Origin: Bacteroidales bacterium
Lineage (GTDB): Bacteria > Bacteroidota > Bacteroidia > Bacteroidales > UBA932
Assembly (NCBI GenBank): GCA_023667095.1
Contig: JAMPAT010000015.1
Location: forward strand, 1 to 64,000
Direction of reading: 5' to 3'
DNA: 64,000 bases
Shown here one piece after another: positions 1 to 64,000 of the stretch (the stretch's first letter is position 1; each line of letters opens with the position of its first letter). A program made the position numbers and the translations under genes. The notes under the pieces were generated by a model. That model did no database searches, had not been told where the DNA came from, and saw only the letters and a program-made list of their open reading frames with translations.

Positions 1-147
1 TGGTTCCTCTCGCCGCTGCTGCGTGATATCATTTCGCAGATGAATCCGGCAAGGATAAATGACTTTCATGGCGAAATAAGTATTAGATTTGCCGTTGCCG
101 AAAAGTATTTCGTTTTTAGGATAATAATTGCAATCTTTGCAAGGTAA
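1..147 (+). CDS. Possible 3' end of an unidentified gene
   Basis: Frame 1 is open from the first base to a TAA at 145-147, giving 48 residues that start WFLSPLLRD and end in a hydrophobic, Arg-terminated stretch (FRIIIAIFAR). It may be the C-terminus of a gene that begins before the window. It has no recognisable motif and the length is too short to exclude chance. The following 75 bases up to LemA are AT-rich and hold no gene. Confidence 0.22.
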   Translation, partial: WFLSPLLRDIISQMNPARINDFHGEISIRFAVAEKYFVFRIIIAIFAR

Positions 148-222
148 AATCGTTATGTTTAGAAAATCCGATTGAAGGAAGCATTTACTAAGAATTAAAA
201 ATAAACTTATATATCAGAAAAT

Positions 223-972
223 ATGGCAAATCTATTGGATGAAGTGACGGGGCCTGTAAATGACAATGGCCGTGACATACATGTGATTGACCGGCAGCTG
301 CCGGTCAAAACCGGGTTTGGCTCAGTGCTTTTTGAGATTGCATTGTGGGTAACTATTCCAGTGCTTGTATTGGTGTATCTGGCTATAATGGGTGATACGC
401 TTGAAAATTCTTTGCTGATAGGAGTGGCCGGATGTGTTGCCGGTGTCTTGCCTGGAGTTATTTTCATATTCATGAAGATTTCTGCACGCAACTATTTCCA
501 GCAGCTTGAACAGCGCATTCAGGCGGAGGCCTCAAACATCGACAACTACCTTGAGCAGCGTGTCCAGATTCTGCAGAATGTTGTGGGGCTTGTGGAGCGT
601 GCAGTTGAACTGGACAAGGATGTGATGAAATCTGTTGCTGCCCTGCGTGGCGGCTCAGTGAATGACGGGAACAGGAACGATGTCAACCAGCAGGTTAATA
701 CGGCATTCAGCCGCCTGTTCCCGCAGGTCGAGGCATATCCGGAACTGAAGGCGCACAATGCCATTGCAGATGCTATGCAGCAGAACAGCTATCTCCAGAG
801 AGAGATTACAGCTGCCCGTACAGTCTATAACAGCCGAGTAACTCAATGGAATACAGATATATTTGCATGGCCTACAAAGATGATAGTTGCTGCACGTCAA
901 GGATATACCACACGCATTCCGTTCACAGCTTCTGCTGAAACACGCGATATGGCGAGAAGCAAGTTCTTCTAA
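223..972 (+). CDS. lemA: LemA family membrane protein
   Basis: 249 residues. Two hydrophobic segments at about residues 30-60 and 63-88 are followed by the helical LemA-type domain: a region with NYLEQRVQILQNVV (about 108-121), then VERAVELDKDVM and the AYPELKA motif near residue 170, which is typical of LemA proteins. Family members are membrane-anchored helical-bundle proteins of uncertain function, often encoded beside large membrane proteins or peptidases. Here the next gene starts 14 bases downstream on the same strand, so the two are probably co-transcribed. The N-terminal 25 residues before the first membrane segment are longer than in the simplest LemA proteins, and there are two membrane segments rather than one. 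Confidence 0.85.
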   Translation: MANLLDEVTGPVNDNGRDIHVIDRQLPVKTGFGSVLFEIALWVTIPVLVLVYLAIMGDTLENSLLIGVAGCVAGVLPGVIFIFMKISARNYFQQLEQRIQAEASNIDNYLEQRVQILQNVVGLVERAVELDKDVMKSVAALRGGSVNDGNRNDVNQQVNTAFSRLFPQVEAYPELKAHNAIADAMQQNSYLQREITAARTVYNSRVTQWNTDIFAWPTKMIVAARQGYTTRIPFTASAETRDMARSKFF

Positions 973-986
973 GCTATAGATAGGCT

Positions 987-2717
987 ATGGTTCAGGACAT
1001 CTACGATCCGCTCACAGAGTATGTCGAAGTTTTCCGTGACCGCTTCAAGGAAGTTGCTGAAGCTACCTTTGCCGAATTGGCAGCGGAAGCAAATGTGGAC
1101 ATTGAGGCGAATCGCGGTACTTGCCGTAAACTATACGAGACAGAGGGCACACTGTCTTCTGTAAAAACACGTATCCGCAGGTGGAAAGTTTGGTGTGTGA
1201 TGTTGTGGATAGGTGTGGCAGGAAGCATTGTCGCAGCCTTTGTCATGCGCGAGGAGGTTGGACCTGAAATCCTTGCTGGAATTGGAGCAGCAGATTTGGC
1301 TGTTATAGTGTATCTGATCGCAAGGGTACACCCACGCTTGAAGAGACTGAAATCTGAGAAAGGCGAGCTTGAGGCAACAGCTGACAAGTTCAGGCAGGAG
1401 GCCTGGGGACAGATGGCGAAGCTTAACCGCCTGTATGACTGGGATGTGCTGACGAGGATGATGTCCAGGACTGTTCCGCGTCTGGAGTTCGACCCGTATT
1501 TTACCACTCAGCGTCTGGCTGACCTGAAGATGGTGTACAATTGGGACGATTCGTTCAATGCAGGGCGTTCTGTGCTTTATTCCCATTCAGGACTTATCAA
1601 CGGCAATCCGTTTGTAATATGCCGTACAAGAAAGATGGAGATGGGTACCAAGACATATTCCGGTTCCAAGACCATTACCTGGACAACGCGTGAACGCGGT
1701 TCTGACGGAAAATATCATACGGTGCATCATTCGCAGGTACTTACGGCCACGGTGACTGCACCTTATCCGGAATATTTCGAGAAGACACGTCTCATTTACG
1801 GGAATACCGCAGCTCCTGACCTGATATTCTACCGTCAGCAGAGCGGCCTGGCGGGCAAGGAGGATTCGCTGTCGTTCAAATGGAAGAAACGTTCGCTCCG
1901 CAAGAAGGCACGAAATCTGACCAATGCCGACTTTGCGATGATGACCAACGAGGAGTTTGAGGTGGCCTTCAATACGAGCAACCGTAACAATAACCAGCAG
2001 TTTGCCTTACTGTTCACACCACTTGCCCAGGAAAGCATGATGAAGCTGCTGGAAGACAAGGAGGCCGGGTATGGAGATGATTTTGACTTTGGCAAGAACA
2101 GGATGATCAACACTATCATTTCCAGTCACATGCAGGAACTGAACCTTGACATGAACCCTGCACAATACAGGCATTTCGACTACAACAGGGCGAAGGCTGA
2201 TTTCTACGCAATCAATGCCAGGTATTTCCGTGCCATCTATTTTTGCCTGGCACCGCTGCTTTGTGTCCCTATGTATCAGCAGATACGCCCTCAGCATGAG
2301 ATATATGGCCATGACATGCAGCGTCATAGCGCATTCTGGGAACATGAGGCCTTGGCCAACTTCTGGGGGCAGGAGCATTTCAAGCACCCGAACTGTGTGA
2401 CCGACTGTATACTGAAGACAGAGCAGAGCAGAGGGAATGGCGATAATTCTACGATTACTGTCTATGCCCATGGTTACCGTTCTGTACGGCGTCTGACCTA
2501 TATCAGCAAATGGGGCGGTGATGGCCGTTCGCATGACGTGCCGGTATATTGGGACGAATATTTCCCTGTTACAGGAAACGGCCGCATCTACATGAAGGAA
2601 GACAATGATTTCAATGATGATTCCGTCACGCACCGCCAGCGTCTGGAGCATATTGACAATGTCCTTGGCAAATCCAGCCTCAGCGTGTACAGGAGGCATA
2701 TTGCTTCAAAGGTGTAA
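987..2717 (+). CDS. Two-TM membrane protein partnered with LemA (DUF3137-like)
   Basis: 576 residues. An N-terminal helical, charged region (1-65) precedes two hydrophobic segments (about 66-86 and 93-112), then a charged coiled segment (113-140) and a long soluble part. The order (helical N-end, TM pair, large soluble domain, directly after LemA) matches the LemA-linked DUF3137-type proteins known from several bacteria; I assign that family from architecture and context, not from a decisive motif. Residues 215-260 contain a Ser/Thr/Tyr-rich beta-like stretch (KTYSGSKTITWTTRERG). A second hydrophobic patch lies at about 416-432 (FRAIYFCLAPLLCVPMYQQ). Function is unknown; the tight spacing suggests a complex with LemA. 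Confidence 0.6.
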   Translation: MVQDIYDPLTEYVEVFRDRFKEVAEATFAELAAEANVDIEANRGTCRKLYETEGTLSSVKTRIRRWKVWCVMLWIGVAGSIVAAFVMREEVGPEILAGIGAADLAVIVYLIARVHPRLKRLKSEKGELEATADKFRQEAWGQMAKLNRLYDWDVLTRMMSRTVPRLEFDPYFTTQRLADLKMVYNWDDSFNAGRSVLYSHSGLINGNPFVICRTRKMEMGTKTYSGSKTITWTTRERGSDGKYHTVHHSQVLTATVTAPYPEYFEKTRLIYGNTAAPDLIFYRQQSGLAGKEDSLSFKWKKRSLRKKARNLTNADFAMMTNEEFEVAFNTSNRNNNQQFALLFTPLAQESMMKLLEDKEAGYGDDFDFGKNRMINTIISSHMQELNLDMNPAQYRHFDYNRAKADFYAINARYFRAIYFCLAPLLCVPMYQQIRPQHEIYGHDMQRHSAFWEHEALANFWGQEHFKHPNCVTDCILKTEQSRGNGDNSTITVYAHGYRSVRRLTYISKWGGDGRSHDVPVYWDEYFPVTGNGRIYMKEDNDFNDDSVTHRQRLEHIDNVLGKSSLSVYRRHIASKV

Positions 2718-2809
2718 CTGCCAATATCCGCATCGGACTGTATGTATCGCAAAAGCAAGTACTGCATATATACGAACTGAAAAATATACTATTTAAGCAC
2801 ATCTCCTTA

Positions 2810-4150
2810 ATGCATATAAAACTGATACAGCCTCTCATGCACATGCGCCCGATGGATACTCATCTGAAGAACCGTATGTCTCCTCCGCTGGGCCTTTACA
2901 CTATAGTCAATATGTTCAGGGATGAACACACTGTCACTGTTGAAAATGAGAATGTACAGAATCTGAATCTTGCAGACATTCCCGACATTGTCGGTATCTC
3001 CGTGAACGTGGATTCTTTGCCAAGGGCTCTTGAGATTGCAAAAATATATCTGGGAAAGGCCGTTCCTGTTGTATTGGGTGGGATACTTCCCACAACGGCA
3101 CCAGAAATTATTCCTGATATGAATAACCTGGTCTTGTGCATCGGTGCTGCGGAAGGTACTTGGCCGGATATCATAAATGACCTTGGGGCTGGCTGCCTGA
3201 AAAAGAAATATATATGTCAGCACGGCTTTACAGGTGACATGATAGTCCCGCCAGCGTATAATCTGATTCCGTCAGGACTGTATCTCTACCGGAATATTTT
3301 TCACACCAGCCGCGGCTGTCCGTTCAGATGCGACTTCTGCTACAACAGTTCCAATGAAAGATGGTATGTCTGCCGGCCTGTCGGGGATGTGGTCAAGGAG
3401 GTGAGCGAGTGTGGAATGAAGCATATAATGTTCATAGACGACAATTTCATAGGAAATGTCAGGTGGACACGTGAACTGATGAAGGAACTCAAAAGGATGA
3501 AGGTGAAATGGAATGCAGCAGTTTCAATAAATGTTGTCAACATACCTGGTCTTCTGGATGAGATGATGGACAGTGGCTGCCAGGGGCTTTTCATAGGATT
3601 CGAGAGTGTCAATCCGTCATCCGTAAGCGGAGTGCATAAGGTCCAGAATGATGTATCCATGTATGAACATGCTGTGGAGGAAATCCATAGGAGGGGGATA
3701 ATGATAAATGCGAGCTTCGTCTTTGGTCTTGACAGTGATACCCCTGAGACGTTTCGGGCCACACTTGACTGGATTGTACGCAACAGGATAGAGACCGTCA
3801 CTTCGCACATCCTTACTCCATATCCAGGTACTGAACTGTATCGCCGTATGAAAGACGAAGGGAGGTTGCTGACCGATGATCTCGGGCTGTATGACACGGC
3901 CCATGTCGTATTCCGCCCCAAGAATATGACCAAGGAGGAGCTATATGACGGTTATATCTGGATGTATGACCAGATATACAGCTTCAGGAACATAATAAGG
4001 AGACTTCCACTGGCAGCCCGGCAGATTCCTGCATACCTGATGTTCAACTTCTTCTACCGCAAATGGGGCCGTTTCACAGACTGGCTGTGCCGGAGGATTA
4101 CCTATGAACGCATCGGCAGGTGGGGAGAGCGGTTGTCGCGGTATATGTGA
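2810..4150 (+). CDS. B12-binding-domain radical SAM protein
   Basis: 446 residues. Residues 1-125 look like a cobalamin-binding (Rossmann) domain: PPLGLYTI near 25, IPDIVGISVN near 60 and VPVVLGGILPTT near 85. The radical SAM core follows, with the CX3CX2C cluster motif in RGCPFRCDFCYNS (about residue 170). FIDDNFIGN, FIGFES and FGLDSDTPETF are typical barrel motifs, and TPYPGTEL is the usual late motif of the B12-type family. Such enzymes act on varied substrates (methylation, ring formation, hopanoid or lipid modification); the substrate here cannot be read from sequence. The last 46 codons have a diverged copy at 5721-5858, on the far side of the convergent ATPase gene, so a second paralogue once stood there. 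Confidence 0.85.
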   Translation: MHIKLIQPLMHMRPMDTHLKNRMSPPLGLYTIVNMFRDEHTVTVENENVQNLNLADIPDIVGISVNVDSLPRALEIAKIYLGKAVPVVLGGILPTTAPEIIPDMNNLVLCIGAAEGTWPDIINDLGAGCLKKKYICQHGFTGDMIVPPAYNLIPSGLYLYRNIFHTSRGCPFRCDFCYNSSNERWYVCRPVGDVVKEVSECGMKHIMFIDDNFIGNVRWTRELMKELKRMKVKWNAAVSINVVNIPGLLDEMMDSGCQGLFIGFESVNPSSVSGVHKVQNDVSMYEHAVEEIHRRGIMINASFVFGLDSDTPETFRATLDWIVRNRIETVTSHILTPYPGTELYRRMKDEGRLLTDDLGLYDTAHVVFRPKNMTKEELYDGYIWMYDQIYSFRNIIRRLPLAARQIPAYLMFNFFYRKWGRFTDWLCRRITYERIGRWGERLSRYM

Positions 4151-4191
4151 TGGTATAATCCATTGCAGGAACATGTTCAGATTGCTGCCAC

Positions 4192-5544
4192 CTAAAGGAG
4201 CCCTGCCATATATACAGGCAGGCATATTATGTCCTGCTCCTTGCGCATATCCTTAGTGTATAGAAGATAGCGTTCCTTAATCCGTGACGAGAATTTTTTC
4301 TGGAACTCGTCAAGCGATTTGTGGGACTTATAGCCTGATGATTTCACTTCAATGGGACATATTTTATCTTTCCGGCTTATCAGGAAGTCTATCTCGTAGA
4401 CGCGTGGCTCGTCTGAATTCTCAGTGTATTCTTTGAAAGTATAGTAATAGAGCGAATGTCCTGCACTTCTAAGTATCTGTGCCACGGCATTTTCATATAC
4501 ATAGCCTAAATCTGCTGACAATTTGTCCGAGAGCAGTTTGCGGTATATTTCATTGTCTGTGAAATCTTTATCCATAAATGCCAGTGTGATGAACAACCCC
4601 GTGTCGGCAAGAAAAATCTTGAAGAAATCATAATCTGCATGCAGGGCGAATCCTACTCCAGGGTCATTTGCGTGATGGGCAAAATTTACTGTCTTGGAAT
4701 CCTCAAGTTCGGCAAATATGCCTTCTGTCCTTGATGGCCGTGCATTAGGGATGACGCTACCGATCTTGTAACGTAAGACGTTGCGTGACAATTGTGATGG
4801 GACAGACGAGAATATAGCTGACACCTTTCCTGATATGTCAATTTTTCGGAAATCATCTGTATAAAGCCTGATTATATCACGTTTTATATTGTCCACCTTG
4901 CTGAAATCATTGTATTTCAGATATGCTTCAACAGCTTGAGGCATTCCTCCGACAAGCATGTATAGTCTGAATTCACGCATAAGGGCGCGGTGAGTTGAAT
5001 CACCGAAGGGAGTCATATCCTCGTATGATTTACGTATCAGTTCATAGTACATTGGTTTGCCTACAGCCCATAGGAATTCCTCGAAATCCATAGGATGCAT
5101 AGATATCCTATGTTCTTCACTTGGTATCAGTATGTCTTTTACATTCTTCTTGATAGACAAAAGTGAACCAGTCTCGATATAGTCATACCTGCCATCCTTT
5201 ACAAGATGCTTGATTGCCTGGCGTGCCTTAGGGCACAGCTGGACTTCATCAAAGACAATAACTGATTCTCTTGTAATTAATTGCCTGCCTGTAAGTACCT
5301 GCAATCTAAGAAAAAAGAAGTCTCGGTCAGCTATATTGTCGAACAGATTCAGAATTTCAGATTTGACATCAGAGAAGTCAATGATAATGTATGTGGCATA
5401 TTCATTTCTCGCAAACTCTTCTACGATAGTTGATTTTCCTATGCGCCTGGCTCCTTCGACAAGAAGTGCTGAAGTGCCGTCCGACTGTCTTTTCCAGTCA
5501 AGCATTCTGGAATATATCTTACGCTTGAATATTAACTCGCTCAT
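4192..5544 (-). CDS. AAA ATPase with DUF4143-type C-terminal domain
   Basis: 450 residues. The N-terminal ATPase domain has Walker A GARRIGKST (about 31-39), Walker B VIVFDEVQ (about 95-102) and the TGSLLS sensor-like motif (about 126). The C-terminal domain carries YEIDFLISRKDK followed by CPIEVKSSG, a D-x(n)-ExK arrangement like that of PD-(D/E)XK nucleases, normal for DUF4143 ATPases. These are common, highly mobile accessory genes of unproven function. Immediately upstream are three direct repeats at 33-bp spacing (5581-5663). The gene is convergent with the radical SAM gene and lies between that gene's intact 3' end and a copied 3' end, indicating insertion into a former tandem duplication. 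Confidence 0.85.
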   Translation of the reverse strand: MSELIFKRKIYSRMLDWKRQSDGTSALLVEGARRIGKSTIVEEFARNEYATYIIIDFSDVKSEILNLFDNIADRDFFFLRLQVLTGRQLITRESVIVFDEVQLCPKARQAIKHLVKDGRYDYIETGSLLSIKKNVKDILIPSEEHRISMHPMDFEEFLWAVGKPMYYELIRKSYEDMTPFGDSTHRALMREFRLYMLVGGMPQAVEAYLKYNDFSKVDNIKRDIIRLYTDDFRKIDISGKVSAIFSSVPSQLSRNVLRYKIGSVIPNARPSRTEGIFAELEDSKTVNFAHHANDPGVGFALHADYDFFKIFLADTGLFITLAFMDKDFTDNEIYRKLLSDKLSADLGYVYENAVAQILRSAGHSLYYYTFKEYTENSDEPRVYEIDFLISRKDKICPIEVKSSGYKSHKSLDEFQKKFSSRIKERYLLYTKDMRKEQDIICLPVYMAGLL

Positions 5545-5580
5545 AATATGTTGTATTTCAAGGCAAATATAGTATATATG

Positions 5581-5663
5581 TACGAAACGGTAAAATTTTT
5601 AGCGCGTATTTTGTACGGAACGGTAAAATTTTAAATCTATAAATTGCACGAAACGGTAAAAAG
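5581..5663. repeat. Three iteron-like direct repeats, 33-bp period, upstream of the ATPase
   Basis: Copies of ACGAAACGGTAAAA start at 5582, 5615 (ACGGAACGG...) and 5648, so the period is exactly 33 bp, or three helical turns. The first two copies extend by TTTT. The block begins 37 bases upstream of the ATPase start codon (5544, minus strand). Regular helical phasing suggests a cooperative protein-binding site, perhaps autoregulatory. A different repeat sequence with the same 33-bp phase precedes the second ATPase (6571-6652). Confidence 0.8.
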
Positions 5664-5720
5664 TCAAAGCGCATTTAGCATTGCCGCCTTCTTTATGGAG
5701 CCATTGCCTTTATTTTTAGG

Positions 5721-5858
5721 ACAGCCAGTCAGATTCCTGCATACCTGATGTTCAACTTCTTCTACCGCAAATGGGGCCGTTTCACAGACTGGCTGTGCCA
5801 GAAGATTACCTACGAGCGTATTGGCCGGTGGGGTGAGCGGCTGTCAAGGTATATGTGA
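5721..5858 (+). pseudogene. 3' fragment of a second radical SAM gene
   Basis: 46 codons ending in TGA match the last 46 codons of the radical SAM gene at 2810-4150, with the same reading frame and stop. Many differences are synonymous third-base changes; the protein differs mainly at RR to QK before ITYERIGRW and in the first few residues. This indicates an old paralogue that was still under selection before its 5' part was lost. The bases before 5721 carry no further match. No start codon or promoter is evident. Confidence 0.85.
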
Positions 5859-5987
5859 TGGAGCAGACGTGGCAGGATAACAGGCATAATCAATGTCAGA
5901 TGACCCTCTCCAAAAAATAGAACTGTCTTTATGTGAAATCATAATATCTCGAAAATATTTCCTACCTTTAGGCGGATTTGACGGGAT

Positions 5988-6479
5988 ATGGCGTACCCGG
6001 ACCACAACGTGTTTTGTCAAATGACGGAATGGTTTTATAATGGGGAGGATGCAGATATGTCATTGCCGATAAATATAGAAGATTTGCTGCACAGAAACAA
6101 GCTGGAAAATAGCCGTGTAGAGTTCAAAAGTCACCGTATCAGCTATTCCCTTATGTTCATTCCTGTGCATGATGGAAGTGGAGGCGTAGTGGAGATGAAT
6201 GGTACTCAAGAGAACCGGTATGTACATTTCGGTGACTTCGACCTCGCCGGCATAAATATATTCCTTACGGAATTTCATCGGTATCTCGGCTCCCGTTCAT
6301 CATTTCTCATCCCGGCAGACATAGAATCGCGTATTGTCAAGGGCTCTGTAGAACGATATGATGCCCAATACGCAAGGTTCCACAACCTTTCGACAGACAT
6401 TCCGGAACTTCAGACCCTTATCGGACTGATAAACCGCCACCACCGCTGCTATGATCAGGAGGGGTATATCTTGGGATGA
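5988..6479 (+). pseudogene. Composite remnant: AlbA/Schlafen-type start joined to a toprim-like C-terminal piece
   Basis: The 163-codon frame is open but looks like two unrelated pieces. Residues 25-50 (INIEDLLHRNKLENSRVEFK) match the opening of Schlafen/AlbA-type putative DNA-binding proteins. From about residue 77 the text changes to YVHFGDFDLAGINIF, then a region ending HHRCYDQEGY. That resembles the toprim-like DFD segment and C-end of proteins such as Wadjet JetD or DUF7281 types; this family guess is from memory of motifs. Neither piece is complete. I infer deletion-fusion of two decayed defence-type genes. The frame may be translated, but a normal function is unlikely. Confidence 0.5.
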
Positions 6480-6570
6480 AACCGAAGTGTAGCCCTCAAT
6501 TAAAAGTGGTACGCCCGAACAGGCTGTGTCGTTCTAAAATGATAGACATATGTTGAAAAGACATTTATAT

Positions 6571-6652
6571 CCCCATAAAAATGTAATGAACTTACATTTA
6601 TTCGCTCATAAAAATGTGAAAACACCTTGAATATTCCCCAATAAAAGTGTAG
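6571..6652. repeat. Three direct repeats, 33-bp period, upstream of the second ATPase
   Basis: ATAAAAATGT, ATAAAAATGT and ATAAAAGTGT begin at 6575, 6608 and 6641, exactly 33 bp apart. Each is preceded by a C-rich CCC/CTC tract (two copies read CCCC just before). The block ends 30 bases before the ATPase start at 6682. The repeat sequence differs completely from that at 5581-5663, but number, phase and distance to the gene are nearly the same, which argues for a specific site recognised by each ATPase or a linked factor. Confidence 0.8.
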
Positions 6653-6681
6653 TTTTGCATGCGTATAAATAAGCTAAATGT

Positions 6682-8007
6682 ATGAAACGCAGTATATATA
6701 GCCAATTGTTGGCTTGGAAGACATCGCCACGAAGAAAGCCTATGATGCTTTACGGTGCCCGTCAGGTTGGTAAGACCTATATTCTCAAAGAATTTGGAAG
6801 AAATGAATTTGAAAATATGGTATATATCAACTGCTACAGGAATCCTGATGTAGAAACGCTGTTTGGACAGGACAAGGATGTCAAGCGGATTCTGCTAGGG
6901 CTCACGGCTTTAAGCGGACAGGAGATAAAGGAAGGCAAGACACTGGTGTTCCTTGATGAAGTCCAGGATATCCCTGATGTCGTTGCTTCCCTGAAATATT
7001 TCTGTGAGGATGCTCCGGGGATTGTTGTGGTTGCAGCAGGGTCTTTGTTGGGCGTGCTAAACATGGAAGGGAAGTCTTTCCCGACGGGGAAGGTCGACAT
7101 AATCCACATGTATCCGATGACATTTGAGGAATTTGCCACGGCTCTTGGTGAAGATAAAATGGTGTCCTTGCTAAATGAACCTCACCAGGAGGAACTTGTA
7201 AATGCGTTGCTTCCAAAATATGTGGAACTTCTTCGACAGTATTATTTTGTCGGTGGAATGCCTGAAGTAGTGGCAGAATTTGTCAACAGCCGTACTTCAA
7301 AGGCTGTAAGGAAAATACAGTTGGATATACTTGCTGCATACGATGCAGATATTGCAAAGCATGCAGGCAGGGAAACTCAAAAGGCAAGGATGGTGTTTCA
7401 GTCAATTCCTGCGCAGCTGGCCAAAGAAAACAAGAAATTTGTCTTTGGAGCATTGAAGAAGGGGGCCCGTGCTGCGGAATACGAAAATGCTATACAATGG
7501 CTTGTAGATGCCGGCCTGGTCTATAAAGTGCCCCGCTTGTCAAAAGTTGACCTGCCACTCAAATTTTACATGGACAAGGATGCCTTTAAACTTTTTGTGC
7601 TTGATGTAGGGCTTTTAGGAGCTATGGCTCAGATACCATCTTCCCTTATGCTTATCGGTAACAGTGTGTTTTCTGACTATAAAGGAGCGTTTGCCGAAAA
7701 TTATGTGCTTACCCAGATGATAAGTGTTCCGGAAACAGTCTTAGGATATTATTCAAAAGACAATTCCACAATGGAACTTGACTTTATTGTCCAGGTCGGT
7801 AGCCACCTTCTGCCTGTCGAAGTTAAGGCAGAAGAAAATGTTAAATCAAAGTCCCTCCGGCAGTTTATAACAGTCGATAAGGCAGATAGCGGCCTGTGCG
7901 GCATACGCTTCTCAATGAAAGGCTACATCAGCCAGGACTGGATGAAAAATGTTCCGCTGTTTGCAGTGCATCCGTTTGTAATGGGGATTTTGCTATCAAA
8001 TACATAA
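6682..8007 (+). CDS. AAA ATPase with DUF4143-type C-terminal domain
   Basis: 441 residues, same architecture as the gene at 4192-5544 but strongly diverged in sequence. Walker A GARQVGKTY (about 25-33), Walker B TLVFLDEVQD (about 89-98), AAGSLLGV, then YPMTFEEFA. The C-terminal domain has TMELDFIVQ followed by LPVEVKAEENVKSKSL, the D...ExK pattern of a PD-(D/E)XK-like fold. The ATG at 6682 is the natural start: it directly follows the 33-bp repeat block and gives the usual KRSIYSQLLAWK N-terminus. Biological role of this family is unproven. Confidence 0.87.
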   Translation: MKRSIYSQLLAWKTSPRRKPMMLYGARQVGKTYILKEFGRNEFENMVYINCYRNPDVETLFGQDKDVKRILLGLTALSGQEIKEGKTLVFLDEVQDIPDVVASLKYFCEDAPGIVVVAAGSLLGVLNMEGKSFPTGKVDIIHMYPMTFEEFATALGEDKMVSLLNEPHQEELVNALLPKYVELLRQYYFVGGMPEVVAEFVNSRTSKAVRKIQLDILAAYDADIAKHAGRETQKARMVFQSIPAQLAKENKKFVFGALKKGARAAEYENAIQWLVDAGLVYKVPRLSKVDLPLKFYMDKDAFKLFVLDVGLLGAMAQIPSSLMLIGNSVFSDYKGAFAENYVLTQMISVPETVLGYYSKDNSTMELDFIVQVGSHLLPVEVKAEENVKSKSLRQFITVDKADSGLCGIRFSMKGYISQDWMKNVPLFAVHPFVMGILLSNT

Positions 8008-8029
8008 ACAGCATTCAACGATTTATTGC

Positions 8030-8170
8030 AATATCACAGAGATACGTACATATCTGAATTATTACAAGCGGTTAATGGAACAACTTGGTATTCCTGAATT
8101 GAAGTTTCATGGTCTACGTCATAGCTTTGCTACACACTGCATAGAAAGCAATTGTGTTGACGTTTTGAGT
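8030..8170 (+). pseudogene. Tyrosine recombinase (integrase) fragment
   Basis: The frame reads TYLNYYKRLMEQLGIPELK followed by FHGLRHSFATHCIESNC. HGLRHSFATH is the conserved HxLRHxxAT box of phage-type integrases. The sequence then departs from the family where the stretch before the catalytic Tyr should follow, and there is no Tyr active-site motif. The N-terminal catalytic Arg region is absent too. It is a short relic of a mobile element next to the 3' end of the P-type ATPase gene. Confidence 0.7.
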
Positions 8171-8227
8171 GATGCTCGACAAGGAACAAACTTGTCGTAT
8201 CGTTTGCCAGTCTGGAACATGCTAAGC

Positions 8228-10141
8228 TTATGGCAATTTGCGCCCCCTCAACGCCCGCATGGCGTTGAGGACGGCGAGGACCATGACGCCGACGTCGGCG
8301 AAGATGGCGAGCCACATGTTGACGATGCCGAAGATGCCGAGTAGGAGACAGAGGAATTTCACTCCGAGGGCGAGGGCTATGTTCTCGCGGACTATGCGGA
8401 GGCATTTGCGTGAGATTCTGATAGCCTTGCTGATTTTGACCGGGTCATCGTCCATCAGGACCACATCTGCGGCTTCAATTGCTGCATCGCTTCCCATCGC
8501 TCCCATTGCGATGCCTATGTCTGCACGGGACAGGACCGGGGCATCATTGATTCCGTCTCCGACAAAAGCTGTCTTTTCCCCGTCCTTTGCCGATGCGATT
8601 ATCTTTTCGAGCTGTTCCACCTTGCCTGCAGGCAGCAGGCCGCTGTAGAACTGGTCTATTCCCAATTGTCTTGCAACCTGCTCTGCTACCGGATAGGCGT
8701 CCCCGGTAAGCATTACCGTATGTCTCACACCTGAATTGTGCAGTTCTGCAATTGCCTTTGCTGATGCATCTTTTACAACATCTCCAAGGACAATGTGTCC
8801 GCGGTATTCCCCGTTCACGGCTATATGCACGATTGTCCCTGCTGTATTGCACTCACATGGCCTGATACCGATGCTGTTCATCAGCTTGTCGTTTCCTACA
8901 GCAACTTTTTCACCGTCAATCGTAGCCATAATGCCATGGCCGCCTATTTCCTGGAGATCAGAAATCCTGCTGCGGTCAATGTCCTTTCCGTATGCCTGCA
9001 ACAGCGATTTTGCGATAGGATGGGATGATGCAGACTCTGCAATTGCCGCCTTCTCAATCAGTTCCGCCCGCTCGGCGTCCATTTTCCTGTCATCGCTCCT
9101 GTGCACAGCATTGACCTCAAACACGCCTTTGGTCAATGTCCCTGTCTTGTCGAAGACGACCGTCCGCACCTTTGACAATGTCTCCAGGATGTTGGCTCCC
9201 TTGACCAGTATGCCCTGCCTGCTTGCACCGCCGATTCCTGCGAAGAAAGAAAGTGGAATGCTTATCACCAATGCGCATGGACAGCTGATCACGAGGAAGG
9301 TAAGTGCCCTGTATATCCATGTCCCGAATGTTTCGAACGCGAATGGTGCGCCGCTGAAGGCGATAAGGAACAATGGAGGCAGAAGGGCAAGGGCCAACGC
9401 GCTATAGCATACGGCAGGGGTGTATATGCGTGCAAACTTTGCAATGAAATTCTCTGATTTTGATTTGCGCGAAGCGGAATCCTCCACAAGTTCAAGGATT
9501 CTGGATACGGTTGATTCACCGAATTGCTTTGTTGTACGTATTTTAAGGACTCCCGTCATGTTGATGCATCCGCTTATGACTTCGTCCCCGTCCTGGACTT
9601 CGCGTGGCAGAGACTCTCCGGTGAGGGCGGAAGTGTTGAGGGATGATGTTCCGGACACGACAATGCCGTCAATCGGGACCTTTTCTCCCGGCTGTACCAC
9701 AATCACATTCCCGACAGCAACATCATCCGGGTCTGTCCTGACTATCTTCCCGTCTTTCTCGATGTTGGCATAGTCCGGGCGTATATCCATCAGTGCAGCT
9801 ATGTTGCTGCGGCTTTTTCCGACTGCATAGCTCTGGAAAAATTCCCCGGTCTGGTAGAACAGCATGACTGCAATGGCTTCGAGATAGTCACCGCTCTTTT
9901 CATAGAGTGCAAGCGCAAATGCGCCTATTGTCGCGACTGCCATCAGAAAATTTTCATCGAAGACCCTGCCGTGTATGATTCCGAGCAAAGCCTTTTTCAG
10001 AATGTCATATCCTATAATCAGATAGACTGTCAGATATAGTGCCAGCCGCAGCATTCCTTCTGTCGCGAAAAATTGCAGCACGACCGTCATTGCGAATGCA
10101 AGGACTATCCTCGTAAGCATGTAGATTTGTTTTCTGTTCAT
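8228..10141 (-). CDS. Heavy-metal-exporting P-type ATPase (P1B, ZntA/CadA-like)
   Basis: 637 residues. All hallmark motifs are present: TGES in the actuator domain (about residue 174), SCPCALV metal-binding CPC in the membrane (about 288), phosphorylation site DKTGTLTKG (about 334), the HP motif (SSHPIA) and GDGINDAP (about 547). This cytoplasmic-membrane pump exports divalent or soft metals such as Zn, Cd, Pb or Co; CPC favours Zn/Cd/Pb but does not fix the ion. There is no N-terminal metal-binding domain in this protein. That domain is supplied as a separate small gene 69 bases upstream (10211-10426). A Fur-family regulator is divergently encoded. Confidence 0.92.
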   Translation of the reverse strand: MNRKQIYMLTRIVLAFAMTVVLQFFATEGMLRLALYLTVYLIIGYDILKKALLGIIHGRVFDENFLMAVATIGAFALALYEKSGDYLEAIAVMLFYQTGEFFQSYAVGKSRSNIAALMDIRPDYANIEKDGKIVRTDPDDVAVGNVIVVQPGEKVPIDGIVVSGTSSLNTSALTGESLPREVQDGDEVISGCINMTGVLKIRTTKQFGESTVSRILELVEDSASRKSKSENFIAKFARIYTPAVCYSALALALLPPLFLIAFSGAPFAFETFGTWIYRALTFLVISCPCALVISIPLSFFAGIGGASRQGILVKGANILETLSKVRTVVFDKTGTLTKGVFEVNAVHRSDDRKMDAERAELIEKAAIAESASSHPIAKSLLQAYGKDIDRSRISDLQEIGGHGIMATIDGEKVAVGNDKLMNSIGIRPCECNTAGTIVHIAVNGEYRGHIVLGDVVKDASAKAIAELHNSGVRHTVMLTGDAYPVAEQVARQLGIDQFYSGLLPAGKVEQLEKIIASAKDGEKTAFVGDGINDAPVLSRADIGIAMGAMGSDAAIEAADVVLMDDDPVKISKAIRISRKCLRIVRENIALALGVKFLCLLLGIFGIVNMWLAIFADVGVMVLAVLNAMRALRGRKLP

Positions 10142-10210
10142 ATTCTTGCCTTATTATGTAACCATAGCTCCCGGCTTTCATGTCCGGCTCATGACCTGTC
10201 CGGCTGACAT

Positions 10211-10426
10211 CTAAAGTATTACGAAATCCGGTTCGATCTTCTTTGCCGTCTTCCTGACTTCTGCCATGGCAGTTTCGACATCGCATCCGTCCTCGAAATT
10301 CACTTTCATCCTTTGTGTCATGAAGGAGACAGATACATCTTTTATACCATTTATTTTCTTTGCCGCTTCTTCCACGAGGTTCGCGCAGTTTGCACAGTCA
10401 ACCTCAATCCTGAATGTCTTGTCCAT
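10211..10426 (-). CDS. Stand-alone heavy-metal-associated (HMA) domain protein
   Basis: 71 residues forming a single ferredoxin-like HMA domain. The binding site is VDCANCAN near residues 9-16 (CxxC, the usual MxCxxC with Asp in place of Gly-Met variants), followed by INGIKDVSVSF and a C-terminal strand. It probably binds the metal and passes it to the ATPase encoded just downstream. In many bacteria this domain is fused to the pump; here it is separate. Its promoter overlaps an operator motif at 10520-10534. Confidence 0.88.
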   Translation of the reverse strand: MDKTFRIEVDCANCANLVEEAAKKINGIKDVSVSFMTQRMKVNFEDGCDVETAMAEVRKTAKKIEPDFVIL

Positions 10427-10498
10427 ATCCTTGAATAATTATAATTGTCGTCTTTGTTGTCTCACGGCTTTCAACCGTGCTGATTCTGTTTCCGGATG

Positions 10499-10534
10499 CA
10501 AAGTTAGGGGACGCATGGTGCAAATTGGTTGCAA
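10499..10534 (-). promoter_or_regulatory. Promoter of the HMA/P-ATPase unit with Fur-type operator
   Basis: On the minus strand TAACTTTG (10506 to 10499) fits the TAnnTTTG -7 element of Bacteroidota. Just upstream, at 10520-10534, is the inverted repeat TGCAA-ATTGG-TTGCA, placed where it would block the -33 region. The same TGCAA-N5-TTGCA pattern occurs in front of the divergent Fur-family gene. Confidence 0.6.
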
Positions 10535-10793
10535 AGTTGTATTTTCAGAAACTGGATGAATTATCGGGTAACTTGTCTTATCTTGGATATTTTGTTTCCC
10601 TTGTTTTATGTGGAAGCATTGGCTGATAGAAATAATCCGGGCTGTGACTGGTGCCTCCGTACATGAGTAATGTACTATTGTAAAATTAAATGGAAAGGAC
10701 GGCTGGCCTTTGTGCTTGCATTCTCTGGCCTTTCGAATGCAATGGAGGACAGGAACCTGAAGAGAAACGACAGAAATTGCAGCAGAATCTGTA

Positions 10794-10830
10794 TTTGCAA
10801 CCCAGTTGCAACAGATAATCAGTAATTTTG
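10794..10830 (+). promoter_or_regulatory. Promoter and operator of the Fur-family regulator
   Basis: TTGCAAC-CCA-GTTGCAA (10795-10811) is a perfect 7-bp inverted repeat containing TGCAA-N5-TTGCA. It is followed by TAATTTTG (10823-10830), a TAnnTTTG -7 element, about 42 bases before the start codon. Together with 10520-10534 it suggests one repressor acting on both divergent units. The rest of the 446-base gap (10427-10872) shows no other gene. Confidence 0.6.
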
Positions 10831-10872
10831 TGCACTGACATGAAAATTGCTATGTAAGGTCAGCAAAGAGAT

Positions 10873-11295
10873 ATGTATATGAAGAAATCAATGGAAATTA
10901 TGGAACACAGGCATGTGAAACCCACTGTCAACCGCATACTTGTACTGGACGCCCTGGTTGAGGCTGGCCGCCCCGTCAGTCTGCAGGAACTCGAAACAAT
11001 AATCTCTACTATGGACAAGTCCAGCATTTTCCGTGCATTGACACTGTTCCTTGACCATGACATCGTGCATGGGATAGAGGATGGCAGCGGTTCGTTGAAA
11101 TATGAAGTCTGCCACGGCGATGACCATTGCTCCATCTCCGATATGCACGTCCATTTCTACTGCGAATCCTGCCATCACACATTCTGCTTCGAGTCTGCCC
11201 AAATTCCGGAGACGCAGGTCCCGGAAGGCTTCCTGCCACGCAGAGTCAACTATATGATAAAGGGACTTTGCCCGTCTTGCCGGAATAAGGCCTGA
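10873..11295 (+). CDS. Fur-family metal-responsive transcriptional regulator
   Basis: 140 residues. The winged-helix DNA-binding part spans about 10-75 (KPTVNRILVLDALVEAG; then STMDKSSIFRALTLFLDHDIVH). The C-terminal dimer domain has HVHFYCESC and GLCPSC, two CxxC pairs that normally hold a structural zinc, plus the HVHF metal-ligand motif. Internal Met codons at residues 3, 7 and 10 are alternative starts. Its divergent position and the shared TGCAA-N5-TTGCA sites suggest control of itself and of the HMA/P-ATPase pair. Fur proteins usually repress uptake; a link with an efflux pump is less usual, so the sensed metal should not be assumed. Confidence 0.85.
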   Translation: MYMKKSMEIMEHRHVKPTVNRILVLDALVEAGRPVSLQELETIISTMDKSSIFRALTLFLDHDIVHGIEDGSGSLKYEVCHGDDHCSISDMHVHFYCESCHHTFCFESAQIPETQVPEGFLPRRVNYMIKGLCPSCRNKA

Positions 11296-11332
11296 AGAAC
11301 CGCTCCTCCGCAAAATAAGTATTCCATGGTGA

Positions 11333-11417
11333 CTTGGTGCGCGGATGCCATGATTTTACACGCAGCCCATGGCCAAAGGTGCACCAAGAGTGACAACAGA
11401 TAGCCATGGGCTGTGTG
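11333..11417. terminator. Interleaved inverted repeats between convergent genes
   Basis: Two inverted repeats are interlocked: CTTGGTGC (11333-11340) pairs with GCACCAAG (11381-11388), while CACGCAGCCCATGGC (11359-11373) pairs with GCCATGGGCTGTGTG (11403-11417, one G-T pair). A short T run follows at 11425. The site lies between the convergent Fur-family and YqeY genes, so it probably ends transcription. The interlocked order would give an H-type pseudoknot rather than two simple hairpins. Confidence 0.55.
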
Positions 11418-11446
11418 TGAGTGAATTTTTCCTGCCGGAGGCTGCC

Positions 11447-11899
11447 TTATTTCGCAAGCAGCTTTTTTACAAGTGTTGAAATCAGCTTGCCGTCAGCCTG
11501 TCCGGCAAGTCTCCTGGTCGCAACGCCCATTACTTTCCCCATGTCGGATGGCTGCGAAGCCCCCACTTCTGCAACTATGCCTGCAAGTATTGCCTCAACC
11601 TCGCCTTCATCCAGCTGCCTGGGGAGATATACCTCCATCGCGGCTGCCTCTGCAAGTTCATTTTCAGCCAGTTCCGGGCGGTTCTGCTGAGTATAGATTT
11701 CAGCACTTTCCTTGCGCTGTTTCACAAGTTTCTGTATTATCTTTACGATTTCTGCATCAGAAATTTCACCGTTGCCTCCCTCTGCTGTCTTTGCAAGGAG
11801 GATTGCTGCCTTTATGCCACGTATTGCTGCAAGACGTACAGTCTCTTTTGCCTTCATTGCAGCTATTATGTCTTTCTGGATCTGCTGTTCGAGTGCCAT
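11447..11899 (-). CDS. YqeY/GatB-domain protein
   Basis: 150 residues, the usual length. It begins with the helical MALEQQIQKDIIAAMKAK motif, has ISDAEIVKIIQKLVKQRK in the middle, and ends with the tail-domain motif SDMGKVMGVATRRLAGQADG followed by a lysine-rich end. The family resembles the C-terminal domain of GatB (tRNA-dependent amidotransferase) and may bind tRNA; its physiological role is not firmly known. It has its own promoter and a 5' leader with a hairpin (11939-11990). Confidence 0.9.
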   Translation of the reverse strand: MALEQQIQKDIIAAMKAKETVRLAAIRGIKAAILLAKTAEGGNGEISDAEIVKIIQKLVKQRKESAEIYTQQNRPELAENELAEAAAMEVYLPRQLDEGEVEAILAGIVAEVGASQPSDMGKVMGVATRRLAGQADGKLISTLVKKLLAK

Positions 11900-11938
11900 G
11901 TCCTTAATGTATTAATTGTTTAACGTTGTAATTTCAAC

Positions 11939-11990
11939 CTGTCAGCACCATATCAGAAACCTATACGGTGCTGACAGAATTACAAAGTTA
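11939..11990 (-). promoter_or_regulatory. yqeY promoter and 5'-leader hairpin
   Basis: On the minus strand TAACTTTG (11990-11983) fits the -7 element. Just downstream, in the transcribed leader, CTGTCAGCACC (seen on the plus strand at 11939-11949) pairs with GGTGCTGACAG (11967-11977), an 11-bp perfect stem flanked by further AATTAC/GTAATT complementarity. It might stabilise the transcript or bind a regulator. The remaining bases to 12126 hold nothing recognisable. Confidence 0.5.
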
Positions 11991-12126
11991 CGATATTTTT
12001 GTCAATCATATCCATCCGGCAGCGTAAAGTGAAATGCTGGATTTCCATACACATTGTGGAAGGAGACATTAATAATCCCGGATTGCATTAAAGGCGGTCG
12101 CAGACAAGGCATTAAAGTAACAGTTG

Positions 12127-13221
12127 CTACCGGTATCTCTCGTATCCCGGCATGGCGATTCCTGCAATGAAGTCCTTGAATTCCCTGTCATCTTTCGGGC
12201 ATATCATCAGCACGTCATCGGTATCGACTATTATGTAGTCGCTCAATCCCTTGATTGCTACCAGCTTGCCGTCTACCTTGGAAAGGATGAGGTTGCCGCT
12301 GCTGTCTTCAGAAAGCAGTTTTGTCGCCTTGACCACATTGTCATCGGCATCCTTTGAATCGTAGAATTCCTGCAGTGACTCCCATGAGCCTACATCTGTC
12401 CATTTGAATGTTGATGGATATAGCCATGCCCTGCCGGTCTTTTCCATGATTCCGTAGTCGATGGAGATATTCATGCAGTCAGTGTAGGCCCTTGTGATGA
12501 ATTCTTCCTCTGCTGCAGTGCCGATGGCTGTTTCCCAGCCATTGAACAGGTTGGTGATTTCGGGGAGGTGCCTTTCAAGCTCTTCCCTTATCACTTCTGC
12601 TGTCCATGCGAATATTCCGGAGTTCCAGAAGAATTCACCGCTGTCAATGAATACCTTTGCAAGCTCCTTGTCAGGCTTTTCTGTGAATGTCTTTACCTTT
12701 ATCGGCTCCTGCGAATGGCAGGCGTTGCGTCCTCCAGTGACCTGGATATATCCGTAATTGCTGTCCGGCCTCGTCGGGAATATCCCGATGGTCATGAGAA
12801 CCTTGTTTCTGCATGCGTATTCTATGGCATTCAGTGCTGTTTCCTGGAATTTCTGTTCATCATCGATGAGGTGGTCGGAAGGGGAGACTATCATTGCTGC
12901 ATCGGGATTTCTTCTGAGCAGGCTGTATGTTGCGTAGACAATGCATGGTGCTGTGTTGCGTCCGTATGGCTCGATCAGGATATTCCTGTCTTCTATTTCT
13001 GGGATATTCTGCTTTACGAGTTCCCTGTATCTTGCAGTTGTAGCTATGATTATGTTTTCCTGCGGGATGATTTTGGCGAAGCGGTCGTATGTCATCCTTA
13101 TGAATGTCTTGCCTGTGTCGGAAGCCTTGATAAACTGTTTCGGGCAACTGTTCCGGCTTATAGGCCACAGGCGTGAGCCGCAGCCTCCGGCCATGATTAT
13201 GCAGTAGTGGTTATTGTTCAT
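12127..13221 (-). CDS. manC: Mannose-1-phosphate guanylyltransferase
   Basis: 364 residues. Nucleotidyltransferase signature MAGGCGSRLWPISR at residues 10-23, followed by PKQFIK; EPYGRNTAPC (about 84-93), SPSDHLI and NSGIFAW are typical of the GDP-mannose pyrophosphorylase family. It makes GDP-mannose from mannose-1-phosphate and GTP for polysaccharide and glycan synthesis. The C-terminal isomerase domain of bifunctional enzymes is absent, so it is a single-function form. No glycan genes are adjacent. Confidence 0.92.
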   Translation of the reverse strand: MNNNHYCIIMAGGCGSRLWPISRNSCPKQFIKASDTGKTFIRMTYDRFAKIIPQENIIIATTARYRELVKQNIPEIEDRNILIEPYGRNTAPCIVYATYSLLRRNPDAAMIVSPSDHLIDDEQKFQETALNAIEYACRNKVLMTIGIFPTRPDSNYGYIQVTGGRNACHSQEPIKVKTFTEKPDKELAKVFIDSGEFFWNSGIFAWTAEVIREELERHLPEITNLFNGWETAIGTAAEEEFITRAYTDCMNISIDYGIMEKTGRAWLYPSTFKWTDVGSWESLQEFYDSKDADDNVVKATKLLSEDSSGNLILSKVDGKLVAIKGLSDYIIVDTDDVLMICPKDDREFKDFIAGIAMPGYERYR

Positions 13222-13331
13222 TATGTTATATCTAAATAATTGTCAATTAATACTCTTTGTCAACTTTAACTGTTCCGCTCCTTTAGTGTGCCAGTGAGAT
13301 GCAGTTTACCCGGATGTGCCATTTCTGCATT

Positions 13332-13754
13332 TCAGAAGTACATTGGGATGTAGGCCTGCGGATAATACCTTATTTCCGTTGTGCCATTGTCAAAGACCAC
13401 TGTCACTACATCAAAAAAGCACTCCATCCCTGCAATCTCCGGATTCTTGTTCACAACACTGCCTAAAAAACCGTTCGCAGCCTTTGCAATCCTCCGCTGT
13501 TTTGTCCTGTCCACGCTTTCTGACGGGTCGGCCTGCAGCGGTGCACAGCGGCTCTTGACTTCCACAAAATGTATTCCATCGCGGTCATATGAGATGATGT
13601 CAATTTCAAGGCTCCCGCTTCTCCAGTTCCGCTTCAGGATTGTATGCCCTTTTCCGACAAGGTATTTGCATGCCTCATCTTCCCCTTTTCGCCCTGTCGC
13701 TTTCTTTTCCCTGTCCTCTGCCTTTGCCATATCTGTTTCATCTATGCTACTCAA
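13332..13754 (-). CDS. YraN family (UPF0102) endonuclease-like protein
   Basis: 140 residues. The core begins TGRKGEDEACKYLVGKGH and has RSGSLEIDIISYDRDGIHFVEVKSR, the E..D...ExK signature of the PD-(D/E)XK-like YraN fold, followed by a helical part with RRIAKAANGFL. The role is unknown in general. Its start overlaps the last 8 bases of mutS2, so the two are translated from one message. The first 15 residues precede the conserved core and may not all be used. Confidence 0.88.
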   Translation of the reverse strand: MSSIDETDMAKAEDREKKATGRKGEDEACKYLVGKGHTILKRNWRSGSLEIDIISYDRDGIHFVEVKSRCAPLQADPSESVDRTKQRRIAKAANGFLGSVVNKNPEIAGMECFFDVVTVVFDNGTTEIRYYPQAYIPMYF

Positions 13755-16386
13755 AGGTAACTATCGTAACTCCTGTTCCCCCGAACTGTATATGCTCATC
13801 CGTTACAGACGCGACTCCCGGTGTAGTGCGTAGAAACTTCTGTATTTCTTCCCTCAGCGCACCTGTACCCTTGCCGTGGATAATCCTGACTGACGGCATA
13901 TTCAGCATGATGGCATCATCAACATATCTCATCACAGTCTCAATCGCATCGTTTACCCTTGCTCCGCGCACGTCCAGCTCCGGATGGAAATTAAGCTTCC
14001 TTTCCGAGATACTGCTGTCTACCTTTACTGTGGATACAGGCTTTGCAGTCTCACGCATGACGCTCTTGTATTCGTTGGACGTTATTCTCTCAACCTTGTC
14101 GTGCGACATTTTGCTGCTTATGTTCCCGATGTTGACAACAACGCTCTTGGCTGTGACCTTTGCTACTTCGCCGACCATATCGTTGCTCTTTACCCGGACT
14201 TTTTCGCCAACTTTCAGCGGTGCGTTGCGGAATGCCTCGATACGTCTCAGCTCTGCCTCGCGCTCCGCCTCTTCCTGCTGCTCGCGCTCTCCGGCCCTTT
14301 TTGCCTTCCTTGCTTTCTCCCTGGCCTTGCGCTCGTCAATCTGGCGTATTTTCTTCTCGATGTAGTCGTCCCTGTCCTTCTTCTCCTGCTCCTTCTTCTG
14401 TGTCAGGGCAGACACAAAATTCTGCAGTTCCTTCCTTGCCTCGTTTGTGCTGGCCTTCTCCGCCTGGGACTCCTTTATGGTGCGTATTGTGGTCTCGACT
14501 TTCCTGTTGGCGTTCTTGACAATCTCCTCTGCCTCCTTTTTTGCCTTGTCGAGAATTTCCTTTTTCAGTTGCTTTATCTCCAGAAGCTCTTTCTGGTATC
14601 TGTCCGTTATGTTTTCGAGGGTGCGGTCCGTGTTCCTTATGCGCTCGAGCTTCTCATCAAGTGCCTTGCGGTTGCGTGCTATCTTCCGGAGGTTGCGCTC
14701 AATGCCGACAAACTCCTCTCCCGCACGGCTCTCGGCATCCTTGATGATGAATTCAGGAAGCCCCATCTTGCGTGCCAGCTCAAATGCAAACGAGTTTCCC
14801 GGGAGTCCGGTCTCTAATTTGAAAAGTGGGGCTATATTCTTGACATCGAACATCATTGCACCGTTGATTACCCCTGTGTCACCTGACGCATAGAGCTTCA
14901 GGTTTGTGTAATGGGTCGTGATGACTCCATATGTCCCTCTTTTGTCCAGCTCGCTCAGGATGGCTTCTGCAATCGCGCCTCCTGCTGCCGGCTCGGTTCC
15001 GGAACCGAACTCGTCTATCAGGACAAGTGTCCTCGAGTCTGCATTCTCCAGCATGGATTTCATGTCGGAAAGGAATGAACTGTATGTACTGAGGTCGTTG
15101 TCAAGCGACTGGTCGTCACCTATATTCACCATAATCCTGTTCAGTACAGGAAGTTCCGATGTCTCTGATGTAGGGATGAGCATTCCCCATTGGAACATGT
15201 ACTGCAGCAGCCCTACTGTCTTCAGGCAGACAGACTTTCCTCCGGCATTCGGTCCGGAGATAAGAAGGATATGTTTCTGTGGCGAGAGGGTCACAGTGAG
15301 CGGTACAATGTCACGTTTTTCACGTCTGAGTGCCTTTTCGAGCAGCGGATGGCGTGCCTTCCTGATGCTCAGTTCACCATTGTCGGAGATTATCGGCATT
15401 CCTGCTATGATGTCGAGGGATACCTGGGCCTTTGCCATGAGGAAGTCAAGTTCACCGAGATAGCGTGCCGCTTCCTCAAGGTCTGGGATGTATGGACGGA
15501 GGAAGTCGCTGAATGCCATGAGAATCTTCAGTATTTCCCTGCCTTCTGCAAATTTAAGCTCCTTTATCCTGTTGTCAAGTTCCACTACTTCAGCCGGCTC
15601 TATGAAGGCGGTTTTGCCGGATGCGGATTCGTCATATATGAATCCTGGGAGCTTTTTCTTGTTGGCTGCCGATACAGGGATGAGCATCTTGCCGTCCCTG
15701 ACAGATACGCTGGCGTCGCTGTCTGCAATCCCTTCCTCCTGTGCCCTGCGCAATATTGAGTTTATTTTCCTTGATATTGAGCCTTCCGTGTCGCGCAGTG
15801 CCTTGCGGATGCTGTACAGCTCGTCCGAGGCCGTGTCCTTTACATCCCCGAAACGGTCGAGGATGCCGTCAATCCTGTGCTGCACTTCCGGAAACCCCAT
15901 TATCGGGGCTGTCATCTTCTTGAGGTTGGGGTAGACTCCGTCCTTTATCCCATCGAAGAACCGGATTGCTTTCCCGAGGGTTTCCAGCATTGTCTTGAGC
16001 TTCCTCAGTGATGTCAGGTCTATGGTGGATGACGGATTCTCAAGTGGCTTGAGGAAGCTTATGCAGTCTATGTAGCCGCTGCTTGGGAAACTGTCCTCAA
16101 ACATCATTATGAGCCTCATCTCGTCCGTGAGAAGAAGTCTTCTGCGTATCTCGTTCCTGTCTGTGGAAAACATTTCTTCCGCCACCCTGTCCGAAGCATA
16201 TTCGGTTGAGCAGCGGTCCGAAATCATTTTCCTTATCCTGTCGAATCCAAGCTTATGCTCCAGCCTGGTGTCAATCATATTCTGTGTCTCTTCCAGCATT
16301 TCCTCTTCCTTTCTCTTTTCTCCTTCTGTTTTTACATTGTCCTCCCGCTGTCTCCATCCTGCCATCTCTCTCCTTTCTCCATGCAC
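13747..16386 (-). CDS. mutS2: Endonuclease MutS2
   Basis: Up to 879 residues. A MutS-like core and clamp is followed by an ATPase with Walker A SGPNAGGKS (about 386), LVLIDEFGSGTEP Walker B and signature, and GVITTHYTNLK. A long coiled, Lys/Arg/Glu-rich segment (about 560-715) and a KOW-like GEKVRVKSNDMVG part lead to the C-terminal Smr domain (LDVRGARV; IHGKGTGALR). MutS2 acts in suppression of recombination and, in some bacteria, in ribosome rescue. Starts at 16299 or 16278 (MIDTRLEHKLGF) fit the family better than the charged extension from 16386. Downstream of diadenylate cyclase, overlapping yraN. Confidence 0.93.
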   Translation of the reverse strand: MHGERREMAGWRQREDNVKTEGEKRKEEEMLEETQNMIDTRLEHKLGFDRIRKMISDRCSTEYASDRVAEEMFSTDRNEIRRRLLLTDEMRLIMMFEDSFPSSGYIDCISFLKPLENPSSTIDLTSLRKLKTMLETLGKAIRFFDGIKDGVYPNLKKMTAPIMGFPEVQHRIDGILDRFGDVKDTASDELYSIRKALRDTEGSISRKINSILRRAQEEGIADSDASVSVRDGKMLIPVSAANKKKLPGFIYDESASGKTAFIEPAEVVELDNRIKELKFAEGREILKILMAFSDFLRPYIPDLEEAARYLGELDFLMAKAQVSLDIIAGMPIISDNGELSIRKARHPLLEKALRREKRDIVPLTVTLSPQKHILLISGPNAGGKSVCLKTVGLLQYMFQWGMLIPTSETSELPVLNRIMVNIGDDQSLDNDLSTYSSFLSDMKSMLENADSRTLVLIDEFGSGTEPAAGGAIAEAILSELDKRGTYGVITTHYTNLKLYASGDTGVINGAMMFDVKNIAPLFKLETGLPGNSFAFELARKMGLPEFIIKDAESRAGEEFVGIERNLRKIARNRKALDEKLERIRNTDRTLENITDRYQKELLEIKQLKKEILDKAKKEAEEIVKNANRKVETTIRTIKESQAEKASTNEARKELQNFVSALTQKKEQEKKDRDDYIEKKIRQIDERKAREKARKAKRAGEREQQEEAEREAELRRIEAFRNAPLKVGEKVRVKSNDMVGEVAKVTAKSVVVNIGNISSKMSHDKVERITSNEYKSVMRETAKPVSTVKVDSSISERKLNFHPELDVRGARVNDAIETVMRYVDDAIMLNMPSVRIIHGKGTGALREEIQKFLRTTPGVASVTDEHIQFGGTGVTIVTFE

Positions 16387-16401
16387 CGGGAGCAGCCTTG
16401 A

Positions 16402-17205
16402 TTACTCCGACATGGAATTGCTCAGCATCAGCTTAAGTTCATTGATGTTCCCTATCGGCGTGACGCTCCCTGCCCGCACAAAAGATATGCCTCCTGTCTC
16501 TTCCGAGACCACAATTACATCTGCATCTGACTCTTCCGATATGCCTATGGCTGCCTTGTGTCTCATTCCGTAGCTTGGCGGTATGTCTGTCTTTTCCGTA
16601 ATCGGCAAGGTGCACCTTGCCGCTACAATACGTCTACCGCTTATGACGACGGCCCCGTCGTGAAGAGGGGAGTTCTTGAAGAACAGGTTCATTATCAGTC
16701 TCCTGTGTATAGCGGAGTCAATCCTGTCCCCCGTATCTATAATGTCGTCCAATGGTGTCGCATGCGGTATCACAATCAGTGCACCGGTCTTTGACTCAGA
16801 CATTCTCCTGCAGGCCTCGGTAACCTCGTTGACTGCGTCACTGTCCAGGCTGTCTTTTCTGCCGACCCTGTTAAGGAACTTGTCTATAAGTCCCTTGCCC
16901 TTTGCATTCATCTGGTAGCGGTTGCCAAGCCTCATGAGGAATCTTCTGATCTCAGGCTGGAATATCACAATCAGCGCAAGCACTCCCACGTCCAGGACAA
17001 GGTCCATTATATTTGATGTAAGCTTCATCCCGAGCGCAGATACAATGAACCTGAGCAGGTATAGCGAGAGTATGGCTACAAAGATATTCCACGCTGCCGA
17101 CCCCCTGATCCATCTGAATACAAGGAAAATCATCAGCGCAACGAGCAATATGTCAAGGATATCTGTCAGCGAAAGCCTCAGGAATCCGAATAGGGCGAGC
17201 AACAT
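16402..17205 (-). CDS. cdaA: Membrane diadenylate cyclase (CdaA/DacA type)
   Basis: 267 residues. Three N-terminal hydrophobic segments (about 12-30, 38-58, 65-83) precede the DAC domain. It makes cyclic di-AMP from two ATP. The catalytic DGA motif is intact in SPLHDGAVVISG. The second motif, normally RHR, reads RHK in GMRHKAAIG. The rest of the domain (GALIVIPHATPLDD, VVSEETGGIS) is normal. A conservative Arg-to-Lys change here may lower or alter activity. It heads the mutS2-yraN group. The family's frequent neighbour folP is not here. Confidence 0.88.
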   Translation of the reverse strand: MLLALFGFLRLSLTDILDILLVALMIFLVFRWIRGSAAWNIFVAILSLYLLRFIVSALGMKLTSNIMDLVLDVGVLALIVIFQPEIRRFLMRLGNRYQMNAKGKGLIDKFLNRVGRKDSLDSDAVNEVTEACRRMSESKTGALIVIPHATPLDDIIDTGDRIDSAIHRRLIMNLFFKNSPLHDGAVVISGRRIVAARCTLPITEKTDIPPSYGMRHKAAIGISEESDADVIVVSEETGGISFVRAGSVTPIGNINELKLMLSNSMSE

Positions 17206-17516
17206 TTTGTACCTCTTTACAATAGCTTCGCAAAGATACTATAAAATGCTCAATCTTCTGCAATCTTTTCCTTCTCTGCCTGTCCTCTCTCTCCTTGTTT
17301 TGTTTCCCCTGTGGCGCCACACTGCTTTATACCTCTCTCATTCAGCCTTCGTTGCTGTCCAGTCTTGTCTCTCACTTGTCATGCAGATGTCTCTTTGGCC
17401 ATGCCTTTTACATGTCAGTCTTCTCTTGCTCCTCCTTTTCTTGATGCTTTCCTCCATTTCCACTTATTGCACTTTGCCTGGTCCTGACACTATGGTGAAA
17501 TTCATGGGGAAAATCA
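17206..17516 (-). promoter_or_regulatory. cdaA promoter and pyrimidine-rich intergenic stretch
   Basis: TATCTTTG on the minus strand (17238-17231) is a TAnnTTTG -7 element 26 bases before the cdaA start. From 17249 to about 17470 the plus strand is strikingly rich in C and T (repeated TCTCTC, CTTTTCC, CTCCTCC) with no gene-like frame. No function is evident. No gene is seen before the lipoprotein start at 17610 either. Confidence 0.45.
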
Positions 17517-17609
17517 GTGTCATGGTTTAGGGTGTTTCCAGGAAAAAGAGTCTTGTATATGGTGCAGGGGATTTCGGGGGCTCACATGATTATTTTAAAA
17601 CTGGAAACC

Positions 17610-19565
17610 ATGAAATACAGTTTACTTGCCATGGCGTCTGTGTTCATCCTTATGTCTGCCGCATGTGCCAGATATGGCAGTGATGTCAGGACAGCGCTCC
17701 TGTATGCAGGTGACAACAGGGAAGAACTGGAAAAGGTGATGAGACATTATGGCCGGGAACAGGCAGACAGCCTGAAGCTCAAGGCGGCATCTTACCTGAT
17801 TGGCAACATGGCATATCACAGGTCATATCCGGCAGAGCAATATGGCAGATATTGCCGGGAAGTGGATTCTCTGTTCCTTTGCGTGGAGAGGGACAGCATA
17901 GATGCCATAAAGGAGGAGATTGAGAAGATTTCCAGGAAATATGTTCAGGGAATGGTTCCGTTGCCGGATGTGCAGACAGCCACGGCAGACTATCTGATAT
18001 GGAATATAGATTACTCGTTTCGGCAATGGGAGACTTCCCCTTTCCTGCAGCATCTGGATTTTCAGCAGTTCTGTGAATATGTGCTTCCATACAAATGTGT
18101 TGATTACCAGCCATTGAACAGATGGAAAGAAGAATACGGCGGAGTCAGCCGTGGAGAGATGGATACATTCTGGCAGCTGCCTGATTTGCAGCACAATGTG
18201 AGGATGGCTGTAAAGACATCACAGACAGAAATAAAGGATAGCTTAGGATTTGCCTGGCTGAATCCGGACTGCATCCCGTTGCTTGACTTTATACCTCTGA
18301 TGCACATGCCTGTCGGGACATGCATCGAATATTCAATCCTGGGCATGCTGAACAGCAGGAGCAAAGGTCTTCCTGTAAGTCTTGACATGATACCTTCATG
18401 GCCGGACAGGAACGGCATACACCATTGGAACAATATACTTACAGACAAGAGGCGGAATATAGATTTCGTACCGTTTGAGAACAGCCCCGGTGAAGGACAT
18501 TACACAGACAACGGATTCGCCAAAGTCTACAGGTACGGATTCGCTCCTGATGCCGGATTGCTCAGGGCTTTGAAGAAAGAGGGGAGGCTTCATGGCAGGC
18601 TGAACAATGTCTTTCTGCACGATGTCACAACCGAGTATTGCAAGACTGCTGATGTACAGCTGAAACTTGATTCCAGGGCCAAAGGCAACGCCTATGCATA
18701 CCTATGTGTCTTCGACAATTTCAACTGGGCACCTGTCGCCATCTCAGGAATAAATGGCAGAAAAGTACAGTTCAATGACTTGGGATTAGGCGTGGTCTAT
18801 CTTCCTGTTGTCTATAAAGAGGATAGGCAGATACCTTCCGGTGCTCCATTCCTTCTGGACACAAGAAGGAGGAAGATTGAACTGCAGGCAAACGGCGGGC
18901 ATCCGGCTGAGATGAGGCTGCAGCGGAAATATCCTGCATTCAACCACATATACAGTGTGCGCGAATATCTCCGCGGAGGACGTATCGAGGCTGCCGACAA
19001 CCCTCATTTCAGAAATGCAGCAGTCATGGCGGAGTTTCCGGAGGACCGGTATCTGTCGCATGAGGAAAAGATACGTGACACTACAGCATTCCGTTTCTGG
19101 AGGCTCGTGTCTTCCGGTGACAGTCCAGGAGACTTTGCAGAGCTGTATTTTTACAGCCGGAAGACAGGAAAGCAGGTCTCAGGAAAAATGATAGTTCCGG
19201 ACAATCCGGTAAGGGATAAGCTATATGACATTCCGGAACATATCTGCGACGGCAACCCTCTGTCGTATTTCAGGACAGAGGCCCCGGAACGCTGGGTGGG
19301 GTTCGATTTTGGAGAGCCGATGTCCATGGGGGAGATTGCATACTTGAGACGGGGGGACGGAAGCGACATCTGCCCCGGAAACCATTATGAATTCTATTAT
19401 TGGGATGGCGGAGGATGGCATCTTCATGGAGAGAAGACGGCGGAAAGGGTCTATCTGGAATTCAAGGATGTCCCTTCCGGAGGCCTGTATTATCTTAAAT
19501 GCACGACAAATGGAAACAGGCAGAGGATATTCATGTATGAGAATGGCACGCAGATATGGTACTGA
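17610..19565 (+). CDS. Transglutaminase-like lipoprotein
   Basis: 651 residues from the ATG at 17610, chosen because it gives a lipoprotein signal (KYSLLAMASVFILMSAAC); a longer open frame from 17517 lacks one. The middle contains a transglutaminase-type triad: Cys in VGTCIEYSILG, His in IHHWNNI and Asp in NIDFVPFE. The C-terminal 200 residues look beta-rich and end QRIFMYENGTQIW. A second copy of this family (33396-35876) shares the N-terminal AGDNREELEKV-like segment, the triad and the C-end. It directly precedes the NVEALA peptide array. Substrate unknown; a role in trimming or cross-linking secreted peptides or proteins is only an inference. Confidence 0.7.
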   Translation: MKYSLLAMASVFILMSAACARYGSDVRTALLYAGDNREELEKVMRHYGREQADSLKLKAASYLIGNMAYHRSYPAEQYGRYCREVDSLFLCVERDSIDAIKEEIEKISRKYVQGMVPLPDVQTATADYLIWNIDYSFRQWETSPFLQHLDFQQFCEYVLPYKCVDYQPLNRWKEEYGGVSRGEMDTFWQLPDLQHNVRMAVKTSQTEIKDSLGFAWLNPDCIPLLDFIPLMHMPVGTCIEYSILGMLNSRSKGLPVSLDMIPSWPDRNGIHHWNNILTDKRRNIDFVPFENSPGEGHYTDNGFAKVYRYGFAPDAGLLRALKKEGRLHGRLNNVFLHDVTTEYCKTADVQLKLDSRAKGNAYAYLCVFDNFNWAPVAISGINGRKVQFNDLGLGVVYLPVVYKEDRQIPSGAPFLLDTRRRKIELQANGGHPAEMRLQRKYPAFNHIYSVREYLRGGRIEAADNPHFRNAAVMAEFPEDRYLSHEEKIRDTTAFRFWRLVSSGDSPGDFAELYFYSRKTGKQVSGKMIVPDNPVRDKLYDIPEHICDGNPLSYFRTEAPERWVGFDFGEPMSMGEIAYLRRGDGSDICPGNHYEFYYWDGGGWHLHGEKTAERVYLEFKDVPSGGLYYLKCTTNGNRQRIFMYENGTQIWY

Positions 19566-19573
19566 AAGTTTTC

Positions 19574-19605
19574 TTAGGGTATTTCCTTTTCCTTCAGTCT
19601 TATAT
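19574..19605 (+). promoter_or_regulatory. Shared array promoter motif, copy 1
   Basis: TTAGGGTATTT (19574-19584) and CAGTCTTATAT (19595-19605), 18 bases between the GGG and the CAG. The same pair recurs upstream of five other peptide genes, the thioredoxin-like gene and the metallophosphatase. It resembles a two-block -35/-10 promoter for an alternative sigma factor more than the TAnnTTTG consensus. It lies 52 bases before the peptide start; the leader also keeps GGCATTTGCCG and a fixed AT-rich run. Confidence 0.65.
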
Positions 19606-19656
19606 GTATTGGCATTTGCCGGGTACACATAATTACTAACTATTAATTTCTTATTT

Positions 19657-19872
19657 ATGAAACACAAGCTTCTTGTTGCAGTTGGAGCTGCCGCTGCCGT
19701 TTCGGTTTTCGTTTATGTGCAGAACGGAAACAACGCCATGGATGAATTCTTTGATGCCAATGTCGAGGCGCTGGCTGATGATGAGATCATCGTCGGTGAC
19801 CTTTGCCGGGTATGCCCTAATGCCGCATGTGTCAGTCTTGGCGTTGTATATAAAGAGCATATAAGACCTTGA
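19657..19872 (+). CDS. NVEALA peptide 1
   Basis: 71 residues. The conserved leader is MKHKLLVAVGAAAAV plus a hydrophobic span to about residue 24, then NAMDEFFDANVEALA (27-41). The ALA end fits a signal peptidase AxA site. The 30-residue core has three cysteines (DLCRVCPNAAC) and ends HIRP. The leader is nearly identical in the eight other array peptides while cores differ. The lipoprotein gene starts one base after the stop, so the pair is translationally coupled. Confidence 0.85.
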   Translation: MKHKLLVAVGAAAAVSVFVYVQNGNNAMDEFFDANVEALADDEIIVGDLCRVCPNAACVSLGVVYKEHIRP

Positions 19873-19873
19873 G

Positions 19874-20914
19874 ATGAAATCAAGACAGGCAACTATAGCT
19901 ACAGCCATAGCCATCATGATGGCTATGGCCTGCCTTTCATGCACTTCATTTGATGACCCATATCTCAAGACGTTGCGTCACCTCAATGTTGAGATGTTAG
20001 AGCCGTTTGATTCAGTTGATGTTGATAACTATGCAGTATTCCATCTGGACAATGTTGTGCCGGTAGATGACGAGTGGTTCCTAATGTCCTCAAATAAAGG
20101 GGAGTACAATCTGATGTTCTTAAACGCCATAACTTCTGAATGCTTTTCTGCCATCAGAAGAGGACGTGGTCCAGGAGAGATAGTACAAGGCAGCAACCTG
20201 TACAAAGCAGGTAATTCAGCCACATACTATGACTACAACGGAGGCATCTGTGTCTGCATAAATCTTGCGAAAACAATAGAATACCACTATCCTGTCATGG
20301 ATACAATCGGGATATTCAGGGACAAGGTACCGAGGCCGGTATATATCGGGATGTGCGGTAAAGACAGATTTGTTTCAGGCAATTCTGCGGATGATGAAGT
20401 ATGGTATTCACTATTTGATTCATCAGGCAACGTCATGTCCAATATTGAAGCATGGAACTATAAAGACCTGACAAAGGACCGAGACCGAAGACTGTCATGG
20501 ATGCTGAGTTCAAAATATGCAGCAAATTCTGACGGGACCAGAATCTGTGTCGCAAACGTTGCATCACCGACATTATCCTTTGCTTCTGTGGAGGATGGAA
20601 TGATGGCTGAGTATATGCGTTATGAAGTTGCTCCTCCCAAATATGGCACCGCAGATATGACAGGAGCATTCCATGGGCTTTTTGCCGATGACATATATGT
20701 CTATATACTCTACTCCGGACACAAACTGTCCGGAGACCTACTCCCCTCCCACGAATGCAACCACCTTGTCATATACAGCTGGGAAGGAATGCCTATAAGA
20801 CATTATTACCTGTCACGCAATATAAGTTCAATATGTATTGACGGGAATTGTCTCATAGGTTCATCAGACTATCCTGAATGCAAAGTATATAAATATTTAT
20901 TGCCAGGACTATAA
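19874..20914 (+). CDS. TolB-like propeller lipoprotein paired with peptide 1
   Basis: 346 residues. N-terminal signal with Cys at MAMACLSC suggests lipidation. The body contains RRGRGPGEIVQG (about residue 94), the most conserved mark of this family, and repeated beta-strand segments consistent with the six-bladed TolB-like propeller (TolB_like_6/6-bladed beta-propeller family). Ends in VIYSWEGMPIRHYYL-type blade and YKYLLPGL. The partner of a peptide gene in every array unit, it is likely exported and surface or periplasm-attached. No enzymatic motif is seen. Confidence 0.8.
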   Translation: MKSRQATIATAIAIMMAMACLSCTSFDDPYLKTLRHLNVEMLEPFDSVDVDNYAVFHLDNVVPVDDEWFLMSSNKGEYNLMFLNAITSECFSAIRRGRGPGEIVQGSNLYKAGNSATYYDYNGGICVCINLAKTIEYHYPVMDTIGIFRDKVPRPVYIGMCGKDRFVSGNSADDEVWYSLFDSSGNVMSNIEAWNYKDLTKDRDRRLSWMLSSKYAANSDGTRICVANVASPTLSFASVEDGMMAEYMRYEVAPPKYGTADMTGAFHGLFADDIYVYILYSGHKLSGDLLPSHECNHLVIYSWEGMPIRHYYLSRNISSICIDGNCLIGSSDYPECKVYKYLLPGL

Positions 20915-20972
20915 CACATGTCTTCAAATGCAGCAAAAATTGCTTGAGGCCGAAAAATATTTTAAGTTTCCC

Positions 20973-21003
20973 TTAGGGTATTTTCTTTTTATCAGTCTTG
21001 TAT
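20973..21003 (+). promoter_or_regulatory. Shared array promoter motif, copy 2
   Basis: TTAGGGTATTT with CAGTCTTGTAT, 17 bases from GGG to CAG. The 30 bases before it (CTTGAGGCCGAAAAATATTTT) are repeated almost exactly before copy 3, showing recent duplication of the whole leader. Confidence 0.65.
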
Positions 21004-21056
21004 GTAACTTGGCATTTGCCGGATACACATAATTATTAACTATTAAATTTTTATTT

Positions 21057-21320
21057 ATGAAACACAAGTTTCTTGTTGCAGCTGGAGCAGCCATTGTTGC
21101 TGCCGCTGCTGTTTCGGTTTTCGTCCATGTCCGGAACGAAAACGATGCCATGGATGAATTCTTCAATGCCAATGTTGAGGCTTTGGCGAATGATGAATCA
21201 TCAGGCTCTGCCGGATGTGACAAATATTGTTACAATAAGCCATCGTCAGTATGTGCATCAACCATCTATGGCTATGACTTTAAATGTCCGGATATGGCTT
21301 TGCTTCCCAAATATCAATAA
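21057..21320 (+). CDS. NVEALA peptide 2
   Basis: 87 residues. Leader MKHKFLVAAGAAIVAAAAVS, hydrophobic to about residue 24, then AMDEFFNANVEALA (30-43). The core (44-87) starts NDESSGSAGC and has four cysteines, with Tyr, Pro and Asp towards the end (FKCPDMALLPKYQ). The leader DNA is nearly identical to that of peptide 3. The stop TAA shares its last A with the ATG of the next gene. Confidence 0.85.
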   Translation: MKHKFLVAAGAAIVAAAAVSVFVHVRNENDAMDEFFNANVEALANDESSGSAGCDKYCYNKPSSVCASTIYGYDFKCPDMALLPKYQ

Positions 21321-22363
21321 TGGGAAGAATATTTGCATACTCGTTCCTGATTCTTTTCATGGCCTGCTCCAATGAAAAGAATTCGCAATTTGTGCCATTT
21401 GACATCAATGATTTTGAAAAAAACAGTCTCTGCATTGCAGATGCGGAACGGATGGAGTGTGAAAACCTGTTCCTTGGTAAACCGATGTCCATTGTATATC
21501 ACCCTGACAATTTCATTATTGTCAGGGACAAAGGGGCAGACAGGCAGCTGACAATTATTGACTTGACTCTGAATACAGCCTCTAACATCATTGAACGGGG
21601 GCGCGCCACCAACGAGCTGGTCTCGCCATGGGACATCAGTGTCTCAGACCGGGACATCTATGTGTCCTCCCTGAATGACAACAAATTGATAAGGCTTCAG
21701 CTGGACAGCGCAGACAGAACGTTCGGGTATTCAGAGACATTTAATTTCAATGAATCATTTTTCAGGTGCATTCCATACCGGAATAAGTTTCTGACTCTTG
21801 CACCGGCGATGTCAGGGCACCGTTTCCATCTGTGGAATTCTGATGCAGTAATCATCGATACCTTAGGAAACTTTCCTCCGGCATGCGACAAACCTGACAA
21901 TGGGCTTCTCCAGTCCGTACTTGCATCCTCTCCTGATGGACGGTATCTTGCTGCAGCGTATATTGGTGCGGACTACATTGATGTCTATGAAAATCTGGAA
22001 CTTAAGGCAAGATTGAGGGGACCTGAAAAATTTGATGTCCATGCAAGGTCATACGAGACAAGAAAGGGACATGTCATTTACTGCCTGGTTCCTGATATAA
22101 CAGCCTATACATGCATTGCCGGGACAGAAAAAGGGTTCTATGCCGGATATGTGGGAATGAAAACCGGTAAAAATATGGAGCTGTCTCCAGATGACTTCAA
22201 AGTCAAGATTATTCTGCATTTTTCATGGGATGGTAGCCCCATAAAGGCATATTTGCTTGACATTCCGGTAGATTCATTTGCTGTTGACGAAAAATCCGGA
22301 TATATATACTTCCTTACGAGTGATCCGGAATATGAAATAAAGGTTTTACGGAATTGCATTTGA
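21320..22363 (+). CDS. TolB-like propeller lipoprotein paired with peptide 2
   Basis: 347 residues from the ATG at 21320, which overlaps the peptide stop (TAATG). An earlier in-frame ATG at 21284 lies inside the peptide gene and would spoil the signal. The signal ends LILFMAC. The family GRGPGE motif is altered here to ERGRATNEL (about residue 96), so this is a divergent member. Blade-like repeats follow, ending with SWDGSPIKAYLLDIPV and YEIKVLRN. Function unknown. Confidence 0.75.
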   Translation: MGRIFAYSFLILFMACSNEKNSQFVPFDINDFEKNSLCIADAERMECENLFLGKPMSIVYHPDNFIIVRDKGADRQLTIIDLTLNTASNIIERGRATNELVSPWDISVSDRDIYVSSLNDNKLIRLQLDSADRTFGYSETFNFNESFFRCIPYRNKFLTLAPAMSGHRFHLWNSDAVIIDTLGNFPPACDKPDNGLLQSVLASSPDGRYLAAAYIGADYIDVYENLELKARLRGPEKFDVHARSYETRKGHVIYCLVPDITAYTCIAGTEKGFYAGYVGMKTGKNMELSPDDFKVKIILHFSWDGSPIKAYLLDIPVDSFAVDEKSGYIYFLTSDPEYEIKVLRNCI

Positions 22364-22401
22364 CAGTCTTGCTTGAGGCCGAAAAATATTTTAAGTTTCC
22401 C

Positions 22402-22433
22402 TTAGGGTATTTTTCTTTTTATCAGTCTTATAT
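22402..22433 (+). promoter_or_regulatory. Shared array promoter motif, copy 3
   Basis: TTAGGGTATTT with CAGTCTTATAT, 18 bases from GGG to CAG. The preceding CTTGAGGCCGAAAAATATTTT is common with copy 2. Confidence 0.65.
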
Positions 22434-22486
22434 ATAACCTAGCATTTGCCGAATACACATAATTATTAACTATTAATTTCTTATTT

Positions 22487-22714
22487 ATGAAACACAAGTT
22501 TCTTGTTGCAGCTGGAGCAGCCATTGTTGCTGCCGCTGCTGTTTCGGTTTTAGTCCATGTACGGAACGAGAACAACGCCATGGATGAATTCTTTGATGCA
22601 AATGTCGAGGCGCTGGCAGAAGCAGAAGATGAGTATGCCGCACGTATATTGTACCGTTTCAACCGGCCTGACGGTTTCAATTGCACAAAAGGAGGTGCAA
22701 GCAACTGCCTGTAA
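22487..22714 (+). CDS. NVEALA peptide 3
   Basis: 75 residues. Leader as in peptide 2 (20 or more identical residues) with VLVHVRNENNAM, then DEFFDANVEALA ending at residue 43. The core is short (32 residues), starts EAEDEYAARILYRF and has only two cysteines, ending GASNCL. Stop and next start overlap (TAATG). Confidence 0.83.
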   Translation: MKHKFLVAAGAAIVAAAAVSVLVHVRNENNAMDEFFDANVEALAEAEDEYAARILYRFNRPDGFNCTKGGASNCL

Positions 22715-23760
22715 TGAAAAGATTGTCATTTGACATGGTCATTCTTTGGATGGCCATGTCCTTAGGTCTGCTATGCTCATGTGCAGGAGAGAAGGAGGTG
22801 CAGATAAAGGACGTAGAATCGGAAACGGTGTGCAGGATCTGCGGCAGGGACAGTGAGGGATTAGGGCGTCTAAACAGTCTGGCTATCATTGATTCAGAGT
22901 ACTTTGCACTAAGTACAGACTATCAGGTATATGTCTACAGCATGTTAGGACATCAAGTCAGAAAAATCGGCAGGAGCGGAAATGCTAAATATGAGTACAA
23001 TCTTCCGCTATATGTCCGCAGCGATGGAGAACAAATCTATGTCTGGAGTGCAATGAGCATGAAATTCATTGCCTATACCATGGACGGGGAGCCTGTCGTA
23101 GAATATGGATATGACTCTGCAGTCAAGGATTTCTGCCCGTCAGGAAAGCATATCATAATATATCCTGCAGGTGTAAGGGGCGACCACCTCATTGACATAT
23201 ATGACAAATCAGGTGAAAAGCCGGTCAAAGGTATTGCTGAGGCAAGTAAGGCGCATAAGGTCCTGTCAGGGTGGCTGTCTGTCGCCCCTGTGGCATGCAA
23301 TGGCAACATTGTCAATTTCCTCCCTCTGGACAGGCTGGAGCTTCTGGAATACAATATCGCAGAGGACAGGCTTGGCAGCATTGCCACAATCAAGTCGGAC
23401 ACATTCAGACCGGAAAAGGTCAAGGGAGAGATGGAACAGAAAAAGGCTTTGTCATACATGCACGAGAGCCCTTATGCATTGATGATGATCAACAGGAATG
23501 GGAAGAAATATATTCTCGCTTCAGAAGGGAGATACGAAGATTCACCGGATGGTCTCAGGGCAGACGGACGCTTCTGCAGCATCTATGAGGTGACAGGACA
23601 CGGGGGAAAGAAGATATACAGCTTCCCTATGTCCTCATTTGGATATTCCCATCTGCTGTCCGCCTGTGATGGATATGTATATTTCATTCAGCATTCAATT
23701 GAAAATAATGATGATGCATATACACTGAAAAGGTTTGCAGCAGCTCCTTGCACATTGTAA
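22714..23760 (+). CDS. TolB-like propeller lipoprotein paired with peptide 3
   Basis: 348 residues from 22714. Lipobox LGLLCSC near residue 20. The GRGPGE site is degenerate (KIGRSGNAKYEYNLP, about residue 80). Later blades include YDSAVKDFCPSGKHII and IYEVTGHGGKKIYSFPM. A GGAGG-like purine run lies 14-23 bases before the start inside the peptide gene. Another propeller relic follows nine bases downstream. Family assignment rests on context and overall pattern. Confidence 0.72.
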   Translation: MKRLSFDMVILWMAMSLGLLCSCAGEKEVQIKDVESETVCRICGRDSEGLGRLNSLAIIDSEYFALSTDYQVYVYSMLGHQVRKIGRSGNAKYEYNLPLYVRSDGEQIYVWSAMSMKFIAYTMDGEPVVEYGYDSAVKDFCPSGKHIIIYPAGVRGDHLIDIYDKSGEKPVKGIAEASKAHKVLSGWLSVAPVACNGNIVNFLPLDRLELLEYNIAEDRLGSIATIKSDTFRPEKVKGEMEQKKALSYMHESPYALMMINRNGKKYILASEGRYEDSPDGLRADGRFCSIYEVTGHGGKKIYSFPMSSFGYSHLLSACDGYVYFIQHSIENNDDAYTLKRFAAAPCTL

Positions 23761-23769
23761 TGTCGCGCC

Positions 23770-24733
23770 ATGAGAAGCAACCACATAAAAGCCAATGCCA
23801 TTCAGATTCTATTGCTGGCATTGGCTTCATGTACACATGTAAGGGAATCTGACTTTTTCGCATTTCCCGTAATAGGAATTGACGATGTCAAGGCTGTCCA
23901 TATACAGATGGACAAGAGGGAATGTGCGGCTGACCTGTATTGTGCGGCGATCAATGACGGGACAATATATTCATACGAATCATCCAAAGAATGGATTTTT
24001 ACGCTTACAGACATTGGAACAAATGAAATTTCAGGAACTTTCTGCAAACGGGGACGAGGCCCTGAAGAATTCATCAATGTCTTTCCGCTACAGGATTTCT
24101 ATATAGAAGACAGAGAGACCAAGACACTGCTGTTTTCATATTATGATGCATGCCTTGTCATATGGAACATATCAAAGTCCATGGAAACAGGTGCAGATGT
24201 ATATGAGAACCCTGTGCACATCAATGATTCGACCAAATATTTTCCTTTAGGAAGCATACATCGGCTGAGCAGGAATGAGATGCTTGTACTTGACACAAGG
24301 CAGAACCCCAAAAGTGAAAAAATGGCAGAACCGCCGGTCTATGCCATATATGACATGACTGACCGGAAAGTATCAAGAAAATACGAGCTGTTCAGGAATC
24401 CATGTGTAGAATTAAAAGGCGATGCATTGACATCCAAGTCTGTTCTCTCATTGCATGACTGCATCAAGCCTGACGGGACAAGAGTTGCGATGGCGATGGG
24501 TTTTTCCCCGCAAATAAACATACTCGACATCCATACAGGAGAATGCCTAGGTTTCAGGATTAAAGGTGCAACACGATTTTCTCCTGAACATCATACGTGG
24601 CATTTTACATCCGCTGCAGCTGACAGTAGATTTATATATTGACAACAATGCCAATCGATTATACCTTTCACATCGCATGCGCCCATATCTATATTCAATC
24701 GATTTAGGCAATCTCTTAACTAATATAACGTAA
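23770..24733 (+). pseudogene. Deleted propeller lipoprotein gene without its own peptide
   Basis: The open frame (23770-24642, 290 codons) has a perfect lipobox LALASC and closely matches the lipoprotein at 32311-33399: CKRGRGPEEFINV, TLLFSYYDACLVIWNIS, RIKGATRFSPEH. It breaks at DSRFIY-TGA. In the next frame, from 24641, the text resumes as NRLYLSHRMRPYLYSIDLG and stops at 24731, matching the C-terminus of the same homologue. About 45 codons between these points are missing, so an internal deletion with frameshift truncated the gene. It lies directly behind another propeller gene with no peptide partner. Confidence 0.85.
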
Positions 24734-24970
24734 ATTTGATGAAAACAACTAAAATAGTGTCAAATACATAGGACGTCCTTACTGTCTAATGCAATCATAG
24801 GTTTCTATATATTGCTGATAAAAATCAAACTCTGTAAATGCAATTTCTTGATGAATGTCAGATAAATTTCTTGCCATGGGGTTTTCAACTTCATTTCCTT
24901 TAAAGATACATCTATTGCATTAGCAATTAATTGATTGTGGGCTTTAGAGGCATTTCGCGACTGTCCCCGG

Positions 24971-25072
24971 ATTAGCCGTGAAGTTCGCGACAGAACGATG
25001 CCTGAAATGTTCAATCTGAGCCATATCCTTGAGTTTGTCATTGACAGTCGACTGTTGATTTGAGATATATGC
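24971..25072 (-). pseudogene. Transposase C-terminal relic
   Basis: 34 codons on the minus strand read AYISNQQSTVNDKLKDM then AQIEHFRHRS, which I recognise as the conserved C-terminal part of a Bacteroidales DDE (IS4-type) transposase. Stops flank it and the rest of the element is gone or frame-shifted. The surrounding gap (24734-25308) has no other gene; it also holds the repeat relic at 25217-25260. Confidence 0.5.
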
Positions 25073-25216
25073 CTATGATGCATCTGTGCCGCTGCAGTTT
25101 GCCAATAGGCGAGCACGCAAAAGTGCCATGGAGAGCGTAGAATGAGGATTTGTGTGCCCGGTAGCACTAAAAAAAGACGCATGAAGCACGCTTCTTAAAA
25201 TTAAATGGTTGTTATA

Positions 25217-25260
25217 CAGTGAATTGTGATTTTGGAGCGTGCCCGCTGAATGGCAAAACT
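25217..25260. repeat. Dispersed relative of the 84-bp tandem monomer
   Basis: GAATTGTGATTTTGGAGCGTGCCC followed by TGGCAAAAC resembles the monomer AATGTGATTTTGCTGCGTGCCCAACGGCAAAA of the array at 60.3-61.1 kb. In reverse it reads GTLQNHNSLYNN, the same peptide pattern as the array. One decayed copy, far from the array. Confidence 0.5.
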
Positions 25261-25308
25261 TCTACGCGCTTCCTCTGTGCAGAAATGCTTTAGGCACTTG
25301 TAGCCAAA

Positions 25309-25340
25309 TTAGGGTATTTCCTTTTCCGGCGGTCTTATAT
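25309..25340 (+). promoter_or_regulatory. Shared array promoter motif, copy 4
   Basis: TTAGGGTATTT with CGGTCTTATAT (A to G in the second block), 18 bases apart. The leader that follows (GGCATTTGCCGGGTACACATAA) is almost the same as in copies 1 and 5. Confidence 0.62.
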
Positions 25341-25391
25341 ATACAGGCATTTGCCGGGTACACATAATTATTAACTATTAATTTCTTATTC

Positions 25392-25643
25392 ATGAAACAC
25401 AAGCTTCTTGTTGCAGCCGGAGCCGTTCTCGCGGCAGCTGCCGTTTCGGTTTACGTTTATGTACAGAACGGAAACAACGCCATGGATGAATTCTTTGATG
25501 CCAATGTCGAGGCACTGGCTGATAATGAAGATGGAGTTGCATCCATACCTTGCATACGTGCGACCAGTATATGTTACTATACTGTAAGAGATGCAAACGG
25601 TAAATATTACACTGGCTCAACAACAGGCATGACACGCAAGTAA
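25392..25643 (+). CDS. NVEALA peptide 4
   Basis: 83 residues. Leader MKHKLLVAAGAVLAAAAVS then VYVYVQNGNNAMDEFFDA and NVEALA (residues 38-43). The core begins DNEDGVASIPC, has two cysteines and several tyrosines, and ends in a Thr/Gly-rich basic tail (GSTTGMTRK). Overlaps the next start by one base. Confidence 0.84.
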   Translation: MKHKLLVAAGAVLAAAAVSVYVYVQNGNNAMDEFFDANVEALADNEDGVASIPCIRATSICYYTVRDANGKYYTGSTTGMTRK

Positions 25644-26716
25644 TGAAACGGCTGTTGCCCCTAACTTTAATGGCATTGTTCCTGACCTCATGCAAAAGTG
25701 CAGATGAAGACAGGAACAATGTCTTTGTCTATCTGTCCGGGGAGCGGATGGAGATTTGTGAAGATGCACCTGTCTTCGAAATCGTATATGCAAATGACAC
25801 ATCGCTGGTCGCATCATTGTTGTCAAACGAAAACCGGCTTGGCATCTACCACATTGGAGGACAAGGGAAATTCCATGAATTCCTTAAAGCAGGAAGAGGG
25901 CCGATGGAGGTGACTGCCGCTACTGTCGTGGCAAAAGACGACACTCTGCATGCGATGGCTTATGGACCGCACGGGATTTCCTGCATAATCAGGATACCGG
26001 TCAAGTCGATTGCAGACATGAGTGCATGGGAACGTACCGATTATTCCGGGACTGGAAACATACAGGCAGGGATGGGATTCTGCATGAAGTCACAGGATGA
26101 ATACATTGTGCTGGGGGACAGGCTTGGAGAAAAGAACATCATGTCTATACTCCAGCGCAATCCGGCAACATGCGCACAGGCATCTTTCTGGCCACAAGAC
26201 GGATTCGAAGGACCGGAAATAGCCAAGCAGACACTCTATATGCTCACGTCAAAAGTCTTCTGCAAAGACGACAAGGTACTATATGCCTGCGGGGAAGGAA
26301 GATATGTGTCCATTATTACAATGGGAGCATCCGGAGCCATGTCAGAACAGAAGATATACGATGAGTTTCCTGAATACAGCGTAGACAAGGACAGAGTAAA
26401 CTGGAAACGCTCCATAAAATCAAGGACAGGCGTAATGGCATTTGCCACTGACTCATTGATATATTTAAGTCCAAGGGAAGCACGGATTGTCAACGGAAGA
26501 TATGTGCCGGACAATTACAATGGATACCCGCCATATTTCAATGACAGGATTGATGTCTACGGATGGGACGGGAACTATATAAAGACATTATGCCTGAACA
26601 TTCCTTTCGGGACATTCTATGTCACTGATGATGACAAATTCATTTTTACGGTGACTGAGAACAGGGAATCACTTATTTCTGAAATCTACAGGTGTGGCAT
26701 AATTATCAACCACTGA
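25643..26716 (+). CDS. TolB-like propeller lipoprotein paired with peptide 4
   Basis: 357 residues. Clean lipobox ALFLTSC at residue 17. The family motif appears as KAGRGPMEV (about residue 82). Blades include IDVYGWDGNYIKTLCLNIPFG near the C-end. The gene's stop TGA (26714-26716) is the first part of TGAAACACAAGCTT, the sequence that begins the NVEALA peptide genes (there ATGAAACACAAGCTT), so the 3' end was created by recombination with a peptide gene. Confidence 0.78.
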   Translation: MKRLLPLTLMALFLTSCKSADEDRNNVFVYLSGERMEICEDAPVFEIVYANDTSLVASLLSNENRLGIYHIGGQGKFHEFLKAGRGPMEVTAATVVAKDDTLHAMAYGPHGISCIIRIPVKSIADMSAWERTDYSGTGNIQAGMGFCMKSQDEYIVLGDRLGEKNIMSILQRNPATCAQASFWPQDGFEGPEIAKQTLYMLTSKVFCKDDKVLYACGEGRYVSIITMGASGAMSEQKIYDEFPEYSVDKDRVNWKRSIKSRTGVMAFATDSLIYLSPREARIVNGRYVPDNYNGYPPYFNDRIDVYGWDGNYIKTLCLNIPFGTFYVTDDDKFIFTVTENRESLISEIYRCGIIINH

Positions 26717-26785
26717 AACACAAGCTTCCTGTTGATTGTCTCCTATAGGCGTCAACAGCCGTTGCCGTTATTCTGTTCTCTGTCG
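26714..26785 (+). pseudogene. Relic of an NVEALA peptide leader fused to the preceding 3' end
   Basis: TGAAACACAAGCTTCCTGTTG (26714-26734) matches bases 2-22 of peptide genes 1 and 4 with one difference. Weaker similarity continues (GTTGCCGTTATTCTGTTC against the VAVSVF-coding stretch). The ATG has become CTGA. A former peptide gene stood here. The rest of the gap to 27103 shows a second degraded monomer-like repeat near 26895-26925 and nothing else. Confidence 0.6.
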
Positions 26786-27103
26786 GGCACCGGAAAGTGC
26801 CATACAGCGCGTATAATGCAGATTCCGATGGCAGATGCCTTGTTTTTTGAGGGTATCTGCCATCTTTTGAAAATATAAGCAATTGATGTTTAAATTGTTG
26901 TGATTTTAAAATGTGCTCAACACGGAACAAGACGGAGGGTTGTAGACATATTCATGCAGGCATGTGAATAAACCGTCTGCAGCTACAGGGGCTTTTGAGC
27001 AGCAAAGTAATATATTACACTAGCCTCAAAATGTTTGGCTTTAACCTGTGAATCTCAAAATTAGCAAAAGTAGCTTTCAATAGAAAAACATTTTAAATCT
27101 TGC

Positions 27104-27136
27104 TTAGGGTATTTCCTTTTTCCAGCAGTCTTATAT
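27104..27136 (+). promoter_or_regulatory. Shared array promoter motif, copy 5
   Basis: TTAGGGTATTT with CAGTCTTATAT, 19 bases from GGG to CAG. Same conserved downstream leader up to the peptide start. Confidence 0.65.
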
Positions 27137-27187
27137 ATACAGGCATTTGCCGGGTACACATAATTATTAACTATTAATTTCTTATTT

Positions 27188-27448
27188 ATGAAACACAAGT
27201 TTATTGTTGCAGCAGGAGCAGCTCTTGTCACAGCAGCGGTTTCAGCTTTCGTTTACGTAAAGAACGGGAGCAGTCCTATGGATGAATTCTTCAATGCCAA
27301 TGTCGAGGCGCTGGCAAGAACAGAGACAGAAATGGGAGCCATGTGCTCACAGACGGGAACTTCAGGTTCATATCACATGCCGCTCTGCTCCAAATGCAAT
27401 GGTGTATGGGGAAACTATGCACAAGATCGGGTTGCATTCTGCAATTAG
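27188..27448 (+). CDS. NVEALA peptide 5 (CxxC subtype)
   Basis: 86 residues. Leader MKHKFIVAAGAALVTAAVS, then VYVKNGSSPMDEFFNANVEALA ending at residue 42. The core has four cysteines in a C-x14-CxxC-x14-C layout: AMC, PLCSKCNG and a final AFCN. The same layout is found in peptides 6 and 9, and all three precede lipoproteins of one subfamily. Ten bases separate it from the next gene. Confidence 0.85.
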   Translation: MKHKFIVAAGAALVTAAVSAFVYVKNGSSPMDEFFNANVEALARTETEMGAMCSQTGTSGSYHMPLCSKCNGVWGNYAQDRVAFCN

Positions 27449-27458
27449 CCGATATACT

Positions 27459-28499
27459 ATGAAATACACCGCAATATTTTCACTTGTTCTGATGACGGCT
27501 CTTTCATGCTGTCCAACAGGCGTTGTCAATGATGCTAAAGTGAACTTTTCGAGGCCATGCAAAGTTGTGTCTAAATCAATAGACACAACTTTCACTGCCA
27601 ATGTCAATGAAGTAGCCAGCTGTGTGACAATAAATATTGTGAATGATACTATTCTTGTTGTGCAAGATCGGGTCAGCGAAGACAATCCTTATCATTTCAA
27701 GGCATACTCCACACGCACTTTCAATTTTCTTGGAGCCTTTATCCGCAATGGCCGGGGACCAGGAGAGATGCTGTACCCTGCTGGACAACGCAGTTTTGAT
27801 GGGATGCACCTCAATGTAAACGACAATGCATTAGCCCTTGCATGGAGCGTCAATGTAAAAGAAACAGTTGAATCGCAGGATGTTTCTATAGAAAAGAACC
27901 ACACACTTCCTTCCGGTACCATAGTATGGCTGCCAATCTCAAATTCCAGAGAATTCACATTACGTATAGAAAACGACAAAGAAACATTCCAGATTGACGA
28001 CAGGAATGGTAAGGCTACCCATATTTTTGACCTATACGTTGGACATAATGACAGACGCCATATAACACATCTTAGCAGAAGGCTGCTTTATAATCCTGAT
28101 ACAGAGCAAATCGCTGAAGCAATGGTGTTTTTCCCTCAAATCAATTTTTTTAATATAGACGGATCTTGTGCACATTCAACAGCGGTCAACAAGGAGTATA
28201 GAAAATGGAAATCCGTAATGAACTGCCGGCCTGACAAGGCTAAAGAATATTATGTTCATGCGACCTCAACACAGGATTACATATTTGCAACGTACAAGGG
28301 GCGTCTATGGTTTAATCAAGATTCCCATGTCCAGGATACGCACATCCATATCTTTGACTGGAGCGGAAAATTCGTATATGACATCAGTACAAATGAAGAT
28401 ATTGATTTCATCGCATTTGACAGCATTGGCAAATATCTCTACGCGAGAGACAAGACAGAGGATAGGATTGTCAGATACGACCTCTGCGGATTGATATAG
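27459..28499 (+). CDS. TolB-like propeller lipoprotein paired with peptide 5
   Basis: 346 residues from 27459; a longer open frame from 27282 overlaps the peptide in another frame and is not credible. Signal ends MTALSC. Subfamily marks shared with the genes at 28876 and 36554: FSRPCKVV near 28, FKAYSTRTFNFLG, NGRGPGEM (about residue 95), NKEYRKWKS and the C-end HIFDWSGKFVYDI with RYDLCGLI. Predicted exported beta-propeller lipoprotein; partner or receptor of the preceding peptide is an inference. Confidence 0.8.
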   Translation: MKYTAIFSLVLMTALSCCPTGVVNDAKVNFSRPCKVVSKSIDTTFTANVNEVASCVTINIVNDTILVVQDRVSEDNPYHFKAYSTRTFNFLGAFIRNGRGPGEMLYPAGQRSFDGMHLNVNDNALALAWSVNVKETVESQDVSIEKNHTLPSGTIVWLPISNSREFTLRIENDKETFQIDDRNGKATHIFDLYVGHNDRRHITHLSRRLLYNPDTEQIAEAMVFFPQINFFNIDGSCAHSTAVNKEYRKWKSVMNCRPDKAKEYYVHATSTQDYIFATYKGRLWFNQDSHVQDTHIHIFDWSGKFVYDISTNEDIDFIAFDSIGKYLYARDKTEDRIVRYDLCGLI

Positions 28500-28513
28500 A
28501 TATTTAATTTTTC

Positions 28514-28545
28514 TTAGGGTATTTTCTTTATTATCAGTCTTATAT
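28514..28545 (+). promoter_or_regulatory. Shared array promoter motif, copy 6
   Basis: TTAGGGTATTT with CAGTCTTATAT, 18 bases apart, only 14 bases after the preceding stop codon. Confidence 0.65.
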
Positions 28546-28598
28546 GTGACTAGCCATTTGCCGGGGACACATAATTGCTAACTATTAATTTCTTATTT

Positions 28599-28874
28599 AT
28601 GAAACACAAGTTTCTTCTCGCAGCCGGAGCAGCCATTGTAACTGCCGCTGCCGTTTCGGTTTTCATTTATGTGCGGAACGGAAACAACGCCATGGATGAA
28701 TTCTTCAATGCCAATGTCGAGGCACTGGCAAGTGATGAGGGAAGTTCAGGCAGCATTCTGTGCCTGCAGAGCTATCTGACTGTAGGTGGCAGATACAGAT
28801 ATCAGTCATGCCGAGACTGCAGGACATTCATTAGTGTAGATGACTCATTTACATTAGCTCTTTGCAACAGGTAG
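28599..28874 (+). CDS. NVEALA peptide 6 (CxxC subtype)
   Basis: 91 residues from the ATG at 28599 that gives the standard MKHKFLLAAGAA leader; an upstream ATG at 28575 is in the leader RNA. NVEALA ends at residue 44. The core has C, then QSCRDCRTF (CxxC), then a final LALCNR, matching the layout of peptides 5 and 9. One base separates stop and next start. Confidence 0.85.
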   Translation: MKHKFLLAAGAAIVTAAAVSVFIYVRNGNNAMDEFFNANVEALASDEGSSGSILCLQSYLTVGGRYRYQSCRDCRTFISVDDSFTLALCNR

Positions 28875-28875
28875 T

Positions 28876-29949
28876 ATGAGGAGAACTATATATATATTAT
28901 CGTTTATGGCGTTTTTTTGTTCATGTACATCAAGAAACGTAATAAACGGTATTCCTGTCAAATTTGAAAGGCCTGTCACTGTCATGCAGATGGACTGTGA
29001 CAGGTCTTTTACTTTTGATTTTCCGGAGGTCATATGCTATGGTGGCCTACAACTTGTCAATGATTCAATTCTGTTCGTATATGAACGCCCACATGAAAAC
29101 GGCGGCATGGATTTCTATAAAGCATATTCCCTACCTGACTTTTCCTATCTTGGTGCACACCTGAAAAAAGGACGTGGTCCAGGAGAATTCCTCGCGCCGT
29201 CCTTTTCCGGACATTGCAGATCGGACGAGACAGAGAACAGATGTGACTATATTTTTGACGTTGTGCAGAATATGTCATTTGCATACGACTTCATAAAGTC
29301 GGTGGAAAGCGGAAAAGATATTTTCTATACAATTTCTGAACTTCCGTACGGAACATTATATGCATCACCATATTGTGACACCCTGCAGCTTATTGCTAAC
29401 TTTGAGAATGGCAGCATGTCCATAAGGTTGACAGATAGGGATATGTCCACATTAAAGCAAATTGAGCTTTACCCTGGAGTCTCCTCTGAATGGAACTATA
29501 ATCAGCTCTGCTATGCAGAGGCAATAAGCGAAAAATGTGGAGTCATTGCAATGCTGATGCTCAGTATCCCTCAGATAAATTTCCTTGACCTGGAAACCGG
29601 AGAAATTGAATCACATGCAGTAGACAAGGCATATCGCAGATGGAAAGATCTGATTAATCTGTATGACATTGAGTCTGTAATGAACTCTGCAATCTATTAT
29701 TCATGGGCTGGCTCAACGGAGGACTATATAATTGCTACCTACAGAAATGGTATGACACACAATGATATGAAAAATGGGGCCAAAGGGACACATCTGCATA
29801 TTTTCAACTGGGACGGAGACTTCCTGTATGACATATCGCTGAAAGAAACCATCAGTTCACCTGTCTATGATCCCGTCAGGAAACATCTTTATGCCATAGA
29901 CTATGCAGATGAACATATCTACAGGTACAACCTCTGCGGATTGATATAG
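28876..29949 (+). CDS. TolB-like propeller lipoprotein paired with peptide 6
   Basis: 357 residues. Signal ends MAFFCSC. Subfamily marks: FERPVTVMQMDCD, FYKAYSLPDFSYLG, KKGRGPGEFL (about residue 98), VDKAYRRWKDL, LHIFNWDGDFLYDI and a YRYNLCGLI end. Very close to the lipoprotein at 36554-37624. Exported beta-propeller by family; no catalytic motif. Confidence 0.82.
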   Translation: MRRTIYILSFMAFFCSCTSRNVINGIPVKFERPVTVMQMDCDRSFTFDFPEVICYGGLQLVNDSILFVYERPHENGGMDFYKAYSLPDFSYLGAHLKKGRGPGEFLAPSFSGHCRSDETENRCDYIFDVVQNMSFAYDFIKSVESGKDIFYTISELPYGTLYASPYCDTLQLIANFENGSMSIRLTDRDMSTLKQIELYPGVSSEWNYNQLCYAEAISEKCGVIAMLMLSIPQINFLDLETGEIESHAVDKAYRRWKDLINLYDIESVMNSAIYYSWAGSTEDYIIATYRNGMTHNDMKNGAKGTHLHIFNWDGDFLYDISLKETISSPVYDPVRKHLYAIDYADEHIYRYNLCGLI

Positions 29950-29991
29950 ATATTTTAAATTTTTATCAGGGCATTTCGCTGTGGAAATAAG

Positions 29992-30090
29992 AATTCGCAT
30001 AAAGGTTCACATATCCATATCTTTGACTGGGATGGACAGTTTCTCTATGACGTGGAATTAAATGAAATGCTTGGTTCAACGGCATATACG
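29992..30090 (+). pseudogene. Fragment of a propeller lipoprotein C-terminus
   Basis: The frame reads KGSHIHIFDWDGQFLYD then VELNEMLGSTAY, nearly the same as residues about 316-345 of the lipoprotein at 36554-37624. The preceding bases (GGGCATTTCGCTGTGGAA, about 29969) resemble the intergenic sequence after that gene (GGGTATTTCACTGTTGAA), so the order of pieces is scrambled. The remainder of the 522-base gap (29950-30471) carries no gene; its right end is the leader described next. Confidence 0.8.
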
Positions 30091-30316
30091 CTTCGTCAGC
30101 TGTATGGACAGGGAAAGGGCGTTAGGTGTCGGATGAATATACAGCGCAGCGAGGCGAGTGCAATGTGGGTGCAAAATACAAACTGCATAGAATCAATGAT
30201 TTATGTGATGTTGGGTGCTCCAATTAAGATACCCGACATCGCGTAATGGTCAATCATTCAGTGAATTGTATTTTGCAGATGTTTGTAATACCCGGTTCAG
30301 TTGCATGCGAAATCTC

Positions 30317-30471
30317 TTGCGTATCTGATAATAATCCATAAATTTGCATCAGACAGGTACTTGACCATGGTTGACGCAATTCTGGCCTGAACAAATACAA
30401 TTGGATTTCAAGTCCGGCTTCAGAATCATTTTAAGTTACTTGTTATAACATAATTTAATAACACTAAACAC
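30317..30471 (+). promoter_or_regulatory. Second-type peptide leader: TTG-N19-TAAATTTG promoter
   Basis: TTG (30317-30319) and TAAATTTG (30339-30346) with 19 bases between form a standard Bacteroidota promoter. The 125-base transcribed leader up to the peptide start is largely repeated at 36157-36287 (GCAATTCTGGCCTGAACAAAT, GATTTCAAGTCCGG, TTTAATAACACTAAAC). It replaces the GGGTATTT-type promoter of the other units. Confidence 0.65.
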
Positions 30472-30717
30472 ATGAAACACAAATTTCTTGTTGCAGCGGG
30501 AGCAGCTCTTGTAGCAGCAGCGGTTTCAGTTTTCGTTTACGTAAAAAATGCAAGCAGTCCTATGGATGAATTCTTCAATGCCAATGTTGAGGCATTGGCT
30601 GGAGGAGAAGGTGGTGGTGCCGCCGGATGCACTGGGCCGAAAAAAGAAAATATTGCAGGCAATATTTTCTGCCATTGCGAGAATACTGCTCCTTGTCACG
30701 ATATGTATGGCTGTTAA
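30472..30717 (+). CDS. NVEALA peptide 7
   Basis: 81 residues. Leader MKHKFLVAAGAALVAAAVS, VYVKNASSPMDEFFNA, NVEALA (37-42). The core starts GGEGGGAAGC and is the most cysteine-rich of the array, five cysteines with HCENTAPCHDMYGC at the end. Next start is two bases after the stop. Confidence 0.85.
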   Translation: MKHKFLVAAGAALVAAAVSVFVYVKNASSPMDEFFNANVEALAGGEGGGAAGCTGPKKENIAGNIFCHCENTAPCHDMYGC

Positions 30718-30719
30718 TT

Positions 30720-31840
30720 ATGAAGGTTAAATCGTTCATAGTGCTATTTTCAACAATAGCTTTATTGACGTTTGCTTGTAATCCGTCTTCCGAAGAAGAC
30801 GGATTTGTTTCAGAAGTAATCACGTTCCACTCTGCAACATGGAAAACATATAGTGACATGCCTGCCGGATTCTGGAAATTGGCTGATTACGTAGTCCTGG
30901 ATTCATCAGATCCGGAATACATGCTGTCTTCAATAGATAAAGTCGTAGCTGATGATTGCAAGTTCTATATTCTGGACTGGAGCAAAAGGAGACTATTGGT
31001 TTTTGATGAATACGGTCTGCCGGTCATGAGGGTTCCAAACGTGGAAGAGGCCCTGGAGAGTTTCTGCAGATTACGGACTTCGATGTTGACAAGGACGGCA
31101 CTGTCTGGATATGGGATGGCCAAAAGGACAGGATGCTTCATTATGCAGCAGACGGTTCATTTTCCGGTGACATGAAACCGGATTTCGATGCCCGCCTGTT
31201 CAAATGTATCGGCAGTGACAACTTCCTGTTCGAACTTGCCTCCTGGGATAAATCCAGATCTGGCGGAAATGAACTGCTGCTTTCAGACCGTATGCTTGAT
31301 GTACGGAATACCTTTATTGAATATGGAGAATATGTTGACCCAAACTATGAATTTATAAGCATGGGGTTTGCTGACGCAGGCAGTTCCATATTTTACCATC
31401 AACCTATAGATGATTATGTCTATGAGATTGTAGATGGCATACCGGTGAAGAGATACCGTTTTGATTTTGGAAAGAGGACTGTCCCGGATGAATACAAGAC
31501 TGATGTGGAGAGGCATCTTGGTGACCTTGAGTCATGCACGACACTTGTCAAGACCATCTGTGTCGGTGAACACTATGCAATCGGATGTGTGCGTGATGGA
31601 GGAAAGAACAAGGATTTCATAATGGACCGTACATCTTCTTGTGTGTATCTTCAGGACAGCCGTCATGAAGGCCTGCACTTGGTCAGCATTACTGGCGGGA
31701 AAGCCATATTCGTCTGTTTTGCAGGCGGCTCGTGTCCATTTCTGCCGGACAATGTACTGGCAAGTGCGGACTCCGGAAGCGATGTCTTGATTATAATTGA
31801 CTTAGCTGGACTGTCATCATTTATGAGCGAAAACAATTAA
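30720..31840 (+). pseudogene. Frameshifted propeller lipoprotein paired with peptide 7
   Basis: Starts MKVKSFIVLFSTIALL with Cys at LTFAC. Reading is normal to VMRV near 31041, then the frame slips: the continuing product is SKRGRGPGEFLQITDFDVD, which carries the family GRGPGE motif and joins without a break to the frame ending at 31840. In the first frame a stop soon follows. A single missing base near 31043 explains it. The propeller is otherwise full length (about 373 codons), so this is a recent mutation, a phase-variable site or a sequencing error. Confidence 0.85.
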
Positions 31841-31970
31841 TGGGATATGAAGAGAGTTCTGTGCCGCTAAGGTTGAGATTTCCGTGGAAATTAAGATGGC
31901 AAAAGACAGGGTTAAGCCATTATTTTTCGGAAATAACCAATATCTAACCTTTTTCTTAACCCGCATCATG

Positions 31971-31978
31971 TACATTTG
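31971..31978 (+). promoter_or_regulatory. -7 element ahead of peptide 8
   Basis: TACATTTG fits TAnnTTTG, 23 bases before the peptide start. This unit has neither of the repeated leaders found before the other peptides. Confidence 0.5.
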
Positions 31979-32001
31979 CCGCCAATTATAAATCTATTTA
32001 T

Positions 32002-32292
32002 ATGAAAACAAAAGTTTGTGTTGTAATAGGAGCAACTCTTATTGCAATGGCGGTTTCTCTCTTCTTTTACGCCAATGACCAAAAGAATGCAATAGATGAT
32101 TTCTTCAATGCCAATGTTGAAGCTTTAGCAGATGGAGAAGCAACAAAAGTTAAACAATGTTATACAAAAGGATGGTGGGGAAATTCAGAATATGCAACTT
32201 TTTGCAATGAAAATACAAATATCTCTACATTGTATCCTTGCCAATCGGAATCTCACGGAGTTAAAGGAGTTGCATCATATTGTACATTGTAA
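32002..32292 (+). CDS. NVEALA peptide 8
   Basis: 96 residues, the longest and most diverged leader: MKTKVCVVIGATLIAMAVS, then NAIDDFFNANVEALA ending at residue 43. The 53-residue core is rich in Asn, Ser, Tyr and Trp (KGWWGNSEYATFC) with four cysteines, the last in ASYCTL. AT-rich relative to its neighbours. The lipoprotein gene follows after 18 bases. Confidence 0.83.
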   Translation: MKTKVCVVIGATLIAMAVSLFFYANDQKNAIDDFFNANVEALADGEATKVKQCYTKGWWGNSEYATFCNENTNISTLYPCQSESHGVKGVASYCTL

Positions 32293-32310
32293 CAGGCAGT
32301 TTTTTGAGAT

Positions 32311-33399
32311 ATGCGGAATATAATCAGAATTATTGCCTTGCCAATCCTATTGCTGATGTGCTTTTCCTGTGCGTCAGTAAAGGAATCGGAATTCTTTGCC
32401 TTTGATGTCAAAGAACTGAGTGATGTCTCGGCGGAGTCGCTCCTGCTTGTGGGAAAAGAGAGTTCCGCAGACATGTTCTGCGCAGCAATTCATGGCTTGA
32501 CAGTCTATTCTTATGAATTGTCCAAAGATTGGCTCTTTACTCTGACGGACTTGGATACAGATGAACTGGTGGGGAATTTTGTACAGAAAGGAAGAAGCGG
32601 CGATGAATTTATTGATGTGCTGCCAATAAAAGAGTTTTACACTGAAAACGGTGATACAAAGACGTTGCTTTTCTCGTATCATGACTCCAGGCTTGTCACA
32701 TGGAATATTTCGGAATCCATCAAGACGGGAAAGACAGTCTATGAGGGTAAGTCCTGTCTTGGCGAAGACGGTCAATTCCTTCCGTTAGGGGAATACCATC
32801 GTTTGAATGATGCAGAATTGATAGCTTTCAATGCAAATCAGCAATTCAATACAGATGAGATGCTGTCTCCTCCTGTATATGAAATGTATAGCCTGCCAGA
32901 TGGATTGCTAAAGAGGACCTATACGGTTTTCAGGAATCCCGGCATTGAGACAAAGGACGCATTATTCAGTGCAAAATCATTCCTGTCTGTCAGTGATTGT
33001 GTCAAGCCTGACGGAAAGAAGATAGCATTTGCAATGTCATATTTTCCCCAGATAAATATCATGGATATCGCATCGGGCAAAACAGATGGATTCCGGATAA
33101 AGGGGGCGAGACGTTTTTCTCCGGAGAACAAAATCTGGTGTTTTTCTTCTGTTGCGTCTGATGATGAGTTCATATATGCCCTATATTATGGCAAGGATGG
33201 AAACGGGGCCGATTACAATTCATGTCCTGATATTCTGTACATCTTTGACTGGGATGGTGAAATCGCCCATAAATTTCGGCTGAATAAGCATGTAACGGAT
33301 TTATGTATCGATATCAATGACGGGAAGCTATACCTTTATCATCGGGCCAGGCCATATGTGTACTCCATCGGGCTTGACAAGCTACACTTACGACAATGA
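32311..33399 (+). CDS. TolB-like propeller lipoprotein paired with peptide 8
   Basis: 362 residues. Signal ends LMCFSC. Marks: VKESEFFAFDVKEL after the lipobox, VQKGRSGDEFIDV (variant of GRGPGE, about residue 91), RIKGARRFSPEN, ILYIFDWDGEIAHKF. It is the intact relative of the deleted gene at 23770-24733 and supplies the reference for that deletion. The stop overlaps the ATG of the transglutaminase-like gene by four bases, so the two are coupled. Confidence 0.82.
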   Translation: MRNIIRIIALPILLLMCFSCASVKESEFFAFDVKELSDVSAESLLLVGKESSADMFCAAIHGLTVYSYELSKDWLFTLTDLDTDELVGNFVQKGRSGDEFIDVLPIKEFYTENGDTKTLLFSYHDSRLVTWNISESIKTGKTVYEGKSCLGEDGQFLPLGEYHRLNDAELIAFNANQQFNTDEMLSPPVYEMYSLPDGLLKRTYTVFRNPGIETKDALFSAKSFLSVSDCVKPDGKKIAFAMSYFPQINIMDIASGKTDGFRIKGARRFSPENKIWCFSSVASDDEFIYALYYGKDGNGADYNSCPDILYIFDWDGEIAHKFRLNKHVTDLCIDINDGKLYLYHRARPYVYSIGLDKLHLRQ

Positions 33400-35876
33400 T
33401 TATGGCAAGTAGATTCCGATTTATTGCAGCTATTGTAATCTTGTTGTCAACTGCTGGGTGTAAAATCTTTCCGGCAGAGTTTCCACTTGAACGGGCATTG
33501 AAGTTGGCTGGGAGCAATCGGGAGGAATTGGAGAAAGTGCTTGACAGATATAGTAAAGTTCCTGGAGACAGCCTTAAATACAGAGCTGCAGTTTTCCTGA
33601 TAGAGAATATGCCTTATTATTCGTACTATGAAGGGACTCAGCTTAATCATTTCCTGGAGTATTTTCCATTATTGTATGAGGTGAGGAAACAAAATTTCGG
33701 GCCTTCTGTTGCTGTGGACTCAATAAAGAGACAATATGGCTATTTAGACAGGAAATCTCTTGACTATAAAAATGACATTGCCCATGTCGACTCAGCATAT
33801 CTATATGACAACATAGAACAAGCCTTTAAGGTCTGGACTGAACAGCCTTGGGGCAAGAATGTCGCATTTAAAGACTTCTGTGAATATATCCTGCCATATC
33901 GAATTGGAGATGAGGTGCTTCCTCTTTGGAGAGAAAAATACTATTCTGAATATAACCATATTCTTGATAATTTACGTAACAGCGATGGAAACGGAAAAGA
34001 GAGCCCGATAATGGCAGCATTATGTATTTCTGATTCTTTGCTTCAGCCAGGACAACTATATTTCACGTCAGTCGCCCCAGCGGAGCTCCCACATGCAGGT
34101 CCGGACGCCGTGGAATCAAGAAGTGGATCATGTAAAGAATTATCTGATTTTGTAATTTATGTCTGTCGTGCCCTAGGTATACCATGTGCCATAGATTTTA
34201 TGCCAATAAGAGGAGATGATAATGTTGGACATTTCTGGGTGTCATTCTGGGATGAGAACGGTGAATTATATTGCCAGGAATTTTCTGACAAAGTGGAAAA
34301 GGTAAACGGTTCTAAATTATGGCACGACAGTAAGACAAAGGTCTATCGGAAAACATTCGGTATAAATAATACCATATATAAGGACTTTTTACATACAGAT
34401 GACATTGCTGATTTGTTTAAGGAACCATGTATAATTGATGTTACTGAGCAATACGCATCAGGCTATATTGACAAGTTGCAGATTCCTGAGACTGAAATAT
34501 ATCCAGGGAAACGGCCTGAGGTCATATATCTATGCCTTAGCTCATGGATGTCATGGGTGCCGGTTGACTATTCACTATGGAAAGATGATGATGTTATATT
34601 CAAGAATATTGACAAAGGCGCCATAATGAGAGTCGCATCATTAAAAGACGGGAAGATGCGTTTCTGGACCGATCCTTTCTATGTCGATGATAGTCACATG
34701 TTACATTTCTATCGTTCTGATGGAAAGAAGAATGATCTTGTTTTATATTCTAAATTTCCGTTGTCTTTTGAGAATCATTTGAGGGAGCGTGTAGCCGGTG
34801 GTGTCTTTGAGGGAAGCAACGATCCGCTTTTCATATTAAAAGATACTTTATATGTGATAGACGCCTTGCCCGACAGACTATATACATCTGTTTTACCAGA
34901 CCAGGGCACAAAGTATCAATATGTCCGTTATTATGGACCGGGAAATGGATTTTGTAACATTGCGGAGATTGGATTTTATGGAATTGACGGGGAAAAATTG
35001 ACTGGAAATATCATCGGTACAACTGACTGCAGCGGCAATGATGGTACACATGAATATAGAAACGCCTTTGACGGCAAGACCTGGACTTCATTTGACTATA
35101 TGGAACCCTCTGGAGGATGGACAGGAATGTGTTTTAGTGCGCCAGTCCAGATAGGCAAAATAATATATACACCACGTAATACAGATAATTATATTCGCCC
35201 TGGCGATGATTATGAACTGTTTTATTGTGATACTCTCTGGCATTCAGCAGGTACGAAAAAGGCAAGTTCCGATTCCCTTGTATTTAATGATGTGCCACAA
35301 AATGTGTTGTATTTATTGAAAAATCATACACGAGGCATTCAGGAAAGAATTTTTACATATGAAAACAATGTGCAGGTATGGAATAGACAACGTACAGGAA
35401 AATGCCTGTCAATCGCTGATTCCAATTTTTTGAAGCTGTCCATTGCCAGAATGTCATACGAAGAGGAATGGTCCGGACATTATATCTTCACATATCCAGG
35501 AGAAGCGTGGATGGCTCCAGACTATGATGATTCTGCATGGAGATATGGTATTGCTGCATTCGGAACATCTGATCAAAGAAGTGTACGGACAAGATTTAAA
35601 ACCAATGATATCTGGGTACGCCGCTACGTTGAATTTGATCCTGATGAAATAAAAGGGAAAAGGATAATTCTGAGATACTCACATGATGATGTATTCCAGT
35701 TATATATAAATGGGATAGAAGTTGTGCAGACAGGGCTTGAGTGGAGAAATGATGTTGAACTTGAAATACCTGACAATGTGATTTCCACAATGATGTCCGG
35801 ACATACAGTGATAGCCGCCCATTGTCGGAACACATACGGAGGAGCATTGGTGGATTTTGGAATATACCTTGATTGA
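33396..35876 (+). CDS. Transglutaminase-like lipoprotein, long form
   Basis: 826 residues. Lipoprotein signal ends LLSTAGC. Residues 22-65 match the other copy (AGSNREELEKVLDRY; DSLKYRAAVFLIENM). The transglutaminase triad is clear: SRSGSCKELSDFVIYVCRALG (Cys), DDNVGHFWVSFWD (His), LYCQEFSD (Asp). A discoidin-like beta segment holds AFDGKTWTSFDY and ends ERIFTYENNVQVW, as in the shorter copy. A 140-residue extension absent from that copy looks like a galactose-binding jelly roll (PDYDDSAWRYGIAAFG; IILRYSHDDVFQLYINGIEV), usual in exported glycosidases. Co-translated with the preceding propeller gene. Confidence 0.75.
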   Translation: MIMASRFRFIAAIVILLSTAGCKIFPAEFPLERALKLAGSNREELEKVLDRYSKVPGDSLKYRAAVFLIENMPYYSYYEGTQLNHFLEYFPLLYEVRKQNFGPSVAVDSIKRQYGYLDRKSLDYKNDIAHVDSAYLYDNIEQAFKVWTEQPWGKNVAFKDFCEYILPYRIGDEVLPLWREKYYSEYNHILDNLRNSDGNGKESPIMAALCISDSLLQPGQLYFTSVAPAELPHAGPDAVESRSGSCKELSDFVIYVCRALGIPCAIDFMPIRGDDNVGHFWVSFWDENGELYCQEFSDKVEKVNGSKLWHDSKTKVYRKTFGINNTIYKDFLHTDDIADLFKEPCIIDVTEQYASGYIDKLQIPETEIYPGKRPEVIYLCLSSWMSWVPVDYSLWKDDDVIFKNIDKGAIMRVASLKDGKMRFWTDPFYVDDSHMLHFYRSDGKKNDLVLYSKFPLSFENHLRERVAGGVFEGSNDPLFILKDTLYVIDALPDRLYTSVLPDQGTKYQYVRYYGPGNGFCNIAEIGFYGIDGEKLTGNIIGTTDCSGNDGTHEYRNAFDGKTWTSFDYMEPSGGWTGMCFSAPVQIGKIIYTPRNTDNYIRPGDDYELFYCDTLWHSAGTKKASSDSLVFNDVPQNVLYLLKNHTRGIQERIFTYENNVQVWNRQRTGKCLSIADSNFLKLSIARMSYEEEWSGHYIFTYPGEAWMAPDYDDSAWRYGIAAFGTSDQRSVRTRFKTNDIWVRRYVEFDPDEIKGKRIILRYSHDDVFQLYINGIEVVQTGLEWRNDVELEIPDNVISTMMSGHTVIAAHCRNTYGGALVDFGIYLD

Positions 35877-35899
35877 ATATTTCGAATTTAACTGCGATC

Positions 35900-36063
35900 A
35901 TGAAGAAAAGACACTTGATTGTTATATCACAGTTTTTGATCCTGTCTTCGTGGGCAATCCAGTGGCGATCCAGGACCTTTGTACGTTGTTTGAAAAGGCC
36001 TTAACCAATCTTGTATGGAATTACGGTAAGTATGAAAATAATTATTACCGTACAATGGAATAA
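35900..36063 (+). pseudogene. Deletion relic of a thioredoxin-like lipoprotein gene
   Basis: From the ATG at 35900 one frame gives a signal-like start (MKKRHLIVISQFLILSSWAI). Another frame over the same and following bases gives PVFVGNPVAIQDLCTLFEKA then LTNLVWNYGKYENN, matching the C-terminus of the protein at 37739-38320 (PVFVGSPEASNDLWELFGKA). The middle with the CxxC is gone. So a second copy of the thioredoxin-like gene once followed the transglutaminase-like gene. The rest of the 411-base gap is the leader of peptide 9. Confidence 0.7.
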
Positions 36064-36126
36064 ATCAATAAGTGTATATGGACAGGCATTCTATCTGACA
36101 ATCACACAAATTTATTGCAAAAGATC

Positions 36127-36287
36127 TTGTACATGTCATAATAATTCATAAATTTGCATCAGACAAGTACTTAACCATGATTAATGCAATTCTGGCCTGA
36201 ACAAATGTAATTAGATTTCAAGTCCGGAATCGGAATAATTTCAAGTCGCTTACATACCATATATTTTAATTTAATAACACTAAACTT
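36127..36287 (+). promoter_or_regulatory. Second-type peptide leader, copy 2
   Basis: TTG (36127-36129), 19 bases, TAAATTTG (36149-36156), then a long leader closely similar to that of peptide 7 (CATCAGACAAGTACTTAACC; GATTTCAAGTCCGGA; TTTAATAACACTAAAC). Confidence 0.65.
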
Positions 36288-36542
36288 ATGAGAAAGAAAT
36301 TTCTTGTTGCTGTAGGAGCTGCCATTGTGACAGCCGCGGTTTCAGTTTTCGTTTACGTCAACAACGAAAAGGACTCAATGGATGACCTTTTCTTTGCCAA
36401 TGTCGAGGCATTGGCAAGAGGGGAAGAATCATTAGGAAAATTTTGTGTAAAAAACGGAAAACCAGGCACAGTGAAACGCCACGACTGCAAAAGTTGCCGT
36501 ATGGATAGCTTTGATCCTTTTAGTTACGCATATTGCAAATAA
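36288..36542 (+). CDS. NVEALA peptide 9 (CxxC subtype)
   Basis: 84 residues. Leader MRKKFLVAVGAAIVTAAVS, then KDSMDDLFFANVEALA ending at residue 43. The core starts RGEESLGKFC and has HDCKSCRMD and a final AYCK, the layout of peptides 5 and 6. Basic core (many Lys/Arg). Eleven bases to the next gene. Confidence 0.85.
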   Translation: MRKKFLVAVGAAIVTAAVSVFVYVNNEKDSMDDLFFANVEALARGEESLGKFCVKNGKPGTVKRHDCKSCRMDSFDPFSYAYCK

Positions 36543-36553
36543 TCATTCTTTAG

Positions 36554-37624
36554 ATGAAAAAGAGTATATATTACTTTTTATTTGTAATATTGACCATTTC
36601 CTGCACTTCAACTAATGTTTTAGAAGGAGTGCATGTGGAATTAAAGAAGCCTGTCACAGTCCTGCATATGGACTGTGATTCTTCTTTCATTCCCGATTTT
36701 CCGCAGACTTTAAACTGTGTTGGAGTCAGCATAGTCAATGATTCTATCCTGCTGCTTAGGGAACAGAAAAGAGAAAGCAACGACCTGCACTTATACAAAG
36801 CATATTCCTTACCTGACTTCTCCTACCTTGGAGAATATTTTATGTATGGCCGTGGCCCTGGAGAATACCTCTCCCCTGATTTAGGCGGAATATGTAATTT
36901 GCGTGACATGGATAATAGATGCGAGTATGTCTTTGACATTATGCAGAACAAATCTTATGCATTTGACTTTGTCAAATCCACAGAAACAGGACGTGACATT
37001 TCATATCCTATTTCGGAATTGCCGGATGAGACTTTGTATGCGTACCCGTTTTGCGACACCCTGCAGTTCATAATGAACATGGCGGATAAAAGTTTGCATG
37101 CACATATATCAAACCAAGATGGTTCAAACGTACAGACTACCAAGATGTACCCAGGCCTTGTTTCAATGAATAATTATTCGCAATTCAGCAACGCTGTCGC
37201 AATCAATAATGAGCGAGGAATTATAGCCTTGATGATGACATATCTGCCTCAGCTCAATATTTTGAATCCCATGACAGGTGATATAAAGTCATTTGCTGTG
37301 GATAAGGCATATAAAGACTGGAAGAGAATAATCAACATATCAAGTCTGAAAGCAATAATGAATACATCGATGTACTACACATGCGCAAATTCAGCATCCA
37401 GTCACATCATTGCAGTATACAGGAACGTGTCTCCCGGCAACCTTAAGGACTCGAATAAAGGCTCACATATCCATATATTCGACTGGGATGGAGAGTTCCT
37501 ATATGATATAGAGTTGAATGAAATGCTTGGTGCAACGGCATTCGATCCGCAAAGAAAACATCTGTACACCAATGACGCCTTGACAGACGAAATCTACAGA
37601 TACGACCTCTCCGGACTGATATGA
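36554..37624 (+). CDS. TolB-like propeller lipoprotein paired with peptide 9
   Basis: 356 residues. Lipobox FVILTISC. Marks of the CxxC-peptide subfamily: KKPVTVLHMDCDSSF, YKAYSLPDFSYLG, MYGRGPGEYL (about residue 99), VDKAYKDWKRI, HIHIFDWDGEFLYDIELNEM, YRYDLSGLI. A fragment of a near-identical gene lies at 29992-30090. Last propeller gene of the array. Confidence 0.82.
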   Translation: MKKSIYYFLFVILTISCTSTNVLEGVHVELKKPVTVLHMDCDSSFIPDFPQTLNCVGVSIVNDSILLLREQKRESNDLHLYKAYSLPDFSYLGEYFMYGRGPGEYLSPDLGGICNLRDMDNRCEYVFDIMQNKSYAFDFVKSTETGRDISYPISELPDETLYAYPFCDTLQFIMNMADKSLHAHISNQDGSNVQTTKMYPGLVSMNNYSQFSNAVAINNERGIIALMMTYLPQLNILNPMTGDIKSFAVDKAYKDWKRIINISSLKAIMNTSMYYTCANSASSHIIAVYRNVSPGNLKDSNKGSHIHIFDWDGEFLYDIELNEMLGATAFDPQRKHLYTNDALTDEIYRYDLSGLI

Positions 37625-37638
37625 TTTTTCATCAAGAC

Positions 37639-37671
37639 TTAGGGTATTTCACTGTTGAAGCAGTCTTGATA
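37639..37671 (+). promoter_or_regulatory. Shared array promoter motif, copy 7
   Basis: TTAGGGTATTT with CAGTCTTGATA, 19 bases from GGG to CAG, located 68 bases before the thioredoxin-like gene. It ties the export/maturation-type genes to the same control as the peptide units. Confidence 0.6.
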
Positions 37672-37738
37672 AAAATGCAAATAATTATTACAGACACATA
37701 CCGGCAAATAAGACTACAAGATAATCCAAAAACAAGCC

Positions 37739-38320
37739 ATGACAAAACTTGGAAGACTCATAGAGAACATTTCATTATTCCTTGCTGGAATTTTGACGTC
37801 TTCATGCTCCGACAGACAGGTAGCCAATGAGCTGCGCTCATTCAGGAATTCAGAGATAACGACATCTATGGAGCTGGAAAAAGTATGCGGACATGAAATC
37901 ATGCCATGCGTCCTTGAAGAGTGCAGCGCACGGCTGGTAATCTATCACGACACGTCAGCATGCAGCAGCTGCCAGATAAATCACCTCTACGACAAGATTG
38001 ACCTGTATGAGATGGCGGATTCCCTGACGACTTTCGATGTCATGACGGTGTTTTCACCAAGGGAAGAGGAATACGACAACGTAATGAAGGAATTGATGCA
38101 GGTCAATTTCCCCTACCCTGTCTATGTGGACACTTACGGGAAATTCAGGGAAGCCAACGGCTGCATACCGGCAGATGCACGTTTCCATACATTCCTCATA
38201 GGCAGGGACGGCAGGCCGGTCTTCGTAGGAAGCCCGGAGGCAAGCAATGACCTGTGGGAACTGTTCGGAAAGGCCCTGAAAAACCTTGTTGAGCATGACG
38301 GTGAATACAAAAACAATTAG
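37739..38320 (+). CDS. Thioredoxin-like CxxC lipoprotein
   Basis: 193 residues. Lipobox LAGILTSSC at residue 23. A thioredoxin-type fold is indicated by LVIYHDTSACSSCQINHL (CSSC, about residues 80-83), FDVMTVFSP strand, FPYPVYVDTYGKF (with the usual Pro region) and FLIGRDGRPVFVGSP. Such proteins reduce or form disulfides in exported proteins; here the cysteine-rich cores of the array peptides are obvious candidate substrates (inference). Overlaps the next gene by 26 bases, so the three genes to 40503 form an operon. Confidence 0.75.
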   Translation: MTKLGRLIENISLFLAGILTSSCSDRQVANELRSFRNSEITTSMELEKVCGHEIMPCVLEECSARLVIYHDTSACSSCQINHLYDKIDLYEMADSLTTFDVMTVFSPREEEYDNVMKELMQVNFPYPVYVDTYGKFREANGCIPADARFHTFLIGRDGRPVFVGSPEASNDLWELFGKALKNLVEHDGEYKNN

Positions 38321-39689
38321 ACGGACTGCATTTCTTGTGGCATTTGTCTGCTTCTGCGGCGTGGCTGTCAACGAGGCAGTGCTCGGGCTGAGGCAGATTT
38401 TCGGGCATGAACAATCCGGACATTACCTGTTCGCCATGACCGGCAGCTTCAGGAACCCCGGCCCGTATGGAGGATTCATAGCCATCATGGCCGCTGTCAC
38501 TACCGTATATACGGCAAGGCACTGGAAGGGATTCGCCTTGCTGATACACTCATTCCAAAGTATATCCAGACATGGAAAGAATGCATCCAGATGTATATAT
38601 TGGACAGTTTTCCGCGCAGTTCCGCTAATTTTGGGCATAGCTGCATCGGCACTCTGCATTGTAGTGCTTCCAGCCTCTATGAGCCGTTCGGCATGGCTTG
38701 CCTTTGCAGTCGCCATGACAGTGGCAGGAATTTCAGAATTCGGCCTCTGGAAATGGATTAGACAGAACAGTGTACTTGCTGCGGTCTCAGGAATTGCGGC
38801 CATCAGCATCATCATTGGAATATTTTTCATGAAGAAGGATTCGGCATTGGGGCGGCTGCATATATGGCATATCGAGCTGCTTGCGATGTGTGACAGCCCA
38901 TGGCACGGCACTGGTTCAGGCACTGTGCTCGGGACATACGGCAACAGGCAGGCGGAATATTTTGCAGAAAAGGAAAGAAGCGGGACAGAAATACGGGTCG
39001 CAGGATGCCCTGAATATGCTTTCAACGAATATTTCAGGATTGGGATCGAGCACGGGATTCCTGCAATGCTGGCCACAGTAGCAGTCCTGATTGCAGCCAT
39101 CATTTTCATGCTCAAGATAAAATCAGTCTTTGCCTACGGCCTGACGGCATTTGCCGTTTTTGCATTTTTCTCATATCCGCTAAGTGCCCTCGCGGAATCA
39201 GGGCACTCTGATGAGGAATGGCGTGATGTCAAATATCTGTCAGCCACGGAGCAATACGATGAAGCAGCTGAGGAATACGGAAAACTTTACGGCAAATGGC
39301 ACAGTGACTACAGATTCATGTATGAATACGGATATGCCCTGCACAAGGCCGGGAGATATTCCCAAAGCAATGCCATACTCGCTGAAGGTGCCGGAATTTC
39401 TTCCGACCCGATGTTCCACAATATAATGGGAAAGAACTATGAGGCACTTGGAGAGTTCTGCAGGGCTGAGGAGGAATACCTGCTTGCGCATTACATGGTT
39501 CCGTGCCGGATTTATCCGCTTGTCCTGCTGATGGAGATGAAGGCCGGGCTTGGGCGTCATGAAGAGGCAGCGGAGATTGGCCGGAGAATACTTGACATGC
39601 CGGTCAACCGGAAGAACCGTACAATGGCCGGACTTGTGGAAAGGGCGCGTGCAACCCTGCTGTCAATGGAACCTTTAATGCTGGATTGA
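38295..39689 (+). CDS. O-antigen-ligase-like membrane protein with C-terminal helical repeats
   Basis: 464 residues from the ATG at 38295 (TVNTKTIRR before the first membrane segment). About nine hydrophobic segments up to residue 300, with the family loop motif MTGSFRNPGPYGGFIA (about 43-58). The C-terminal 160 residues are a soluble TPR-like repeat region (YGYALHKAGRYSQSNAIL; GKNYEALGEFCRAEEEYLLA). The Wzy/WaaL-type fold joins glycans to acceptors or polymerises them. In this operon, with a thioredoxin-like protein and a signal peptidase, its acceptor could be a peptide or lipoprotein (inference). A paralogue lies at 54499-56061. Confidence 0.72.
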   Translation: MTVNTKTIRRTAFLVAFVCFCGVAVNEAVLGLRQIFGHEQSGHYLFAMTGSFRNPGPYGGFIAIMAAVTTVYTARHWKGFALLIHSFQSISRHGKNASRCIYWTVFRAVPLILGIAASALCIVVLPASMSRSAWLAFAVAMTVAGISEFGLWKWIRQNSVLAAVSGIAAISIIIGIFFMKKDSALGRLHIWHIELLAMCDSPWHGTGSGTVLGTYGNRQAEYFAEKERSGTEIRVAGCPEYAFNEYFRIGIEHGIPAMLATVAVLIAAIIFMLKIKSVFAYGLTAFAVFAFFSYPLSALAESGHSDEEWRDVKYLSATEQYDEAAEEYGKLYGKWHSDYRFMYEYGYALHKAGRYSQSNAILAEGAGISSDPMFHNIMGKNYEALGEFCRAEEEYLLAHYMVPCRIYPLVLLMEMKAGLGRHEEAAEIGRRILDMPVNRKNRTMAGLVERARATLLSMEPLMLD

Positions 39690-39705
39690 ATTTAATGTTT
39701 TGTAA

Positions 39706-40503
39706 ATGAGACGTATAGGAAAGATATTCGTGTGGCTTGCATTTACTGTATCCGTGCTCGCAATTATGCATTATGCCGGACGTGCCCTGGTCTGTGACTC
39801 ATTCCTTGTCGGAGGAGATTCGATGGAGCCGACCCTGCACCGCGGGGAGAGGGTGTATGTCAACAAGCTGGTCCTCGGGGCACGTATATACAGGAACTTT
39901 GACTTTTCTCGTCCGGACCTCGATTGTTTCAGGATGCCCGGGTTCGGTCGCCTGGAACCTGGCGACATCGCGGTATTCAATTACCCGTATGCAAGGAGCA
40001 AGGATACGGTCTCGTTTAAAATCAATTATGTATATGTCAAGAGGTGCATCGGCACTCCAGGAGATTCGGTCAGCATAGTGGACGGATACTGGAAAAACAG
40101 CAGGTACGATGGCGCAATCGGTGCGGTAGAGATGCAGAGATGCCTCTCGGAAACTCCCGACTCTGTCCTGGTAGCCCAAGGAGTCGTGATGAATGCATTC
40201 CAGGTTGACAAGTCAAGGGGATGGACAATCCGTAACTTCGGTCCATGCCATGTCCCCCGCAAGGGTGATTGCGTGGAATTGACAAAGGACAGCTACAGGC
40301 AATACCGCAGGCTTATCCAATATGAGACCGGATTCCGCCCGGAAGTCATTGACGGTAAGGTCTGTGTTGGCGGCAATCCGGCAGAAACATACACATTCCG
40401 GCACAGCTATTATTTTTTCGGTGGCGACAATGTCCTGAATTCAAGGGACAGCCGCTATTTCGGCCTTGTCCCGGAGGAATATGTTGTCGGAGCTTTATTG
40501 TAA
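39706..40503 (+). CDS. Signal peptidase I (S26 family)
   Basis: 265 residues. One N-terminal membrane segment (about 7-27), then the catalytic Ser in GGDSMEPTLHRGERV (about 37-51) and catalytic Lys in YVKRCIGTPGDSV (about 110-122). The C-terminal GGDNVLNSRDSRYFG box is complete. It cuts AxA sites of exported proteins. It directly follows the O-antigen-ligase-like gene, 16 bases away. All nine array leaders end in ALA, so a dedicated peptidase for these peptides is plausible; a general housekeeping role cannot be excluded. Confidence 0.85.
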   Translation: MRRIGKIFVWLAFTVSVLAIMHYAGRALVCDSFLVGGDSMEPTLHRGERVYVNKLVLGARIYRNFDFSRPDLDCFRMPGFGRLEPGDIAVFNYPYARSKDTVSFKINYVYVKRCIGTPGDSVSIVDGYWKNSRYDGAIGAVEMQRCLSETPDSVLVAQGVVMNAFQVDKSRGWTIRNFGPCHVPRKGDCVELTKDSYRQYRRLIQYETGFRPEVIDGKVCVGGNPAETYTFRHSYYFFGGDNVLNSRDSRYFGLVPEEYVVGALL

Positions 40504-40553
40504 ATGGATTCCGTATGGAACTATATATAATTCATTGACTTGATTTTATTCTA

Positions 40554-40631
40554 ATGAAAAAGAAATTTTTCTTGGGTGGATGTGCCGTTGCCCATGTCCT
40601 GGCAATCCTTTCCGTGTCTGTGGCATTGTAA
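40554..40631 (+). CDS. Possible 25-residue hydrophobic peptide
   Basis: ATG at 40554 opens MKKKFFLGGCAVAHVLAIL and ends SVSVAL-TAA. The basic start plus hydrophobic run resembles the first 25 residues of the NVEALA leaders (MRKKFLVAVGAAIVTAAVSV), without the NVEALA part or a core. It could be a truncated array relic or a small membrane peptide. Short, so uncertain. Confidence 0.3.
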   Translation: MKKKFFLGGCAVAHVLAILSVSVAL

Positions 40632-40695
40632 TCCATGAACTTAATTACTGATAAGTATAAAGAAAGCTACTGAAATTTAACTATCTTTGTAAGAT

Positions 40696-42183
40696 ATGAA
40701 AAAGACAAAACGATATTTCCGCCTGCTGATTGCTGTCTGCGTATTCCTGGCAGGTAGCCTGAGGATGAACTCACAGGAAATGACCCTCCAGGAGGCGATA
40801 TCCGTTGCCAGGCTGCAGGGAGTGGAGGCACTGGAGGCTAAATTCAATTTCATATCTTCGTACTGGGCATACAGATCCTACAAGGCCAGCCGTCTCCCGT
40901 CGCTATATCTCTATGGGACTCTCGGCGACTTCAACAGGTCGCTTACCCTTCTGCAGAACTATGAGACGGGGCAGATGTCGTATGCAAGCTCGTATTATCT
41001 GCAGAACAGTGTCGGCCTTGCCGTCCGGCAGAATATCATGCTGACGGGAGGAAGCCTTTCCCTGTATTCGGACCTTTCACGCATCGACCAGTTCGGTGAC
41101 AACAAGAACCTGACGTGGTACACACAGCCGATAACGGTGTCATATTCCCAGCCGATATTCTCATATAACCGTTTCAAATGGGAAAAGCTCATATCCCCGA
41201 AGGAGTATGAGAAAGCCCGCAGGGTGTATATCGAGTCAATGGAAAAGGTTACGCTTGATGTCGTTGAAGCCTATTACGGCCTTATGCTGGCACAGATGAA
41301 ATATGATGTCTCTTCATCGAATTTCGTGAATACGGGAAAGATGCGGGATGTGGCAGTGGAGAGGATGAAGCTGGGGACGGTCACGCGTGACGAATATCTC
41401 CAGCTTGAACTGAGGATGCTGAATGACAGCATCTCAATAAACGAGAATGCTGTTGCAATAAGGCAGGCGCAGATGGCCCTGAACTCTATCCTCGGATATG
41501 ATGAGTCTGCCGAGATACGCCCGGTGACGGATGAAAGCCTGCCATCGGTCTGGATGGACTATGACTTTGTCATGCAGAAGGCAATGGACAATTCGTCATT
41601 TGACATCGAAAACCAGATAAATGTCCTGAATGCCCGCTCTGCCGTGGCTTCGGCAAAGGCGGACCGCGGCATTTCTGTACAGCTGAATGCCCGGTTCGGA
41701 CTGTCCAAGAGCGATGCCCGGTTCCGTGATGCCTATATGCGTCCGCTTGACCAGGAGGTCGTAGGGATAACTTTCAGCCTGCCGATATTTGACTGGGGGC
41801 TTGGAAAGGGGAAGGTGCAGAAGGCAAAGGCTGCAGAGGAGGTCGTACGTGCCCAGGTCCTGCAGAGCGAGAATGATTTCCGCAGGAAGGTATTCACTGC
41901 CGTTGGGCAGTTCAACAATCAGCGGCAGCAGTGCAGTTCCTCCAGAAGGGCACGTGACATTGCAGATGAAAGGTATATGCTGATGATGGAGAGGTTCCGC
42001 AGCGGCAGTGCAACAGTGACGGAACTGAATACTGCGCAGAGCGAGCATGACAGTGCCACGCAGCAGTATGTCAATGATTTGAGCAGTTTCTGGAATTACT
42101 ATTATTCTATACGTCAGCTGACCCTGTATGACTTTATCGGAGGGCATGACATAGATGTGGATCCGGAGGAGATGATTGAATAA
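40696..42183 (+). CDS. TolC-like outer membrane efflux protein
   Basis: 495 residues. Signal peptide (YFRLLIAVCVFLAGSLRMNS), then two repeats of outer-membrane efflux protein type: LQEAISVARLQGVEALEAKF, and LGTVTRDEYLQLELRMLND with later RFRSGSATVTELNTAQSEHD. The second half closes with FDWGLGKGKVQKAKAAEEV, typical of OEP domains. It forms the outer-membrane channel of the tripartite pump encoded by the next three genes. Confidence 0.9.
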   Translation: MKKTKRYFRLLIAVCVFLAGSLRMNSQEMTLQEAISVARLQGVEALEAKFNFISSYWAYRSYKASRLPSLYLYGTLGDFNRSLTLLQNYETGQMSYASSYYLQNSVGLAVRQNIMLTGGSLSLYSDLSRIDQFGDNKNLTWYTQPITVSYSQPIFSYNRFKWEKLISPKEYEKARRVYIESMEKVTLDVVEAYYGLMLAQMKYDVSSSNFVNTGKMRDVAVERMKLGTVTRDEYLQLELRMLNDSISINENAVAIRQAQMALNSILGYDESAEIRPVTDESLPSVWMDYDFVMQKAMDNSSFDIENQINVLNARSAVASAKADRGISVQLNARFGLSKSDARFRDAYMRPLDQEVVGITFSLPIFDWGLGKGKVQKAKAAEEVVRAQVLQSENDFRRKVFTAVGQFNNQRQQCSSSRRARDIADERYMLMMERFRSGSATVTELNTAQSEHDSATQQYVNDLSSFWNYYYSIRQLTLYDFIGGHDIDVDPEEMIE

Positions 42184-42226
42184 CACTTGTCTTGCGCTTG
42201 CAGGACACCATAATAAATTGAATGTC

Positions 42227-43312
42227 ATGATAAGACGTTATATCTTGACTGGTGCAGCCGTTGCCATGGCTGCATCCGTGCTGTGTTCCTGCGGAGGCAG
42301 GGATGCCGTTTCCGGGAAGGACGGCAAGCTGCAATATACGCCCCAGGTGAATGAAGTGGCTGTCACTGTCCTTGAAAGGAAGACATTCAACCGCCATATA
42401 CTCTCCAACGGACGTCTTTCCGCATCTTCAAAGGCAGCTCTTGTCTTCGGGGTGTCCGGGATCATAGACAATGTGAATGTATGTGACGGACAGGCTGTCC
42501 GTAAAGGCGAGACAATCGCCTCGCTGGACTGCCGAGACATAAGGCTGTCAGCAGATGCGGCGGAACTCGCGCTAAAGAAAGCGGAGCTTGACATGTATGA
42601 TGTGCTTGCAGGCCAGGGATATCCTGCCAGGGACACATCTGCCGTACCGAAGGAAGTCTTGGAGGTGGCCAAGATGCGTTCCGGTTATTTGTCTGCTGTA
42701 AATGAACTGTCAAAGGCAAGGTACAATGAGTCACGCTCTGTGCTCAGGGCTCCTTTCAGCGGAAGGGTGGCGGATGTCAAGTTCCGGACCTGGAGCCAGG
42801 CTTCCGCATCGGAGCCGTTCTGCATGGTGATTGATGACAGCGTCCTTGATGTGGAGTTCACTGTCCTGGAGTCGGACTATCAGCTTGTTGCTGCAGGTCT
42901 TCCGGTGAAAGTGTCTCCTTTCGGGGTTTCAGGCAAGCGGTATCCGGGAAAGATTGTCAGCATAAATCCCGCTGTGGACAAGAATGGACAGGTATCTGTG
43001 CGTGCCCAGGTCAGGAATGACGGCAGCCTTGTGGACGGCATGAATGTCAAGGTAACGGTTGAGAAGGAGATGTCCGGGATGCTGGTTGTCCCGAAAAGTG
43101 CTGTCGTGATACGCGACAACCTCGATGTCGCTTTCCGCTACAATGACGGGAAGGCTGAGTGGGTGTATGTCAATATCCTGCATTCCAACAGCGACAGCTA
43201 TGCAATAGAGGCGAATGCTGACCGTGGGGCTGAACTTGCCGAGGGGGACCTCATAATCGTCTCGGGGAACCTTAACCTTGCTGACGGTTCGTCAGTCAAG
43301 CTGAAAGACTGA
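42227..43312 (+). CDS. RND efflux periplasmic adaptor lipoprotein
   Basis: 361 residues from the ATG at 42227, selected because it yields a lipobox (ASVLCSC). Membrane-fusion features: FGVSGIIDNVNVCDGQAVRKGETIASLD (lipoyl half), helical hairpin, then SVLRAPFSGRVADVKF (second lipoyl half) and the beta-barrel VKVSPFGVSGKRYPGKIVSI. Links the RND pumps to the TolC-like channel. Stop is two bases from the next start. Confidence 0.9.
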   Translation: MIRRYILTGAAVAMAASVLCSCGGRDAVSGKDGKLQYTPQVNEVAVTVLERKTFNRHILSNGRLSASSKAALVFGVSGIIDNVNVCDGQAVRKGETIASLDCRDIRLSADAAELALKKAELDMYDVLAGQGYPARDTSAVPKEVLEVAKMRSGYLSAVNELSKARYNESRSVLRAPFSGRVADVKFRTWSQASASEPFCMVIDDSVLDVEFTVLESDYQLVAAGLPVKVSPFGVSGKRYPGKIVSINPAVDKNGQVSVRAQVRNDGSLVDGMNVKVTVEKEMSGMLVVPKSAVVIRDNLDVAFRYNDGKAEWVYVNILHSNSDSYAIEANADRGAELAEGDLIIVSGNLNLADGSSVKLKD

Positions 43313-43314
43313 CT

Positions 43315-46300
43315 ATGCTGAAGACCATTATAGAACGTCCGGTGGCAGTGACAATGGTCCTGCTTATTGCCGTTGTCCTCGGTATAGCCGGCATGAGGAT
43401 GCTTCCGGTGTCTCTTGTCCCGGATGTGGATGTGCCTGTGGTGACTGTGCAGGCTGAATCGGCCGGAATGTCTGCGCGCGAAATGGACGAGAGTGTCCTG
43501 AAGCCTTTGCGCCAGCAGCTTGTGCAGATCAACGGTCTCCAGGATATCGTGACGGAGGCAAAGGACGGCAGCGGTACAATATCATTGACTTTCAGCCACG
43601 GGGCAGACATTGACTATCTCTTTATCGAGGCCAATGAGAAGGTGGACCGTTCTATGTCTTCGCTTCCAGGCATACAGAGACCGAAGGTCCTGAAATCAAG
43701 CGCAACGGACATTCCGGCATTCTATATAAACATGACATCTGCCTGTGATGGCCAGTATTCAGGAGAAAGGTCTGAACTGTTTCCCGTGCCGGAGAAATTC
43801 ATGAGGATGTCATCCTTTGCATCGGAGGTGGTGGCAAAGCGGATAGAACAGCTGGACGAAGTTGCAATGGTGGATATCAGCGGCCTTGCGGCCAGGGAAC
43901 TGCTTGTCATCCCTGACATGGAGGCACTGAAAAGCTCCGGCATCGGGATCGACAGGTTTGAAGAGCTTGTGCGTTCCGCCAATGTGAGGCTCGGAAGCCT
44001 TGTAATCCGTGACGGGGAATACCGATTCAATGTCAAGTTCGTCTCGTATGCCGAAAGCAGGACGGATATCGAGAACCTGTATTTCAAGGTAGGGGACAGG
44101 CTTATGCAGGTCAAGGATGTCGCTGAGGTGGTGGAGCATCCGGCAGGCCGGACTGGCCTTGTCCGTTCGGATGGCAGGCCTGCCGTGTCCATGGCTGTCA
44201 TAAAGCAGAGCTCTGCAAGGATGTCTGAACTGAAGGATGCGATAGAGGACCTCCTGGGGCATTTCAGGGATGATTATCCTGATGTGGAGTTTACAGTGAC
44301 AAGGGACCAGACCCAGCTGCTTGACTATTCCATAGACAGCCTTGTCCGGAACATCGTCTTCGGCATCCTTTTAGCTGTGCTTGTGATATTCCTGTTCATG
44401 AGGGACTTCCGTTCTCCGCTCCTTGTGGCGATGACGATCCCTGCCGCATTGATTTTCTCGATGCTTGTGTTCTATGTGATAGGCTTGGGAATCAATATAA
44501 TATCACTTTCAGGACTTATCCTTGGCGTAGGAATGATGGTTGACAACACCATTATCCTTGTCGACAACATAACGGGGCACTGGACACGTGGTGAGGAGCT
44601 TCGCAAGGCTGTTGTGGACGGCACTGTCGAGGTCATGGGTGCGATGCTCAGCTCTGTGCTGACAACATGTGCAGTGTTTATCCCGCTGATTTTTGTGAAC
44701 GGCATTGCCGGGGCGATATTCTATGACCAGGCAATGTCCATCACTGTTGTCCTGCTGTCTTCGTATGCCGTGACAGTGACGGTGATACCTGTCTACTATT
44801 ACATGTGGTACAGGAAAAGCGGAAGCTTCAGGCCAAGCCGGATTCTCAGCCGTATTTCAATCGACGGTGCTGCGGAAAAGGTGGACGATGTCATCATGGG
44901 GTGGTTTCTGCGCCGTACATGGCTCTCATGGACTATGCTTGCTGTGTCAGTGGCCGGTGCTTCCTTCCTGTTCATGACTATGGAAAAGGAGAAGCTGCCG
45001 CCGATTACCAGTTCGGAGATAATGATGGAGATAGACTGGAATGAACCTTTGTCTGTGGAGCAGAATGAGGAACGGGTGGCACGTCTGGAGGATGCACTCT
45101 CAGGGGAAGCGCAGCAGGTAACGTCTTTCGTTGGTGTCCAGCAGTTCCTGCTCAGCCATGGAGGTGACAATGGCATGTCACAGGCGTCCATATATATGAA
45201 ATGTGCGGACTCCAGGTCCCTGGAAAGGGCTATGGATTCCATTGGAAGACGGCTGAGGGATGAATATCCTAAGGCGAACTGCGGCTTTGAGGCAGCCGGG
45301 AATATCTTTGAGATGGTTTTTGCCGGCAGGGAGGCACCTTTGCTGGCAAGGCTGCGCCCTGTTTCTTCCCCAGGACTTGCTCCTGAGGCTGTCCTGTCTG
45401 CAGTGGACAGCATTGCCCGCGCCTTGCCGTGGCTTTCTGTTCCGCGCGTCCCTCTCAAGACGGATGTGCTTTTTGTTGCAGATGCAGAGCGGATGGCCCT
45501 GTACGGGGTTTCTTATCAGAGCCTTGCGCGGGTATTGCGCAGCTCGCTGAACCAGAACAGCCTGTTTGACATTGTACAGGGTGAAAGGAGCATCCCTGTT
45601 GTGCTCGGTACAGGACATGGGGATCTTGCCGGAATCCTGGAGAATACCTTTGTGGAGTCCCGGGATGCAGCCATCCCCGTATCCGGGCTGATGCGCCGGA
45701 CCTATGCCGAGGATTTCAAGACCATAGTCTCGGGTACTGAGGGCAACTATTATCCTGTTCCCTTTGATGCCGCCCCGTCTGATGTGCCTGAAATAATTTC
45801 TGCAGTGCAGTCCGCAGTCCAGGATGAGGGCAATTTTGAGGTAAGCTTCAGCGGCTCTTATTTTACGGACAGGAAAATGGTTGAGGAGATGCTTCTTGTC
45901 CTTGCCATAGCAATTGTCCTGCTGTACCTTATCCTTGCATCGCAGTTCGAGTCGCTTCTGCAGCCGGTGATTATCCTTTCCGAGGTGGCCATCGACATAT
46001 TCTTCTGTCTCCTTGTGCTCAAGTGCCTTGGCATGAGCATAAACCTGATGTCGATGATAGGGCTTGTTGTCATCTGTGGAATTGTCATAAATGACTCGAT
46101 CCTGAAGATTGACACGATAAACCGTCTGCGCCGCAGCGGAATGCCTCTGGAAGAGTCCATAATGACAGCTTCAAGGCTGAGGCTGAAGGCAATCCTGATG
46201 ACATCCCTGACCACGGTGCTTTCTGTCCTGCCTTTCCTTGCGCGTGGGAATATGGGGGCGGACCTCCAGTTTCCTATGTCTGCGGTCATTGTCGCGGGGA

Positions 46301-46371
46301 TGCTCTTCGGGACATTTGTCAGCCTGTTCGTAGTGCCTGCACTGTATTGTTCAATCTACCGTAGACGTTAG
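43315..46371 (+). CDS. RND efflux transporter, first pump subunit
   Basis: 1018 residues, normal AcrB/HAE1 length. N-terminal RPVAVTMVLLIAVVLGIAGM membrane anchor, porter-domain motifs, and the TM4 proton-relay pair in GVGMMVDNTIILVDN. The second half repeats the fold (ILASQFESLLQP; GIVINDSILKID; ALYCSIYRRR end). It uses the proton gradient to expel compounds. A second, different RND protein starts four bases downstream, so the pump may be a mixed trimer as in MdtBC. Confidence 0.93.
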   Translation: MLKTIIERPVAVTMVLLIAVVLGIAGMRMLPVSLVPDVDVPVVTVQAESAGMSAREMDESVLKPLRQQLVQINGLQDIVTEAKDGSGTISLTFSHGADIDYLFIEANEKVDRSMSSLPGIQRPKVLKSSATDIPAFYINMTSACDGQYSGERSELFPVPEKFMRMSSFASEVVAKRIEQLDEVAMVDISGLAARELLVIPDMEALKSSGIGIDRFEELVRSANVRLGSLVIRDGEYRFNVKFVSYAESRTDIENLYFKVGDRLMQVKDVAEVVEHPAGRTGLVRSDGRPAVSMAVIKQSSARMSELKDAIEDLLGHFRDDYPDVEFTVTRDQTQLLDYSIDSLVRNIVFGILLAVLVIFLFMRDFRSPLLVAMTIPAALIFSMLVFYVIGLGINIISLSGLILGVGMMVDNTIILVDNITGHWTRGEELRKAVVDGTVEVMGAMLSSVLTTCAVFIPLIFVNGIAGAIFYDQAMSITVVLLSSYAVTVTVIPVYYYMWYRKSGSFRPSRILSRISIDGAAEKVDDVIMGWFLRRTWLSWTMLAVSVAGASFLFMTMEKEKLPPITSSEIMMEIDWNEPLSVEQNEERVARLEDALSGEAQQVTSFVGVQQFLLSHGGDNGMSQASIYMKCADSRSLERAMDSIGRRLRDEYPKANCGFEAAGNIFEMVFAGREAPLLARLRPVSSPGLAPEAVLSAVDSIARALPWLSVPRVPLKTDVLFVADAERMALYGVSYQSLARVLRSSLNQNSLFDIVQGERSIPVVLGTGHGDLAGILENTFVESRDAAIPVSGLMRRTYAEDFKTIVSGTEGNYYPVPFDAAPSDVPEIISAVQSAVQDEGNFEVSFSGSYFTDRKMVEEMLLVLAIAIVLLYLILASQFESLLQPVIILSEVAIDIFFCLLVLKCLGMSINLMSMIGLVVICGIVINDSILKIDTINRLRRSGMPLEESIMTASRLRLKAILMTSLTTVLSVLPFLARGNMGADLQFPMSAVIVAGMLFGTFVSLFVVPALYCSIYRRR

Positions 46372-46375
46372 AGGG

Positions 46376-49300
46376 ATGGTACCTGGGAATGGGCATATCG
46401 GGACTGTGCGCAGGAAAGGGATTCCTCCTTTTTCCGTGATGCTGCTTATGGCTGCTGCCGCTGTAGTCGGGCTTGCCTCCATGAGGATGCTCAATGTGCA
46501 GTATACACCGTCTGCCCCGGACAGCTCGATACGTGTAGGCTACAGATTCCCTGATGCCTCTGCGCGCATAGTGGAGTCTGAAGTCACTTCAAGGATAGAG
46601 GGCGTGCTTTCCGGTATAGACAATTGCAGCGGAGTCTCGTCCGTCTCCAGGAAAGGCTCAGGAAGTGTGACCGTTGATTTCCATAAGGGTACGGACATGG
46701 CTGCGGCGCGGTTTGATGTGGCTTCCAGGATCAGGGACCTTTATCCGTATCTTCCGGACAAGGTCACATATCCGTCCATTTCCCTTGACGTTGGAGGCGG
46801 TGAGTCAAGGACCGCAATCACATACGTGATAAAGTCTTCTCTTCCGTCCGGTGAAATTGAAAGCTATATCTCTGAACATGTAGTGACCCCTCTCTCGCGT
46901 ATCCCCGGGGTGGAGAATGCAGCCTTGTATGGGGCGACACCCTGCCATTGGGTGATAACCTTCGATGCAGAACGTTCAAGGGTCCTGGGCATTACAGCGG
47001 AAGATATTTCCGCAGCATTCCATGCATATGGCAGTGAGGAGGCCCTTGGCATGGTGGAGGATGACGGAGGGATGCTGACTGTCAGGCTCAAATGCAATGT
47101 TTCCGGAGACTTCGGGCAGATTCCTGTCAAGAACATCGGCGGCAGGGTTGTCTATCTCCGCGACATCGCCAACTATAGGTATGAAGAGGCATTGCCTGCG
47201 GGATATTACCGTATCAATGGACTTAACACCATATCGCTGAATGTGGATGTCGCAGCCAACACGAACCTTATCCGTGCTGTAAAGGATATCCGGAGGGAGA
47301 TGTCTCTGCTCCAGGAGGCCTTCCCTGAGGAGATAACGGCATCGGTAAGCTATGACTCTTCTGAATATGTCAGCAATGAGCTGGACAAGATATTTTTCCG
47401 TACTCTCCTGTGCCTTGCTGTCCTGCTCGCATTTGTGTTCCTTGTCAACAGGTCATTGAGGTATATGCTGGCCATTGCTGCCACGCTTGCCGTAAATATC
47501 CTGGTTGCCATTGCGATATACGGGCTTGTAGGGCTTTCTGTCCATATCTATACCCTTGCCGGGATAAGCGTCTCCCTTGGTATTGTCATAGATACTTCCA
47601 TCGTTATGATTGACCATTACGGGCATTTCCGTGACAGGAAGGTATTCGCGGCATTGCTCGGTGCCGTTGCCACAACGGTAGGTGCGCTGCTTGTAGTGCT
47701 GCTTCTCCCTGACAGTGAAAGGGAGAACCTTACAGATTTCATCTGTGTCATTGTCATTAACCTGGGAGTGTCGCTTGCTGTGACGTGGCTTTTCGTCCCG
47801 GCACTCGCCGACTGTTTCCCGATAAAGCGCGGCGGGGATTCAATGTCCATATCCAGACGCCGGAGGGTGGTGAAATGGAACAGGGCATATAAGTCATATA
47901 TATGCTGGGGACTGCGTCACAGGTGGATATATGCTGTTTCCTTCATTGCAGCCTTCGGCATTCCTCTTTGCCTTATTCCGGATAAACCCTCGTCTGATGG
48001 CGCGGAACCACGTAACTGGCTGGAAAACATTTGCTATAAGGTATCCGGATGGCAGCCTTATGCTGACAACAGGGCTACCATAGACAAGGTCGCCGGGTCT
48101 TCATTTGCCTTGTTCCACAGGGCTATGGACCGGATGAATTTCTACAGGGAGCCGGACAGGACTGTGCTGACAGTCCATGCCGGGATGCTGGAGGGGGCGA
48201 CCGTGCATCAGCTGAACGATGTGGTCCGCAGCATGGAGAACTATCTTGCAGGATTCGATGAAATCGATGTCTTCACGACCAGGGTGACTTCCTACAGCAA
48301 TGCTGTTATCCAGGTGATGTTCAAGCCTGAATATGAGAATACAGGATTTCCGCTGGTGCTTAAGTCCCAGGTCACTTCAATGGCCATTGATTTCGGAGGG
48401 GCCAACTGGAGGGTAAGCGGCATTGATGACAATTACTTCAACAACAATGTGGTCTCCACCTACAAAGGCTCCGGGATTCTCCTGAGAGGATATAACTATG
48501 ACGAACTTCTTGTATATGCCGGCCGGCTGATAGACCGCATGTCAGGCAACAGGCGTGTCTCCGGTCCTGAGATATGGAGCTCCGGATACAACGGGCAGCC
48601 GTCAATGGAATATAACCTGTCGTATGACTTTGAGTCTATGGGCAGCCGCGGCATTTCGCCATACAGGTATTACAGCTATCTCCATACGGCACTTTTCGAG
48701 CTTCCTGTGGGCACTGCCGATGTGGACGGGACGGTCTCTGAGGTTGTGCTGAAGTCTTCTGACCAGGAGAGCCTTGACCTGTGGCATGTGCTGAATGCTC
48801 CAGCACGCCTTGACAGCCTTGACATGACCCTGTCATCGATGGGCAGCATCGGGAAGTACCGCTCTGGACTGGATATACGCAAGGTAAACCAGTCCTACGA
48901 GGTGTGTGTCGCCTATGATTTCATCGGCAGCTGGCAGCTTCAGCAGAAGATGCAGAAGGAGCTTGTGCAATGGATGAACTCGGAAGTCCTGCCAGTGGGC
49001 TTCAAGGCTGTGTCAAGGGATTCGCGCTGGTCGGACGAACACAGGGACAGCTACCTGTGGCTGATCCTGCTTGTAATTGCTGTCATATATGTTGTGACGG
49101 CAATTACGTTCGAGTCATTCAGGCTTCCGCTTCCTGTAATATTCATGATTCCAGTCTCGTTCATCGGGCCTTTCCTTGTATTCGGCCTGTCTGACATTAC
49201 CTTCGACCAGGGAGGGTTTGCTGCATTCGTGATGCTCTGCGGGGTTGCTGTCAATGCAGGAATATATCTGGTGACGGCATGGCAGGACATCTGCAGAAGT

Positions 49301-49552
49301 TCCGGTGCCACGACAGGGAGGCTTCAAGGTGAGGTCCGTTGCTATATAAAGGCATACAACAGGAAAATCAATCCTATAATATTGACTGTGCTCTCCACGG
49401 TCCTGGGGCTGCTCCCGTTCCTTTCAGACGGTCCTGAGGAGGTGTTCTGGTTTGACTTTGCTGTCGGCACAGTTTCCGGTATGCTTTTCTCTGTGCTTGC
49501 CATTGTCTTTGTCCTTCCGGTATTTGTGGTAAAAAAATCTGTAAATCATTGA
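46376..49552 (+). CDS. RND efflux transporter, second pump subunit
   Basis: 1058 residues, same superfamily as the preceding gene but highly diverged. The start KGIPPFSVMLLMAAAAVVGL lacks the usual RP motif. TM4 pair is kept (LGIVIDTSIVMIDH), and the second half has FESFRLPLPVIF and GVAVNAGIYLVTAWQD, where the usual NDSI is replaced. One adaptor and one channel serve both pumps. Possible specialised heteromeric arrangement; substrate unknown. Confidence 0.88.
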   Translation: MVPGNGHIGTVRRKGIPPFSVMLLMAAAAVVGLASMRMLNVQYTPSAPDSSIRVGYRFPDASARIVESEVTSRIEGVLSGIDNCSGVSSVSRKGSGSVTVDFHKGTDMAAARFDVASRIRDLYPYLPDKVTYPSISLDVGGGESRTAITYVIKSSLPSGEIESYISEHVVTPLSRIPGVENAALYGATPCHWVITFDAERSRVLGITAEDISAAFHAYGSEEALGMVEDDGGMLTVRLKCNVSGDFGQIPVKNIGGRVVYLRDIANYRYEEALPAGYYRINGLNTISLNVDVAANTNLIRAVKDIRREMSLLQEAFPEEITASVSYDSSEYVSNELDKIFFRTLLCLAVLLAFVFLVNRSLRYMLAIAATLAVNILVAIAIYGLVGLSVHIYTLAGISVSLGIVIDTSIVMIDHYGHFRDRKVFAALLGAVATTVGALLVVLLLPDSERENLTDFICVIVINLGVSLAVTWLFVPALADCFPIKRGGDSMSISRRRRVVKWNRAYKSYICWGLRHRWIYAVSFIAAFGIPLCLIPDKPSSDGAEPRNWLENICYKVSGWQPYADNRATIDKVAGSSFALFHRAMDRMNFYREPDRTVLTVHAGMLEGATVHQLNDVVRSMENYLAGFDEIDVFTTRVTSYSNAVIQVMFKPEYENTGFPLVLKSQVTSMAIDFGGANWRVSGIDDNYFNNNVVSTYKGSGILLRGYNYDELLVYAGRLIDRMSGNRRVSGPEIWSSGYNGQPSMEYNLSYDFESMGSRGISPYRYYSYLHTALFELPVGTADVDGTVSEVVLKSSDQESLDLWHVLNAPARLDSLDMTLSSMGSIGKYRSGLDIRKVNQSYEVCVAYDFIGSWQLQQKMQKELVQWMNSEVLPVGFKAVSRDSRWSDEHRDSYLWLILLVIAVIYVVTAITFESFRLPLPVIFMIPVSFIGPFLVFGLSDITFDQGGFAAFVMLCGVAVNAGIYLVTAWQDICRSSGATTGRLQGEVRCYIKAYNRKINPIILTVLSTVLGLLPFLSDGPEEVFWFDFAVGTVSGMLFSVLAIVFVLPVFVVKKSVNH

Positions 49553-49578
49553 TTTTTGAAATAATAATCGTATATTTG
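49549..49578 (+). promoter_or_regulatory. Promoter of the rplC-rpsC operon
   Basis: TTG (49549-49551), 19 bases, TATATTTG (49571-49578), a consensus Bacteroidota promoter overlapping the end of the RND gene. The 60-base leader that follows contains CCCGCCAAAATGTGAGGTGGGC, a small imperfect hairpin. Confidence 0.7.
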
Positions 49579-49639
49579 CAGCCCGCCAAAATGTGAGGTG
49601 GGCAATAAAGTATTTATAATCAATTAATTAAACAAACCA

Positions 49640-50263
49640 ATGCCTGGATTAATTGGAAAGAAAATCGGAATGACTTCCGTTTTCGGTGCTGATGGAAAGA
49701 ATATTCCATGCACCGTTATTGAGGCTGGTCCATGTGTAGTTACGCAGATTCGTACAGTAGAGAATGATGGTTATGCCGCTGTACAGCTTGCCTATGACGA
49801 AATGAGTGAGAAGCATGCCAGCGCGCCTCTGAAGGGGCACTTTGAAAAGGCAGGAACCACACCTAAGCGCAAACTCGTCGAATTCAAGGCGGATTTCGCT
49901 CAGGAGCTTAAATTAGGCGACACCCTTACTGTTGCTGACATCTTCACGGATGTTGCTTATGTAGATGTTGTCGGTACTTCCAAAGGTAAAGGTTTTCAGG
50001 GAGTTGTGAAACGCCACGGCTTTGCCGGTGTGGGCGGTGCCACCCATGGTCAGCACAACAGGCTCCGTCACCCTGGTTCACTCGGTGCATCATCTTGGCC
50101 TTCAAGGGTATTCAAGGGAATGCGCATGGCAGGACACATGGGTAACGAGCGCGTAAAGGTGTTCAACCTTGAAGTGGTAAAGGTTATTCCTGAGAACAAT
50201 CTTCTTGTAGTGAAAGGCTCTGTACCTGGAGCCAAGGGTTCTTATGTAATTTTGGAGGATTAA
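49640..50263 (+). CDS. rplC: Ribosomal protein L3
   Basis: 207 residues. Opens [19 protein letters not shown] and carries the universal [18 protein letters not shown] loop and [10 protein letters not shown]. Binds 23S rRNA near the start of large-subunit assembly. It is the first gene of this operon; rpsJ, its normal upstream neighbour in the S10 operon, is missing and replaced by the RND efflux genes. Confidence 0.97.
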
Positions 50264-50266
50264 GTT

Positions 50267-50896
50267 ATGGAGTTGTCAGTTTATAAAATTGACGGATCAG
50301 AGTCCGGAAAGAAGGTTGTTCTTGATGAGAACGTTTTCGGCGTGCAGCCAAATGACCACGCTATCTACCTTGATGTTAAGCAGTATCTTGCAAACCAGCG
50401 TCAGGGAACATCGAAGACAAAGGACCGCAGCGAGATTTCATACAGCACAAAGAAGCTCATCCGCCAGAAAGGCTCAGGCGGTGCACGCCACGGCAGCCTC
50501 AAGGCAGGTATCTATGTAGGTGGAGGAAGGGTTTTCGGACCTCAGCCACGCTGCTACCGTTCAAAGCTCAACAAGAAGCTCAAGCAGCTTGCCCGTTTCT
50601 CTGCGCTTTCATATAAGGCACAGGACAACGCAATCGTGATGGTTGAGCCATTCGCAATGGATGCTCCTAAGACCAAGGAGTTCGTACAGATTCTCAAGAA
50701 TATCAAGGCCGGAGACAGGAAAGTCCTCTTCGTGCTTCCTGAGAATTCTGCAAACATTTATCTTTCATCACGTAACCTTCCTGAGGTGAATGTCATCACA
50801 GTCAATGAACTCAACACATACGTTGTAATGAATGCAAATTCAATGGTTCTCGTTGACGGTGTACAGGACATTCTCGCATCAAGGATCAAACGCTAA
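50267..50896 (+). CDS. rplD: Ribosomal protein L4
   Basis: 209 residues. Contains the extended loop region with [19 protein letters not shown] and the [15 protein letters not shown] part, normal for bacterial L4. Lines the peptide exit tunnel of the large subunit and in some bacteria regulates its own operon. Three bases after rplC. Confidence 0.97.
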
Positions 50897-50908
50897 ACCG
50901 ATAGAGAA

Positions 50909-51199
50909 ATGGGAATAATAATTAAGCCAATAGTAACAGAGAAGATGACGGTTCAGGGCGAGAAATTGAACCGCTATGGTTTTATCGTAGACCGTGATGC
51001 CAACAAGATTGAGATCAAGTCTGCGGTAGAGCAGATGTACAATGTGTCTGTGGTAAGCGTGAATACAATCAATTACCATGGAAAGAAGAAATCCCGTTAT
51101 ACCAAGGCCGGTATGCTCAGGGGCCGTGCAAATCACTACAAGAAAGCTTATGTGGAACTTGCCGGTGATGACAAGATAGATTTTTATGCTAACATCTAA
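50909..51199 (+). CDS. rplW: Ribosomal protein L23
   Basis: 96 residues. Opens IIIKPIVTEKMT, then YGFIVDRDANKIEIKSAVEQMYNV and the flexible basic loop KKKSRYTKAGMLRGRANHYKKA. Sits at the tunnel exit, where chaperones and targeting factors dock. Confidence 0.96.
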   Translation: MGIIIKPIVTEKMTVQGEKLNRYGFIVDRDANKIEIKSAVEQMYNVSVVSVNTINYHGKKKSRYTKAGMLRGRANHYKKAYVELAGDDKIDFYANI

Positions 51200-51212
51200 T
51201 CAGGTATAAGTC

Positions 51213-52037
51213 ATGGCAGTAAGAAAATTCAAACCGGTAACTCCCGGACAGAGAAACAAGGTAATCAGTGCTTTTGACGACATTACCTGCAAGACCCCTT
51301 ACAAACCGCTTCTTGAGCCTATCAAGAGGACTGGTGGACGTAACAACCAGGGTAAGATGACAATGCGCTATATCGGTGGCGGTCACAAGAAAATGTACCG
51401 TGTCATCGATTTCCTCCGTACAAAGGATGACTGCAAGGCGACAGTACTCACTATAGAGTACGATCCAAACCGCAGTGCACGTATCGCACTTGTACAGTAT
51501 GAGGATGGCGTAAAGAAATATATTATCGCTCCTAACGGACTTAAGGTTGGACAGGTTATCGCATCAGGTGCAGGTGTTGCCCCTGAGGTCGGTAATGCTC
51601 TCCCTCTTTCTGAAATTCCGCTTGGAACACTTGTTCACAATATTGAGCTCCGTCCTGGACAGGGTGCTGCAATGGCACGTTCTGCCGGAACTTACGCTCA
51701 GCTCGCTGCACGTGAGGGCAACCATGCTATCCTTCGCCTCCCTTCAGGTGAGACAAGAATGGTTCTCGTTACCTGCCGCGCAACAGTTGGAACAGTTTCC
51801 AATCCAGACCACAACTTGGAGTCACATGGAAAGGCTGGCCGTCGCAGATGGCTCGGTCGCAGGCCTCGTAACCGTGGTGTTGTAATGAACCCGGTAGATC
51901 ACCCTATGGGTGGTGGTGAAGGCCGCGCATCAGGAGGACATCCACGTTCTCGCAAGGGCTTGCCAGCTAAGGGTATGAAGACTCGTAATCCAAAGGCGAC
52001 TTCAAACAAGTTCATTATTGAAAGAAGGAAAAAATAA
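51213..52037 (+). CDS. rplB: Ribosomal protein L2
   Basis: 274 residues. Carries [18 protein letters not shown] at the N-end and the conserved C-terminal region [21 protein letters not shown] with the functionally essential His. Supports peptidyl-transferase centre assembly. Fourteen bases after rplW. Confidence 0.97.
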
Positions 52038-52056
52038 CGGAATAAATTAAGAGATT

Positions 52057-52326
52057 ATGAGTCGTTCATTAAGAAAAGGTCCTTATATTCAGGAAGCCCT
52101 TGAAAAAAGAATTCTTGCTATGAATGAGGGTAGCATGAAGAAAGAGGTTGTCAAGACTTGGTCACGCGCAAGCATGATTTCTCCAGACATGGTTGGACAT
52201 ACAATCGCAGTTCATAATGGAAATAAATTTATTCCTGTTTATGTTACTGAGAACATGGTAGGCCACAAGCTTGGTGAGTTTGCGCCAACAAGAACTTTCA
52301 AAGGCCATTCGGGCAATCGTAAATAA
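52057..52326 (+). CDS. rpsS: Ribosomal protein S19
   Basis: 89 residues. [11 protein letters not shown] at the start, [20 protein letters not shown] and [16 protein letters not shown] are the family signature. Part of the 30S head. Confidence 0.96.
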
Positions 52327-52347
52327 TTTTAAAATGAAATTGTAATT

Positions 52348-52767
52348 ATGGGAGCTCGTAAAAGATTAATGGCCGAGAGGCATAAAGAGATAAAGAAGCA
52401 GACAGCTATTGCTAAGCTGAATGATGTACCTACCTCTCCCCGCAAGATGCGCCTTGTAGCTGACATCGTAAGGGGTGTAGAGGTCAACCGTGCACTTGAT
52501 ATCCTGAGATTCTCAAAGAAGGCGGCTTCAATCCGTCTTGAGAAACTTCTCCGTAGCGCAATCGCAAACTGGGAGGCAAAGAATCCGGATAGCAGCAAGG
52601 AGCTGGACAACGGTAATGTATATGTAAAGACCATCATGGTTGATGAGGGACGTACACTCAAGAGAATCCGTCCTTGTCCTCAGGGCAGGGCCGGCAGGAT
52701 CCGCAAGCGTTCCAACCACGTTACTGTTATCCTTGATGTAAAGAAACCAACAACAGTGGAGGAATAA
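52348..52767 (+). CDS. rplV: Ribosomal protein L22
   Basis: 139 residues. [22 protein letters not shown] and the C-terminal hairpin with [20 protein letters not shown] are diagnostic. The 20-residue lysine-rich N-terminal extension is typical for this phylum. Lines the exit tunnel. Confidence 0.95.
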
Positions 52768-52770
52768 ATT

Positions 52771-53523
52771 ATGGGACAGAAAACTAACCCTATCAGCAAC
52801 AGAATCGGTATCACCCGTGGTTGGGACTCTAACTGGTGTGGTGGTAACTATGCAGAGAAGATAGCTGAGGATTATGAGATCCGCAAGTATCTCGTAAACC
52901 GTCTTGCTAAGGCCAGCCTTTCAAAGATTGTGATTGAGAGGACACTTAAGCTTATCACAGTGACTATTCACGCAGCACGTCCAGGTGTTATCATCGGAAA
53001 AGGTGGAGCTGAGGTTGACAAACTGAAGGAAGAGCTTAAGAAAGTTACCAAGAAGGATGTTCAGATCAACATCTTCGAGGTCAAGAAGCCAGAGGTTGAT
53101 GCACATATCGTGGCAGACAGCATTGCACGTCAGATTGAGGGCCGTGTTTCATACAGAAGGGCAATCAAGATGGCAGTCGCTACTACCATGAGGGTAGGTG
53201 CAGAAGGTATCAAGGTTCAGATCAGCGGCCGTCTCGGCGGTGCTGAAATGGCAAGAAGCGAGATGTTCAAGGAAGGACGTACACCTCTCCATACATTCCG
53301 TGCAGATATCGACTATGCGCTTGCAGAAGCTCACACAAAGGTCGGTGTACTCGGTATCAAGGTATGGATCTGCAACGGTGAGGTTTACGGAAAGAAAGAC
53401 CTTTCACCAAACGCAGGCATCGCTGCAGCAAACGCTTCACAGGGCGGTAACAACCGTGGTGGACGTGGTGGAGACCGCCGCCGTGGTGGACGTGACCGTC
53501 GTGACCGTAAGGAGAACAAGTAA
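52771..53523 (+). CDS. rpsC: Ribosomal protein S3
   Basis: 250 residues. [19 protein letters not shown] start, KH domain with [16 protein letters not shown], and the C-terminal domain with [14 protein letters not shown]. The tail is Gly/Arg-rich ([18 protein letters not shown]), common in Bacteroidota. Last gene here: rplP and rpmC, which normally follow, are absent and a strong terminator comes 20 bases after the stop. Confidence 0.97.
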
Positions 53524-53543
53524 TTTGTTTCGATATTTTTCAG

Positions 53544-53576
53544 ACAGGCCAGCTGATTCAGCTGGCCTGTTTTTTT
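53544..53576 (+). terminator. Rho-independent terminator after rpsC
   Basis: ACAGGCCAGCTGA (53544-53556) pairs perfectly with TCAGCTGGCCTGT (53558-53570), followed by at least six further T. It ends the ribosomal operon at this point. Confidence 0.92.
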
Positions 53577-53605
53577 GTCCTGGAGGAATGGCACGGCGTC
53601 ATATC

Positions 53606-53670
53606 TTGCGATTTTGTAAAATACGTTTTGCAATTTTGTAAAATAGACATCCCTTCTTGCAATTTGAATT
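53606..53670. repeat. Direct repeats ahead of the ATPase relic
   Basis: TTGCGATTTTGTAAAATA (53606) and TTGCAATTTTGTAAAATA (53628) are 22 bp apart; a partial third (TTGCAATTTGAATTG) starts at 53657. Like the two intact DUF4143 ATPase genes, the relic keeps its own private repeat, here at a shorter period. Confidence 0.65.
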
Positions 53671-54084
53671 GTGAAGCAGAAGAATTCTGTTCCCAAGCTG
53701 CAGGTCTACAACAATGCATTCCGCAACCGGTTCTGCCAGCATACGTTCGATGAGGCCAGGATGAACAGGACTGAGTGGGGCCGTCAGGTTGAATCTGCAG
53801 TCGGTGCATATCTGGCAGGAAAATCTGTTACTGATGATTTTTCGCTCCTGTATTGGAGAAATGAAAGGAAGAAGGAATGCGACTATGTGCTTAAACGGGG
53901 TGAGAGGCTTGTTGCAATAGAGGTTAAAAGTGGGACGGCTGACAATGTGGATGGGTATCTTGAGTTCAAGAATAGATATGCAGACAATATTGTGCAGGCA
54001 TTTGTCATCGGTCCGGAAGGGCTTCCCCTTGAAGATTTCTTCTCCCTCAACGTAGATTCCCTGTTCTGCCGTACATACCTTTAG
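53671..54084 (+). pseudogene. C-terminal relic of a DUF4143-type ATPase
   Basis: About 137 codons. QVYNNAFRNRFCQHTF, RTEWGRQVESAVGAYLAG and ECDYVLKRGERLVAIEVKSG are the C-terminal DUF4143 half (D...ExK). The ATPase half with both Walker motifs is missing. The relic is directly joined to the upstream repeats, so an internal deletion removed everything between. The ATG at 53671 is probably not a real start. Confidence 0.8.
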
Positions 54085-54263
54085 TGATGCGTTATTCTAT
54101 GTCATTGAGCTAAGTTGGAGACCATCGGCATGCAGATTCTGGAGGTTGACCTGATTGTGAAGGAAGAGGGTGAGTTCGAAAACACATCAGGAGAAATAGA
54201 TCTGATCAATTATAGGAATCTGGCATTATAGCCACTGTATCATGCCCCTTGATTTATCCCGAA

Positions 54264-54306
54264 ATTTTATGCAAATCTGGAGTTCAATTCCGGATTTGCA
54301 TAAAAT
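54264..54306. repeat. Long palindrome in a gene-free stretch
   Basis: ATTTTATGCAAATC (54264-54277) is the exact inverse of GATTTGCATAAAAT (54293-54306), and the inner bases GGA/TCC extend the pairing, giving a 17-bp near-perfect stem with a short loop. No T run follows. The stretch 54085-54498 otherwise shows only short unconvincing frames, such as 33 codons at 54130. Confidence 0.6.
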
Positions 54307-54498
54307 TGGGCATGCCCGTAGCCTTGGAGACGGCTCCGGAGGCTATTAAGGAATCAGCCTTATGTGGCGTGGACGGTCAGTTACCGGAGGCTTGAGTCCA
54401 TCGGAGCGCATTTTCAGGGTTGTTGCCGGATGGGGCTGGGACCATCCGGCCGAGTGTCCTTGCTGCAAGTAAATCTGTGAGAGAATTCTCGTTTTTAA

Positions 54499-56061
54499 CT
54501 ATCCCGCTCTCGCTTGGCATATATCCGGTGAACATTGCCTGCACAGCTCATTGCTCCGGAGCCATTCCGCAGCCTCGGCCTTAGACCTTATCGAAAATGT
54601 GTTGCTGACCTTGACTCTCATGTCAACTGTTCTTTGGGCTGCAGCCATTGCCTCTGCATATTTCCCTTCAGACAGGTACAGCTTCCAGAGCATATACTGC
54701 GGCCTTATCCTGGTAGGTATCATGTGTGAGGCTTCTTCCAGGTATCTTTCTGCGGCCTGCATGTCGTTTCTGCTGATATGGTATTCAGCCATGAGACACC
54801 AGGTCTCGCATCCTGGAATCAGCATGCCAGTTCCGATTTTGTCAAGTACTTCCGGCTGCATCTTGCATAGGCCTGCCGTAAGGGCATTTATCCTGCAGTC
54901 CGTGTATGTGCTTCTTATATATCCTGCAACCTTTTCTGCCGTCTCGTGGTCATATCTGTATGTCAAGGACTTTAAGCCGTCTACAGATTTCATTTCGTAC
55001 CATGACATATATGCCAGGGCCGCTATAGACATTGCTATTGCTGCGATGGATGTGACATTTCTTGTGCTTCTGCCAATGTTTACGCCTTTACCGATGCTGC
55101 CTGCAAGCAACGGGAAAAGCATTGCCAATGAAAATTTGCTCAAGGGATATGAGAAACAGGAGAATATGAGAAATGCAGCCAATGGTGCCAGTTGTCTCTT
55201 CTCTTCAACGTTGCGGAATAGCATGACTAACATGACAATGGCCAGTGCCAGTCCAATAATCCCGGTCTCTGCCGTCAGGTGCAGGAACTCGTTGTATGGA
55301 TATATTGCATTGTCTGCCACTCCTGCAAAAATGGACTCCGGATTCCGGGCGAAATATTCAGCCTGGTATTCCATATAGTTCATCTTGAACATCCCGGCAC
55401 CGCAGCCGAAGAGCGGCTTGTCTGCAATCATTCCGGATGTCACATTCCATATCAGGAGCCTTGCTATGACAGATTCACTCCTGTACATGACGAGGGCTGC
55501 AGACAGTGCACTGCATAGCGCGACATAGACAGGAATATGTCTCCGGTGTCTACTTAGATACGCAGAAACACTATTGATATGGGTGATGCCAATGCCTGTT
55601 ATGGCGGCAAGGAGTCCTGCCCTCGAACCGGAAATGAACAGTGTATAGGCGAGGAATACGCAGGAAGCAGATAATGTATGCCTGATTATCCTTGGCCTAT
55701 TTCTGCAGACTGGCATCAGCAGCACGCAGCAGGAGAATGCAATCGCCTGAAATCCACCGAGCTGTCCTGGATTGCCCATGAATCCTGTAACTTCAAAGAG
55801 CGGATGTCTGCTTTCTGTAAGTCCAATCTGCTGCCCGATGGCAGCCATTCCCTGTGCGATTCCGGCAGCTGTAATTATGGCAAATACAGTCTTCTTGTGC
55901 CTGTTTAGACTTGCCAGGATGTAGAGCAGGATACATATTGACCATTTGGTGAACATGATGTTCCCGGGAGTCATCCCTGATACAGTCAGGCCGGATATGA
56001 ATATATAGATGCAGAATATCAAGACAGCAATGTCTGTTTTGGTGATATATCCTGTCTTCAT
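54499..56061 (-). CDS. O-antigen-ligase-like membrane protein with C-terminal repeats, paralogue
   Basis: 520 residues from 56061 (KTGYITKTDIAVLIF); a further upstream start at 56184 would add a Ser/Thr-rich, non-membrane extension overlapping the next gene. About ten hydrophobic segments, with FEVTGFMGNPGQLGGFQAIA matching the FRNPGPYGGF loop of the protein at 38295. The C-terminal 130 residues are TPR-like (HISRNDMQAAERYLEEASHM; LYLSEGKYAEAMAAAQRTV). Same family and same tail as the array member, but facing the opposite way and without a signal peptidase. Acceptor unknown. Confidence 0.72.
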   Translation of the reverse strand: MKTGYITKTDIAVLIFCIYIFISGLTVSGMTPGNIMFTKWSICILLYILASLNRHKKTVFAIITAAGIAQGMAAIGQQIGLTESRHPLFEVTGFMGNPGQLGGFQAIAFSCCVLLMPVCRNRPRIIRHTLSASCVFLAYTLFISGSRAGLLAAITGIGITHINSVSAYLSRHRRHIPVYVALCSALSAALVMYRSESVIARLLIWNVTSGMIADKPLFGCGAGMFKMNYMEYQAEYFARNPESIFAGVADNAIYPYNEFLHLTAETGIIGLALAIVMLVMLFRNVEEKRQLAPLAAFLIFSCFSYPLSKFSLAMLFPLLAGSIGKGVNIGRSTRNVTSIAAIAMSIAALAYMSWYEMKSVDGLKSLTYRYDHETAEKVAGYIRSTYTDCRINALTAGLCKMQPEVLDKIGTGMLIPGCETWCLMAEYHISRNDMQAAERYLEEASHMIPTRIRPQYMLWKLYLSEGKYAEAMAAAQRTVDMRVKVSNTFSIRSKAEAAEWLRSNELCRQCSPDICQARAG

Positions 56062-56149
56062 ATGAATACTTCCATTACTGTAATTCTTCGTGTTTTTGGG
56101 AATATCAAAATTAGCAGCCGGTGTAGAGCACAATTGTTTCGTTTCCGTT

Positions 56150-56797
56150 TCAGATGTTGTATCCTGGTTTAGAGAGCACATCAATAGTGTATGTCTTTTC
56201 TTCGAACAATACGGTCATTACCTTTTTGAACTTGTTGTCTGAATCGAGACGGTAGACTGTGTCAACTCTTTGGGCCTCCAGTGTATCAATATATGCAATT
56301 GGCTTGAATACATTGTCTTTAGGTACCAAATGTGACGTTATTATTTCACCTGTTTCTGTTATTCTGAACGACATTGCCGGTATAATTCCCCTTGGGTCAA
56401 ACCCTATAACCTTCACATACATCTGGTCAATGATTTCATCTTCCGGTGTGACGGATACAAGGAGGTCATTGGACACATCCCCGATGCTTCCCGCATTGAT
56501 CAACATCAACATGCATTCGGCATTCTTAATGTAGAATTTACGTCTGCCACATGGACCTTCATCTTCAGGTATAAACCAGTCCGTAAGTCCAAAGTCTGTG
56601 AACAGCTTGCTATATAGTATGTTGTCATAGTTCCAGATGCCTCTGCATTCAGGGCACATTTTCTCTGTCTTAAAACAATTGTATGGAAGTGGTGTGACAT
56701 TTAGGTCTTGTATTGCCTCCTTTATGTCTGGATTCGGCTTTGCACTCAGACATATGAAATTCATGCAGCATAGTGTTATTGCTATAAAGTGTTTCAT
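56150..56797 (-). CDS. Exported protein of unknown function
   Basis: 215 residues with a signal peptide (HFIAITLCCMNFICLSA). Contains CFKTEKMCPECRG (about residues 41-53), a CPEC pair, and GPCGRRKFY. Not recognised. It precedes the O-antigen-ligase-like gene on the same strand and may be its co-transcribed partner; the annotated ends overlap only if the longer start of that gene is used. A CxxC exported protein beside this membrane family echoes the thioredoxin-like gene in the array. Confidence 0.6.
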   Translation of the reverse strand: MKHFIAITLCCMNFICLSAKPNPDIKEAIQDLNVTPLPYNCFKTEKMCPECRGIWNYDNILYSKLFTDFGLTDWFIPEDEGPCGRRKFYIKNAECMLMLINAGSIGDVSNDLLVSVTPEDEIIDQMYVKVIGFDPRGIIPAMSFRITETGEIITSHLVPKDNVFKPIAYIDTLEAQRVDTVYRLDSDNKFKKVMTVLFEEKTYTIDVLSKPGYNI

Positions 56798-56820
56798 GAT
56801 GTGCAGTTGTATGGTTGAAA

Positions 56821-57291
56821 TTAAAGTCTAATCTGTTTGCCTTTGTGGAAATATGGGATGCATTCAACAGTCACTCCGTGCGATCGGAGTTCCTCTACAA
56901 ATGGTTTGACTGAATCCTGTGACATGCAGTCCATGCTGTAAAAGCGGAACCGCCTTTTCCCCTTGACATATACCCTCATGCACGGCCAGTGGAATCCTCC
57001 TGACTGGATCTTTATCTTTTCAATGTCGCTGTACCGATAGACTTTACGGTAGAACCTGAAGAAATAGTTCCTATGTATGACCATGTCTTCAGTCAGCTCT
57101 GGGAATCCGAGACTCAGAGAGGCATAGTAAAGTGATAATAAAAGAAAAAAGGCCATTCCGCATACCATTATTGTTGCTCCTTTGTCCTTGAGATATGGTA
57201 GTGATACTATAATTATCAACAGCTCAGAAAAGATAAAAGAACCTATCGTGAAATATACATTATGCTTTCGATTAAAATATTTTCTATCCAT
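56821..57291 (-). CDS. Two-TM membrane protein with PH-like domain
   Basis: 156 residues. Two hydrophobic segments (about 13-33 and 38-60) followed by a small beta domain with VIHRNYFFRFYRKVYRYSDIEKI, the pattern of bacterial PH-like domains. It lies five bases after the toxin-like gene on the same strand, so it could be an immunity protein for it; this is position-based inference only. Confidence 0.5.
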   Translation of the reverse strand: MDRKYFNRKHNVYFTIGSFIFSELLIIIVSLPYLKDKGATIMVCGMAFFLLLSLYYASLSLGFPELTEDMVIHRNYFFRFYRKVYRYSDIEKIKIQSGGFHWPCMRVYVKGKRRFRFYSMDCMSQDSVKPFVEELRSHGVTVECIPYFHKGKQIRL

Positions 57292-57296
57292 AAAGC

Positions 57297-58292
57297 TTAA
57301 GCTGTTAACAAATTATTTCCGATATAAATATATGCTTTTTCTCCATTCGGGGCAATAATCTCATATATTCCAGAAGGATAATTCTCTGAAACGAAAATAG
57401 AGATAAGGCCAAGAATACCACTGGTAATTCCTAAGGTTCCGGATAATATAGGAAATTCAATGGTTATTATAGCACATCCGCTTAATGCGGCAGAAATTAA
57501 TGACAACCAATCTCCGGTTGACAGTTCACCTTCTGTTCTTAAAATAATAATTGTTTGCGTTCCAGTTATTGCAATTCCTGCCCAGCCTAATGATTTTCCA
57601 AATGCTTCCAACGCTTTAGTATCTGAACCTATGCCAGACAAGAAATTAGATGCCGACAAAATAATGCCATTTGCATTCGCCCCAACTCCAAATCCTGTAA
57701 GCATACCGTCTGCTACTTTGTAAAAATCAACTTTCCCTTCTTTTAGATCATCCTGCATCTTTTTTACACCTTTTTTCCCGCGTTCAAGATCTTCATTATA
57801 GTTATTGTCGGGAACATAAAGATATCCTTCTCCCCATTCATTTTCCCATCCTGTTCCACCATCAGGTCCTGGTCCTGGATCCGGGTCCTGGTTTTCTCCT
57901 TGTCCCTCACCGTCATCAGGTGATGTGCAGAATCCACCCTCCAAAAAGAAAGTATCAGGTTCTCCATTGCCATCGGAATCCCAATAAATATCGCCGTCAC
58001 TGTCCATATAGTACCCATCACCAAGATTTGTGTATTCATGATTTCCATAATCCCATTCATCATTTCCATATATGTTCTCATTGAACCAATCATCCCACCA
58101 ATTATTGAAATCATCTTCCCAATCTTCTCCTGCTCTTGTCAAAGGGGAAGAGCAGGAACCGAGACGGATGTTGTTTAAGATAGTGGTGGCTTCTCCCTTT
58201 TGAAGTGCCCTCAGCCGGCTATACCTGCTCAACCCAGATCGGGCTGGTCCAGGGCTGTTGCTGGTCTTGCTGGTGGATGTAGTAGTCGGCAT
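57297..58292 (-). CDS. Toxin-like protein: acidic region, Pro/Gly linker, hydrophobic C-terminal domain
   Basis: Up to 331 residues. Residues 50-110 are Trp/Asp/Asn-rich (EDWEDDFNNWWDDWFNEN) with a calcium-loop-like YMDSDGDIYWDSDGNGEPD. A DPDPGPGPDGG linker precedes a helical part and a long Gly/Ala/Ile-rich hydrophobic C-terminal domain (about 215-320). The first 45 residues look unreal, since the frame there continues through a decayed region; the true start is unclear. The AT-rich bases differ from neighbours, suggesting transfer. It resembles the detached C-terminal end of a polymorphic toxin, but no known toxin domain is recognised. Confidence 0.4.
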   Translation of the reverse strand: MPTTTSTSKTSNSPGPARSGLSRYSRLRALQKGEATTILNNIRLGSCSSPLTRAGEDWEDDFNNWWDDWFNENIYGNDEWDYGNHEYTNLGDGYYMDSDGDIYWDSDGNGEPDTFFLEGGFCTSPDDGEGQGENQDPDPGPGPDGGTGWENEWGEGYLYVPDNNYNEDLERGKKGVKKMQDDLKEGKVDFYKVADGMLTGFGVGANANGIILSASNFLSGIGSDTKALEAFGKSLGWAGIAITGTQTIIILRTEGELSTGDWLSLISAALSGCAIITIEFPILSGTLGITSGILGLISIFVSENYPSGIYEIIAPNGEKAYIYIGNNLLTA

Positions 58293-58398
58293 CGTGCTCC
58301 GGAGTGGTGTTTTCCATGTAGTGTCCGAATGTCCAGCAGCTCTGTGTCATTGCGCGGTTGAAAAGTATGACTTTCTTTGTTTCCAGCTGAGCATGTAT
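58219..58398 (-). pseudogene. C-terminal fragment of an exported enzyme-like protein
   Basis: One minus-strand frame reads LETKKVILFNRAMTQSCWTF then PEHDADYYIHQQDQQQPW and stops after SPIWVEQV. This looks like the end of a secreted hydrolase (…AWSSPIWV endings are common in such proteins), but the family is not identified. No upstream part is present; the sulfatase gene begins its 3' end 33 bases away. Confidence 0.4.
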
Positions 58399-58430
58399 CT
58401 AAAAGGCTTCCGGAATCGTCTGCCCAAGTG

Positions 58431-60047
58431 TTACTTTGTCCTTTCGACAAATCTGCTGTCTCCATGGAAGAGGACAATCTCGTTCTCATCCGGGTCTGTG
58501 TCGCCGTATTCTGCCTGTGCTTCAGAGAGCCTCCTGAGAAGTAAATCCCTTGTCTGTGCATATTCAGGATTGTCAAAGACATTGTTCATCTCGCAAGGAT
58601 CCTTCGACATGTCGTAGAGTTCCCACTGGTCGATGTCGTTGTAGAAATGGATGAGCTTGAATCTGTCTGTACGGATTCCGTAGTGACGCTTTACTGAGTG
58701 TTCTGCAGGATATTCGTAATAATGGTAGTACACGGCATCCCTCCATTCCGGAGCCGGATTGCCCTCATTCTCCATTATCCCTTTCAGCGACTTTCCCTGG
58801 ATGTCCTGTGGAATCTCCACTCCTGCAAAATCAAGGAATGTTGGCGCGAAATCCACATTCATGCAGAGGGCTGAGCTTGCCGAGCCTGCCTTTATGGATT
58901 TGGGATACCTTACAATAAGCGGCATCCTCTGGCATTCCTCATACATGAAACGCTTGTCGAACCATCCGTGCTCGCCGAGGAAGAATCCCTGGTCCGATGT
59001 GTAGACTACGATAGTGTTGTCCAGCTCGCCGGTTTCCTCAAGATAGTCAAGTATGCGTCCGATGCTCTCGTCCACGGAAAGCACTGTTGCAAGGTAGTCA
59101 CGCATATACTGCTGGTATTTCCATCTTACAAGTTCTTTCCCTTGAAGCTTTCCGCTACGGTATTCTGCAATCCTGTCTGTATAGACGCTGTCCCATTTGT
59201 GCTGTACCTCCTCCGGCATCCTGAAATAGACCTGCGCAAGGCTGTTTTCTGGGTCTGCAAGCATCTCGTCGCGGGTCATCAGCTTAAGGTCCCAGTCCTC
59301 GGTGAATGTGTTGACAAGGTTCATATCCTGCTCCCTTGCTGCATCCCCACGTCCAGAATAGTCGTCAAAAAGGTTTTCCGGCTCAGGGAATACGGTCTCA
59401 TTGAAGATTCCGAGATTCTTCGGTGACGGCATCCAGTTGCGGTGCGGTGCCTTGTGGTGGAACATCAGACAGAAGGGCTTGTCCTTGCTGCGCTTCTGCA
59501 GATAATTGATGGCCTTGTCCGTAATTACTTCGCTGACATAGCCCTCTTCTACGATTTCCCTGCCCATTTCCAGGAATTCCGGTGAATAGTAGTTGCCCTG
59601 CTCGCCCTGGCCTGAGAGTATGCTCCACCAGTCGAAGCCCTGCGGTTTCGAAATAAGGTGCCATTTGCCGATGATTGCTGCCTCGTATCCAGCTTTCTGC
59701 AGGAGCTTGGGGAAAGTCTGCTGGTCGCCGTCGAATATGCAGGCATTGTCGGTAAATCCGTTCTCATGTCCGAATTTACCGGTCAGGATACATGCCCTGG
59801 ACGGGCCAGAAAGTGCATTTGTCGCATAACAGTTGTCAAAACGGATGCCTTCGCGGGCGATTCTGTCCATATTTGGGGTCTCTATCAGCCTGCCTCCGTA
59901 GCAGGACATTGCCTGGGTGGTGTGGTCATCTGTCATTATGAACAGGATGTTAGGCTGCCTGGGCTCCTCTTTACCGGCACTGCCGCAGGATGTAAGTCCT
60001 GCGGCTGCAAGCGGCAGATAAAATGCTGCTGTCAAATTTTGTCTCAT
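58431..60047 (-). CDS. Arylsulfatase-type sulfatase lipoprotein (serine type)
   Basis: 538 residues. Lipobox AAGLTSC at residue 21. NILFIMTDDHTTQAMSCYG binds calcium; the active-site box is LSGPSRACILTG (about 79-90), with Ser in the position that is converted to formylglycine, so maturation would need an anaerobic radical SAM maturase. GKWHLI and DQGFFLGEHGWFDKR are the other family motifs. It removes sulfate from host or dietary glycans at the cell surface or in the periplasm. Shares a neighbourhood with a GH20 hexosaminidase and a metallophosphatase on the other strand. Confidence 0.9.
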   Translation of the reverse strand: MRQNLTAAFYLPLAAAGLTSCGSAGKEEPRQPNILFIMTDDHTTQAMSCYGGRLIETPNMDRIAREGIRFDNCYATNALSGPSRACILTGKFGHENGFTDNACIFDGDQQTFPKLLQKAGYEAAIIGKWHLISKPQGFDWWSILSGQGEQGNYYSPEFLEMGREIVEEGYVSEVITDKAINYLQKRSKDKPFCLMFHHKAPHRNWMPSPKNLGIFNETVFPEPENLFDDYSGRGDAAREQDMNLVNTFTEDWDLKLMTRDEMLADPENSLAQVYFRMPEEVQHKWDSVYTDRIAEYRSGKLQGKELVRWKYQQYMRDYLATVLSVDESIGRILDYLEETGELDNTIVVYTSDQGFFLGEHGWFDKRFMYEECQRMPLIVRYPKSIKAGSASSALCMNVDFAPTFLDFAGVEIPQDIQGKSLKGIMENEGNPAPEWRDAVYYHYYEYPAEHSVKRHYGIRTDRFKLIHFYNDIDQWELYDMSKDPCEMNNVFDNPEYAQTRDLLLRRLSEAQAEYGDTDPDENEIVLFHGDSRFVERTK

Positions 60048-60337
60048 GTTCTAATAGATAGAGTGTGTATGATAGTGTAAGTTGTCAATTGAAATATTTG
60101 AAAATTGATTCCGCAGTCCTGTTTTGCAGCTGCCATGTCAATATATCCGGCAGACAGGGCAGCGAATAGCAATATTTTGCAGAATAGACGTGGAAACTTT
60201 TCATAAATCTCAAAAACAGGCAACTAAAATACATAAAATTCCCCGAAAACAGAATATTGTCCAGTGCAAATAGAATTTATGCTTTATAAAAGGGCATCCT
60301 GCAAAAGTGGAATAATTTGAGAGCCGTGTGAAATCCA

Positions 60338-61080
60338 GGCAAAAAATAGTGCTGTTTGGCACGCTTGGCTTTTGTAACCTATTGGTAACCAGTAATGTAT
60401 GATTTACTGCTGTGCCCAACGGTCAAGATAACATTCCGTTTGGCACGATGCTGATTTGCAATGTGTTGTCAATCAATGAAATGTGATTTTGCTGCGTGCC
60501 CAACGGCAAAAAAATAGTGCTGTTTGGCACGCTTGGCTTTTGTAACCTATTGGTAGCCAGCGATGTGTGATTTATTGCTGTGCCCAATGGTTAAGATAAC
60601 ATTCCGTTTGGCACGACGCTGATTTGCAATGTATTGTCAATCAATGAAATACAATTTTGTTGCGTGCCCAACGGCAGGAAAATAGTGCTGCTTGGCACGC
60701 GCTGTTTTTGTAATATGTTGGTAACCAGCGATGTATGATTTACTGCCGTGCCCAACGGTCAAGAAAACTTTCCGTTTGGCACGATGCTGATTTGCAATGT
60801 GTTGTCAATCAATGAAATGTAATTTTGCTGCGTGTCCAACGGCAGGAAAATAATGCTGTTTGGCACGCGCGGTTTTTGTAATATGTTGGTAACCAGTGAT
60901 GTGCGATTTACTGCTGTGCCCAACGGTCAAGATAACATTCCGTTTGGCACGATGCTGATTTGCAATGTGTTGTCAATCAATGAAATGTGATTTTGCTGCG
61001 TGCCCAACGGCAAAAAAATAGTGCTGTTTGGCACGCCTTGTTTTCGTAATGTGTTGGTAGTCAGCTGTGTGTGATTTGCG
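60338..61080. repeat. 168-bp tandem array made of two diverged 84-bp monomers
   Basis: GCTGTTTGGCACGC-type units start at 60351, 60519, 60687, 60855 and 61023, exactly 168 bp apart. Each unit holds two related 84-bp halves, one with TTGTAACCTATTGGTAACC, the other with TTGTCAATCAATGAAATGTG, and both ending in an inverted repeat GTGCCCAACGG ... CCGTTTGGCAC. On the minus strand each half reads as a 28-residue repeat LGTxxNHxxLxxNxLQ...VPN, with a stop in every second half (the TTATCTTGA type). Flanks 60048-60337 hold nothing but an extra degenerate edge. Confidence 0.92.
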
Positions 61081-61847
61081 GATGTCCCCAATGTCCCCAA
61101 AAATGTTACGTTGGGAACCATGCCTATTGGCAATATATTGTCAATCAATAAAGTGTGATTTACCAAAGTTCCCAATGTACAGGAACTCATTCCATTGCCT
61201 CCTGTCTATGCAGATAATTGCTAATCATGCCTGTATGATTTGCTGTGGCCCCATTGGCAGAGAATCATTGTGCTGGAAGCAGCATGGAAGTATTGACTGA
61301 ATTTTGCGCAGCTATGCAAAGAAAGCTCATGCCGTGGTGGACAACTGTGTGTTTTGCAAGCTTATAAGGCAGTATGCTGTGTATTTCCCACTTCTGAAAA
61401 AGTGACTGATTTCATGTGCTTTCCAGATAAATACATTTACTGGGTACAGCTCAATATGGACAGGAAACCAGGGCAGGCTTGATTTTTTCACACCGAAAGC
61501 TTGTCTTTTCAATCTTTTGTTGCAGTTGGCTGTTGAGTTTACCCTTTCTGTGTGATATTACGCCTGTTGACTTTACCTTTCCGGTGTAATGTTGCGCTTG
61601 CCTGCTGATTATGTCATTTTGTTATGCCATTGCATTTGCCAGTTGCCTCTGCACAAGGAAATAACTGGGGCTATGGAGGCGCATGCTATTGAAAAGGCCA
61701 TCGGAAATGCGGGATGCATTCCTCCTATAAAGCTAAAGAAATTGTTGACTTCTCCATTGCCATGTTGACATCTCCCGTTGTATGGAACGAAAAAGGCTGC
61801 ACCGTATGGATTACGGCACAGCCAGTCATTGTCTGCAGGAGATAGCC
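61081..61847. other. Gene-free flank with degenerate monomers and a 34-bp duplication
   Basis: 61081-61260 continues with decayed monomers (AATGTCCCCAAAAATG; TTGTCAATCAATAAAGTGTG). At 61530-61597 two 34-bp tandem copies start CTGTTGAGTTTACC and CTGTTGACTTTACC. No credible gene is seen. An open frame at 60927-61190 on the minus strand is made only of the repeat. Confidence 0.7.
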
Positions 61848-62135
61848 CTACTCCTCTTTGCCGGAAGCAACGATTGTGTTGCTGAGCTTCTCGCAGAGTC
61901 CGTCAAGCTTCTCGAACATCTCTTTGCGGATTCCGTTGTAGTAAGCCTTCCTTGAACCCTCTGCAGGATGGTTGATCTTGTCTTTCAGGTCGTTGTAAAG
62001 CTCTACAGCTTCGTCAACTATCTTGGAGATTGCGTCAGAATCCTTGTGAGGATTGATCGCAATGAACAATGCGCAATCATCAATGAATTCACCTACGAAA
62101 TACTCGATGTCTTTTTTTATAACTCTAAGGTTCAT
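61848..62135 (-). CDS. Conserved small helical protein of unknown function
   Basis: 95 residues, all helical in appearance: NLRVIKKDIEYFVGEFIDD then ISKIVDEAVELYNDLKDKI, EGSRKAYYNGIRKEMFEKL. I recognise it as a small protein widely kept in Bacteroidales, with no known function. Cytoplasmic, no signal. A minus-strand TATATTTG (62178-62171) 36 bases upstream is its likely -7 element. Confidence 0.75.
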   Translation of the reverse strand: MNLRVIKKDIEYFVGEFIDDCALFIAINPHKDSDAISKIVDEAVELYNDLKDKINHPAEGSRKAYYNGIRKEMFEKLDGLCEKLSNTIVASGKEE

Positions 62136-62273
62136 AATGTTGTATGTTTAGTTCTTTTGTTTTCGCGCTGCAAATATAGCAATTTAACATGAATAACACG
62201 CTGTCAGGATGAGAAATGACAAAAAATAAACGGGAGTAACTGTAGCAGGATTTAAAATTATGCAAATTGTTTC

Positions 62274-62305
62274 TTAGGGTATTTTCAGAAACGGCAGTCT
62301 TATAT
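62274..62305 (+). promoter_or_regulatory. Shared array promoter motif, copy 8 (distant)
   Basis: TTAGGGTATTT with CAGTCTTATAT, 18 bases from GGG to CAG, 28 bases before the metallophosphatase start. It lies 25 kb from the nearest other copy and is the only one not in the NVEALA array. Confidence 0.62.
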
Positions 62306-62332
62306 ATAAACGTAACACTAAATTCTCTTCAG

Positions 62333-63466
62333 ATGAAAACATGTCATTTGCTATCTGTTGTTCTCTTGAATCTCCTTCCTGTGGCTCTGACTGCCCAGGT
62401 CAAGCTTGGGCCATGGGTGCCGGAGGTATCCGGGATTTCATTTACTGTCAATTGGGAAACTGCTGATTCACAGCTGGTCCGTGTTGAGGCTGTCAAGGAT
62501 GGTGGAGCAGACACGCTCAGTTTCTACCAGACCATGTATGGCCGGAGCATTGTAGGCAACAGCCATTCTGTCAAGGTCACAGGCCTTGAGCCGGGCACGA
62601 GGTATTCATACCGCATCTGCGGAATCCGCGTAATCGATGAATCACAGCCTTACCGGCTTGTATATGAAAAAGAAGAGAAAAAAGGCGAATGGCATGGAAT
62701 CGTAACACTTGACAGCAAGGCTCCGGAGTGCCGTTTCTCAATGGTCAATGATATCCATGACAAGAAGGAGCTTTTCTCAGACCTCTTTAAAGGAGTGACA
62801 TGTCAGGATATGGACTTTCTTATGCTGAATGGAGACATGGTCTCGTATATGACATCGATAGACACGGTCAAGGACCATCTGATATCACCGGTGGAGAATC
62901 TTCTGCATGATGTGCCGATGGTATATGTACGTGGCAACCATGAAGGACGCGGCCAGGATTTCTGGCGTTTTTGCGAGGTGGTCCCTTCACATGACGGAAA
63001 AGCGTATTATGCCTTCCGCCATGGTCCGGTGGCATTCATTGTCATTGACTGCGGGGAAGACAAGCCGGACAGCAATCCTGCATATTGCGGCAATGCGCAT
63101 TTTGACCAGTACCGTGCGGAGGAGTCCGCATGGCTTGAGGCGGCGGTAAAGGAAAAATGGTTCAGGGATGCTCCTTTCAAAGTCTGTGTCTCCCATATCC
63201 CTATGTATGTCACTGAAGATTCATGGTACACCCAGAAACAGTTGCATGAAAAGATGCTGCCAATACTGAACAAGGCCGGTATAGACCTTATGCTCAGCGG
63301 GCATTTCCATCGTCATATACTTGTTCCTTCAGGGCATAGCGGCAACCGTTTCCCTGTACTTGTAAACAGCTGTGACGAGCGTCTTGACTTTGTCTGCAAC
63401 GGTAAGACAGTACAGATAAAGGTCTATGACCGTGAAGGTGCCCTTGTCCATGAATATGGATTCTGA
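62333..63466 (+). CDS. Exported metallophosphatase with N-terminal FN3-like domain
   Basis: 377 residues from 62333 (an in-frame upstream ATG at 62267 falls inside the promoter). Signal peptide ends in ALTAQ. Residues 25-105 look like the FN3-type domain of purple-acid-phosphatase relatives (GTRYSYRICG). The catalytic core has MVNDIHD, LMLNGDMVS, VYVRGNHEG and LSGHFHRH, the metal-ligand set. It hydrolyses phosphoesters outside the cytoplasm. Driven by the same promoter motif as the peptide array. Confidence 0.88.
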   Translation: MKTCHLLSVVLLNLLPVALTAQVKLGPWVPEVSGISFTVNWETADSQLVRVEAVKDGGADTLSFYQTMYGRSIVGNSHSVKVTGLEPGTRYSYRICGIRVIDESQPYRLVYEKEEKKGEWHGIVTLDSKAPECRFSMVNDIHDKKELFSDLFKGVTCQDMDFLMLNGDMVSYMTSIDTVKDHLISPVENLLHDVPMVYVRGNHEGRGQDFWRFCEVVPSHDGKAYYAFRHGPVAFIVIDCGEDKPDSNPAYCGNAHFDQYRAEESAWLEAAVKEKWFRDAPFKVCVSHIPMYVTEDSWYTQKQLHEKMLPILNKAGIDLMLSGHFHRHILVPSGHSGNRFPVLVNSCDERLDFVCNGKTVQIKVYDREGALVHEYGF

Positions 63467-63501
63467 CAGTCTTTTGGATGAAAACCAAACATTTCCATAT
63501 A

Positions 63502-64000
63502 ATGCGTATTAAATTGTTCTTTTCTGCTGCCGCCATGCTTCTGGTGGCAGCCTGCGGTCCACAGAAGACTGCACAGCCATTCCATGTAATCCCGTATCCT
63601 CAGGAAGTGGAGTTCCGGGATGGTGTGTTTGACATGGCTGGTGCCGGCTTTACGGTTGACCCTGGCATTGGCACTGACATGGTTGACTATATCGAATCAT
63701 TTGCGGGCCAGCTCAATGCCGTTTCCGGAAAACGTAATGCAATCCACCGCGGAACGGCCGGCAGGGGAGTCGTGTTTTTAGTCGATGAGACCCTTGGCAA
63801 TGAGGCATATGCTATAGATGTGACTCCAAAGTGTGTGAAAGTATGCGCCTCATCATACAACGGGTTTGTATATGCGCTCCAGACCATAGGGCAGATGCTT
63901 CCGGCAGAGTTCTATGGAGGTGTAAGGGCAAAGGCTGACCTTGTCCTGCCATGTGTCGCAATCCGTGATTCTCCGCGCTTTTCATACCGCGGTGTACTCC
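63502..64000 (+). CDS. GH20 beta-N-acetylhexosaminidase, 5' part
   Basis: 166 residues are seen; the gene runs past the window end. Lipobox MLLVAAC. The N-terminal GH20b-type domain is clear: FHVIPYPQEVEFRDG, YAIDVTPKCVKVCASSYNGFVYALQTIGQML, then IRDSPRFSYRGVL just before the catalytic barrel. Cleaves terminal GlcNAc/GalNAc from glycans. 36 bases after the metallophosphatase, so possibly co-transcribed. Confidence 0.9.
   Translation, partial: MRIKLFFSAAAMLLVAACGPQKTAQPFHVIPYPQEVEFRDGVFDMAGAGFTVDPGIGTDMVDYIESFAGQLNAVSGKRNAIHRGTAGRGVVFLVDETLGNEAYAIDVTPKCVKVCASSYNGFVYALQTIGQMLPAEFYGGVRAKADLVLPCVAIRDSPRFSYRGVL

What the first reader, a model, noticed from the sequence alone, without database searches (positions are those of the whole stretch)
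5581..6652. Two unrelated DUF4143 ATPases each preceded by three direct repeats at exactly 33 bp
Starts 5582/5615/5648 and 6575/6608/6641. Repeat sequences differ (ACGAAACGGTAAAA and ATAAAAATGT) but copy number, phase and position before the gene are the same. A third ATPase relic at 53671 keeps yet another repeat (TTGCAATTTTGTAAAATA, 22 bp apart). This is a strong hint of a self-recognised, helically phased operator or replication-like iteron block for these widespread, unexplained genes.
Basis: seen in the sequence. Interest (0 to 1): 0.72.

Follow-up and report, generated by a model that had tools for sequence, protein, structure and literature searches.

The report
Private phased operators of defence-candidate ATPases
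Members of one of the commonest untested families of candidate anti-phage genes each carry, in front of their own promoter, about three evenly spaced copies of a DNA word of their own, which looks like a private switch read by the gene's own protein and makes the family's regulation directly testable.

Summary
In the 64-kb window only two triple repeats score at least 34/42 (lags 12-59); both have 33-bp spacing and sit before AAA_14-DUF4143 ATPases. PADLOC files these genes as PDC-S01, a single-gene phage-defence candidate.

In 272 distinct relatives spacing follows protein clade: 23 bp or its multiple 46 in the KxC clade (88/97), 32/33 bp in the "long" clade (77/104). It recurs across many bacterial phyla (81/106 at 32/33); 200 other upstream regions lack it. 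The window's relic has 22 bp, as its clade predicts. Searching 300 genomes for the spaced motif alone led to a DUF4143 ATPase in 28 of 28 evaluable loci.

Repeat words differ between genes and track the protein. In the long clade one copy abuts the -7 promoter element in a fixed register. Gene 1's word is private in its genome.

Best explanation: a self-read, helically phased autoregulatory operator, probably bound through the winged helix. Binding, sign and trigger are inferred. "Unrelated" is wrong (27% identity); an iteron or transposon-end role is not supported.

The parts
4192..5544 (-). Gene 1: AAA_14-DUF4143 ATPase (PDC-S01, 'long' clade, 450 aa)
   Evidence: Pfam AAA_14 1.4e-22 and DUF4143 1.3e-14; PADLOC PDC-S01 6e-99
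5579..5595 (-). Operator copy 1 of gene 1 (promoter-proximal), TTTTACCGTTTCGTACA in gene sense
5612..5628 (-). Operator copy 2 of gene 1, 33 bp further out
5645..5661 (-). Operator copy 3 of gene 1, 33 bp further out
5564..5571 (-). Putative Bacteroidota -7 promoter element TATATTTG of gene 1, 7 bp from operator copy 1
   Evidence: read from sequence; TAnnTTTG consensus is own knowledge
6572..6585 (+). Operator copy 1 of gene 2, CCCATAAAAATGTA
6605..6618 (+). Operator copy 2 of gene 2, CTCATAAAAATGTG, 33 bp on
6638..6651 (+). Operator copy 3 of gene 2, CCAATAAAAGTGTA, 33 bp on; its last two bases are the TA of the -7 element
6650..6657 (+). Putative -7 promoter element TAGTTTTG of gene 2, starting exactly 7 nt after the start of AAAAGTGT
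   Evidence: the family-wide register
6682..8007 (+). Gene 2: AAA_14-DUF4143 ATPase (PDC-S01, 'long' clade, 441 aa)
   Evidence: PADLOC PDC-S01 3.5e-168; AF2 model pLDDT 95
7366..7599 (+). Winged-helix region of gene 2 (residues 229-306), candidate reader of the operator
   Evidence: AF2 helices 229-246 and 264-276, strands 280-286 and 297-306; top covarying windows fall here
53606..53623 (+). Operator copy 1 of the relic, TTGCGATTTTGTAAAATA
53628..53645 (+). Operator copy 2 of the relic, 22 bp on
53671..54084 (+). Relic: C-terminal DUF4143 part only of a PDC-S01 gene; intact members of its clade have 22-bp spacing
   Evidence: PDLC04791 2.2e-35; best hits include L104, L102, L105

Best explanation
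Each PDC-S01 gene (AAA_14 ATPase, winged helix, DUF4143 PD-(D/E)XK nuclease) carries its own cis operator: two to five, usually three, near-identical sites on one face of the helix, two turns (22/23 bp) or three turns (32/33 bp) apart, overlapping or abutting its promoter. The encoded ATPase most likely binds these sites through its winged helix, as neighbouring subunits of an oligomer whose geometry sets the spacing, and represses its own promoter by blocking the -7/-33 region. The site word evolves together with the protein, so that the many paralogues in one genome do not cross-regulate. Shown by computation: arrays, clade-fixed spacing, promoter register (long clade), privacy of gene 1's word in its genome, overall covariation, conservation of sites over spacers. 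Inferred: direct binding, oligomer geometry, repression (rather than activation), a release signal such as invading DNA, and a defence role.
For: Lag spectra peak only at 23/46 (KxC), 33/32 (long), 32 (GxRRxGK), 22 or 32 (GPRQVGK). 58 of 59 strong triples in named multi-phylum and viral loci are at 32/33. Of 200 control upstream regions 4 are strong, none of those at 32/33. The blind motif search reached DUF4143 ATPases in 28/28 evaluable loci, and a fourth own-genome triple led to a relic that the domain search had missed. TAnnTTTG starts at +7 of AAAARTGT in 30 cases, next commonest offset 3. Gene 1's word occurs without mismatch only at its own promoter in 3.3 Mb. Repeat distance correlates with protein distance (0.61 KxC n=71; 0.30 long n=90; sister pairs 0.76 and 0.67). 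In the long clade the 20 top covarying windows all lie in the winged helix (3.7 expected). Site cores are more conserved than spacers (0.72 vs 0.49 at 70-80% protein identity).
Against: No binding data. In the KxC clade no protein region stands out, and column-level mutual information in the long clade is not enriched in the winged helix (of the 10/20/30 best pairs 1/2/5 lie there). The sister-pair test for contact segments gives only p about 0.02, with segments chosen after the fact. In KxC, with repeats further upstream (centre of last copy at -67), no fixed promoter register was seen, so activation is possible there. The GPRQ[SCA]GK clade and the Thermus plasmid gene lack phased direct repeats.
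Confidence: 0.7

Rival explanations
1. The repeats are part of a mobile unit (operator plus gene), for example a transposon end, homing site or iteron origin acted on by the ATPase-nuclease, and regulation is secondary.
For: In 25 of 33 pairs of close relatives (at least 80% DNA identity) upstream homology stops near the outer edge of the repeats, and mostly at the stop codon downstream, even at 91-95% identity. COG1373 is on a list of genes shared by recent transfer (PMC10782964). Gene 1 sits between two 140-bp copies of a neighbouring gene's 3' end.
Against: No repeat copy downstream, inside the gene or far upstream; no terminal pair; no Rep or transposase domain; the promoter-fixed register is what an operator needs, not an end.
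Confidence: 0.12
2. A third-party host regulator binds the repeats.
For: Binding by the encoded protein is not shown; AAAARTGT is shared by many members of the long clade.
Against: Words differ between paralogues in one genome, including three adjacent paralogues, gene 1's word is absent elsewhere in its genome, and words track the ATPase sequence across species.
Confidence: 0.08
3. Phased A-tracts: intrinsic DNA curvature or UP-element-like promoter stimulation.
For: Many long-clade words contain AAAAA, and spacings are close to whole helical turns.
Against: Many KxC words have no A-tract (for example GGCCAACTGCCACAT, AATCCGGGCGGATAA) yet keep 23 bp exactly; curvature does not predict gene-private words.
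Confidence: 0.04
4. The array is the nuclease's licence or parking site: ATP-loaded protein is held inactive on it, and displacement by an invader, not promoter control, is the main purpose.
For: Walker A/B and the putative nuclease residues (E365, D367, E380, K382) are invariant in 68 relatives; the nearest solved folds are a Pyrococcus Walker-type ATPase, Orc1/Cdc6 on origin DNA and MalT.
Against: Fold resemblance only (TM-score 0.25-0.45); no functional data; compatible with, rather than instead of, autorepression.
Confidence: 0.06

Closest known systems
PDC-S01 (PADLOC phage-defence candidate, COG1373; AAA_14-DUF4143)
   Same: Both window proteins, the relic and a KxC member match its models (best 3.5e-168). 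A 2026 survey calls it the fourth most common defence across prokaryotes, most such candidates awaiting experimental validation (PMC12988326).
   Different: No operator or regulatory array turned up for it in the open-access papers searched; subscription papers and preprints were not searched.
Orc1/Cdc6 initiators on repeated origin boxes
   Same: AAA-type ATPase with winged helix and repeated DNA sites; structural neighbours of the AF2 model (2v1u, 2qby).
   Different: Here the sites lie at the protein's own promoter, a nuclease domain follows, and low TM-scores (0.27-0.28) show only fold-level likeness.
Iteron-Rep plasmid systems
   Same: Direct repeats about two helical turns apart in front of the gene for the protein proposed to bind them (own knowledge of iterons).
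   Different: No Rep domain; many chromosomal members; three-turn spacing in the largest clade; register tied to the promoter.
MalT and other STAND regulators with multiple phased sites
   Same: STAND-like ATPase fold (8bob among fold hits) that binds several phased sites as an oligomer (own knowledge).
   Different: MalT activates other operons; this array is private to the encoding gene, and the protein carries a nuclease instead of a sensor repeat domain.

Membership tests
PDC-S01 / COG1373 | Matches the PADLOC PDC-S01 profile over full length | tested here: met
   Genes 1 and 2: 6e-99 and 3.5e-168 over nearly the whole protein; relic 2.2e-35 over its C-terminal part
PDC-S01 / COG1373 | ATPase fused to a PD-(D/E)XK nuclease with intact motifs | tested here: met
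   Pfam AAA_14 + DUF4143; G30, K31, D92, E93, E365, D367, E380, K382 invariant in A3; that the last four are the nuclease residues is inference
PDC-S01 / COG1373 | Protects against phage | not testable with these tools
   Needs phage challenge; described as a candidate in PMC12988326
Autoregulatory operator | Site overlaps or abuts the gene's own promoter in fixed register | tested here: met
   Long clade: TAnnTTTG at +7 of AAAARTGT in 30 cases; no fixed register seen in KxC
Autoregulatory operator | Site sequence follows the encoded protein | tested here: met
   Mantel 0.61 and 0.30; sister pairs 0.76 and 0.67
Autoregulatory operator | Specificity maps to the DNA-binding domain | tested here: inconclusive
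   Long clade windows yes; KxC no; column-level mutual information no
Autoregulatory operator | Encoded protein binds the site and changes expression | not testable with these tools
   Needs gel shift and reporter assays
Iteron-Rep replicon | Rep initiator domain | tested here: not met
   Only AAA_14, DUF4143 and weak ATPase/NERD Pfam matches; no PHROGs or NCBIfam match
Transposable element | Two ends carrying the recognition sequence | tested here: not met
   No own-repeat copy downstream, in the gene or far upstream in any scanned locus

The most novel reading that the evidence does not exclude
PDC-S01 is a self-sensing defence nuclease: an oligomer of the ATPase sits on its private phased array, counting sites by helical geometry, and silences both its gene and its nuclease; invading DNA or a change in ATP state displaces it and arms the system. 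Array spacing and word would then be part of the defence mechanism, and the many paralogues per genome would be insulated, independent sensors.
Probability: 0.25. Interest if true: 0.88.

Novelty: new variant of a known kind. Interest (0 to 1): 0.78.

Why it matters
PDC-S01 is reported as the fourth most common defence across prokaryotes (PMC12988326), yet I found no described mechanism or regulation. A clade-quantised, gene-private operator gives a first handle: it predicts what each protein binds, how subunits are arranged (two or three turns apart), and which promoter to watch for induction. It is also a natural series of paralogues in one cell with different DNA words, useful for learning how specificity changes. 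The spaced motif finds members, including relics, that domain searches miss.

Tried and rejected
Iteron or transposon reading: no second copy downstream, in the gene or far upstream. Regulon reading: gene 1's word with no mismatch occurs only at its own promoter; two further places have two mismatches, against five for the reversed-pattern control. Phage decoys: gene 1's phased pair is absent from viral contigs. The AAAARTGT triple has 42 viral loci, only 3 with the ATPase; many others look like coding tandem repeats or palindromic sites, and the reversed-pattern control could not be run, so nothing is claimed. Column-level mutual information gave no winged-helix enrichment. KxC partial Mantel peaked near the recognition helix at first but not with the refined measure. 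Thermus TT_P0211, 6.6-fold up with a plasmid present (PMC4406477), was considered as induction evidence, but the upstream region of the AAA_14-DUF4143 gene found there (taken to be TT_P0211 from its position and product) has no phased direct repeats, so it does not transfer. The single-sequence AF2 job was useless (pLDDT 34). An empty site for gene 1 was sought in 60 same-genus genomes; the one relative with the neighbouring gene shows no ATPase next to it, but is too diverged (68-71%) to date the insertion. Two plasmid searches with a short-clade protein failed on coordinates, so archaeal members were not sampled.

Full report
What was checked. Gene 1 (4192-5544, minus) and gene 2 (6682-8007, plus) are AAA_14-DUF4143 proteins. 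Upstream of each lie three copies of a word at exactly 33 bp: TTTTACCGTTYCGTRCA (gene sense) for gene 1 and a word with core ATAAAARTGT for gene 2. In the whole 64-kb window no other triple at lags 12-59 reaches 34/42. The relic at 53671 keeps two copies of another word 22 bp apart. The two genes are paralogues, 27% identical, not unrelated.

It is a family trait. The window's own genome has 16 DUF4143 matches. Seven have clear 33-bp triplets (L002, L006, L008, L009, L010, L011, L014), each with its own word, including three adjacent paralogues L008, L009, L011. I then collected 272 distinct genes from the same family and phylum and from plasmids. In the clade with Walker A G[PAT]K[WSYF]CGKT ('KxC', about 420 aa) the best lag is 23 in 83 and 46 in 5 of 97. 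In the GARQ[VI]GK[TS] 'long' clade (430-455 aa) it is 33 in 51 and 32 in 26 of 104. In the first sample, shuffled upstream regions reached the strong level (32 of 42) in 0.1-0.2% of cases. Two hundred upstream regions of other genes in the same loci give 4 strong triples, none at 32/33; one is at 23.

It is phylum-wide. Among 106 evaluable loci from the GTDB species genomes and viral contigs, 81 have best lag 32/33, and 58 of the 59 strong ones do. Record titles include Akkermansia, Spirochaetaceae, Treponema, Lachnospiraceae, Selenomonadaceae, Kiritimatiellae, Elusimicrobiaceae, Cloacimonadota, Cyanobacteria and Alphaproteobacteria (many are metagenome bins). Plasmid members from Glaesserella, Collinsella, Criblamydia and Agathobacter show it too.

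Spacing belongs to the clade. Pair-lag spectra give 33/32 (long), 23 and 46 (KxC), 32 (GxRRxGK), 22 or 32 (GPRQ[VTI]GK and short GARQ), and no peak for GPRQ[SCA]GK. The relic's remaining protein is closest to GPRQ[VI]GK members of about 395 aa; of its best hits L104, L102, L105, L101 and L128 have lag 22, as the relic does, while L130, L131 and L132 show no clear repeat. That is an independent test of the rule. Mixed 32+33 arrays occur in the long clade, whereas all 66 strong KxC arrays are 23+23.

Reverse test. I searched 300 genomes of the family for AAAARTGT three times at 32/33 bp, ignoring genes. Of 30 loci, 27 have a DUF4143 ATPase immediately downstream and one has it on the other side; the other two end 100-207 nt after the motif. 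In the window's genome the search also hit contig C17, where the domain search had found nothing. There the triplet precedes a relic of the last 40-50 residues of a long-clade protein (best 49% over 41 aa, E 5e-9).

Relation to the promoter. In the long clade AAAARTG[TC] copies are spaced 33 (71 times), 32 (47) and 66 (7). The Bacteroidota-type -7 element TAnnTTTG starts exactly 7 nt after the start of AAAARTGT in 30 cases, the next offset having 3. Gene 2 shows this register (AAAAGTGT 6643-6650, TAGTTTTG 6650-6657). A protein on that copy should block RNA polymerase, so repression is the simplest reading. Gene 1 has its proximal copy 7 bp from TATATTTG. In KxC the arrays lie further out and no fixed register was seen, so the sign is open there.

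Who reads it. Gene 1's word occurs without mismatch only at its own promoter in the 3.3-Mb genome; the two 2-mismatch places are no more than the reversed-pattern control. KxC words fall into families that follow protein subclades. Repeat distance correlates with protein distance (0.61 KxC, 0.30 long), and more clearly across disjoint nearest pairs (0.76, 0.67). AlphaFold2 with 68 sequences gives pLDDT 95 and a winged helix at 229-306. In the long clade (n=90) the 20 windows best correlated with repeat distance after removing overall distance all fall in it, at 237-253, 260-269 and 284-295 (turn, recognition helix start, wing); 3.7 were expected, and the maximum 0.211 exceeds the 99% permutation value 0.160. 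These windows overlap, and permutation does not fully remove relatedness. The sister-pair version gives p about 0.02, KxC gives nothing, and column-level mutual information is negative. Reading by the winged helix is therefore likely, not shown.

Selection and mobility. In relatives at 70-80% protein identity site cores are 72% and spacers 49% identical; cores were aligned for best match, which favours them somewhat. Close relatives often share only the operator and the gene: in 25 of 33 pairs homology stops at -60 to -170, near the array's outer edge, and commonly at the stop codon. The operator therefore travels with the gene. No second array exists, so this is not evidence for a transposon end.

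What it is known as. PADLOC assigns both genes, the relic and a KxC member to PDC-S01. A 2026 survey names PDC-S01 the fourth most common defence across prokaryotes, with validation pending for most such candidates (PMC12988326), and it is the most frequent individual locus in a survey of rumen genomes (PMC13356809). DUF4143 appears in one open-access paper and COG1373 in seven, none on regulation as far as titles, abstracts and the passages read show. Fold neighbours are a Pyrococcus ATPase (2qen), Orc1/Cdc6 and MalT, at low TM-scores.

Judgement. The pattern itself is near certain. That it is an operator read by its own ATPase I hold at about 0.7; repression at about 0.6; a direct part in a defence switch at about 0.25. 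Sampled genes are related to each other, so counts are not independent events, but the words differ between them. Subscription literature and preprints could not be searched, so prior description cannot be excluded.

Noticed in passing
window 4014-4153 and 5722-5861: A 140-bp direct duplication (91% identical) of the 3' end of the radical SAM/B12-binding gene 2810-4150 flanks gene 1 with its operator, as if the unit had arrived by recombination at that gene end.
   Followed up: partly
G000 contig C17 17962-18035 (L484 2963-3036): A fourth own-genome AAAARTGT triplet at 33 bp, before a relic holding only the last 40-50 residues of a long-clade PDC-S01 protein; like the window relic, it keeps the operator and the C-terminus but has lost the ATPase part.
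   Followed up: yes
window 53523-53671: The S10 ribosomal operon stops after rpsC with a terminator-like hairpin followed by the PDC-S01 relic; rplP (L16) lies on another contig (C50:97231-97617).
   Followed up: partly
viral loci L444, L449, L460, L476: Phage contigs with phased AAAARTGT triplets resembling ATPase operators but no detectable ATPase within 1.7 kb; chance, phage operators or decoys were not separated.
   Followed up: partly
L486 around 11074 (Thermus pTT27): The Thermus AAA_14-DUF4143 gene has no phased direct repeats, but a palindrome TGAATGACTATCATTCA stands just before its start: perhaps a different operator type in that clade.
   Followed up: no
window 22558, 25460, 28670: Three sites on one strand each with 3 mismatches to the gene 1 word and resembling one another; the one read lies in a reading frame with NVEAL, possibly NVEALA-type peptide genes; not checked.
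   Followed up: no
window 5988-6479: Short ORF matching the C-terminal part of DUF7281 (PF23947) between the two ATPases, likely truncated.
   Followed up: no
window 8075-8344: Weak match to the tyrosine recombinase C-terminus (PF00589, below cut-off) just after gene 2, probably an integrase fragment.
   Followed up: no
window 60341-61161: Tandem array of 84/168-bp units (TRF score 1138).
   Followed up: no
gene 2 residues K388 and K390: Strongest column-level association with bases 5' of AAAARTGT, in the C-terminal domain rather than the winged helix.
   Followed up: no
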